Assembly: GCA_027081275.1 (NCBI GenBank)
Contig: JALWKV010000152.1
Span: 70,820 to 108,356, forward strand
Direction: 5' to 3'
DNA: 37,537 bases
Origin: Gammaproteobacteria bacterium
GTDB taxonomy: Bacteria > Pseudomonadota > Gammaproteobacteria > UWMA-0217
The stretch's first letter is position 1. Each line of letters starts with the position of its first letter. The position numbers and the translations under genes were made by a program. Below, one piece after another: positions 1 through 37,537 of this stretch. The notes beneath the pieces were generated by a model, which saw only the letters and a list, made by a program, of their open reading frames with translations, was not told where the DNA came from and did not search any database.

Positions 1-508
1 TGCCGTCGAAGGCGATCATCACCCGTTTCGGCTCGGCGAACGCCGAGGAGGTAACGAGGATCGGCCGGTGCAGCGCGCGCACCGCGGATTCGAGTCGGCT
101 GCCGAGATGGTCGGCGAGATTTTCGTCATGCTTGCCGAGCACCCAGAGGCGCGCGTCGCTTTCCAGATCGAGCAGGGTTTCGATGAGGTTGCCGTGGCGC
201 TGCATCGTGACCGGATTGTCGACGCCGTCGTTGCGGACCCGCTCGCTGGCCGCCTCCAGCATCAGCCGGCCCTGTTCCAGCGCCAGGCGGGCGCGGCGCG
301 CGTCCAGCTCCGCCAGCTCGCTCAGCAGCGCTTCCTGACTGCCGAGGCCGATGTTGCCGGAGAGGTCGGGGTGGGCCGGGAACCGCTCCTTGTCGAGGGC
401 GTGGAGCAGCAGCAGCGGCGCGTCCATCCGCCGGCTCGCCCAGGCGGCATAGTCGCAGACGGCAGGAGTGATGGCGGTGCCGTCGATACAGGCGATGACC
501 TTGCTCAT
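1..508 (-). CDS. Universal stress protein (UspA family), 3' part cut by window edge
   Basis: The reading frame starts at the ATG at 508-506 and is open to base 1, giving about 169 residues without a stop, so the protein is partial. The N-terminus MSKVIACIDGT is the first beta strand of the UspA fold, with the conserved aspartate of the nucleotide site. A second strand begins around residue 163 (KRVMIAFDG), so this is probably a tandem two-domain Usp of about 280 residues. Usp proteins are cytoplasmic and many bind ATP; the role here is not shown by sequence. It lies downstream of a SulP transporter on the same strand. SulP-Usp pairing is common in proteobacteria and suggests co-expression, although a repeat separates them. 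Confidence 0.85.
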   Translation of the reverse strand, partial: MSKVIACIDGTAITPAVCDYAAWASRRMDAPLLLLHALDKERFPAHPDLSGNIGLGSQEALLSELAELDARRARLALEQGRLMLEAASERVRNDGVDNPVTMQRHGNLIETLLDLESDARLWVLGKHDENLADHLGSRLESAVRALHRPILVTSSAFAEPKRVMIAFDG

Positions 509-612
509 GGGAGTGACCTCTTTCAGATTCTGGTGTTGTAATACTCAGCGCCCCAGCCCGCTGCCGCGCGCCCATACATGAGGGTAACGGCGTCACCACG
601 AAGCACCGTTGT

Positions 613-680
613 TGAATTCCCCTCGGCCCCCCTTTGGAAAAGGGGAGGAAAGCCTCCCTGGCGAAGGGAGGTTTGGAGGG
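613..680. repeat. Hairpin-rich intergenic dispersed repeat
   Basis: Two back-to-back inverted repeats lie between sulP and the usp gene. The first pairs CCCCTTT with AAAGGGG around 629-645. The second is CCTCCCT (653-659) with AGGGAGG (665-671) around a 5-base loop. The C/G-block and A/T-core pattern is typical of dispersed palindromic units found many times in proteobacterial genomes. It could also attenuate transcription from sulP into usp. No coding signal is visible from 509 to 782. Confidence 0.55.
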
Positions 681-782
681 ATGAGTGCCTCGGCGTTGGA
701 GCCGGCAGCATGTCCTGTCACGTAGTCAGGGCATAAGTTACTTGGAAGCGTTAGGAAATTCGCCTGTAACTGCTCAGATTGC

Positions 783-2261
783 CTAGTGTTCCAGCAGCGT
801 GTCGGCGACATCCGGCTTGTCGTGGACGCCGAAGCGATCGACCATCGTCGCGCTGGCCGCGTTCAGGCCGATGACTCGAACCTCGGCCCCCTCCCGGCGG
901 AACTTGATGACGACCTTGTCGAGCGCCGCGACGGCGGTGATGTCCCAGAAGTGGGCGTGGGTCAGGTCGATGACGACATGGGTCAGCGCCTCTTTCAGAT
1001 CGAAGGCGGCGATGAACTTGTCGGCGGAGGCGAAGAAGACCTGCCCGTGCACCGCATAGGTCCGTTTCATGCCGTCGTCGGCAAGCGTCGAATCCACATA
1101 CATATAGTGACTGACGCGGTGGGCAAAGAACAGCGCGCTGAGGAGCACGCCGACGAAGACGCCGAAGGCGAGATTGTGGGTGGCGACGACAACGACGACG
1201 GTGGCGACCATGACGATGCTGGAGCTGCGCGGGTTGGTGCGCATCTTCAGGATCGAGCTCCAGCTGAAGGTGCCGATGGACACCATGATCATCACCGCCA
1301 CCAGCGCTGCCATCGGGATCTTCGAAACCCACTCGTCGAGGAACACCACCAGAATCAGCAGGAAGATGCCTGCCGTCAGCGTCGACAGGCGGGTGCGCCC
1401 GCCCGATTTCACGTTGATGATCGACTGGCCGATCATGGCGCAGCCGGCCATGCCGCCGATGAAGCCGGTGGCGATGTTGGCCATTCCCTGGCCCTTGCAT
1501 TCGCGGTTCTTGTCGCTCGGCGTGTCGGTGAGGTCGTCGATGATGGTGGCCGTCATCAGCGATTCGAGCAGGCCGACGACGGCCATAGACAATGAGTAGG
1601 GCAGGATGATCAGCAGCGTCTCGAGGTTGAGCGGCACCTCGGGCAGCAGAAAGCTCGGTAATGCGTCGGGCAGCTCGCCCAGATCGCCGACGGTGCGGAT
1701 ATCGAGATCCAGCAGCAGCGCGATGATGGTCAGGACGATGATGTTCACCAGCGGCGACGGCACCGCCCGGGTCAGCAGCGGGAAGAGGTAGATGATGCCG
1801 AGTCCGGCCGCGGTCATCGCATAGACGTGCCAACTCACATTGGTCAGCTCCGGCAGCTGCGCCATGAAGATCAGGATCGCCAGCGCGTTGACGAAGCCGG
1901 TCACGACCGATGACGAGACGAAGCGCATCAGCGATCCCAGCCGCAGATAGCCGGCGAGGATCTGGAACACGCCGGTCAGCACCGTCGCCGCCAGCAGGTA
2001 GTCCAGCCCGTGCTCCTTCACCAGCGTCACCATCAGCAGCGCCATGGCCGCCGTGGCGGCGGAGATCATCGCCGGTCGGCCGCCGCTGAAGGCGGTGATG
2101 ACGGCGATACTGAACGAGGCGTAGAGCCCCACCTTGGGATCGACGCCGGCGATGACCGAAAAGGCGATCGCCTCGGGAATCAGCGCCAGCGCCACCACGG
2201 TGCCGGCGAGGATGTCTCCACGGATGTTGGAGAACCAGTCGTGCCTGAGGGAAGTGATCAT
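783..2261 (-). CDS. SulP family inorganic anion transporter with C-terminal STAS domain
   Basis: This is a 492-residue inner-membrane protein. The N-terminal about 380 residues are strongly hydrophobic and contain the SulP signature region near residues 14-50 (RGDILAGTVVALALIPEAIA). The last about 110 residues form a cytoplasmic STAS domain, with a beta strand HVVIDLTHAHFWDITAV at the position that carries the regulatory loop in anti-sigma-antagonist-like domains. SulP proteins move sulfate, bicarbonate or related anions with proton or sodium coupling; the sequence does not tell which. The start at 2261 is the first ATG before the conserved N-terminus. It is followed on the same strand by a universal stress protein gene. 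Confidence 0.92.
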   Translation of the reverse strand: MITSLRHDWFSNIRGDILAGTVVALALIPEAIAFSVIAGVDPKVGLYASFSIAVITAFSGGRPAMISAATAAMALLMVTLVKEHGLDYLLAATVLTGVFQILAGYLRLGSLMRFVSSSVVTGFVNALAILIFMAQLPELTNVSWHVYAMTAAGLGIIYLFPLLTRAVPSPLVNIIVLTIIALLLDLDIRTVGDLGELPDALPSFLLPEVPLNLETLLIILPYSLSMAVVGLLESLMTATIIDDLTDTPSDKNRECKGQGMANIATGFIGGMAGCAMIGQSIINVKSGGRTRLSTLTAGIFLLILVVFLDEWVSKIPMAALVAVMIMVSIGTFSWSSILKMRTNPRSSSIVMVATVVVVVATHNLAFGVFVGVLLSALFFAHRVSHYMYVDSTLADDGMKRTYAVHGQVFFASADKFIAAFDLKEALTHVVIDLTHAHFWDITAVAALDKVVIKFRREGAEVRVIGLNAASATMVDRFGVHDKPDVADTLLEH

Positions 2262-2664
2262 GAGTGGAGTCCTGACGCCCCGGGGTGCCGTCCCTGTGTC
2301 GCCATCGCGATGGCCGGGCCGGGGCTGCGGTTGTCGGAGCGCCCGCCGGTCGGACGGTGGGCGCGCGGGGCGCGGATTCTAGTGGATGGCCCTTTGCCGG
2401 GGCAACAGAAGATTGCGGCGCGGGCAGTGAAACACCTTTGTTCACATTCGTTTGTCTGCGTGATTTGAACTTGCGCACGCAATTCCGGTCTGAAGTGGGC
2501 ATAGAGGCGGCGTCTGAAAACGACCGCCCGTCAGTCACTTGCTCGCCTCGTAGGACAAAACGGGCGGATCGGTACGCCCGGGCTGTCGCGCATCGTTGCA
2601 GCCATCGGTAGCGCTGCGGGCGGTGGCCTTTTCCACATGCCACAAGAGGGATCCGATCATCATC
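2262..2664. other. Divergent intergenic region between sulP and the exopolysaccharide operon
   Basis: About 400 bases separate two divergent transcription units, so promoters for both should lie here. The part around 2425-2500 is less GC-rich than its surroundings and is the likeliest promoter zone. I found no convincing sigma-70 pair, riboswitch or small gene. Open frames crossing it lack coding character. Confidence 0.4.
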
Positions 2665-4917
2665 ATGAATTCTCCCGACGAGAGCATTCGACAGGTCCGG
2701 CTCGGGGCGCCCGCTCGTGGCGGAGATGCTGCGGGCGTTTCCGCCATCCCTCCCAGCAGTGATGCCCGGCTCTATCTCGAGCTGATCCGGCGGCATACCC
2801 TGTCGCTGCTTGCCACGGCGCTGGTGGCGCTGGCGCTGGTGGGATTCTGGCTGCTTGGCGCCGATCGCCTCTACGAGAGCACCGCGCTGCTGCGGATCGA
2901 TGACGAAAAGGGCTTCATGGACAAGTTGCTGGAGAAGGAGCGGGAGGCCTTTTCGACTGCGCCGCTGGCCAAGGAGGAGGCCAAGGTGCTGCGTTCACGT
3001 ACCGTGCTTGGCGCGGCCGTCGACGCCATGGGCATGGCGATCGAGACGGAGCCTCGCTACCTGCCGGGCCTGGGGAAGATACTGAGCCACTACCCGTGGG
3101 CGGTGAGGTGGATTCGGGAGTGGTTTCCCGACAGCGGCTATGCCTGGGGCGGTGAGGCGGTGCAGGTGCCCTTTCTCGAACTGCCGCCGACTCTCTATGG
3201 CGAACCGCTGAGCCTGGTCGTAACCGCCCCGGGTCGCTACCGCCTCGAATATCGCGACCGGATGCTGGTGCGGAACGGCAAGGTGGGTGAATTCGCCGCT
3301 GTCGATGCAGGCCCGGAAGCGGGTGGAAGCGGCTATTCGATTCTGGTGGAGAAAATTATCGCCACGCCGGGCACGCGCTTTCTGGTGACGCGTCATTCAC
3401 GCGAGTCACGCATCGATGCGTTGCGTCGCGCGTTGACGATCAATGCGCGGGACACCGGCACGAGGGTGCTCGAACTGGCGTTGAAGGGCAGGGATCCGGA
3501 GCGGGTGGCGCAGACGCTGAATGAGATCATCGACGCCTATCGTCGCCTGCGCCTGTCCTGGTCTTCCGGCGAGACGCGTCAGGAGCTGGCCTTTCTCGAG
3601 GCGCGGCTGCCCGCCGCCAGGGCCAGGCTGAAGGAGGCCGAGGATGCGCTGGCGGAGTACCGCAAGACGCACCGCTCGCTGGACGTGACGGCCGAATCCC
3701 GTCAGGCGATCGAGCGCTCCGCCATGATCGAGGTGAAGCTGCGGGAACTGAAGATGCGCCGCGACCTGCTCTCCCGGCAATATACCCCGCTCTATCCCGA
3801 GATCGAGAAGCTGGATGCCGAAATCGCCTCGACCGCGGCGCTGCTGGCGCAGACCCGCGGCAAGATGCGGGAGATGCCGGCGGTGGGCAAGGATCTGGCG
3901 CGGCTGGAGCGCGACGTGGAGCTGCACAGCAAGCTCTACAGCTCGCTGGAGCAGCGTTACGAGAAGCTGCGGGTGGCCGAGGCCAGCTCGCTCGGCAGCG
4001 TTCAGATCATCGATCACGCCGTGGTTCCCGACAAGCCGGTCTGGCCGCGACCGGCGGTGCTGATTCCGCTGGCGGTGCTCGGGGCGCTGTTCCTGCATCT
4101 GGCCTGGCTGTTCGTTCGCGCCGCCTTCTCCAATCGCGTCCAGGATGCCGAGACCGTCGAGCGGGTCTCCGGCGTGCCGGTCTACGTCGATGTCCCCTTC
4201 AGCGAGAAACAGAAGCGCCACCTGCTCGCGCCGCGCAATCTGCTGCCCGGAGCGAGCCGTCAGACCAGGGTGCTGGCCATCGACCACCCCGACGATTTCA
4301 CCGTGGAGACGCTGCGGGGCTTGCGCGCCATGCTGAGCAGCGTGCTGTCGCGAAGCGGGATGTTGATGGTATGCGGGCCGTTGCCGCGAATGGGCAAGTC
4401 CTTCATCAGCGCCAACCTCGCCGTGCTGCTGGCCGAGACGGGGGAGCGCGTGCTGCTGGTCGATGCCGATTTCCTGCGCGGCAAGCTGCACCGTGATTTC
4501 GATATTCCCAATGACGCCGGGCTGTCGCTGCTGGCCCGTGATCAGGTCCGGCCCGAGGAGGCGATCGTCGAGACCGCCATCGACGGTCTCGACGTGATGC
4601 CGCGGGGCCCCGGCGATCCGCCGAACGATCAGGCCCTGGAACGCGCCCTGCGTCAGCTCGCCGGCCTGCTCGGCGAACGCTATGACCACATCATCGTCGA
4701 TGCGCCGCCGGTGCTCAGTCTCTCGACCTCGGCCATCATCGGCCGGGTCGCCGGCGCCAGCATCATGGTGGTGCGCAGCGACGAGGTCACCGTCGATGAA
4801 ATGAAGGCCGCGGTCAAGCGCTTGCGGCTGGCCGGTGTCGACATCGACGGATGCCTGCTCAACAACACCAGCGCCGCGAGCGTTCGCCAGAGCTACCGCT
4901 ATGGCTACGCCGGCTGA
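2665..4917 (+). CDS. Wzc-like polysaccharide co-polymerase / BY-type tyrosine autokinase
   Basis: This 750-residue inner-membrane protein is predicted to control chain length and export of the exopolysaccharide. It has a membrane segment near residues 40-62, a long periplasmic Wzz-type region with coiled coil near residues 300-440, a second membrane segment near 455-480, and a C-terminal cytoplasmic kinase domain. The Walker A motif GPLPRMGKS spans residues 572-579 or so (K578) and Walker A'/B VLLVDADF starts near 596. The C-terminal tail SYRYGYAG has only three tyrosines, a short version of the usual cluster. The ATG at 2665 is preferred over an upstream in-frame start at 2596, because the added residues look non-coding. 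First gene of the operon. No Wza-type outer-membrane exporter is encoded nearby. Confidence 0.88.
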   Translation: MNSPDESIRQVRLGAPARGGDAAGVSAIPPSSDARLYLELIRRHTLSLLATALVALALVGFWLLGADRLYESTALLRIDDEKGFMDKLLEKEREAFSTAPLAKEEAKVLRSRTVLGAAVDAMGMAIETEPRYLPGLGKILSHYPWAVRWIREWFPDSGYAWGGEAVQVPFLELPPTLYGEPLSLVVTAPGRYRLEYRDRMLVRNGKVGEFAAVDAGPEAGGSGYSILVEKIIATPGTRFLVTRHSRESRIDALRRALTINARDTGTRVLELALKGRDPERVAQTLNEIIDAYRRLRLSWSSGETRQELAFLEARLPAARARLKEAEDALAEYRKTHRSLDVTAESRQAIERSAMIEVKLRELKMRRDLLSRQYTPLYPEIEKLDAEIASTAALLAQTRGKMREMPAVGKDLARLERDVELHSKLYSSLEQRYEKLRVAEASSLGSVQIIDHAVVPDKPVWPRPAVLIPLAVLGALFLHLAWLFVRAAFSNRVQDAETVERVSGVPVYVDVPFSEKQKRHLLAPRNLLPGASRQTRVLAIDHPDDFTVETLRGLRAMLSSVLSRSGMLMVCGPLPRMGKSFISANLAVLLAETGERVLLVDADFLRGKLHRDFDIPNDAGLSLLARDQVRPEEAIVETAIDGLDVMPRGPGDPPNDQALERALRQLAGLLGERYDHIIVDAPPVLSLSTSAIIGRVAGASIMVVRSDEVTVDEMKAAVKRLRLAGVDIDGCLLNNTSAASVRQSYRYGYAG

Positions 4918-4956
4918 GGCCGATGGCGCGATCACAACAGAACCAAGAGGAGAATC

Positions 4957-5943
4957 ATGTCCATTTCCACCAACAAGCGAATCCTGGTTACCGGAGGCGC
5001 CGGTTTTCTGGGCTCGCACATCTGCGAAACGCTGCTGGAGCAGAAGCACGAGGTGCTCTGTGTCGACAATTTCTTTACCGGCGCGAAGGAGAACATCCGT
5101 CACCTGCTCGACAATCCCTATTTCGAGGTGATGCGCCACGATGTCAACTTTCCGCTCTATGTGGAGGTGGACGAGATCTACAACATGGCCTGTCCGGCCT
5201 CGCCGATCCACTATCAGCACGATCCGGTGCAGACGACCAAGACCAGCGTCGTCGGCGCGATCAACATGCTGGGGCTGGCGAAGCGGGTCGGCGCGCGGAT
5301 ATTCCAGGCCTCGACCAGCGAAGTCTACGGCGATCCGATGGTGCATCCGCAGACCGAGGACTACTGGGGGCACGTCAATCCGACCGGGCCGCGCGCCTGC
5401 TATGACGAGGGCAAGCGCTGCGCCGAGACGCTCTTCTTCGATTATCACCGCCGTCACGGCGTGAGAGTGAAGGTGGGCCGCTTCTTCAACACCTACGGCC
5501 CCCGCATGCACCCCGACGATGGTCGCGTCGTCTCCAACTTCATCATCCAGGCGCTCAACGACGAGCCGATCACCGTCTATGGCGACGGCAGCCAGACGCG
5601 CTCGTTCTGCTTCGTCGACGACATGGTCGATCTGGTCATGCGCGTCATGGATACCGACGACGATTTCATCGGCCCGGTCAACATGGGCAATCCGAACGAG
5701 ATTACCGTGGGCGAGCTGGCCGAGACGGTCATCCGCCTGACCGGCTCGAAGTCGAGAATAGACTACCTGCCGTTGCCGGCCGACGATCCGCGCCAGCGCC
5801 AGCCGGATATCAGCAGGGCGCGGGAGCTGACCGGCTGGGAGCCGACGACATCGCTGGAGGAAGGGCTGAGTCGGACGATCGACTATTTCCGCAAGCTGGT
5901 GAACGGGTCGCGGCCGATGCGCAAGCTGGCGGCGATTGCATGA
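4957..5943 (+). CDS. UDP-glucuronate decarboxylase (UDP-xylose synthase)
   Basis: This 328-residue cytoplasmic short-chain dehydrogenase/reductase-type enzyme converts UDP-glucuronate to UDP-xylose with bound NAD. The dinucleotide motif GGAGFLG is at residues 13-19 and the catalytic YxxxK is Y149-x3-K153. The stretch [11 protein letters not shown] and the C-terminal [10 protein letters not shown] pattern are characteristic of bacterial UXS rather than of other nucleotide-sugar epimerases. Length is normal for the family. It lies 39 bases after the Wzc-like gene, with the ribosome-binding site AAGAGGAGA just before the ATG. Its presence suggests xylose, or a xylose-derived sugar, in the polysaccharide made by this operon (inference). 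Confidence 0.9.
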
Positions 5944-5967
5944 GCAGCGCCAGAGGATGAACCGCTT

Positions 5968-5990
5968 CCCTCTCCCCGGTGGGGCGAGGG
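5968..5990. repeat. Short GC-rich hairpin between uxs and the initiating transferase gene
   Basis: CCCTCTCCCC and GGGGCGAGGG pair with one mismatch around a 3-base loop. It lies in the 79-base gap of an otherwise compact operon. It resembles the C/G blocks of the repeat at 613-680 and may be a related palindromic unit. No T-tract follows, so a terminator is unlikely. Confidence 0.4.
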
Positions 5991-6022
5991 CTGTTTGTTG
6001 CCTCCCTTTCGGGAAGAGAAAG

Positions 6023-7537
6023 ATGAATGACTCGGTAGACGTGATCAGAACAGCCGCGACGAAGCTTGTCGAGCGCAAGCGGCTTCCGGCAGACCATTCC
6101 CTTCCGAAAGCGGCCTGGTTCCATCGGATAGTAACGGCCAGTGTTGCGGCAGGGGGGCAGTTTGCGCTGGACATCGCGGCAATCATGGTAGCGGTCGTCG
6201 TCACCGACCACTACCTCGGGCTGTCACCGAGCAACAGCGTCCTGATCCTCGGGCTGCTGGCCTATGCGGGCGTCTCTCTGATGGCGCTGCGTCATCTTGG
6301 CTTGTATCAGATCGAAGCGTTGTCGCGGGGGCCGCTTTCCACTCCCCGTTTTCTGCTGTTCGCGCTGATCGATCTGGCGGTGATTGCGGCAGTGCTGTTG
6401 CTGGCGTTGGCCGAGGCATCGCCCTCGCTGGCGTGGTTCGCGCTGGTCATGGCGATTTCGCTCGGGGGCATTCTGGCCGGCAGGATGCTGTGGACGCTGC
6501 TGCTGCGCATCGGGCTGCGCCAAGGCCTGCTGGGCGAGAATGTCGTTGTCGTCGGCGGTGGCGGCGCGGCTGAGAAATTCATCCGCAGCGTCCAGTCCCG
6601 CGCGCCATACTCGTGGTGGCGCGTGGTCGGTCTTGTCGACGACCGTGAATCATCGCGCATCGAAGCGGTGACAGACGTGCCGCTGCTCGGGACGACCGGC
6701 GATATCGCCGAGCTCGCGCGGCGGGGCGCGATTCAGCACGTCGTCATCGCGCTGCCCAGCCATGCTCCGGCGCGATTCGACGGGCTGCGACGTCAACTGG
6801 CCGCGCTGCCTGTCGCAGTGTCGCTGACCTGGGAGTGGGAGCCGCCGCCGCTCGAGGGCAGCGCCTTCGATACCTTTCGCGAGGAGATCGTCTGGAGCCG
6901 CTATGAAGCGCCGCTGCATCGGCTCAACAATCTGCCCTCGTTCGGCTGGGGAGCGATAGTCAAATGGGTCGAGGACAAGTTGCTGGCGACAGTGGCGCTG
7001 CTGCTGCTGAGTCCGTTGATGGCCACCATCGCGGTGTTGATCCGGCTCGACAGCCCCGGGCCGGTGCTGTTCCGGCAGAAGCGCTACGGCTTCAATCAGG
7101 AAGCCATCATGGTCTACAAGTTCCGCACCATGTATCACGAGGAATCCGGCGGCCGGTTTCGTCAGGCGACGAAAAACGACAGCCGGATCACGCCGCTCGG
7201 CAGGTTTCTGCGCAAGACCAGTCTCGACGAGTTGCCGCAGCTCTTGAACGTTATCGGGGGGTGCATGTCGCTGGTGGGGCCGCGACCCCACCCGGTCGAA
7301 CTCGATGACCATTTCAGAGAAGTGATCGCCGGGCTGGAAGGGCGGCACCGGGTCAAGCCGGGCATCACCGGCTGGGCGCAGATCAACGGATTCCGGGGCG
7401 AGACCGACACGAGGGAGAAAATGGAGGCGCGGATCGCCTATGACGTCTACTACATTGAAAACTGGAGTCTCTGGTTCGATCTGAAGATTCTGCTGAAAAC
7501 CGCCATTGGGGGGTGGTCGAGTGAAAATGCCTATTGA
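6023..7537 (+). CDS. Undecaprenyl-phosphate sugar phosphotransferase, WcaJ-like
   Basis: This 504-residue polytopic membrane enzyme is predicted to start repeat-unit assembly by moving a hexose-1-phosphate, usually glucose, from UDP-sugar onto undecaprenyl phosphate. Four hydrophobic segments fill residues about 40-165, followed by a Rossmann-like CoA-binding-type domain (VVVVGGGGAAEKF) and then the C-terminal catalytic bacterial sugar-transferase domain. That domain shows RLDSPGPVLFRQKRYGF, YKFRTM and KPGITGWAQ, all core motifs of the polyprenyl-phosphate hexose-phosphotransferase family. The ATG at 6023 follows GGGAAGAGAAAG, a good ribosome-binding site, and is preferred to the in-frame ATG at 5936, which overlaps uxs. 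The last codons overlap the next gene. Confidence 0.9.
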   Translation: MNDSVDVIRTAATKLVERKRLPADHSLPKAAWFHRIVTASVAAGGQFALDIAAIMVAVVVTDHYLGLSPSNSVLILGLLAYAGVSLMALRHLGLYQIEALSRGPLSTPRFLLFALIDLAVIAAVLLLALAEASPSLAWFALVMAISLGGILAGRMLWTLLLRIGLRQGLLGENVVVVGGGGAAEKFIRSVQSRAPYSWWRVVGLVDDRESSRIEAVTDVPLLGTTGDIAELARRGAIQHVVIALPSHAPARFDGLRRQLAALPVAVSLTWEWEPPPLEGSAFDTFREEIVWSRYEAPLHRLNNLPSFGWGAIVKWVEDKLLATVALLLLSPLMATIAVLIRLDSPGPVLFRQKRYGFNQEAIMVYKFRTMYHEESGGRFRQATKNDSRITPLGRFLRKTSLDELPQLLNVIGGCMSLVGPRPHPVELDDHFREVIAGLEGRHRVKPGITGWAQINGFRGETDTREKMEARIAYDVYYIENWSLWFDLKILLKTAIGGWSSENAY

Positions 7538-8390
7538 AGAAGTTTCCTCTCAGATCCCGACGCAGCGAGAGTGCGCCCCGTCGGCACGGCGACATTGCCT
7601 TCAGATGCCGGAGGATAACTGGATCGCGCAGTATGTGAAGACCTGCCGCCTGCTCGGTTTTCGCGTCAATCCCGGCACCGTGGACGACTATGTGGCTCTG
7701 GTGGCCGCGTCGATTCGCGACCGAGTATGCTGCTCGGTCTTTTTGCACAACCTCCACTCATTGCATGAGTACTTTCGCAGTCCTTCGTTGCGGGAGTGTT
7801 TCCGCCAGCCGCTGGCGCTGGTCGACGGCATGCCGATCATCTGGCTGCTGCAACTGACCGGCCACGATGTCGATCGTTCACACCGACTGACCTATGTCGA
7901 TTTCATCTGGCCATTGCTGACGCGCGCGCGCGACGAAGGCTGGCGGGTATTCGTCGTCGGCCAGCCGCCGGAAACGCTGGACGCGGCGCTGGAGGTGATC
8001 CGCCGACGCTGCCCCGGCATCCAGATCCGCGGTCGCGACGGCTTTTTCGACAAGACCGCCGGCAGCGAGGAAAGCCTCGCGGTTGTCGACGAGATCAATC
8101 GCCACGAAACCGACCTGCTGCTGGTGGGAATGGGCACGCCGATTCAGGAGCAGTGGGTGCATGATCATGCCGAGTCGATCGAGGCGCCGGCGATTCTCAC
8201 GTCGGGCGCCTGCATGGAATATGTCGCCGGCGCCGTGAAAACGCCGCCGCGGTGGATGGGGCGCTGCGGTCTGGAGTGGAGTTACCGGCTGCTGGAGAAT
8301 CCTCGCCGGTTTGCCTATCGCTATCTGGTCGAGCCATGGGTGCTGGCGCTGTTTCTGATGCGGAACCTGCTGGCCGGTTCGCGCTCATGA
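7527..8390 (+). CDS. WecG/TagA/CpsF family glycosyltransferase (GT26)
   Basis: This protein of about 287 residues is predicted to add the second sugar to the lipid-linked intermediate, as WecG adds ManNAcA and TagA adds ManNAc; the donor here is unknown. Recognisable features are DGMPIIWLL, the region RLTYVDFIWPLL, the strand GWRVFVVGQPPETLDAA, GMGTPIQEQW and the C-terminal RWMGRCGLEWSYRLLENPRR. The usual GxP(K/R)QE motif appears as GTPIQEQW. The start overlaps the end of the preceding gene by 11 bases. A GTG at 7521 is an alternative start. An N-terminal extension of about 35 residues before the conserved core is unremarkable. Probably a peripheral membrane protein on the cytoplasmic face. 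Confidence 0.87.
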   Translation: MPIEEVSSQIPTQRECAPSARRHCLQMPEDNWIAQYVKTCRLLGFRVNPGTVDDYVALVAASIRDRVCCSVFLHNLHSLHEYFRSPSLRECFRQPLALVDGMPIIWLLQLTGHDVDRSHRLTYVDFIWPLLTRARDEGWRVFVVGQPPETLDAALEVIRRRCPGIQIRGRDGFFDKTAGSEESLAVVDEINRHETDLLLVGMGTPIQEQWVHDHAESIEAPAILTSGACMEYVAGAVKTPPRWMGRCGLEWSYRLLENPRRFAYRYLVEPWVLALFLMRNLLAGSRS

Positions 8391-8403
8391 TGGGCGCTTG
8401 CGA

Positions 8404-9705
8404 ATGAGCGGGGCGCAGCATCGGGCGCTGGCGCAGGGGATGATTGCGCCAGCGCGGGCGCAGGCGGGCAAGGTCGTTCTCAAATATGCCATGGCGCTGT
8501 TTGGCCAGGCTGCGCTGAGCCTGTTTCACTTTGGCCTCAACGTGGTGCTGGTGCGTCGTTTCGAGCCCCACGACTACGGTGTCTTCGCGTTGGCGTTCGT
8601 GGCCGCCATGATGGGGGGGGCGCTGACCAATGCGCTGGCCGGGACGCCGGTATCGGTCTATACGCCGGGCTTGTCACGGCGCGCGCCCCGGCTCTATCTG
8701 GAAACGCTGCTGTCGACAGTCAATGTGGCGCTGGTCGGCGGCGTGCTGCTGATCACGCTGCTGACCACGCTAGCCATGCATTTCCCGGCGCGGACGATGT
8801 TTGCCTTCAGCGCCTTCGTCGCGCTCTACAGCGCGCGCCAGTATTCGCGCAGCTTCGGCTTTGCCCGACGCGTGCCTCATGTGGTGTTGTCCGGCGACCT
8901 TGCCTATATCGCTGTATCGCTGCTGCTGGTGGCAATGGCCGGGTGGAGCGGCGCCAGTCTGGACCTGACGCTGGTGCTCGGCGCGCTGGCGCTCGGCAAC
9001 CTGGTAGCCATCGGGCTCGAACTCCGGCTGTTGACCGGTGGTCGCCTCCGTCTGCTCGGCTGGCGTTCGCTGCGGCGCTATGGCGATATCTGGCGGCAGT
9101 CGCGCTGGGCGCTCATCGGTGCGGTGACGACGCTGATCGCTTCTCAAGCGCACAGTTTCATCGTTTCGGTGGTGTCCGGCCCCGCCGCCTATGCGCCGCT
9201 GGCGGCGGGATTCGTGCTTTTCGGCCCGGTAAGAATCGGGCTGCAGTCGTGGCTGAGCGTCATGCGGCCCGAACTGTCGATCGCCGTTGCCAGACGTGAC
9301 AGATCGTTGTTGCAGCGGATCCAGAAAACCTCGACCGTCATCATGGTCGCGGGGATGGCACTGTTCGGCGCCGCCCTCTACCTGTTCTGGGGCCCGATCG
9401 ATGCATTTCTCTATGCCAGCCGTTACAGCGATGCGCCGATGGGCTGGATCGTTGCCGGGTGGTGTGCGGTCACGCTGTTCACGACGCTGGTTGCCACGCC
9501 GAGCGGCGTGTTGCAGTCCTGCAAGGCGTTCCGCGTGCTGGCGATGGGAACGGTCTACGGCGCGATGCTGAGTCTGCTGGCCGTGGCCGCGCTGGTACTG
9601 GCGCTCGGACCGCTCTATTCCCTGCTCGGCATTCTGCTGGCCGAGGCATTTCTTGCCGGATACCTCGCGCTCGCCGTCAATCGGGAGGTTGCCGGAAGAT
9701 GGTGA
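8404..9705 (+). CDS. Wzx-like polysaccharide flippase / MOP-superfamily exporter
   Basis: This is a 433-residue integral membrane protein with about 12 hydrophobic segments. The N-terminal FGQAALSLFHFGLNVVLVRR followed by FEPHDYGVFALAF matches the entry region of MOP-superfamily flippases, which move undecaprenyl-pyrophosphate-linked repeat units to the periplasmic face. It lies 13 bases after the WecG-like gene. The ATG at 8404 is preferred to a TTG two codons earlier. The stop codon overlaps the start of the next gene, so translational coupling is likely. Similar fold families transport other lipids or drugs, but the position in the operon favours Wzx function. Confidence 0.82.
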   Translation: MSGAQHRALAQGMIAPARAQAGKVVLKYAMALFGQAALSLFHFGLNVVLVRRFEPHDYGVFALAFVAAMMGGALTNALAGTPVSVYTPGLSRRAPRLYLETLLSTVNVALVGGVLLITLLTTLAMHFPARTMFAFSAFVALYSARQYSRSFGFARRVPHVVLSGDLAYIAVSLLLVAMAGWSGASLDLTLVLGALALGNLVAIGLELRLLTGGRLRLLGWRSLRRYGDIWRQSRWALIGAVTTLIASQAHSFIVSVVSGPAAYAPLAAGFVLFGPVRIGLQSWLSVMRPELSIAVARRDRSLLQRIQKTSTVIMVAGMALFGAALYLFWGPIDAFLYASRYSDAPMGWIVAGWCAVTLFTTLVATPSGVLQSCKAFRVLAMGTVYGAMLSLLAVAALVLALGPLYSLLGILLAEAFLAGYLALAVNREVAGRW

Positions 9706-10631
9706 AGGTGGCGGTCTGTATCTGTACCTGCCGGCGCCCGGAGGGGCTGGAACGGCTGCTGCGGGCGCTGGCCCGTCTCGACTGGTCGGAACGGCTGGAG
9801 ATCGTCGTTGTCGACAATGATGAAGCCGAGGCGGGCAGGCACGTCTGTGAGCGGCTGCTGGCGGAGGGTTACCGTTGGCCGCTCAGTCATGCCCTTGAGC
9901 CGCAACGGGGTATTTCCCCCGCGCGCAACCGGGCCGTGGCCATGGCGCTGGCGAAAAACGTCGATTTCATCGCCATGCTCGATGACGATGAATGGCCCGA
10001 GCGGCAGTGGCTGGCGGAGCTGATCCGCGTACAGCGTGAGCAGGGGGCGGACCTGGTGGGTGGTCCGGTGTTGCCGCAGCTGCCTGTCTCGAGAGCGTCC
10101 TGGGTCGATGTCGCGGTGGATGAGTGTTACGGCGCCGACCAGAAACTGCCCGATGGCGCGCCCTGCGAGCTCTGGGCCAGCGGAAATTTCCTTGGCCGGT
10201 CCGGTTGTTTCGCGGTGCTGATGCCGGAAGTCTTTCGCGTCGAATTCGGGCTCAGTGGCGGTGAGGATCTCGAGTTCTTCCGGCGGTTGGGCGCGATGGG
10301 GTACACGATGCACTGGGCGGCGAACGCGGTGGCCCATGAAGCGGTGCCGGAAAGCCGGATGACGATCGACTGGGTCAGAAGACGGATGGTGCTGAAGGGA
10401 AATACGCAGGTCCGTCTTTTTCGTCTGCATGCGCCGGGCGGGCTGGCGGAAGCGGTACGCCTGGCGAAGACCGCGGCGCTGTTCGCCACCGGCTTCGGGC
10501 AGTACCTGCTGGGCTTGGCGAAACCCGAGATTCGCATGCGCGGACAACTGCGGCTGTGGCGCGCGCTGGGCAAGTTGCAGGCGCATGTCGGGCGTACGAT
10601 GACACGCCCGGAGCATATCGAAGGGCGCTAG
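9699..10631 (+). CDS. GT2 family glycosyltransferase, 3' end defined by MITE insertion
   Basis: This 310-residue cytoplasmic glycosyltransferase has a GT-A fold: strand VAVCICTCRRPEGL at the N-terminus, EIVVVDND near residues 34-41, PARNRA near 74-79 and the metal-binding acidic motif LDDDEW at 94-99. ELWASGNFL and GGEDLEFFRR near residue 190 correspond to the acceptor/catalytic region. The start ATG is preceded by CGGGAGG and overlaps the flippase stop. The TAG stop lies in the first bases of a palindromic element (10628-10811), so the native C-terminus may have been trimmed or changed by the insertion. The catalytic domain looks complete. Donor and acceptor are unknown. Confidence 0.85.
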   Translation: MVKVAVCICTCRRPEGLERLLRALARLDWSERLEIVVVDNDEAEAGRHVCERLLAEGYRWPLSHALEPQRGISPARNRAVAMALAKNVDFIAMLDDDEWPERQWLAELIRVQREQGADLVGGPVLPQLPVSRASWVDVAVDECYGADQKLPDGAPCELWASGNFLGRSGCFAVLMPEVFRVEFGLSGGEDLEFFRRLGAMGYTMHWAANAVAHEAVPESRMTIDWVRRRMVLKGNTQVRLFRLHAPGGLAEAVRLAKTAALFATGFGQYLLGLAKPEIRMRGQLRLWRALGKLQAHVGRTMTRPEHIEGR

Positions 10632-10811
10632 CCCGGATTTCTCACCACCGTTCGTGGCGAGACGGCTCAAGGGTGAGGCATGGGTGGCTTTCGCGACCAA
10701 GGAGAGCGCAGGCATAGTCGACACTATGTCGAGGACTCCGACCGAGCGAAAGCCAGCCAGGGTGTGCCATTGAGCCGTCACAGTAGAAGGGTGGTGAGAA
10801 ATGCGGGCTAG
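10628..10811. mobile_element. 184-bp palindromic MITE with CTAG ends
   Basis: The element has terminal inverted repeats of 22 bases (10628-10649 and 10790-10811) with one mismatch; both begin CTAGCCCG. Homology between the two arms continues inward, through ACGGCTCAA and GGTGGCTTTCGC on the left and their counterparts on the right, to a central palindrome around CATAGTCGACACTATG, so the whole element is one long imperfect hairpin. It has no coding capacity. CTAG at both ends may be a 4-bp target duplication. The same terminus occurs at 37411, where an insertion element enters cas5e. The element separates two glycosyltransferase genes and leaves a 240-base gap in an otherwise overlapping operon. 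Confidence 0.85.
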
Positions 10812-10871
10812 GAGTCTGTCCGCATCTATCGCGACAGGGTTGCGCGCAACCGAAACAGGGGAGGAGATCCA

Positions 10872-11840
10872 ATGGCTGATTGCAGTGGCAACGCGCCTTT
10901 TTTCAGCATCGTCATACCGGCCTACAATCGGCGGGATGTCATTGGGGACACGCTGGCGTCCTGCATTGCGCAGACCTGGTCGGACTATGAGGTCATTGTC
11001 GTCGACGACGGCTCCAGTGATGGTACGTCCGCTGTCGTCGCTGATTTTGCCCGGCGCCACCCGGAGATTCGCCTGTTGACGCAGAGCAACAGCGGGCCAG
11101 CGGCGGCGCGCAACCTCGGCGTCCGGGAAGCGCGGGGAAAATACATCGCCTTTCTCGATTCGGATGATCGTTTTCTCCCGGAAAAGCTCGAAGTGTTTGC
11201 CAGACAGATGGAAGAGACCGGCGCCGGGCTCCTCTATGGGCCGGTGCTGTCGGAGCGGGGCAATGGCGCGACCTGGCTCCGACCCGAATCCGGCCTCGCC
11301 GAAGGTGAAAGCATCTACGATTATCTTTTTCTGCGGCGTGGCGTGGTATTGCCGAGTACGGTGGTGGTCGAACGCGATGCTGCGCTGCGTATCCCGTTTC
11401 TCGAGTCGCTGTGGTTTGGGGACAATGATCAGTTCGCTGTCGATATGTGGCGCGCTGGCGTGCGTTTTCATTTTGTCGAACAGCCCCTGACGCGCTATGC
11501 GGACCAGGAAGATGCGTCACGGCTTTCCAGACTGCCGCTGTTCGACCATGCCTCACCGCGGCATCGCGCGTTTTTCGACTGGATGGAGTCGCAGCGACCG
11601 TTCATGTCGAAACAGGCGTATCTTGCGTATCGCGCGCGTTTTCTTTCGCGGGCCATTGCCAGGGATTCGGCGATGCGAGGCGCCGGTGAAATACTAGCCG
11701 CCTGGCGCCACGGCGCGCTGCCGGCTTCAGCCTGTCTTCGCCAGTTGGCTCAGACCTTCACCCCTGATCTCTACAGGATGATTGCTGACTTGGTGGCGCG
11801 GCGGCACGGGGATCGCCTTAGCGGGAGTCCAGGGCGATGA
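10872..11840 (+). CDS. GT2 family glycosyltransferase
   Basis: This 322-residue cytoplasmic glycosyltransferase has a textbook GT2 N-terminal domain: FSIVIPAYNRRDVIG at 11-25, VIVVDDGSSDGT at 41-52, NSGPAAARNLG at 73-83 and the DxD-type motif FLDSDDRF at 94-101. The C-terminal part has FGDNDQFAVDMWRAG, typical of the acceptor-binding region in small bacterial GT2 enzymes. GAGGAG lies just before the ATG. It is the first gene after the MITE, and its stop overlaps the start of the polymerase-like gene (ATGA), so the two are probably translationally coupled. The sugar transferred cannot be read from sequence. Confidence 0.9.
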   Translation: MADCSGNAPFFSIVIPAYNRRDVIGDTLASCIAQTWSDYEVIVVDDGSSDGTSAVVADFARRHPEIRLLTQSNSGPAAARNLGVREARGKYIAFLDSDDRFLPEKLEVFARQMEETGAGLLYGPVLSERGNGATWLRPESGLAEGESIYDYLFLRRGVVLPSTVVVERDAALRIPFLESLWFGDNDQFAVDMWRAGVRFHFVEQPLTRYADQEDASRLSRLPLFDHASPRHRAFFDWMESQRPFMSKQAYLAYRARFLSRAIARDSAMRGAGEILAAWRHGALPASACLRQLAQTFTPDLYRMIADLVARRHGDRLSGSPGR

Positions 11841-13180
11841 CGGCTCTGCCGGCCATGAACACTTCGGTGCGCCCGACAACGGCCGATGTGGTGATGCTGT
11901 TTATCGCGCTGTTGCAGGGCACCGGCGTGTCGGCTTCGCTGCTGGGAGATTTTCTCGCGCTTGCCGCCGCCGATGGGGTTGTTACCGCGCTATGGCTTGC
12001 ACTGTATGGCTGGGCGGCGCTCAGGCTGTTTTATTATGATGGGGCAAGCTGGCTTTTCTGGTTGCTGCGTTATCGTTTGCTGCTGGTGTTGCTTGTGGCT
12101 GGCGTCGTCGTCTCGGTTTCATGGTCGATCGACCCCATGCTGTCGCTGCGCAGGGTGATCCATTTTGCCGGTACCGCGCTGCTGGCATTCTATATCGGGT
12201 ATATTTTTCCCATTCGGCAACTGTTGCTGCTGACCGCCTCCGGCCTCGGTCTGCTTTTGCTGGCCTCCGTCATGGTGGCCCTGCTTCTGCCCGATCTCGG
12301 CATCCAGCGCTACGAGGGAAAACTTGTCTGGAAGGGGCTTTTTTTCGACAAGAATTCGCTGGGATTTTCCGCGGCAACCACAATGCTTCTCTCCGTCACG
12401 CTCGCCTGGAACGTCACGGGGATGACGCAGCGCCTGATTTTTCTGCTGTTGGCGGGCGTTGCGGCCGTTGCCCTGCTGGGCAGTCAGTCGGCGACTTCTT
12501 TGGTGGCGGTGAGCGTCGGGCTTGGCGTCATGCTGTTTCTGTTCGGGGTTGCCCGCGCCGGACTGAGCCGGACCGCCGCGGTCGTTCTGTTGTCGATCGC
12601 CGCGGTGCTGGCCATCCTCACGCTGAACGGCGTTGATATTTCGATTCTTTTTTCCGCGCTTGGCCGCTCGTCCGACCTGACCGGCAGGCAGGAGGTATGG
12701 GAGGCGGTGGGATATCTGATTGCCCAGCGCCCGTGGACCGGAACGGGCTACGGGACGATCTGGTTTCCCACGGCGGAGAGTGAATGGCAGCAGCAGATGC
12801 TCAACCTGACGTGGGTGGCGCATCATGCCCACAACGGTTTTTTCCAGACCGCCTCGCAGCTGGGGTTGCCGGCAACGGCACTGGCGGTCTTTTTTCTTCT
12901 GCAACTGCAGATCGAAGCGGTCGCGATCTATCTGTATGTTCCGCGATGGCTGCCCTCTCTGGCGATCGTTGGTTTCGAGGTGGCCTTTCTCATCGCCAAT
13001 GTTACCGAGGCCTATTTCATGGTCGACAGAAGTCTTTTCTGGTTGTTGCAGATCAGCTTGCCGATTTCCCTGTTGCGGAGCGTCGAGCGTGCGGGCGAAG
13101 AGGAGGCGGGTGCGGTCGTCGCCGAGTGGCTTGGAAATGACGCCGTGGCTTCCGCCGATCTGGCGCCACGAACGAACTGA
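11837..13180 (+). CDS. Wzy-like polysaccharide polymerase / O-antigen ligase family protein
   Basis: This 447-residue integral membrane protein has about 10-12 hydrophobic segments and the O-antigen ligase family signature AHNGFFQTASQLGLP near residues 332-346, in the large periplasmic loop (WVAHHAHNGFF). SWSIDPMLSLRR near residue 95 is another conserved piece. Members either polymerise lipid-linked repeats (Wzy) or ligate chains to lipid A core (WaaL). Location as the last gene of a Wzx/Wzc-containing operon favours the polymerase. It overlaps the upstream glycosyltransferase by four bases. The C-terminal about 35 residues are hydrophilic and acidic. Confidence 0.85.
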   Translation: MTALPAMNTSVRPTTADVVMLFIALLQGTGVSASLLGDFLALAAADGVVTALWLALYGWAALRLFYYDGASWLFWLLRYRLLLVLLVAGVVVSVSWSIDPMLSLRRVIHFAGTALLAFYIGYIFPIRQLLLLTASGLGLLLLASVMVALLLPDLGIQRYEGKLVWKGLFFDKNSLGFSAATTMLLSVTLAWNVTGMTQRLIFLLLAGVAAVALLGSQSATSLVAVSVGLGVMLFLFGVARAGLSRTAAVVLLSIAAVLAILTLNGVDISILFSALGRSSDLTGRQEVWEAVGYLIAQRPWTGTGYGTIWFPTAESEWQQQMLNLTWVAHHAHNGFFQTASQLGLPATALAVFFLLQLQIEAVAIYLYVPRWLPSLAIVGFEVAFLIANVTEAYFMVDRSLFWLLQISLPISLLRSVERAGEEEAGAVVAEWLGNDAVASADLAPRTN

Positions 13181-13251
13181 AGTCGATGGCGGGTGTTTGG
13201 CGTCATTGAAAATCCCCGCCGCCAGTAGCAGGAACGGGGGAGGGTGAGGTG

Positions 13252-14151
13252 TCAGTCGCCCTTGTCGCAGGCGGTGGAGAATTTCCGAATGCGCACATGA
13301 TCGATCTGAAGCCGCGCCGGAAATCGGGTGTGCTTGTCCGGCTTGCCGGGCCAGTTGCCGCCGACGGCCAGGTTGATCAGCAGGTACATTGGGCGGTGCA
13401 GGTCGCGGGGCGTCGGCTTGCGTGACAGCAGACGGTCGTCGAAATACCAGCGGATCTCCCTTTCGTCCCATTCGACGGCGTAGTCGTGAAATTCCTTCGT
13501 CAGGTCAGGGCCGGGTCGATGGCGACTGCTGTCGGAGCGGAGCGAACCGCTCTGGTTGCTGTGGACGGTGGTGTGGTAGGTCTTTCGGTCGTGGCCGAGA
13601 AATTCCATGATGTCGATCTCGGGCAGGATGTCGACGCCTTCCGGCCATCTGTCGAAAGCGGGCAGCATCCAGAAGGCGGGCCAGAGTCCCCGTCCCGGCG
13701 GCAGTTTCGCGCGGATTTCGAAGCGCCCGTATTTCAAGGCGAAATGGCGCTCCGTGGTCATCAACCCCGAGGTGTATTGCCGGCCGGCGGGAATCCTTTT
13801 TTTCAGTTGCGGCGTCACGGGTTGGGCGACGATGGTCAGAATGCCGTCGCGGGTGCTGAATGGTGAAGCGCCGTCTCGGTCGGGCTGGAGATAGTATTGC
13901 AGCTCGTTGTTGATGACCGAGTCGTTTCCCCAGACGTAGCTCGTTTTCCACCGCTTCAGCAGCTGTTGCCACGGCTGATCGAAGCTCTCCTCGAATACGG
14001 TCTGCAGGCAGTTCTCGGGGGGGGCGCCGCCTGCTGGAGCCGTGGTGGCGGGCGCAAGGGCGGGCAGTAGCAGCAGGGGGAAAAGAGTGCGGAAAATGGG
14101 CAAGGGATCTGATCGGTTGCGGAACCGCGACCGATCATAGAAGAGATTCAT
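13252..14151 (-). CDS. Secreted glycoside hydrolase family 16 (beta-glucanase/lyase-like)
   Basis: This 299-residue protein has a basic N-terminus and a hydrophobic segment at residues 19-35 or so, consistent with export. The GH16 catalytic signature ExDxxE is intact as E178-I-D180-I-M-E183, with E178 the expected nucleophile and E183 the acid/base. Flanking features also fit: YTSGLMTT, YGRFEIRAKLPPGRGLWPAFW upstream and HDYAVEWDEREIRWYFDD downstream. Family members cleave beta-1,3- or beta-1,4-linked glucans and galactans. It is convergent with the exopolysaccharide operon, so a role in trimming or releasing that polymer is likely (inference, by analogy with ExoK-type depolymerases). Confidence 0.9.
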   Translation of the reverse strand: MNLFYDRSRFRNRSDPLPIFRTLFPLLLLPALAPATTAPAGGAPPENCLQTVFEESFDQPWQQLLKRWKTSYVWGNDSVINNELQYYLQPDRDGASPFSTRDGILTIVAQPVTPQLKKRIPAGRQYTSGLMTTERHFALKYGRFEIRAKLPPGRGLWPAFWMLPAFDRWPEGVDILPEIDIMEFLGHDRKTYHTTVHSNQSGSLRSDSSRHRPGPDLTKEFHDYAVEWDEREIRWYFDDRLLSRKPTPRDLHRPMYLLINLAVGGNWPGKPDKHTRFPARLQIDHVRIRKFSTACDKGD

Positions 14152-14178
14152 GTGGCGGGCAATCGGAGCGCGGGGCGG

Positions 14179-14313
14179 TCAGATTTTCTGGTATTTCCAT
14201 CCCTCGCGCATGTGCTCATGGATGATCGGCTCTCGGTGCAACTCCTGGCGATAGCCTGAATTGGCCGGGCGTCTCGATCCGGCGTTCTCGATGCTGGATC
14301 GAGATGGACGCAG
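14179..14313 (-). pseudogene. Possible 3' remnant of an unidentified gene
   Basis: On the minus strand an open stretch of 44 codons ends in TGA at 14181-14179 with the tail NSGYRQELHREPIIHEHMREG and then WKYQKI. The composition (many charged and aromatic residues) looks like a real protein C-terminus rather than noise, yet there is no start codon upstream of the stretch apart from a late internal ATG, and a stop closes it at 14316-14314. I do not recognise the family. It may be the end of a deleted gene, or chance. The rest of the gap 14152-14349 shows nothing. Confidence 0.3.
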
Positions 14314-14349
14314 TCACTGAGCCTGCTTCGAATGCGTTCCGCGCCATTC

Positions 14350-16113
14350 TCAATGAGTGCAGAGCCCCAGCAGCGAAAGCCGCTGCAGCGGTGCCAGTGC
14401 GGGGCTGTCGGCCTTCAGCGGTGCGGAGAACTCGAGATGGTCTCCGTCGACCGTGACAGTAGCGGCATCGGCCAAGGGGGAGGTGGCGCGAATCGAGTCC
14501 TTCGCCGCTTCCAGCGCGTCATGGCGGGTGAAGCCGATGCGGGCGGTAATTTTTGCGTTACTGGTCAGGACATGGGCGATATCGAGCCCGATCAGCAATT
14601 CGTCGATCGTCTCCTGCGCGATGGCGCCGAGCGGCTCCGTGACCAGCGTGGTGACATTCTGCGTCAGCGCTTCGCCGTCGAAGACCGAAAAGCTGACGGG
14701 GTGGTGGCGGCGGAACTGCCGCCACGACAGCAGCATCGCCGGTTTGCCGTCGAAGGATTCATGGATCATCCGGTAGGCCTCGTCGATGAAATCGGGTGAT
14801 GTCACGATGATCTCCTTGCGCGAAATCTGCATGCTCAGATCGCGTTCGCAACCGGATTCGTCCGCCAATGTAATGGTGAGCCGGTTCGGGTTGTTTTCAT
14901 CCGCATGCGCGCCGTAGCGCGTCTCCAGCTTGGTGCCCAGCGCCTTCCTGTCGAAGTCTCCCAGCAGCACGGCGGTGACGGGATGCCTGCCCGCCCTCTC
15001 GTGCTGGCTGACGACGATGCTGTGAACGGCGTTGGCGATATCGATTCCCAGCTTGTCGAACAGCGCCAAGTCGGGTGGCAGCGCGAAGCGGCCGTGATCG
15101 ACATCGATCCAGCGCGACACGGTCTTGAGTTCATTGAGATCGATGAGGCCGATCATCGCCACGTCGTCGGTTGCGAGGTGATTCTCGACCACGGCCGTTC
15201 CCGGCGACGGCGTGAATACCAGCAGCTGATAGACCCAGTACACCGCCAGCGCCAGCAGCAGCACGGCGGTGACCGCGACCGGGATCGTCAATGCCCGTTT
15301 CCACCATGGCTGCGGGTAGGGATGTTCGAGAAAGAGGGTTTCGCTGGTCGGCGGCGCTTCGGCTTCCGGCGCAACGGCTTCCGTCTCGGACGAGATCGTC
15401 GTGTGCTCGATGTCGATGATGCGCCCGTCCGGCGTCTCCTCGACATGGACAACAGTCTCCCGCTCCGGCACGGATTTCTGCTCGTCTGCTGCGGCTCCCT
15501 CATGCTCCGGCGTTGATGTGGTGCGCGGCTCGTCGGCTGCGGCGGCCTCGTCGGGTTCGGGGGAAGCTGTTTCGGTGTCGGGCTTCTCCGCCTGTGGAGC
15601 TCCGGTTTCGAGTTCCGTCGTAGGCTGTTCGAGATCATCGGTCTTCACTGCCGCTCGGGCGGCGGTCGGAGGCTCGTTTGCCGGTGGCGTGGATGGCTTC
15701 GACTCAGGGGCATCCGTCGGTGGCGTCTGGGGCCCGGCCGCCTGGGATGTGGGCGGCGATTGCTCTGGCTCCTGTGCTCGAGGCGCCGTTTCGGCGGCAG
15801 CGGGGCGGGCGCTCGGTTTCCGCTTGGTGGTGGCGGGCTTGGTGCTGGCCGTGTCGGCCCTTTGCCACGGTTCGATATCGGTAATCAGGCCGAGGCGGAG
15901 CAGTCTGACTTTCAGTTTGACCGCCGACTGGAAATCCAGCGGCTTGCGGTTGAAGGAAATCTTCTGTTCGCCGGCGAAGATCGGCGCCAGACTGGCGGGG
16001 GGGCGGTGGAGGATCTTGCCGAGCGCGGCGGCCGCCTGTTCGCGCGTGAATTTCTTCGCGACCCGACCGCGAAAGAGCACGCGAAACGTCTTGTTTTTGT
16101 CAGGTCTGGTCAC
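14350..16113 (-). CDS. Single-pass membrane protein with proline/glutamate-rich linker, function unknown
   Basis: The 587-residue protein has four parts. Residues 1-80 form a small cytoplasmic domain (FRVLFRGRVAKKF, IFAGEQKISFNRKPLDFQSA, LLRLGLITDIEP) that resembles the short alpha/beta module often found at the N-terminus of proteobacterial membrane proteins. Residues 85-285 are low-complexity, rich in Pro, Glu, Ala and Thr. One membrane helix lies near 290-316 (VAVTAVLLLALAVYWVYQLL). The C-terminal 270 residues are probably periplasmic and have no motif I recognise. No enzyme signature is present. It sits upstream of the GH16 gene and downstream of the LRR/TSP3 surface protein on the same strand, with 243 bases separating it from the latter. 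Function is not assigned. Confidence 0.75.
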   Translation of the reverse strand: MTRPDKNKTFRVLFRGRVAKKFTREQAAAALGKILHRPPASLAPIFAGEQKISFNRKPLDFQSAVKLKVRLLRLGLITDIEPWQRADTASTKPATTKRKPSARPAAAETAPRAQEPEQSPPTSQAAGPQTPPTDAPESKPSTPPANEPPTAARAAVKTDDLEQPTTELETGAPQAEKPDTETASPEPDEAAAADEPRTTSTPEHEGAAADEQKSVPERETVVHVEETPDGRIIDIEHTTISSETEAVAPEAEAPPTSETLFLEHPYPQPWWKRALTIPVAVTAVLLLALAVYWVYQLLVFTPSPGTAVVENHLATDDVAMIGLIDLNELKTVSRWIDVDHGRFALPPDLALFDKLGIDIANAVHSIVVSQHERAGRHPVTAVLLGDFDRKALGTKLETRYGAHADENNPNRLTITLADESGCERDLSMQISRKEIIVTSPDFIDEAYRMIHESFDGKPAMLLSWRQFRRHHPVSFSVFDGEALTQNVTTLVTEPLGAIAQETIDELLIGLDIAHVLTSNAKITARIGFTRHDALEAAKDSIRATSPLADAATVTVDGDHLEFSAPLKADSPALAPLQRLSLLGLCTH

Positions 16114-16356
16114 CTCGAAGAGTCCTTGAGCCTAAGTATCTGATTATTATCGGTGTGGCGGGGGGAATTACCGGGTTCTGCACATGCCGGCCAGTATTTC
16201 GCTTCATCTTCTGGCCGGATCTTGCCGCCGGGAATGGAAGCTGTGATCCGGTTGGAAAATTGTTGTTGGTGGATGGGGGCGCGCTCGGCGAAGAGAAACG
16301 CCGGGAGAGCGCCCGTGCCCTCCCGGTCGTGATGGCTGCTGGCGCGACGGACCGTC

Positions 16357-18189
16357 TCAATGACATTTGCCGCGACGCCGCAGACCGAAGGCCATGCCGG
16401 CGAACAGGCTCCCCAGCAGGGGCAGTCCGAAGGCACCGCCGCCCGAGCCGCGGTTTTCCGAGTCGCCGAGTACCGATTTGCCCGGGATGATGATCTCGGT
16501 CTGCTCGTTGACGTCCATGTAGGAGGGTTGGCCGTTGCCATTGGCGTCGGGGCAGGCCGGGGCGGTGGGGCACTCCTTGAAGTCCGAGATGCCATCGCCG
16601 TCGGAGTCGCCGCTGCCGTCTTTCGTTTCGGCCTTGTTGTCGCTGTCGGCGTCGAGATAGTCGGGAATGCCGTCGTCATCCTTGTCGCGGGGATCGAGCG
16701 GGTCGCCGCCGAGTTCATCGCGGGTGGGCCGGCCGTCGCCGTCGTCATCCTCGTCCACGTTGTCGCGCTTGCCGTCGCCGTCGGTATCGCGGTTGTTCGG
16801 CTCGAGGAAGTCCTTGATGCCGTCACTGTCGGAATCGAGCGTCGTGCCCTCGCTGGCGGTCGGCAGGCCGTCGTTGTCATCATCCTGATCCATGTAGTTG
16901 GCCGGCGCCTCGCCGTCGGTGTCGGCGCAGCGGCGCGCATCGGGGCATTCTTCCCTGTCCGACAGACCGTCTTCGTCGGAATCGCCGCTGCCGTCGCTGG
17001 TACCGGCCACATTCTTGCTGTCGGCATCGAGGTAGTCACGAATGCCATCGTTGTCCGAATCGGCGGGATAGTCGGGGTTCGAGCCCAGTTCGGTGGAGGT
17101 GACCTTGCCGTCGTTGTCGTCGTCCGGGTCGAGATGGTTGGGTTTGCCGTCCCCGTCGGTATCGAGATTGTTGGGTTCGAGGTAGTCCTTCATGCCGTCG
17201 GCGTCGCTGTCCCTGGTGAGCGTCTCGGCGTCATTGCTGATGCCGTCGCCATCGGCGTCGCTGTCTTCGCTGTCGGCAGTGCCGTCGCCGTCGGTATCGA
17301 GCAGCGTAAAGGCGGAGACCGATTTGGAGAAGGCGCTGACGAGTTTCCAGTCGCTGGTCTTGCCAGGGATGCCCTCGGTGCGGGTACGGATGGCGAAGTG
17401 GTATTCCGTCGACGGCAGCAGTCCTGCGATCTTCAGCGTATTGCTGGTCTTGTCGTCCGACTCGTGGATCGTGTCATCGGCAGGGGAGAGGTCGGCGTCG
17501 GGACTGACGATGATCTCGTACTTGCCGCCGTCCGCGGTATAGCTGATCGGGTTCCACGACAGGGACACCGAGTCGATGGTCGTCTCGGTCACTTCCAGTC
17601 CGGTGGGCGCGATGGTCTGCGTCGCTTTCCAGTCGCTGCCCTGCTTTTCCGTGAGAAACGTGTCGGTTTCTTCGTCGTTGCTCGACCCGAGCATGTTGTA
17701 GTCGAGATTGAGCTGGGTCAGGGCGGTGAGATCCTTCATGCTGATGGGCACGGCGCCTTCGAGGGCGTTGCGGTCCAGTTTCAGCGTCTGCAACTTGCTG
17801 AGGTTGCCGATATCGGAGGGAATCGGGCCGGTGAATGCGTTGTTGGAAAGATCCAGCAGCGTCAGCTCGGAGAGATCCTTGATGTCGTCGGGCAGTTGCC
17901 CGGCCAAACGGAGGTTGGCGAGGTTCAATTCGGTGACGCGGTTGGCGGTGCAGGTGACGCCAAACCAGCCGTCGCAGGGTTCACCGCTGCCCCAGCCTTC
18001 CAGAGTGCTGCCGTTGGCAATGATGCTTTCATAGAGGCTTGTCAGCACCGTCTTGTCCGATGCGTTCGCCGCCAGTGGCAGGATCGATGCAATGGAAACC
18101 GCCGCGGCAATGGCGCGCGCCAGCGTCTTGGGGGTGGGTTTTTTCGAGAATTGGGGGGCTGTCCCGGAGCGGGCGATGGTGATATCCAT
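16357..18189 (-). CDS. Exported surface protein: plant-type LRR, Fn3-like, TSP type-3 repeats, GlyGly-CTERM-like tail
   Basis: This 610-residue protein begins with a long signal peptide ending near residue 43 (PLAANA). Residues 44-80 resemble the cap of plant LRR receptors (GWGSGEPCDGWFGVTC), followed by about four repeats of the plant-type consensus (LTLLDLSNNAFTGPIPSDIG). A fibronectin-III-like domain spans about 195-290. Residues 293-560 hold many DxDGDG-type calcium-binding thrombospondin type-3 repeats (DTDGDGTADSEDSDADGDG, DQDDDNDGLP). The tail GSGGGAFGLPLLGSLFAGM then LRRRGKCH matches the GlyGly-CTERM plan: Gly-rich motif, one membrane helix, basic end. In such proteins rhombosortase is thought to process the tail after type II secretion. 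The likely site is the outer cell surface; a ligand cannot be inferred. Confidence 0.85.
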   Translation of the reverse strand: MDITIARSGTAPQFSKKPTPKTLARAIAAAVSIASILPLAANASDKTVLTSLYESIIANGSTLEGWGSGEPCDGWFGVTCTANRVTELNLANLRLAGQLPDDIKDLSELTLLDLSNNAFTGPIPSDIGNLSKLQTLKLDRNALEGAVPISMKDLTALTQLNLDYNMLGSSNDEETDTFLTEKQGSDWKATQTIAPTGLEVTETTIDSVSLSWNPISYTADGGKYEIIVSPDADLSPADDTIHESDDKTSNTLKIAGLLPSTEYHFAIRTRTEGIPGKTSDWKLVSAFSKSVSAFTLLDTDGDGTADSEDSDADGDGISNDAETLTRDSDADGMKDYLEPNNLDTDGDGKPNHLDPDDDNDGKVTSTELGSNPDYPADSDNDGIRDYLDADSKNVAGTSDGSGDSDEDGLSDREECPDARRCADTDGEAPANYMDQDDDNDGLPTASEGTTLDSDSDGIKDFLEPNNRDTDGDGKRDNVDEDDDGDGRPTRDELGGDPLDPRDKDDDGIPDYLDADSDNKAETKDGSGDSDGDGISDFKECPTAPACPDANGNGQPSYMDVNEQTEIIIPGKSVLGDSENRGSGGGAFGLPLLGSLFAGMAFGLRRRGKCH

Positions 18190-18486
18190 AAGCTTGTAAA
18201 TCCTTGTTTGAGCGATGCCGTGGTTGTCGCGTCAGCGCGATGCACGGTTCGACGAGTTTCTTGCGAAATGCGTCCAGATTAGCACAACAGGTCATTGAAA
18301 AAAAAGAGAATAAGGGCGGATGGTCTGGTGCGTCGGGGGTATCTGGAAGATGCAGGTTATTGATTTTCGGAGTGTAAGCCGGTCGCGCGGCGGAATGTTA
18401 AATCGGTTGCTTCCGCCGGATCGACGGAAGCAATTACCCGACGATCCGCCTAAAGTCGCTTGCGGGCGATGAGGTGGAATGCGGGA

Positions 18487-19413
18487 TCAGCCGGTGAACT
18501 TGCCCTCGCGCAGGCGTTGCGCGTCCATCAGCTCGATCTCGCGGGCGCCGGAGACGACGATTTCCGGATCGGGCACGAAATCGAGTTCGGGGTTGAGGCG
18601 TTCATAGGGCACGCTGTTGAGAATGACCTTCATGGCGTTGAGCCGCGCCTGGTGCTTGTCGTTGGAGCGGATGATCGTCCACGGACAGGAGGCGGTATGG
18701 GTTCGCTTCAGCATCGTGTACTTGACGTTGGTGAACTCGTCCCAGCGCTCCTGCGCCTGCACGTCCACCTCGGACAGCTTCCACTGTCGCAACGGGTCCG
18801 TCTTGCGACGCTCGAACCGCCGCGCCTGCTCCTCCTTGGTGACGGAAAAGTAGAGCTTGATCAGGGTGATGCCCTGACGCACCAGATCCTTCTCGAAGCC
18901 AGGCACGCCCTTCATGAAGTTCTTGTATTCCTCGACGGTGCAGAAGCCGAAAACCGGCTCGACCATGGCGCGGTTGTACCAGCTGCGGTCGAACAGCACG
19001 GTTTCGCCCCCGCGTGGCAGATGGGCGACGTATTTCTGGAAGAACCACTGCGTGCGCTGCTCCTCGGTGGGCTTGCCGAGCGCGACGACGCGATAGTGCT
19101 TCTCGTTCATGTAGCGGGTGACGCGGCGGATGGTGCCGCCCTTGCCGGAGGCGTCCCGACCCTCGAACAGGATCACCAGCTTGCCCTTGGTGTCTTCCAG
19201 ATACTTCTGCAGCTTGATCAGCTCGGCCTGATAGGGCTTGAGCGCCTGCTCGCGGCGATAGCGGCGCACCGCCTTGCGATTGTCCTTCTTCAGCTTGAGG
19301 TTCTCGGTGCGCAGGGCGCGGTAGCGCTCGATCAGCTCGTCGGGCGTCAGGTTTTCGCCATCGACGTCGAGTGTGTTGGTGGTGATGATGTCGCTGCTGG
19401 TCGTCTCGTTCAT
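18487..19413 (-). CDS. Polyphosphate kinase 2 family protein (first of tandem pair)
   Basis: This 308-residue cytoplasmic kinase belongs to the PPK2 family, which moves phosphate between polyphosphate and nucleotides. Walker A is FEGRDASGKGG with K91; the Walker B/lid region is LFDRSWYNRAMVEPVFGF with D142 and R143. Both are intact. Length and lack of a second fused domain fit class I enzymes, which favour nucleoside diphosphate to triphosphate conversion; that preference is family knowledge, not seen here. The ATG at 19413 is chosen because GAGAGGAA lies six bases upstream, although an ATG six codons earlier is in frame. It lies 60 bases downstream of a second PPK2 gene on the same strand. 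Confidence 0.93.
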   Translation of the reverse strand: MNETTSSDIITTNTLDVDGENLTPDELIERYRALRTENLKLKKDNRKAVRRYRREQALKPYQAELIKLQKYLEDTKGKLVILFEGRDASGKGGTIRRVTRYMNEKHYRVVALGKPTEEQRTQWFFQKYVAHLPRGGETVLFDRSWYNRAMVEPVFGFCTVEEYKNFMKGVPGFEKDLVRQGITLIKLYFSVTKEEQARRFERRKTDPLRQWKLSEVDVQAQERWDEFTNVKYTMLKRTHTASCPWTIIRSNDKHQARLNAMKVILNSVPYERLNPELDFVPDPEIVVSGAREIELMDAQRLREGKFTG

Positions 19414-19473
19414 TGATTCCTCTCTGGTCATGGCGGCCCACAGGGGCCGCGGCTACCGTCTCGGCGCTGCCGG

Positions 19474-20409
19474 TCAGTCGTCCGGATCCCACTCGAGTTC
19501 GTCGTAGTTCTCTTCGTTGAAATCATACCCGCCGCCATAGCGATCCGGAACGAAGGTCTGGTCGGACATGGGCGGTCGCACGTAGCCGCTGTGATGCGTG
19601 CGCTTGGGCAGCTCGATCGGCTCCGGCGTGATGTCCTCGTAGGGAATCTGGCTGAGCAGATGCGATATGCAGTTGAGCCGCGCCAGCTTCTTGTTGTCGG
19701 ACGGCACCACCCACCACGGCGATTGCTTGGTGTCGGTGTGGGCGAACATCACGTCCTTCGCCTTCGAATACTCGACCCAGCGGGTGCGTGACTCCAGATC
19801 CATCGGGCTCAGCTTCCACAGCTTGTGCGGGCTGTGCAGGCGGCTCTGGAAACGGCGCTCCTGCTCCGCGTCGGAGACCGAGAACCAGTACTTGATGAGA
19901 ATGATGCCGGAGCGGATCAGCATGCGCTCGAATTCGGGGCAGGAGCGCAGAAACTCGCGATACTCCTCGTCGGTGCAGAAGCCCATCACCTTTTCGACGC
20001 CAGCGCGGTTGTACCAGCTGCGGTCGAACAGCACCATCTCGCCGGCGGCGGGCAGCAGCGACACGTAACGCTGGAAATACCACTGCGTCTTCTCCCGCTC
20101 GGTGGGCGCCGGCAGCGCCTCGACGCGGCAGATCCGGGGATTGAGGTGCTGGGTGATGCGCTTGATCACGCCGCCCTTGCCGGCCGCGTCGCGGCCCTCG
20201 AAGATGACGACCACCTTCAGCCCCTTCTCCTTGATCCAGGCCTGCAGCTTGACCAGCTCCAGTTGCAGCCTGAACAGCTCTTCCTCGTAGAACTTCTTCG
20301 TAAAGGGCTTCTTTTTCTTTTTCTTCAGCTTGGGCTTTTTGGGCAGCTTGGCTTCTTCATGCCGGGCCTTCTTCGCCGTGGTTGCATTTTTCGTCTTCTG
20401 CTTCGACAT
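19474..20409 (-). CDS. Polyphosphate kinase 2 family protein with lysine-rich N-terminus (second of tandem pair)
   Basis: This 311-residue PPK2 has Walker A FEGRDAAGKGG with K78 and the lid motif LFDRSWYNRAGVEKVMGF, both complete. Residues 13-39 are extremely lysine-rich (PKLKKKKKKPFTKK), a feature absent from the neighbouring paralog; it could bind polyphosphate or nucleic acid. The C-terminus carries an extra about 40 acidic and Tyr/Gly-rich residues (YGGGYDFNEENYDELEWD). CGGAG stands eight bases before the ATG at 20409, which is better placed than the two upstream in-frame starts. The pair is probably co-transcribed. The paralogs differ at both ends, so separate nucleotide preference or localisation is possible (inference). 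Confidence 0.93.
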   Translation of the reverse strand: MSKQKTKNATTAKKARHEEAKLPKKPKLKKKKKKPFTKKFYEEELFRLQLELVKLQAWIKEKGLKVVVIFEGRDAAGKGGVIKRITQHLNPRICRVEALPAPTEREKTQWYFQRYVSLLPAAGEMVLFDRSWYNRAGVEKVMGFCTDEEYREFLRSCPEFERMLIRSGIILIKYWFSVSDAEQERRFQSRLHSPHKLWKLSPMDLESRTRWVEYSKAKDVMFAHTDTKQSPWWVVPSDNKKLARLNCISHLLSQIPYEDITPEPIELPKRTHHSGYVRPPMSDQTFVPDRYGGGYDFNEENYDELEWDPDD

Positions 20410-20942
20410 GGCCATCACTCCGGGGTGTACGGGATTCAGCGCACAGTATATCCGTTCGGGGTTGTTCCGGGTGTTGATCTAGATTAATCGAAGGGCAGGC
20501 GGGCCAGATCGAGCGAAAGTGCTTGAAGGACTGCGATCGCCGGGCGAGGTTGGGCGCAGCCTGACGAGCCGTGAGGTGTTTTCTACCCTTCACTCGCCCC
20601 GCCTCGCCAGTGCGCCGACTCGGGCAATCGGCCAGGGATGGCCGATTGAGGCTTGGCGCGCACGGAGGCGCGTACAAGCCGACCGACAAAGGCGCGCTGG
20701 TGGGGCGGAAAAAGGCGGGTGATGGGGAGCACTTTCTTTTGCTTCGTTTTCTTTGGGCGAGCAAAGAAAATGAAGGCGCGCCCATGCGGCACGGGCCAGA
20801 GAAGAAGCATGGCCTCGTGGGGCGCGCAACCGGCTGCCTAACTGGCTTACCGGGAAGCCTCGGCCTTTGTAACTGCCGGAAACGCCTTCCCGGCAGGGAT
20901 GCCGGCGCTCCCGGCCGGTCGATTGTTGTAACGCGACTGGCC
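20410..20942. repeat. Gene-free spacer containing a dispersed-repeat relic
   Basis: No gene is supported in these 533 bases. From about 20700 to 20900 the sequence resembles a widespread proteobacterial intergenic repeat recognised by CTTTCTTTTGCTTCGTTTTC and the hairpin that follows it. Such regions are often annotated with spurious proteins on both strands. The open frames here (minus 20583-20810, plus 20571-21239) have the Arg/Pro-rich composition of those artefacts. A promoter for the PPK2 genes presumably lies close to 20410-20500, where the sequence is AT-richer (AGTATATCC, TAGATTAATCG). Confidence 0.5.
20747..20770. terminator. Hairpin TTTTCTTTG / CAAAGAAAA, possible terminator
   Basis: A perfect 9-bp stem with a 6-base loop (20756-20761). 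The T-rich left arm and A-rich right arm mean that, read on either strand, the stem ends in a U-run, as in bidirectional terminators, but the stem is AT-rich and therefore weak. It lies 170 bases downstream of the stop of ybbN on the minus strand. It is also the most conserved part of the dispersed repeat, so structure rather than termination may explain it. Confidence 0.35.
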
Positions 20943-21803
20943 TCAGTAGAGCAGGTTGAACATCTTGCGGCGATACCGCGCCACCAGCGGATCATCGCCG
21001 AGCATGTCGAAGACCTTGAGCAGCGTCTTGCGCGCCGCATCGTCGTTGAATTCGCGATCCTTCTGCATCAGCGTCAGCAGTTGCTGCATGGCCGCTTCGT
21101 ACTGCTTTTCGGCCAGCAGCTTTTGCGCCAGCCGAAAGCGGGTCTCGCTGTCGTCGGGATCGGCCTCGAGCCGTTGCGTCAGCTCGGCCACCGACTCGCC
21201 ATCTCCGGCGGCGCGGGCGAATTCAAGCTCGGCCAGTAGGGCGGCCACTTCGGGGCTGTCGCGGTCGGCGGCCGGGAGCGCGTTCAGCAGTTGCTCGGCC
21301 TGCTCGGCGTCGCCCCGCGCGGCCAGCAGCCGGGCCAGCGCCGTGATCACTTCCGGGCGGCGTGGATCGACCTCGCGCGCCTGCTGCAGCAGCGCCATCG
21401 CCTGATCCTCGTCACCGGCGGCGAGCGCCTCCTCGGCCGCGACCAGCAGGCGGTCGGACTCACGCTCGATATGCCGATCGAGAAATTCGCGCACCTGGCT
21501 TTCCGGCAGCGCGCCCATGAACTCGTCGACCGGCATGCCATCCTTGAACAGCTTGACCGTCGGCAGACTGCGGACGCCGAACTGCTGCGCCAGACCCTGA
21601 TTCTCGTCGGAGTTGACCTTGGCGAGAATGAACTGGCCGCCGTATTCCTCGGCCAGCTTCGACAGAACCGGCATCAGCGCGCGGCAGGGCGCGCACCAGT
21701 CGGCCCAGAAATCCACCAGCACCGGCTGCTGCCGCGAGCCTTCGATGACGACCTGATTGAAGTTTTCGGCGTTGACGACCTTGATGAACGGAGAATCAGC
21801 CAT
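20943..21803 (-). CDS. ybbN: Co-chaperone YbbN/CnoX: thioredoxin domain plus TPR
   Basis: This 286-residue cytoplasmic protein has an N-terminal thioredoxin domain (residues 1-110) and C-terminal tetratricopeptide-type helices. The active-site motif is DFWADWCAPC with C37 and C40, so the redox-active CxxC is present, unlike E. coli CnoX, whose motif is SxxC. The cis-proline segment VRSLPTVKLFKDG and the TPR region (LLVAAEEALAAGDEDQAMA, RLLAARGDAEQAEQLL) follow the family order and length. CnoX proteins protect substrates from over-oxidation and pass them to GroEL and DnaK. The start ATG follows AGGAAC. The gene precedes the repeat-rich spacer and follows a TIGR02647 gene on the same strand. 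Confidence 0.92.
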   Translation of the reverse strand: MADSPFIKVVNAENFNQVVIEGSRQQPVLVDFWADWCAPCRALMPVLSKLAEEYGGQFILAKVNSDENQGLAQQFGVRSLPTVKLFKDGMPVDEFMGALPESQVREFLDRHIERESDRLLVAAEEALAAGDEDQAMALLQQAREVDPRRPEVITALARLLAARGDAEQAEQLLNALPAADRDSPEVAALLAELEFARAAGDGESVAELTQRLEADPDDSETRFRLAQKLLAEKQYEAAMQQLLTLMQKDREFNDDAARKTLLKVFDMLGDDPLVARYRRKMFNLLY

Positions 21804-21899
21804 GGGTGAGGTTCCTGTTGCAAAACTGTCTGCGCGATTGTGCGGGCGACCGCGGTGATTTCAAGTCTCGCCGGACCGGCCTCGACGATGCCATGGATG

Positions 21900-22160
21900 C
21901 TATGAAGGCACGTTCGGCAATTCGTGCTTCGAGTTCATGATCCGCAGCAGCAGGTCGAGATGTTCGACCACCTCGCGGCCGAGGCTGGTGAGGTAGCCGC
22001 CGTCGCGCTGCGTGATCAGGCCCTTGTCGAACAGCCGTTCGGCGGCCGCCACCATGTTGTCGCCGGCGCTGTGGTGCACCTTGATGCCGTCGAGCGAGCT
22101 GGCGGAGCGGAAGTGGGAGAGGACGTTCAGTTCTTCGACGAGTTCGGGCGTCAGCGGCAT
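21900..22160 (-). CDS. TIGR02647 family small protein, probable winged-helix fold
   Basis: The 86-residue protein matches the TIGR02647 family as I remember it: MPLTPELVEELNVLSHF at the start, GIKVHHSAG in the middle and RLFDKGLITQRDGGYLTSLG near residues 42-61, followed by a helix. The pattern helix, helix, beta-wing is that of a small winged-helix protein, so nucleic-acid binding is plausible but unproven. AGGAG lies nine bases before the ATG. The family is mostly gammaproteobacterial, which supports the taxonomic placement. Confidence 0.8.
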   Translation of the reverse strand: MPLTPELVEELNVLSHFRSASSLDGIKVHHSAGDNMVAAAERLFDKGLITQRDGGYLTSLGREVVEHLDLLLRIMNSKHELPNVPS

Positions 22161-22214
22161 GGACCGGGGCTCCTGGTATGGGTTGGAAGGCGCAGTATAG
22201 CGGTTTTGGGGCCG

Positions 22215-22418
22215 CTACCGTTTCTTCTGCATCAGGTGGATGATGATGTAGATCTTTGGCGGGATCAGCAGCAACAGCCCGCTGGTCAGCAGCGAGACGA
22301 TGATGAAAATCCCGCCCATCCCCCGATTCGGCAGCGGGGTGAACAGCAGCCAGATGCTGCTGCCGGTAATGACGATACCGGCGACGAGCATCGCGGCCAT
22401 GATGCGCATCGGCTTCAT
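22215..22418 (-). CDS. Small two-helix inner-membrane protein, unknown
   Basis: A 67-residue protein with two hydrophobic segments, roughly residues 7-25 (MLVAGIVITGSSIWLLF) and 35-57 (GIFIIVSLLTSGLLLLIPP), and a basic C-terminus HLMQKKR. The start at 22418 (MKPMRIM) gives a normal membrane-protein N-terminus; the in-frame extension upstream to 22478 looks non-coding. I recognise no family. It is on the same strand as TIGR02647, 54 bases upstream, and divergent from the dikinase gene that starts at 22540. Confidence 0.6.
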   Translation of the reverse strand: MKPMRIMAAMLVAGIVITGSSIWLLFTPLPNRGMGGIFIIVSLLTSGLLLLIPPKIYIIIHLMQKKR

Positions 22419-22539
22419 GCCGCCACGATAGACCTGTCGGCCCCTGATGCAATGACATCCGTCAGCGGGCACGGGCACTGGTCATTTGCGGTGCGTCGGC
22501 GTTACATGGATTTGCACTGTCCCATGATGCGGAATTCCC

Positions 22540-25443
22540 ATGCCGACTGCCGTCAAGACGATTTTCCTGCTCCTGATCCTGCTGGCGTGGCCGCTGCTGT
22601 CGCCGGCCACCCCGGAATCCGACCAGGCGACATTCCGGCAGTGGATCAAGCAGATGAAGACGGTGCCGCGGGGGCCATTTCGCCGCATCCGCTGGTTCTG
22701 CAACGACGGCGAGATTCTCCCCCCGGAACCCTATGCCTGCGTGTCGCACGGCGGCGGCATCCAGCACGGCCAGTGGAGCGAGCGCACCGAACGGCTGCGC
22801 GCCGCCGGCTACCGCATCGCCAACGTGCTGGCCGAATATGCGCGTGACGACTCCGCCGCGGACGTCGATCGCGACCTGCTCAGGGAAATCCTGCTGGAAC
22901 GCTTTCTCGTCAATCGCGACAACGGCTGGATCTTCCGCCGCGCCCGCTTCTATCGCGGCGCGATCCAGCGCGAGGACGAGGCGCGGGGCGAGTCGGCGCT
23001 GGTGCGGCGCTTTGCGACGACCCTCGATGCCACGACGCGGGACTACCTGCTGCTGTGGGAAGCGACGCGACTGCTGCCGGGCAGGGCGGGGGGCGACCTG
23101 CTGGAGAAGATGCGTGACCTCGCCACACGGATCAACGAGCAGGACGAGGCATTCGCGACACTGCGCAGCAAGCTCCACGCCGCGCCGGTGGCCGGTGACG
23201 CCGCTGCCGTGCGCGACCATGCGGCGAGTGCCGGCAAGGCGGAATTGCAAGCCGACTACGAGACGCTGGCGCAGACCATCGATGCGTTGTTCGATCCCGG
23301 CCCGCTGGCCGGGCGGCTGCGCAAGGCAGCGCGCCGGGTGCATGTCGCCGGACTGCGTCGCGCGCTGCGTGATGCGGCCGCCGCCCGCGTGCGGGGTGAG
23401 TCGGCGCGAGCGCGGCTGGCCGACTGCGGTCGGCTGCTGCTGGCGCTTCATGAACGCCTCGACGCCGAGCCGTCGGCCGCCGTGCGCGAAGCGCTGCTGC
23501 GGCTCGGGCAGGCGATCGAAAAGGACGTATTCGTCAGCGCGAGCGAACTGCAGTCGCGGCTCGATGCGGCGACCCGGCGCGAGCGGCTCGGCTGGCTGAC
23601 CGACAGCGCCCGCGCGCTCGCCGGCGTCGGTCTGCTGACGTTGCGTGAATGGCGCGCGGTGCGGCAGAGCCTCTCCCGCCTCGAGGCGGACAGCGTTCCA
23701 CTCGCGCGCTATCGCGATGAGCTGAACTACCTCGGTCGCGCGCCGCGCTGGGCGTCGCAACTGATGCAGTACCAGTTCGGTCCGGCGGTGGAAAAATTCA
23801 GCGCCATCGAGCCGCTGGCGGCGCAGTTCATCCCGGCGCGATTGCGCGGCAGCCCGCTGGCGTTCTATGCGGCCGTGCTCGACTCGCTGCAGCGCGACGC
23901 CGATACGCTCGCCGGCGGCGGCAGCGAGCTGTTCGGCGAGCCGGTCGCCACCGGCCTGCGCGCCCTCAATGCCGGTCTGGCGCGGGGTCGTCTGCTGACG
24001 CCGCGGCCGGGGCAGCCGATGCAGGCCGACGGCATCTATCTGCTGCCGCAGACGACGGCCGAGCTGACGCCGGTCGCCGGCATCATCACGCTCGACGAGG
24101 GCAACACGTTGTCGCACGTGCAACTGCTGGCGGCCAATCTCGGCATTCCCAACGTGGTTGTCTCGTCCGATCTGCTGCCGCGCCTGCGCCGGCATCTCGG
24201 CGAGCGCGTCGTGCTGGCCGTCAGTCCCGGCGGCGTCGTCAGGATCGCCGCCGACGGGCCGCGCTGGGATGCGGTGTTCGAGCAGCAGGGCGTGCCCGAT
24301 TCGCCGTTGCGGCCGGATCGCGACAAGCTCGATCTCTCGTTTCGCGATTTCATCTCGCTCGACCGGCTTCGCGCCAGCGACTCCGGCGTCATCGTCGGCC
24401 CGAAGGCGGCGAATCTCGGCGAGCTCAAGCATTTCTTTCCCGATGCCGTGGCCGATGGCGTCGCCATTCCGTTCGGCCGCTTTCGCGCCTTTCTGGAGCG
24501 GCCGCTCGACGCCGAGGGCCGCACGCTGCTGAGCTGGATGCAGCGCTGGTATCGCTATCTCGACTCGCTGCCGGCGGAGAAGCGCAAGGCCGCCACCGAA
24601 AAGTTCCTCCATCAGATCCACGACTGGATCGAGCACGCCTCGCCCGGCGAGGCCTTTCGGGCCGAACTGGCCGATGCGCTGGAAAGGGTCTTCGGCGACA
24701 GCGAGGGGGTTCGACTGTTCGTCCGCTCCGACACCAACGTGGAGGATCTGCCGGGATTCACCGGCGCGGGCCTCAACCTCACCGTGCCGAACGTTGTCGG
24801 CATGGATGCGCTGATTCGCGCCGTCATGCGGGTCTGGGCCTCGCCATTCACCGCGCGGGCCTTCGCCTGGCGGCAGCAGCGCATGGCCGATCCGATCGAC
24901 GTCTATCCGTCGGTATTGTTACTGGAGACCGTCACCGTGGAGAAATCGGGCGTGCTGCTGACCTTCAACACGCTCGATGGCAGCGACGACTGGTTCACCG
25001 TCGCCGTCGCCCACGGCATCGGCGGCGCGGTGCAGGGCGAGTCGGCCGAGGAGCTCCTGGTTCGACGCGATGGCGGCGAGCTGCGCCTGCTCAACAGCGC
25101 CGCCAGCCCGACGATGCGCGTCGCCGGCCCCGATGGCGGGCTGGTGGAGGTTCCCGCGCCGCCGACCGATGCGGTGCTGACGCCGGAGGAGATCGACACG
25201 CTGCGGCGTCTCGTCGACAAGGTCGAAAAGGATCTGCCGCAGTTCGACGACAAGGGGCGGCCGACGCCCGCCGATATCGAGTTCGGCTTTCGCGACGGCA
25301 GGCTGGCGCTGTTCCAGATCAGGCCCTATCTGCGCAGCCGCCAGGCGCGGCGGAATCGCTACCTGCTGTCGCTGGACCGGAAAATGGCTGTCAATGAAAA
25401 CATCACCGTGGAGATGAACGCGGTGCCGGAGTCACTGCAATGA
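22540..25443 (+). CDS. Exported glucan-water-dikinase-like phosphotransferase (phosphohistidine domain + ATP-grasp)
   Basis: The 967-residue protein begins with a clear signal peptide (IFLLLILLAWPLLSPA, cleavage near 22-24). Residues 25-490 are mostly helical and match nothing I know. A phosphohistidine domain follows, with DEGNTLSHVQLLAANLGIP and H526 as the expected phospho-carrier. The C-terminal third is a PPDK-type ATP-binding domain: GPKAANLGELKHFF from G620, VAIPFGRF, then VRSDTNVEDLPGFTGAGL from V728 and VWASPFTARAF, ending in FQIRPY. The order His domain then ATP-grasp, the ALPFG-like motif and the NVEDL-GLxxxxPNV motif are those of plant glucan water dikinase; PpsA and PPDK have ATP-grasp first and a PEP-binding barrel, absent here. 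Its stop overlaps the next start by ATGA. Export implies an envelope substrate and an ATP source outside the cytoplasm. Reaction and substrate are inference. Confidence 0.8.
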   Translation: MPTAVKTIFLLLILLAWPLLSPATPESDQATFRQWIKQMKTVPRGPFRRIRWFCNDGEILPPEPYACVSHGGGIQHGQWSERTERLRAAGYRIANVLAEYARDDSAADVDRDLLREILLERFLVNRDNGWIFRRARFYRGAIQREDEARGESALVRRFATTLDATTRDYLLLWEATRLLPGRAGGDLLEKMRDLATRINEQDEAFATLRSKLHAAPVAGDAAAVRDHAASAGKAELQADYETLAQTIDALFDPGPLAGRLRKAARRVHVAGLRRALRDAAAARVRGESARARLADCGRLLLALHERLDAEPSAAVREALLRLGQAIEKDVFVSASELQSRLDAATRRERLGWLTDSARALAGVGLLTLREWRAVRQSLSRLEADSVPLARYRDELNYLGRAPRWASQLMQYQFGPAVEKFSAIEPLAAQFIPARLRGSPLAFYAAVLDSLQRDADTLAGGGSELFGEPVATGLRALNAGLARGRLLTPRPGQPMQADGIYLLPQTTAELTPVAGIITLDEGNTLSHVQLLAANLGIPNVVVSSDLLPRLRRHLGERVVLAVSPGGVVRIAADGPRWDAVFEQQGVPDSPLRPDRDKLDLSFRDFISLDRLRASDSGVIVGPKAANLGELKHFFPDAVADGVAIPFGRFRAFLERPLDAEGRTLLSWMQRWYRYLDSLPAEKRKAATEKFLHQIHDWIEHASPGEAFRAELADALERVFGDSEGVRLFVRSDTNVEDLPGFTGAGLNLTVPNVVGMDALIRAVMRVWASPFTARAFAWRQQRMADPIDVYPSVLLLETVTVEKSGVLLTFNTLDGSDDWFTVAVAHGIGGAVQGESAEELLVRRDGGELRLLNSAASPTMRVAGPDGGLVEVPAPPTDAVLTPEEIDTLRRLVDKVEKDLPQFDDKGRPTPADIEFGFRDGRLALFQIRPYLRSRQARRNRYLLSLDRKMAVNENITVEMNAVPESLQ

Positions 25444-26708
25444 AACACATTCTGCCCCTGCTGTTCGGCCTGTTGCCGGGCCTGCTGCTCGCCTATCCGC
25501 TGGACGGTTACGACTACACCGGCATCGGCCGGCTGGAGGGCTACCGGCTGGCGCAGGAGGGGAAGGTGAGGGCGCGGCGGCTCCATCCCGGCGCGCTGCT
25601 GCCGCTGGAGAAGGTGGATATCCGGCTGCGTCAGCATCGGGATCTGACGCTACCCGAGGTCGATCCCGAGTTTCAGCGGCAGATTCTCCGTCTGCTCGGC
25701 AACAACGCGAAACGCTATTCGATCGCCGTGCTCGATCTCACCGATCCGGATCATCCCGTCTATGCCGAGCATCGCGGCAATGTTCGCTTCAACCCCGGCA
25801 GCGTCGGCAAGCTGGTCGTCGCCACCGGCATTTTCAACGAGCTGAAACGCGCCTTCGGCGACGATCGCGAGTTGCGCGAGGCGGTTCTGCGCAGCACCGA
25901 GGTGACGGCCGACCGCTTCATCCAGGTCGATACCCACAAGGTGCCGTTCTGGCATCCGCAGCAGATGCGGCTGGAACATCGGCGCATCCGCGTCGGCGAC
26001 AGGGCGACGCTGTGGGAGTGGCTGGACTGGATGCTGTCGCCCAGCTCCAACGCCGCGGCCTCGACGGTGATGAAGCAGTTGATGCTGCTGGGCAAGTTCG
26101 GCAAGGGTTACCCCGGCCTCGAAGACGAGGCGCGCGACTATTTTGCGAAGACGCCGCCGGCGGAAACGGCGGCCGATCTGCGCCGCGTGCTCGATCGCGC
26201 CGTCACCGACAACGGTCTGACGCTGGAGGAGCTGCGCCAGGGCGGGTTCTTCACGCGCGAGGGCAAGCGGCGCGTTCCCACTGGCGGCAGTCGCGCCACC
26301 GTTCGCGGGCTGATGAAATATCTGCTGCGGCTGGAGCAGGGGAAGATCGTCGATGAGTGGTCGAGCCGGGAGATCAAACGCCTGCTCTACATGACGCAGA
26401 AGCGGATTCGCTATGCCTCGTCGCCGGCGCTGAAGCATGCCGCCGTCTATTTCAAATCCGGATCGCTCTACAAATGTCGCCCCGAACCCGGCTTCACCTG
26501 TGGCAAATATCGCGGCAACAAGCTCAACCTGCTCAACTCCGTCGCCATCATCGAATCACCGGCAGGGAAAGAGAAGCGGCTCTACTACTTCGTCGTCGTC
26601 TCGTCGAACGTGCTCAAGGTCAACGCCGCCGTCGCCCATCAGAGCCTCGCGACCTTTATCGAGCGCCTGATGCGCAAGCGTCATCCGGAGGTGTTCGAAA
26701 AGCAGTAG
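25440..26708 (+). CDS. Exported serine hydrolase, class A beta-lactamase fold, coupled to the dikinase
   Basis: This 422-residue protein has a signal peptide (ILPLLFGLLPGLLLA, cleavage near 19). The three motifs of penicillin-recognising serine enzymes are present in order: SxxK as S121-V-G-K124, SxN as S202-S-N204 and KSG as K339-S-G-S342. An additional about 100 residues precede the catalytic fold. There is no evident Glu166-type omega loop that I can assign, so beta-lactamase activity is not implied; peptidoglycan or ester hydrolysis is as likely. The ATG overlaps the stop of the dikinase gene, so the two are translationally coupled and probably act in the same compartment. Confidence 0.82.
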   Translation: MKHILPLLFGLLPGLLLAYPLDGYDYTGIGRLEGYRLAQEGKVRARRLHPGALLPLEKVDIRLRQHRDLTLPEVDPEFQRQILRLLGNNAKRYSIAVLDLTDPDHPVYAEHRGNVRFNPGSVGKLVVATGIFNELKRAFGDDRELREAVLRSTEVTADRFIQVDTHKVPFWHPQQMRLEHRRIRVGDRATLWEWLDWMLSPSSNAAASTVMKQLMLLGKFGKGYPGLEDEARDYFAKTPPAETAADLRRVLDRAVTDNGLTLEELRQGGFFTREGKRRVPTGGSRATVRGLMKYLLRLEQGKIVDEWSSREIKRLLYMTQKRIRYASSPALKHAAVYFKSGSLYKCRPEPGFTCGKYRGNKLNLLNSVAIIESPAGKEKRLYYFVVVSSNVLKVNAAVAHQSLATFIERLMRKRHPEVFEKQ

Positions 26709-26741
26709 CGTGCGGCGATGGGATAGTGGCTTGTCGGGAGG

Positions 26742-27635
26742 TCAACGCAGGGAAGCTACGGGATCCGGCTGCATGATCAGCTCGTCCATGGTGACGATCA
26801 GTTCGCTGAGCCACTGGCCGCCGCGGGGATCCTGCGCCAGTGCGACGGCGATGTAGCGGCGGCCTTTGTGTTCGACGATGGCGCTGTCGGCGTGATACTG
26901 CTTCCACGAGCCGGACTTGCGGTAGATGACCGCTTCGGGGGCGGCCTTTTTCAGCCCCTTGACGAACTTGTGGTTGATGCCGGGCTTGCCGAGGATGGCC
27001 TTCATCTCCCTGGCGAGGTCGGGACGAATCAGCTTGCCGCTCTCGAGCAGATAGTAGAGACGCGCCGCCTGGATGGCGGTGGCGCCATGCGAGAGGTGGT
27101 GCAGCGGGTCGCGCTTCCAGGCGACGCCGCGCCCATACTCCTTGCCGACCCAGAGGCCGCCGTTCATCGACTCGCAGTAGAGCTGGTAGCGCGGATCCTG
27201 CAGCAGCTCGGCGAGGTATTCCTTGCCGACGCGGTTGAGCATTTCGGTGGCGGCGGCGTTGGACGAGTAGCGGATCATCTTCGTCAGCAGCTCGCGATTC
27301 TCGTCATCGAGCGCCATCTCGCCCCGTTCGATCTTGACGAAGGCGCCGAACAGGATGGCGATCTTCGGCAGGCTGGCGGCGTAGACCATCGCGTCGCCAT
27401 TGAGGGCGGCGATGCGGGGGTTGTCGACGTCGGTGATGTCGAGCAGGGCGATTTCCAGCTTGCCCTTGCGGACGGCCTTCTCCAGGCCGAGATCGGCCAC
27501 GCGCTGCTCCAGCCGTTTCTGGAGAAGCGGGTCACTGTTTGAACTCTGGATGCGGAACTCGGGGCTGGCTTGAAGGGGGGAGAGGCATAGAATGGCGGCG
27601 AGCGAAACGAAAAAGCGGACTGCGGGGTGAATCAA
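26742..27635 (-). CDS. Exported serine hydrolase, class A beta-lactamase fold (second copy)
   Basis: This 297-residue protein has a signal peptide (FFVSLAAILCLSPLQA, cleavage near 23) and the motif set S88-L-P-K91, S124-S-N126 and a KSGSW triad near residue 245. It is shorter than the neighbour at 25440-26708 but shares the layout, including RYSSNAAAT and the sentence-like strand LDITDVDNPRIAALNG (the other copy has LDLTDPDHPVYAEHRG), so they are probably distant paralogs. I prefer a TTG start at 27635, because GAGG stands nine bases before it and it leaves the signal peptide first; an upstream GTG at 27674 would overlap the divergent transporter start. Convergent with the dikinase-hydrolase pair. 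Confidence 0.8.
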   Translation of the reverse strand: MIHPAVRFFVSLAAILCLSPLQASPEFRIQSSNSDPLLQKRLEQRVADLGLEKAVRKGKLEIALLDITDVDNPRIAALNGDAMVYAASLPKIAILFGAFVKIERGEMALDDENRELLTKMIRYSSNAAATEMLNRVGKEYLAELLQDPRYQLYCESMNGGLWVGKEYGRGVAWKRDPLHHLSHGATAIQAARLYYLLESGKLIRPDLAREMKAILGKPGINHKFVKGLKKAAPEAVIYRKSGSWKQYHADSAIVEHKGRRYIAVALAQDPRGGQWLSELIVTMDELIMQPDPVASLR

Positions 27636-27667
27636 GACGCTATACCTCGTGTGGAGAGCAAACCGAT

Positions 27668-28978
27668 ATGGCACAACCTGATAAGGAGCAAGTCCCTGAC
27701 GATCGTGGGGGCAAAACTGTCCCGATACTGCAATCGGGGCTGCTGTTTGTCAATTTCTTCCTCATCATCACGGCGCTCTACCAGCTCAAGCCCGCGAGCC
27801 GTTCGCAGATTCTGGAGGTGATCGGGGCGAAGGATCTGCCGTGGGTCTGGATCGGCTCGGCGCTGACGCTGTTCGTCTTCATCAATATCTACAACCGCGT
27901 GCTGCGGCGGGTGGGGCGGCTGCGCGTCGTGCTCGGCTCGGCGCTGCTGGCGATGGCGGCGCTGTTCGGTTTCCGGCTTGGGCTGGAGTCGGGCGGCGCG
28001 GTGGCGCCGATCGCCTTCTACATCTTCGTCGATCTGGTGGGCGTGATACTGGTGGAGTAGTTCTGGAGCCTGGCCGACAGCATCTACAGCACCCGCGACG
28101 GCAAGAACTGGTATGGCATGATCGGCACCGGCGGGCTCCTCGGCGGCATGACCGGCAGCGCGCTGGGCGCCGCGCTGATCCACTACACGCCGCTGCAGAC
28201 GCCCGATCTGCTGCTGGTGGGCGCCGGCATCATCGGCCTCATCTTCGCCATTACGCTGCTGCTCAGCCGTCGCGGCTACTATCGGCAGATGCAAGGCGCC
28301 GCCGATCGCATCAGCCACACGGCCTGGCCCTACCAGTCGAGCAGCAACCGTCGTCGCTATCTGCTGCTGATCGCCGGCGCGCTGCTGATGGCGCAGCTCG
28401 TCTCGCCGCTGGTGGAATTCCAGTTCATGCGAATCGTCGAGGTCAGCTTTCCGGAGCGCGAGGCGCGCACCGCCAGCCTCGCGCTGTTCTTCTCCGTGCT
28501 CAGCGGCTTTTCGATCTTCGTCAATCTGCTGATCACGCCGCTGATCCTCAATCGCCTCGGCGTGCTCGCCGGCCTGCTGGCGCAGCCGCTGATGCTGGCC
28601 GCCTCGACGCTCGGTTTCATGGCGCAGGGCGGCTTCATCTCGGCCGCCGTGATGAAGATCGGCGACCGTGGCCTGTCGTACTCCATCACCCGCTCCGCGC
28701 GGGAACTGCTCTACATCCCCGTCGATCAGCTCGTCATGTATCAGGCCAAGGCATGGATCGACATGTTCGGCTACCGCAGCTTCAAGGTCGTCGGCGCCGC
28801 CATCATTCTCGTGCTGACGCAGTGGACGACGCTCGCGCAGGATCTGCTCAGCCTCAACTGGGTGATCCTGATCTCCTGCGGGATATGGATGCTGCTGCTG
28901 GTGGCGCTGCATCGCCACTACGAGATGCTGGTGCGGCCGGTTCCGGCCAGCGTCGGGCAGCCGGCGGCGATGCGGTGA
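27668..28978 (+). pseudogene. Npt/Tlc-like nucleotide transporter (MFS-type) with in-frame amber codon
   Basis: The reading frame from ATG 27668 encodes a 12-helix-type membrane protein of 436 codons that is broken once by TAG at 28058-28060 (codon 131). The sequence across it is FVDLVGVILVE-stop-FWSLADSIYSTRDGKNWYG; in related transporters this position reads VEQFWSL, so one C-to-T change in CAG explains the stop. Both halves are otherwise intact and in the same frame. The N-terminal LYQLKPASRSQ and the GTGGLLGGMTGSALG loop suggest the Npt1/Npt2 (ATP:ADP antiporter-like) group; a general MFS carrier is the alternative. An ATG at 28118 could re-initiate a 286-residue C-terminal part. Divergent from the second serine hydrolase. 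May be a pseudogene, a suppressed stop or a sequence error. Confidence 0.7.
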
Positions 28979-29176
28979 GGGCGTGGGGCGTTGCCCGAGT
29001 ACTCCGATTGCGGCAGGGTAATTTCTGCCCCGCTAGCTTGATACTGTTTGGCTGCAGAGCAACCCGACCCATTGCTGAACTTGGTTGCTGGTCTGTTCAC
29101 ACAGGAGACCTTGACCTTTGCCAGAACGAAGTATGAGGATGGGCGTTACCCACTCGAACTGAAGAAGATCCAGGCT

Positions 29177-29703
29177 ATGCGAACCTTGGGAGAATATTTT
29201 CGAGTATTGCAACAAGACCTGGAAAGGAATCAGGTCTCGGCCCTCCGCGCGGGCTTGTCCATTGTGCTTCCCACCAGTTTCAATGCGCTGATATGGTTAA
29301 GACTTTACCAGCTTCTTCGCGCCTACGGCTTACCGGTATCGCCGGTGATGGGTTATCTTCGTTTTGTTCACCAGCTTCAGGTGTACGGCGATTGCCAAGT
29401 TGGGGGGGGCTATATATGCCGCACCCACAGGGAATTGTCATGAACAACGCACGGGTTGGCGAGAATTGTGATCTGTACGGCAGTGTTGTGCTGATCAACT
29501 ATTTTGGCCAGGGGGTCAGAATTGGCGATCACTGCAAGTTGGGCAATGGTTGCCGGATTCTTGGAGGAGTAGAGCTTGGCGCGCATACCAAAGTCGCTCC
29601 CGGCGCGGTGGTTTTTGAAAGTTTTCCCGATGGGTGGGTGACGCTTTGGGGTAATCCCGCCGTGGTGAAACGATATCGAAAGCCTCCCGAAATACAACTT
29701 TAG
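29177..29703 (+). pseudogene. Serine-acetyltransferase-like hexapeptide acyltransferase, frame broken at a G8 tract
   Basis: The first half (frame of ATG 29177) encodes LGEYFRVLQQDLERN and FNALIWLRLYQLLRAYG, a normal N-terminal helical part, and ends at a stop at 29441-29443. The second half in another frame encodes GLYMPHPQGIVMNN, then left-handed beta-helix hexapeptide turns (VGENCDLYGSVVLI, IGDHCKLGNGCRILGGVELG, TKVAPGAVVFESFPDG) up to 29703. Both join if one G is added to the eight G at 29402-29409, giving a protein of about 176 residues. TTG 29048 is a possible longer start. Such acyltransferases in polysaccharide loci O- or N-acetylate sugars. Either a broken gene, a phase-variable gene, a -1 frameshift site or a sequencing error. 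Confidence 0.72.
29402..29409 (+). repeat. G8 homopolymer at the acyltransferase frameshift
   Basis: Eight consecutive G residues, preceded by TT and followed by CTATAT. Nine G would fuse the two halves of the acetyltransferase. Tracts of this length are prone to slipped-strand change in replication and to miscalls in some sequencing chemistries. Confidence 0.8.
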
Positions 29704-29722
29704 TCGCCGGATAATCACGCCG

Positions 29723-30862
29723 ATGAGCGCACAAACTATCGATCTCTTTGTTTTTATTGACGGCCTTGGCTGGGAGATCTACCGGGCGCATCCGTGGTTT
29801 TTGAAAGATCACGCGCCCTACGCCAAACCCGTCGAGTCGATTCTGGGTTATTCCAACGCCTGCATTCCCTCGATTCTTTGTGGCCGGATGCCCGATGAGC
29901 ATTTGCATTGGTCGAGTTATTACTATTCGCCGCTGAACAGCCCGTTCGCGGATATCGCCCTGGCGGGCCGCGTACCCCGAATCCTCCGAAGCGTTGGCCG
30001 GATCAATCGACTCTATCTGGCCTATCTGAAGCGATCCGCTGGTTTTGACGGTTATTTCGACGCCTACGATATTCCCCGGTGGAAACTGAAGCGGCTGGAT
30101 TATTACGAGAAGCAGGATCTATTTCAGCCGCAAGCCTATAACGGTTGGGACAACGTGTTTGCCGCCTGGCGGCGTCAGGGCAAAGCCTGGCTATGTCTCT
30201 CCGACGGGGATGATGACAGCAAGCTGCATCAGCTCCAGCGCGAGGCGGCGACAAGGCGCCTCCCGGAGAAAGCCTATCTGCACCTCAACGGGCTCGATGG
30301 CCTGTTGCATCAATATCCGCACGCTTCTTCGCCCGTGGCGAACTGTCTCTCGGCCTACCAATCGAAGCTGGACGCCGTGCTGGGTGGACTGAAATCACAG
30401 GGTATCCCGTGCCGGCTCAAGGTATTTTCCGATCATGGCATGTGTCGGGTCGGCGCGACGGTTGACATTGCGCGGCTGCTCGCCGGGCTGGATCTCGACA
30501 CGCCGGGAGACTATTTCGCCTTTCTCGACGCCACCATGGCGAGATTCTGGTTCGCCAATGACCGTGCGAAAGAAAAAGTGATCGACCGGCTCGCCGGGCT
30601 GGCCGATGGCCGGTGGCTGGCAGTGGAAGAACGCAAGGCCCACGGCCTTGATCCCGAGGCGGTGGGTTTCTATGGAGAAGAGATTTTTCTTCTCAACCCT
30701 GGAGCGGTGATCGAGCCGAACGACCTTTCCCGCAAAGCCCCTTATGGCATGCATGGCTATGATCCCGCCCACAAGGATAGCTTCGCCGTGCTGTTGAGTT
30801 CGGATCAGTTATCGAATGAGCCAATGCGGATTACTGACATTTTTCAGTCTGATTTTGTTTAG
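29723..30862 (+). CDS. Alkaline-phosphatase-superfamily phosphodiesterase/pyrophosphatase-like protein
   Basis: The 379-residue protein has the metal-binding pattern of type I phosphodiesterases: FVFIDGLGW at 9-17 (D13), a nucleophile segment GYSNACIPSILCGRMP at 42-57, FSDHGM with D237 and H238, and GMHGYDPAHKDSFAV near residue 345 carrying the last metal histidine. No signal peptide or membrane helix is visible, so it is probably cytoplasmic. Family members cleave phosphodiester or pyrophosphate bonds, or transfer phospho-groups. It lies 19 bases after the acetyltransferase, suggesting one operon, and converges with the flippase gene with a 4-base overlap. In this locus it may act on a sugar nucleotide or a phospho-substituent of a surface glycan; the substrate is not evident. 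Confidence 0.75.
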   Translation: MSAQTIDLFVFIDGLGWEIYRAHPWFLKDHAPYAKPVESILGYSNACIPSILCGRMPDEHLHWSSYYYSPLNSPFADIALAGRVPRILRSVGRINRLYLAYLKRSAGFDGYFDAYDIPRWKLKRLDYYEKQDLFQPQAYNGWDNVFAAWRRQGKAWLCLSDGDDDSKLHQLQREAATRRLPEKAYLHLNGLDGLLHQYPHASSPVANCLSAYQSKLDAVLGGLKSQGIPCRLKVFSDHGMCRVGATVDIARLLAGLDLDTPGDYFAFLDATMARFWFANDRAKEKVIDRLAGLADGRWLAVEERKAHGLDPEAVGFYGEEIFLLNPGAVIEPNDLSRKAPYGMHGYDPAHKDSFAVLLSSDQLSNEPMRITDIFQSDFV

Positions 30863-32337
30863 CCCCGCCTTTTCTCCGTGGCTTGCCCTTCAGCGACTCG
30901 GGGCTGGTAAACGCTGCCCGAGCGGAGAACCCTGAATATGGCCGCTGCCGTGTAAACCAGCATCAGCGCCGATGCGACCTTGTCGAGCCAGGATCTTTGC
31001 GCCGCCACCGCGATTAGCGTCAGACCCGCGAGGGGGATGGAATACATACCCGCTGTCGCAATGCCAGCGACAAACCCCCTCGCCAATACCTCTCTCTCGG
31101 GTCGATCCAGGCTGCGATTTTGTCGCGCCAGATACAGTAAATACATCGCACTGGTCATCGCCAGCGATAGCAGGATAAGCACGGCGTCGGTCAGCCCCGA
31201 GAGGAGCGCGATGAGAATGGGCGTGAAAAACAGGGCAAGCTGTATGATCGGGAAGTTCACCATTCGCTCCCGCATCATGGCTCGGTATTGTAGCGGCTCC
31301 ATGACGAGCCGTAGCCCGAAATAACTCGCGGTCACGATGATCAAAACCGTACTGGATTGGAGAAAGCGCAGATTGTCGGGCAGGTTCTCTGCCCTGATGA
31401 ACGTCAGCGGGCCCAGCAAGCTGACGACCGATAGCGCGTAGGCGGCGACCAGCGTCCGCGTGGCCAGCCGGGTTGCGACCGGGCGCGTCTCGGTGAGGAT
31501 GTGCTGGTAGTAAGCGGGCGTCGCGCTTTTGATGATCAGATGGAGAAATTCGAATGCCCGGTAGACGATGGTCATTCGGGCGATCCGGGTCAGCACCGCA
31601 TCGGCGGCTTGCGCTTTGTCCATCGGGGCCGGCGACGCGCCGATGACCAGCAGCAAGGCGCGAAATCCAAAGCGCTGGCCGAGATTCAATAACCACTGGT
31701 TCAGCGAGATGCTGTACCGATGGCCGCCCTTGCGCCAACGGGATGTTTGATCTCCCGGCGTCCCCAAATGACGGAGAATATGGGGAAAGAAATACAGGGT
31801 TTCGGCGGCCTGCGTCAACAGGACGGCCCAGGCGATGCCCGCGACGCCAAAGCCCGCGCGGATGGCCAGCCAGATCAGCGTCAGCCGGAGCAGGGCCGTG
31901 AAGATTCTCAGAAGACCGACCTTGTGACTCTCGCCTCTGGCGAAAAAGACGCCTTGATAAACGCCATTCACATTGCTCAGGCCCTCCGCGCAGATGGCGA
32001 TAATCAGCGCCGCCGACAGAGGCGCCCGGACTGACCGGGTTGAATGGCTGAAGCTGAAATAAAGCGAGCCCAACAGGCTGAGCAGGACGATCCCCAGCCC
32101 ACTGTAAAGCATGATTTTCAGACTGTGCCAATGCTGTTCCGCCAGGTTCCCGTCGGCGACCGCGCGCTGCATCGATAAACTCAGCCCGAATTCGAATAGC
32201 GCCGTAAACGATGCAATACTGGAAACCAGTATCCAAAGACCATATTCAGCGGGAGTCAAAAGGGCAATAAAAACAGGCAGGGTGAGCGCGTTCAGCCCCA
32301 CGCCGATCATGTTGAGCAGGGCGGCGTGCCGTTTCAC
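30859..32337 (-). CDS. Wzx-like flippase / lipopolysaccharide biosynthesis membrane protein
   Basis: This is a 492-residue integral membrane protein with 12-14 hydrophobic segments. The N-terminal LTPAEYGLWILVSSIASFTALFEFGLSLSMQRAVADG is the standard MOP-superfamily entry (adjacent helices plus the small gly/leu motif of Wzx proteins). It starts with GTG at 32337 inside the stop of the upstream ligase gene (GTGA overlap), so the two are coupled. It presumably moves lipid-linked glycan across the inner membrane. It is distinct from the flippase at 8404-9705, so the window holds two separate glycan export systems. Confidence 0.82.
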   Translation of the reverse strand: MKRHAALLNMIGVGLNALTLPVFIALLTPAEYGLWILVSSIASFTALFEFGLSLSMQRAVADGNLAEQHWHSLKIMLYSGLGIVLLSLLGSLYFSFSHSTRSVRAPLSAALIIAICAEGLSNVNGVYQGVFFARGESHKVGLLRIFTALLRLTLIWLAIRAGFGVAGIAWAVLLTQAAETLYFFPHILRHLGTPGDQTSRWRKGGHRYSISLNQWLLNLGQRFGFRALLLVIGASPAPMDKAQAADAVLTRIARMTIVYRAFEFLHLIIKSATPAYYQHILTETRPVATRLATRTLVAAYALSVVSLLGPLTFIRAENLPDNLRFLQSSTVLIIVTASYFGLRLVMEPLQYRAMMRERMVNFPIIQLALFFTPILIALLSGLTDAVLILLSLAMTSAMYLLYLARQNRSLDRPEREVLARGFVAGIATAGMYSIPLAGLTLIAVAAQRSWLDKVASALMLVYTAAAIFRVLRSGSVYQPRVAEGQATEKRRG

Positions 32338-33557
32338 GCGGGCGCCAGCCCGTTCAGGCGTTCGCGTTTCAGCATGGCCGGAGCGGCGGTGAGTATGCCG
32401 AGGTAAGGGAACAGGAGGGACATGATGGCGCTCCGCCGCAGCGAATCCTCAAGCATGCTCTGCAGTAGCAACAGACAGGTGGCCAGGATCATGCCGAGCA
32501 AGAAGTACTTTCGCCAGTCGGAGTCGGCCATGCGATGTTGCGCGATCATCCCTTGGATCAGCGGGAAGATGAACAGCAAGCTGAAAATGATCATGCCTCC
32601 AACCCCGGTTTCCGCCATCATCAGAAGAAAAGCGTTGTGCGCCGGGGGAAGATCATCATGAAAATGCACTGCCGCGAAATGCTCGGTATCGTAGGTGCGG
32701 GCGGCGAGTGAATAGTTGTTGATTCCGACCCCAGTAACGTAGTCGAGGCCCATCTTGATTGCAAGCGCATCCATTTCTGCGCGTCCCCCACCTGATAGCA
32801 CGCCGTGTTCGAGACGTTCAACGAAGGTATCGGATGCCTTGAATCCAATCGGAATGGAGAGCGCCATGAGTATTAGGCCCCAACGCAACGCCTTGTTGGC
32901 GTGGTGCAGCGAGAGATCTACCAAAATACAGAGAATGCCAATGAGCATTAACGCGAGTGCTGATCGAGATACGGACAGAATGGCGCCGAGCGAGATCAGA
33001 AAGGTGGGTACGGCGATAACAAACGGTCGAATACTAGACCGGCGCCGATGAGTGACAAGCAGAAACATGAGCGGCATGGAAACAACGATAACAAAGCTGC
33101 CCATCAGGTTGGGGTGATGGAGAAAAGCCGACACGCGATAGACGCCCAGGACATAGCGATCCCAGAGAAAACTCATGCCGTGTAACGTCGCGATCAATAG
33201 CAGTGCGACCAATGTCGCTTCAAGTCTCCTGTTTGTGATATTGCCGGCAAAAACGGCTAGTACCATACCAAACTTCGCCATTTCAAAAATGGCATAATAA
33301 CTGTTGATATGGCGACTGATTGGTGCATTCAGCACCGAGATCGCAAGGGTGGCAAGAAACAGAAGGAAGATCCCGCCGAGGACTTGCGCCTCGAGTGGGG
33401 GTTTGTTAACAATAGTTTTCAATAAGAGCGGTAGATAGATCAGGTCAGCAACTTGTATGGTGAAACCGAACACGGTTCCGCGATAATGGTCTTCCTGGGC
33501 GGTAAAGGTAATGCCAAGGTGAGTGGTGAATGTCGAGGTCACAAGTGCTGCGACCAA
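32334..33557 (-). CDS. O-antigen ligase / Wzy family membrane protein, N-terminus probably truncated
   Basis: The 407-residue frame encodes about 10 membrane helices and the family loop (FHDDLPPAHNAFLLMMAETG near residues 298-317), with the conserved DYVTGVGINNYSLAAR just before it. It could be a polymerase or ligase. The recognisable sequence begins abruptly: TTHLGITFTAQEDHYRGTV at residues 11-29 looks like the loop after a first helix that is not there. The ORF start at 33557 lies inside the truncated start of cas8e on the other strand, so the two genes overlap head to head by 35 bases. This suggests a deletion or rearrangement joined them. It overlaps and probably drives the flippase gene downstream. 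Confidence 0.75.
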   Translation of the reverse strand: MVAALVTSTFTTHLGITFTAQEDHYRGTVFGFTIQVADLIYLPLLLKTIVNKPPLEAQVLGGIFLLFLATLAISVLNAPISRHINSYYAIFEMAKFGMVLAVFAGNITNRRLEATLVALLLIATLHGMSFLWDRYVLGVYRVSAFLHHPNLMGSFVIVVSMPLMFLLVTHRRRSSIRPFVIAVPTFLISLGAILSVSRSALALMLIGILCILVDLSLHHANKALRWGLILMALSIPIGFKASDTFVERLEHGVLSGGGRAEMDALAIKMGLDYVTGVGINNYSLAARTYDTEHFAAVHFHDDLPPAHNAFLLMMAETGVGGMIIFSLLFIFPLIQGMIAQHRMADSDWRKYFLLGMILATCLLLLQSMLEDSLRRSAIMSLLFPYLGILTAAPAMLKRERLNGLAPA

Positions 33558-35016
33558 TTTTCGCGGCGCCCTCTACCAGTTTCTCATTGGCCTGCTACAG
33601 ACCGCATTCGCACCGGAAAACCTCAGGGAATGGCGGCGCTGGTGGCGAGAACCGCCCGATGCGGAAACCCTGGATCAAGCCTTCGCCCCCTACGAACGGG
33701 CCTTCGAAATCTTCTCGGCCATCGGCGAACCGGCTTTCATGCAGGATCTGACACTGGATGAGGGCGAAGAAAAAGAAATCGCCGCTTTGTTCGTCGAAGC
33801 GCCGGGCGGCAAGACCCTGCGCGACAACCAGGATCATTTCGTCAAGCGCGGCGGCATCGAGAAACTATCGCCGGAGATGGCCGCCCTGGCGCTGTTCACT
33901 CTGCAGATCAATGCGCCAGCCGGAGGCGTGGGCCACCGCGTTTCGGTGCGTGGCGGCGGGCCGCTGACCACGCTGGTGCTGCCACCGGAGAACAGCGAAG
34001 GTGACTGCTTGTGGCGGCGCTTGTGGCTCAATGTGCTGACGCGGGATGAACTTCAGCAACTCCCCGGCGACCACGAAAATAACGCCATTGGAAAAATCTT
34101 TCCCTGGATGGCCCCGACCCGCATCAGCGAAAAGAAAGGGATGGAAACCTACCCGGAACACGCCCACCCGTTGCAGGTGTACTGGCCCATGCCCCGGCGC
34201 ATGCGCCTGCTGCCATCGGACCATGAGGGGCACTGCGACCTCACCGGTCAAGCCGCTTCCAGCCTGGTGAATCGTTACCTCACCAAAAACTACGGCATCA
34301 ATTACGCGGGCCACTGGCAGCACCCCTTGACCCCTTATGTTCTCGAAGCGGACAAGGAGCCGCTTTCCATCAAGGCGCAGCACGGTGGGCTGGGCTATCG
34401 CCATTGGCTGGGGCTGGCGGTCACCGCGCAACAGGGCAAGCTCACCCGAGCCCCGGCGCTGGTAGTGCGCTGTTATGGCGATCGGCAGAACCGCATGGCG
34501 GAACTCGATTTCCAACCTCGCTTGTGGGCTTTTGGCTATGACATGGACAACATGAAAGCGCGCTGCTGGTACGAAGCCGAAATGCCGCTGTTCAATCTCG
34601 ATCAAGACGAGCGGGATGACATTGCCGAGTATGCAAAGAGAATGATCGAAGCCGCCACCGATGCGCTCAAGACCCTAAAGTCCGCGCTGAAAAACGCCTG
34701 GTTCGATCGCCCCAAGGACGCGAAGGGCGACATGTCCTTTATCGACGCCAATTTCTGGTCCGCCACCGAGGCGCCGTTCTACCGCTTGCTGCAGCAACTG
34801 GTCGACCGACTCGACGACGAAGACGCCATCGACGCGTTGTTAAAAAAGTGGGCCGGCATCCTGAGGGACGAAGCTCGGAAACTGTTCGATCAATACGCCC
34901 TCTCCAGCCTGAACGAGGACGGCGACCTCAAGCGCGTCGTCAAGGCGCGTGACGGCAAGGGCGGACTCAATCACCACCTCAATGGCAGCCGCGCGCTGAA
35001 AAACCTGGCGGCCTGA
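33523..35016 (+). CDS. casA: Type I-E Cascade large subunit Cas8e (Cse1/CasA), N-terminally truncated
   Basis: The 497-residue frame carries the Cse1 family from FRGALYQFLIGLLQTAFAP onward, with EPAFMQDL, the zinc-site-region equivalents and the C-terminal helical bundle (KLFDQYALSSL). Full-length homologs start about 40-45 residues earlier with the motif (D)PWIPV, and this part cannot be found in any plus-strand frame upstream. The first about 12 codons (MVNVEVTSAAT) look like fortuitous sequence from the neighbouring ligase gene. Cas8e recognises the PAM and recruits Cas3. Loss of the N-terminus probably disables the gene unless another start works. The cas3 gene usually found upstream is absent. 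Confidence 0.85.
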   Translation: MVNVEVTSAATNFRGALYQFLIGLLQTAFAPENLREWRRWWREPPDAETLDQAFAPYERAFEIFSAIGEPAFMQDLTLDEGEEKEIAALFVEAPGGKTLRDNQDHFVKRGGIEKLSPEMAALALFTLQINAPAGGVGHRVSVRGGGPLTTLVLPPENSEGDCLWRRLWLNVLTRDELQQLPGDHENNAIGKIFPWMAPTRISEKKGMETYPEHAHPLQVYWPMPRRMRLLPSDHEGHCDLTGQAASSLVNRYLTKNYGINYAGHWQHPLTPYVLEADKEPLSIKAQHGGLGYRHWLGLAVTAQQGKLTRAPALVVRCYGDRQNRMAELDFQPRLWAFGYDMDNMKARCWYEAEMPLFNLDQDERDDIAEYAKRMIEAATDALKTLKSALKNAWFDRPKDAKGDMSFIDANFWSATEAPFYRLLQQLVDRLDDEDAIDALLKKWAGILRDEARKLFDQYALSSLNEDGDLKRVVKARDGKGGLNHHLNGSRALKNLAA

Positions 35017-35028
35017 CTGGAGTAGCTT

Positions 35029-35547
35029 ATGCGTTTCATTATTTTGAAAGACGAAGACCGTCGGCAGGCCATCCGTGAATGGCACGGTGAGCTGCACGAC
35101 GAAAATCACCGTGGCGACCGCGCCCGCCTGCGCCGCTGCGACACGCTCGATGCCGTGATGCTGGAACCGGCCTATTTTCGGTTGTGCCAGAAAACCGGGG
35201 GTGACGCCGAAGGGCTGGCGCTGATTGCCGGCCTGTTGGCCTGGGTGGAAAACCCCAGCGACCAGCCCACCGCCGTGCTGTTGGGACGCCCCAAACCCGG
35301 CGGTGACACGCCGCTGTTCAGCGAACTGCGTTTTCAACGCCTGCTGGCGTCGAACGACGCAGACGATTTCTATCAGAGCATGCGCCGCGCCATCATGCAG
35401 TTGGGCAAGACGGCGGATCCCATCCGGCTCGCCGACGAAATTCTGCACTGGCATGCCCAGCAGCGCTGGCCGGACAGCTACCGGGGCACACGCCAATGGC
35501 AGTACCGCATGGCGCAAGGCTACTACGAGCCCAAGAGCCTGGCGTGA
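35029..35547 (+). CDS. casB: Type I-E Cascade small subunit Cse2 (CasB)
   Basis: This 172-residue basic helical protein is the right length for Cse2, which lies along the belly of Cascade in two copies and helps hold the R-loop. WHGELHDENHRGDRARLRRCDTLDAVML near residues 19-46 and FQRLLASNDADDFYQSMRRAI near residue 102 are characteristic. It starts 12 bases after cas8e in normal I-E order. The C-terminal 25 bases overlap the end of the doc-like toxin gene on the opposite strand, so the insertion of the toxin-antitoxin module may have replaced a few terminal codons. Confidence 0.88.
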   Translation: MRFIILKDEDRRQAIREWHGELHDENHRGDRARLRRCDTLDAVMLEPAYFRLCQKTGGDAEGLALIAGLLAWVENPSDQPTAVLLGRPKPGGDTPLFSELRFQRLLASNDADDFYQSMRRAIMQLGKTADPIRLADEILHWHAQQRWPDSYRGTRQWQYRMAQGYYEPKSLA

Positions 35548-35918
35548 TGCTCCATCCAGCTCGCCAGGGCCTCCTCGGTGATTTCGCCCGCGGCCAGCTG
35601 CTCGAACAGCAGGGCGGTTTCGGCTTCCGGCGCCTCCAGGGCATAGCCATTGATCTCCAGAAACACCGCGCTGGCGGTGAGCGCAATCCGCTTGTTGCCG
35701 TCAATAAAGGGATGATCGTGAGCCAGCGCGAAGGCACAGGAGGCGGCCAGTGCGAACAATGACGACTCCGGCTGGTAATGCCAAAGGTTTCTGGGCCGCG
35801 CCAGCGCCGATTCCAGCAGCCCCGGATCGCGCAGCCCCGGCAAGCCGCCATGCGCCGCCAGCAACATGCCGTGCATGGCCAACACCGCTTCGGGCAGCAG
35901 CCAGTTGGGCTCGTTCAT
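35523..35918 (-). CDS. Doc-type (Fic-fold) toxin of a type II toxin-antitoxin pair
   Basis: This 131-residue protein has the Doc active-site motif HPFIDGNKR at residues 69-77, the Hx(F/I)xDGNKR signature of death-on-curing toxins, with H69 catalytic. Doc phosphorylates EF-Tu in the family prototype. The N-terminal RDPGLLESALARPRN matches the antitoxin-facing helices of the family. The start overlaps the antitoxin stop (ATGA), the usual order of antitoxin first. It is transcribed against the cas operon and ends inside cse2. Confidence 0.9.
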   Translation of the reverse strand: MNEPNWLLPEAVLAMHGMLLAAHGGLPGLRDPGLLESALARPRNLWHYQPESSLFALAASCAFALAHDHPFIDGNKRIALTASAVFLEINGYALEAPEAETALLFEQLAAGEITEEALASWMEHHARLLGS

Positions 35919-36139
35919 TTCGCCAGACGATGCAACGCGTTACGGTAGCGCTTCATCACCCGCTCGGCGGCCTCCATCTGCGCCTCGAAGGCCTGATCGT
36001 AGGGCGTCAGCATGAGACCTTCCGGCGTCTCGACCAGATAGAGTTCGTCCCCCCGCGAGACATCGAGTTTTTTCAAGGCCTCCCTGGGCAGCACCACGCC
36101 CGCGGAATTGCCAATTTGCGTCACCTTGACCTTCAACAT
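35915..36139 (-). CDS. AbrB/MazE-type antitoxin
   Basis: This 74-residue protein has an N-terminal swapped-hairpin DNA-binding domain: VKVTQIGNSAGVVLPREAL, then LDVSRGDELYLVET, the AbrB/SpoVT/MazE signature. The C-terminal about 25 residues are helical and basic and are probably the toxin-binding tail. It is the first gene of the toxin-antitoxin operon, and its stop overlaps the toxin start. An imperfect palindrome just upstream (36153-36170) could be the site through which it represses itself. Confidence 0.9.
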   Translation of the reverse strand: MLKVKVTQIGNSAGVVLPREALKKLDVSRGDELYLVETPEGLMLTPYDQAFEAQMEAAERVMKRYRNALHRLAK

Positions 36140-36152
36140 GGGATTCGACCTG

Positions 36153-36170
36153 TTATTACGTATGTACTAA
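36153..36170. promoter_or_regulatory. Imperfect palindrome, possible antitoxin operator
   Basis: The 18-base sequence TTATTACGTATGTACTAA reads TTA-x-TAC-x-TA-x-GTA-x-TAA on both strands with mismatches only at four positions. It lies 14 bases upstream of the antitoxin start, in an AT-rich dip between the divergent antitoxin and cas7e genes. Autoregulatory operators of AbrB/MazE antitoxins are often palindromes of this kind. If occupied, it could also affect cas7e expression. Confidence 0.45.
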
Positions 36171-36237
36171 CGTCCAATCTAGGCCGGATGCCTTGCCCCC
36201 GTCAAGCCCAGTTTTTCAAACCACAAGGAGTGATCTC

Positions 36238-37278
36238 ATGACCACCTTTATCCAACTGCACCTGCTCACCGCGTATCCGCCTTCCAATCTCAACCGGGAT
36301 GACCTGGGTCGACCGAAAACCGCCATCGTTGGCGGCGCGGAGCGGTTGCGGATTTCCTCGCAAAGCCTCAAGCGGGCCTGGCGTACCTCAGAGCACTTCG
36401 AGAACGCCTTGAGCGAGTTCAAAGGCACACGCACCAAGCGGCTGGGCGTGGAAGTACACAAAAAGCTGGTCGATGCGGGCGTCAAGGAAAAGGACGCGGA
36501 AAAATGGGCCTCCGCCATCGCTGCCGTCTTCGGCAAGGTCAAAAAGGAAAATCCGCTGGAGATCGAGCAACTTGCCCATGTCTCTCCCGAAGAATGGCAG
36601 GCGGTCATGGCGTTGGCCGATACGCTTGCAACGGAGAACCGGGAACCCGAAAAGGAAGAACTGGCGCTGCTTCGTGAAAAACCCAAAGCCGTGGATATCG
36701 CACTGTTCGGTCGCATGCTGGCCTCCAGCCCGGTGTTCAATGTCGAGGCCGCCGCGCAGGTGGCGCACGCCGTCACCGTCAATCAGGTGAAAATCGAGGA
36801 CGACTTCTTCACCGCCGTGGATGATCTCAATACCCATGAGGAAGACGCCGGAGCGGGCCACATGGGCGATGCCGGTTTCAGCTCCGGCGTGTTCTACCAA
36901 TACATCTGCATCGACCGCGACCGGCTGGTGGAGAATCTGCAAGGGGACGAAGACCTGGCGAACAAGGCCATCGCCGCGCTGACCGAGGCGGCGGCCAAGG
37001 TTGCACCCACGGGCAAGCAGAACAGTTTTGCTTCCCGGGCCTACACCTCCTACCTGCTGGCGGAGAAGGGCAGCCAGCAACCGCGCAGTCTGTCGGTGGC
37101 TTTCTTGAAACCCGTGGGCGGCAGCGACCTGATGGCGCAAGCGATCCAGGCGTTGGAGACACAGCGCGACAACTTCGACCGCATGTATGGCGATTGCGCT
37201 GACGAACGGCGCGCCATGAACGCCCATGCCGGCGAGGGCGATAAGCTCGAAGACATCATCGACTTCGTGGCGGGCTGA
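36238..37278 (+). CDS. casC: Type I-E Cascade backbone subunit Cas7e (Cse4/CasC)
   Basis: The 346-residue protein is a full-length Cas7e: FIQLHLLTAYPPSNLNRDDLGRPKTA at the N-terminus, RISSQSLKRAWR near residue 38, DIALFGRM and HAVTVNQVKIEDDFFTAVDD in the middle and FASRAYTSYLLAEKGSQQPRSLSVAFLKP at the C-terminal part. Six copies form the crRNA-binding backbone of Cascade. The ATG at 36238 follows AAGGAG and fits the family start better than an in-frame ATG at 36193. It normally follows cse2 directly; here a reversed toxin-antitoxin pair of about 600 bases separates them. It has no visible defect. Confidence 0.94.
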   Translation: MTTFIQLHLLTAYPPSNLNRDDLGRPKTAIVGGAERLRISSQSLKRAWRTSEHFENALSEFKGTRTKRLGVEVHKKLVDAGVKEKDAEKWASAIAAVFGKVKKENPLEIEQLAHVSPEEWQAVMALADTLATENREPEKEELALLREKPKAVDIALFGRMLASSPVFNVEAAAQVAHAVTVNQVKIEDDFFTAVDDLNTHEEDAGAGHMGDAGFSSGVFYQYICIDRDRLVENLQGDEDLANKAIAALTEAAAKVAPTGKQNSFASRAYTSYLLAEKGSQQPRSLSVAFLKPVGGSDLMAQAIQALETQRDNFDRMYGDCADERRAMNAHAGEGDKLEDIIDFVAG

Positions 37279-37281
37279 GTC

Positions 37282-37455
37282 ATGGACAACTATCTGGTTT
37301 TTCAACTTTACGCGCCGCTGGCCGCCTGGGGCGGGCAGGCTGTGGGACAGGAGCGCCCCAGTGACGATCACCCCAGCCGCTCGGCCTTGCTGGGCCTGCT
37401 GGCCGCGGCTCTAGCCCGGATTTCTCACCATTGCCCGTCATCCCGCCGCTTTTGA
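37282..37455 (+). pseudogene. casD: Cas5e (CasD) truncated by an insertion element
   Basis: The frame starts three bases after cas7e and encodes MDNYLVFQLYAPLAAWGG, GQERPSDDHPSRSALLGLLAAAL, the authentic N-terminus of Cas5e, which caps the crRNA 5' handle. After about 43 codons it runs into the terminus of an insertion element at 37411 and ends at TGA 37453-37455. The remaining 14 codons are element-derived. About 80 percent of the protein is missing from this point; its other part may lie beyond the element, outside the window. The encoded fragment cannot function as Cas5e. Confidence 0.85.
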
Positions 37456-37537
37456 GATGCGAGAGTGGAAAAGGGCGTATTACCTTACTTATATAGTGGG
37501 TATTGGCAAGGAGTTTCGCTATCGCGGGTTTATCTTC
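37411..37537. mobile_element. Left end of an insertion element inside cas5e (runs off the window)
   Basis: From 37411 the sequence begins CTAGCCCGGATTTCTCACC, identical over 20 bases to the left terminus of the MITE at 10628. Cas5e homology stops exactly there. The following 100 bases are less GC-rich than the cas genes and could hold the transposase promoter (TTACTTATATAG). No transposase is visible before the window ends. Terminal CCCGG and a 4-base CTAG duplication are compatible with IS1380-type elements, but I cannot confirm the family. Confidence 0.7.

Follow-up and report, generated by a model that had tools for sequence, protein, structure and literature searches.

A gene in the window, the 37,537-nucleotide stretch of gammaproteobacterial DNA analysed here, encodes a dikinase that carries a signal peptide and resembles the plant glucan water dikinases (GWD). 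Together with a predicted nucleotide transporter of the TLC family (NTT) and two exported serine enzymes, BL1 and BL2, it makes up a conserved four-gene cluster that is apparently undescribed. We lean towards a reading in which the exported dikinase is fed with ATP by the adjoining NTT and phosphorylates an acceptor in the cell envelope. The features on which this reading is based are collected in Table 1.

Table 1. Features of the dikinase and its neighbouring genes, with positions in the window.
Feature	Position	Strand	Basis
Exported GWD-like dikinase, 967 aa	22540..25443	+	ORF and translation, Pfam, 76-row alignment, AlphaFold2
Signal peptide, about residues 1-23	22540..22608	+	Sequence; conserved hydrophobic N-terminal segment
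N-terminal mostly helical domain, residues 25-475, presumed acceptor-binding	22612..23964	+	AlphaFold2
Two-cysteine motif GPF..RIRWFCxDG..PP.PYAC..HGGG.QHG, residues 45-79 (C54, C67)	22672..22776	+	Alignment
Phosphohistidine (swivelling) domain, residues 465-572	23932..24255	+	PF00391; H526 invariant
H526 codon	24115-24117	+	
PPDK-type ATP-grasp domain, residues 618-938	24391..25353	+	PF01326 (PPDK_N) E=8.9e-34
VRSDTNVEDLPG, residues 728-739, in the ATP-grasp domain	24721-24756	+	
BL1, exported PBP/class-A-fold serine enzyme, 422 aa	25440..26708	+	PF13354 E=4.4e-6
BL2, second exported PBP/class-A-fold serine enzyme, 310 aa	26742..27674	-	PF13354 E=3.3e-19
NTT, predicted nucleotide (ATP/ADP) transporter, TLC family, amber-interrupted	27668..28978	+	PF03219 orthologues, family profile

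Domain architecture and active sites of the dikinase

The dikinase reading frame begins at an ATG codon. A preliminary description, made from the sequence alone, had proposed that it encodes an exported protein in which a phosphohistidine domain precedes an ATP-grasp domain with no PEP barrel; the reading frame, the Pfam domains and the conserved residues confirm this account. In a Pfam search of the whole protein only PF01326 and PF00391 were matched, in the order first described, and the PEP barrel was absent. The match to PF00391, the PEP-utilisers phosphohistidine domain, covers residues 502-547 and falls just below the curated cut-off when the whole dikinase is searched (E=1.8e-4), while the isolated domain scores above it (E=2.2e-5). 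The landmarks S525-H526-V527 and VRSDTNVEDLPG lie at the positions originally given for them.

Alignment of 76 homologues revealed that H526, K622, R729, E735, D736, D912, E914, Q926 and R928 are invariant. The ATP-binding residues are all kept, and the ATP-grasp and phosphohistidine sites are both intact. Because these catalytic residues never vary among the 76 proteins, we conclude that selection on the two active sites is strict. The dikinase was modelled with AlphaFold2 at a pLDDT of 89.0 and a pTM of 0.85, and its ATP-grasp domain resembles the ATP domain of rifampin phosphotransferase (RPH), 5hv6, with a Foldseek TM-score of 0.85-0.86 by target length. NCBIfam matches of the dikinase include the ligases RedH and PigC, in the ATP-grasp part only.

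Relationship to plant GWD and to PpsA-type enzymes

In GWD1 and PWD, as in the exported dikinase, the phosphohistidine domain is N-terminal to the ATP-grasp domain. The motifs LSHV, (A)(L/I)PFG.F and RSD(S/T)N.EDL.G(F/Y).GAGL are common to both, and the last two were not found in PpsA. The window dikinase differs from the plant enzymes in that it is exported, lacks a starch-binding module and has an unrelated N-terminal domain. PpsA, PPDK and rifampin phosphotransferase share the ATP-grasp fold and the phosphohistidine chemistry; however, their ATP-grasp domain comes first, whereas the window dikinase has the reversed order and no PEP barrel. The drug-binding domain of rifampin phosphotransferase is likewise absent.

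The plant GWD and PWD rows used for comparison are provisional catalytic fragments, not database entries, and were validated by Pfam only; they matched GWD1_pHisD (PF22973) at E=4.8e-36 and 1.5e-25, respectively, and also matched PPDK_N. PF22973 gave no match in the window dikinase, and one homologue reached E=0.071 only. In a tree of 31 rows, built on phosphohistidine and ATP-grasp blocks set in one order and without PPDK or RPH rows, a branch with 100/100 support set the exported family, together with L120, a shorter exported relative, and the provisional plant rows, apart from PpsA, phenylphosphate-synthase-type and PRK06241-type proteins. A grouping of PpsA with the plant enzymes was rejected (p-AU 3e-4) in this same 31-row tree, which has long branches, provisional plant rows and reordered blocks. 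As judged from these alignments, the dikinase is on the GWD side of the tree and does not fall inside PpsA, which agrees with the affinity first suggested for it; we do not claim exclusive sisterhood to GWD. Within the ATP-grasp domain the exported family is ordered as in PpsA, whereas in the provisional plant fragments RSDSN follows WAS, and plant GWD therefore looks permuted. An experimental structure exists for none of the plant starch dikinases (PMC12892837).

The RedH and PigC matches raise the question of whether the dikinase could be a ligase, in which a phosphorylated intermediate drives a condensation in the manner of these two enzymes. The product could be, for example, a new peptidoglycan cross-link, with BL1 and BL2, which have PBP-type active sites, preparing or trimming the peptides. 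We regard a ligase as quite unlikely, given that the matches are confined to the ATP-grasp part, that no ligase-type acceptor domain was recognised, and that both the domain order and the tree place the protein on the GWD side and not with the ATP-first dikinases.

Export of the dikinase

The N-terminus of the dikinase is a typical signal peptide, MPTAVKTIFLLLILLAWPLLSPATPESDQ. A hydrophobic, signal-like N-terminal segment is present in 90% of 83 homologues versus none of seven cytoplasmic PpsA-type controls. Within the two-cysteine motif, C54 and C67 are invariant, as are W52, Q75 and H76 (76/76 homologues). These two cysteines are the only ones in 45 of the 76 proteins, compared with 8-15 cysteines in each of the cytoplasmic PpsA-type proteins of the same genomes. 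This is consistent with one disulfide, presumably between C54 and C67, formed in an oxidising compartment. Signal peptides and cysteine pattern bear out, at the level of sequence, the export proposed in the preliminary description. A DUF3761-like motif was suspected in the C..DG..C..HGGG segment of this region; Pfam reported none.

As is generally known, characterised dikinases act inside cells or plastids. The signal-like N-terminus might then be misleading, and the dikinase might be cytoplasmic, or face the cytoplasm at the membrane, with glycogen or another internal glucan as its substrate. This we consider very unlikely. Signal peptides occur family-wide, and the two invariant cysteines stand in an otherwise nearly cysteine-free protein. 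In addition, the dikinase stop overlaps by four bases with the start of BL1, which is itself exported and has two invariant cysteines.

The N-terminal domain

When the N-terminal ~450 residues were modelled alone, AlphaFold2 returned a pLDDT of 89.9 and a pTM of 0.84. This part of the protein, initially left without an assigned family, still has none: it had no match among PDB folds at E<0.001, and a Pfam search at E≤10 returned no convincing family. As neither a solved structure nor a Pfam family matches, the domain is not a recognisable carbohydrate-binding module, and it suggests no substrate. Pfam also found no CBM45 or CBM20 starch/glucan-binding modules in the dikinase.

Distribution of the family

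Homologues with 40-69% identity were found in 16 of 143 related genomes, some of them partial at contig ends. A scan of genome contigs for close relatives with a single protein returned nothing, but a profile scan did find homologues, with at least 577 related stretches, and the best 80 of these were taken as our locus set. The 80 loci belong to Gammaproteobacteria, Zetaproteobacteria (Mariprofundus), Desulfobacterota, Burkholderiales/Rhodocyclaceae and others, and genomes from sediment, marine and groundwater sources supply most of them. Isolates among them are Guyparkeria hydrothermalis, Parahaliea maris, Aestuariicella albida, Agaribacterium haliotis and Mariprofundus micogutta. Exported dikinases apparently constitute a large family, seemingly undescribed, that is spread over many unrelated bacteria.

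A conserved four-gene cluster

BL1, BL2 and NTT lie near the dikinase in 74, 55 and 51 of the 80 loci, respectively. When only the 39 loci flanked on each side by 5 kb or more are counted, the numbers are 37, 33 and 29. Gene order and strand differ between loci, which indicates that the link between the genes has been kept through rearrangement. Across the 80 loci we found no conserved fifth neighbour, only scattered ABC, pyruvate kinase and symporter-like genes. The preliminary description was silent on this conserved neighbourhood, above all on the nucleotide transporter.

The invariant residues of BL1 are the SVGK motif (S121/K124), SSN (202-204), KSG (339-341) and the cysteines C346 and C354; those of BL2 are SLPK (S101/K104), SSN (137-139) and KSG (253-255). 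Class A beta-lactamases need a general-base glutamate in the omega loop, and the BL1 and BL2 alignments contain no invariant glutamate after SSN. Since SxxK, SSN and KSG are kept and the invariant glutamate is missing, both enzymes resemble D,D-peptidases rather than beta-lactamases. Judged by these motifs, a PBP-like peptidase role would fit BL1 and BL2 better than that of a class A beta-lactamase.

This comparison also bears on a periplasmic drug-inactivation island, consisting of an RPH-like dikinase and two beta-lactamase-like enzymes, a composition suggested by the PF13354 matches of BL1 and BL2 and by RPH as the top structural match of the ATP-grasp domain. We judge such an island to be extremely unlikely. 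The match to RPH is limited to the ATP-grasp domain, which comes first in RPH, and BL1 and BL2 lack the invariant glutamate after SSN. Moreover, the loci are mostly of sediment, marine and groundwater origin, and none of 72,556 plasmids scanned contains a dikinase match.

The predicted nucleotide transporter

NTT orthologues in the loci L028, L029, L032 and L037 score above the PF03219 cut-off, with E-values down to 2.6e-24, and NTT orthologues match the solved ADP,ATP carriers 9j3n and 9j3j (E=3.3e-28 and 3.3e-17). The window NTT matches the family profile at E=4.6e-161 and passes the PF03219 cut-off in its C-terminal part. It is interrupted by a single in-frame amber TAG at 28058-28060, where relatives have glutamine (VLVEQFWSL). 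The frame is otherwise open and well conserved, and this is the sole NTT found in that genome. A nonsense mutation of recent origin, a polymorphism or an error in the assembly could account for the amber codon. Recoding of TAG is an unlikely source, as BL1 ends in TAG where expected. In the nearest relative, G001, a TAG lies inside the dikinase; other genomes hold intact copies of the dikinase and of NTT.

At some loci there is an extra or substitute NTT paralogue fused to HEAT repeats or to a cNMP-binding domain. Major et al. 2017 described NTTs of free-living bacteria, including HEAT and cNMP-binding fusions, left their roles open and pointed out that experiments cover little of NTT diversity (PMC5381601). 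The functionally characterised NTTs are all from parasites or plastids and all serve uptake (PMC5381601). The cluster NTT belongs to the same family as the TLC/NTT transporters of plastids, Chlamydia and Rickettsia, as evidenced by the PF03219 and 9j3n/9j3j profile matches. It differs from them in forming a divergent subfamily that occurs in free-living bacteria and is tied to an exported dikinase.

Given this record of uptake, the NTT could be an importer in a cluster that scavenges periplasmic nucleotides or phosphorylated compounds. The dikinase would then use extracellular ATP or, as PPDK-type reactions are generally known to be reversible, make it by running in reverse. Import is, in our view, unlikely. 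Free-living organisms synthesise ATP themselves, GWD-type reactions are generally known to release AMP and phosphate and to be driven forwards, and a conserved nucleotidase or phosphatase is absent from the cluster in the 80 loci.

Co-occurrence of NTT and dikinase

In the relatives set of 144 genomes, a TLC gene was present in 17/17 dikinase genomes (14 families) versus 9/127 others (Fisher p=6e-16), and in a set of 398 genomes of the phylum it was present in 16/16 close-homologue genomes versus 17/382 others (p=8e-20); both p-values ignore shared ancestry, and that of the phylum set is inflated because 13 of the 16 genomes belong to one genus. TLC genes were absent from all 14 well-known control genomes. 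Ten genomes were chosen because NTT was missing or weak beside the dikinase, and all ten have an NTT somewhere. A few genomes belong to more than one of the three sets, and the number of distinct close-homologue genomes with NTT is therefore at least 38 and not 43.

Among the four distant homologues, that of G226 has an NTT next door, while no NTT was found in the genome of G520, whose protein is shorter. The distant dikinase of G336 has a dead active site (H526R, K622Q, R729L and E914R), and no NTT was found in this single-contig genome, so that catalysis and transporter are missing together. In G206, a 97% complete draft, the dikinase is divergent with intact catalytic residues and BL1 is present; NTT was not found.

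Proposed mechanism

The periplasm is taught as an ATP-free compartment, and an adjoining nucleotide transporter would explain how ATP can be available beyond the cytoplasm. In the mechanism that we propose, the NTT would pass ATP from the cytoplasm over the inner membrane, and the secreted dikinase would sit in the periplasm or on the outer surface. With the exported ATP, the ATP-grasp domain would phosphorylate H526 of the swivelling domain, and AMP and phosphate would be released. From the phosphohistidine, the beta-phosphate would then pass to an acceptor bound by the N-terminal domain, and AMP or ADP would go back via the NTT. As the product of the dikinase is AMP, the mechanism predicts that this NTT subfamily accepts AMP.

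We infer the reaction, the direction in which ATP is transported, the acceptor, and what BL1 and BL2 contribute; an envelope polymer or oligosaccharide is the most likely acceptor. Peptidoglycan is our first guess, because BL1 and BL2 have D,D-peptidase active sites of the penicillin-binding type; these two enzymes would also fit another envelope polymer, and the choice is conjectural.

Several observations stand against the proposal. Characterised NTTs import ATP or swap it for ADP, whereas the dikinase makes AMP. The window NTT carries an amber codon, and no second NTT was found in that genome. G206 has an intact dikinase with no NTT found, and some genomes have an NTT and no dikinase. We see about an even chance that free-living bacteria export ATP on purpose, with the NTT feeding a secreted GWD-like dikinase that modifies an envelope polymer.

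Fam20-type kinases offer a generally known parallel, in that an exported ATP-using enzyme is supplied by a nucleotide transporter, which brings ATP into the ER/Golgi; however, the proteins are unrelated and the chemistry is not the same. In the open-access literature on periplasmic dikinases, on the export of ATP and on NTT structure, we found no account of a system such as the one proposed here.

As an enzyme, the window dikinase is a variant of known dikinases, and its family provides the plant starch dikinases with a bacterial relative that is not permuted. If the reading of periplasmic ATP is true, the whole system would be new for bacteria. BL1, BL2 and the N-terminal fold gain a pathway in which they can be tested, and the rule of an ATP-free periplasm becomes directly testable through a secreted ATP-dependent enzyme that is consistently accompanied by an ATP/ADP-type transporter. 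Should the proposal hold, the periplasm would have an ATP-driven modification pathway, and NTTs would have a concrete function outside hosts.

Dikinase homologues and PpsA-like paralogues

Locus L122 of genome G336 encodes a full-length homologue of the exported dikinase in which the catalytic residues are replaced (H526R, K622Q, R729L, and E914R; window dikinase numbering), while C54, C67, W52, and E120 are retained. Judged from its sequence, this homologue is a pseudoenzyme. No copy of the nucleotide transporter gene NTT was found in G336, the assembly of which is a single contig.

A shorter dikinase in G520 (locus L120) has the same His to ATP-grasp order as the exported family and a different N-terminal domain, and is apparently exported. 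Degenerate ATP-binding motifs were observed in second PpsA-like paralogues at L002 (G000, contig 122), where the GGK and RSSATAEDL blocks are gone, and at L144, where RGSTTAVDV replaces RSSATAEDL; the His region is partly retained in both.

In the fragments of the plant dikinases GWD and PWD that were compared, the ATP-grasp blocks appear to be permuted, if the order in PpsA and in the exported family is taken as reference. Pfam PPDK_N matches GWD in two stretches.

Cluster partners and flanking genes

In Mariprofundus (L100, L108, L109, and L112) NTT lies away from the cluster, and the serine enzyme gene BL2 is tandemly duplicated. None of the four genes listed as flanking the window cluster is conserved with it.

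Coordinates of features
Feature	Locus	Position
Dikinase homologue	L122	8554-11469
Shorter dikinase	L120	9174-11300
Proteins adjoining dikinase, MFS/TLC-like and very long, bearing cNMP-binding or HEAT domains	L063	4663-7824
	L094	4551-7904
	L029	565-2757
	L115	6669-8894
Thioredoxin-TPR protein, flanking	window	20943-21803
Type I phosphodiesterase-like protein, flanking	window	29723-30862
O-antigen-ligase-like membrane protein, flanking	window	32334-33557
CRISPR Cse1, flanking	window	33523-35016
Amber codon, NTT	window	28058-28060
Amber codon, dikinase	L024	near 10126-10128

In-frame amber codons

The window NTT, the sole NTT gene found in that genome, carries an in-frame amber codon at a conserved glutamine position; its neighbour BL1 terminates normally at TAG. 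An in-frame TAG also splits the dikinase orthologue of G001 (L024), which belongs to the same genus; the clusters of this one genus hold two amber codons.
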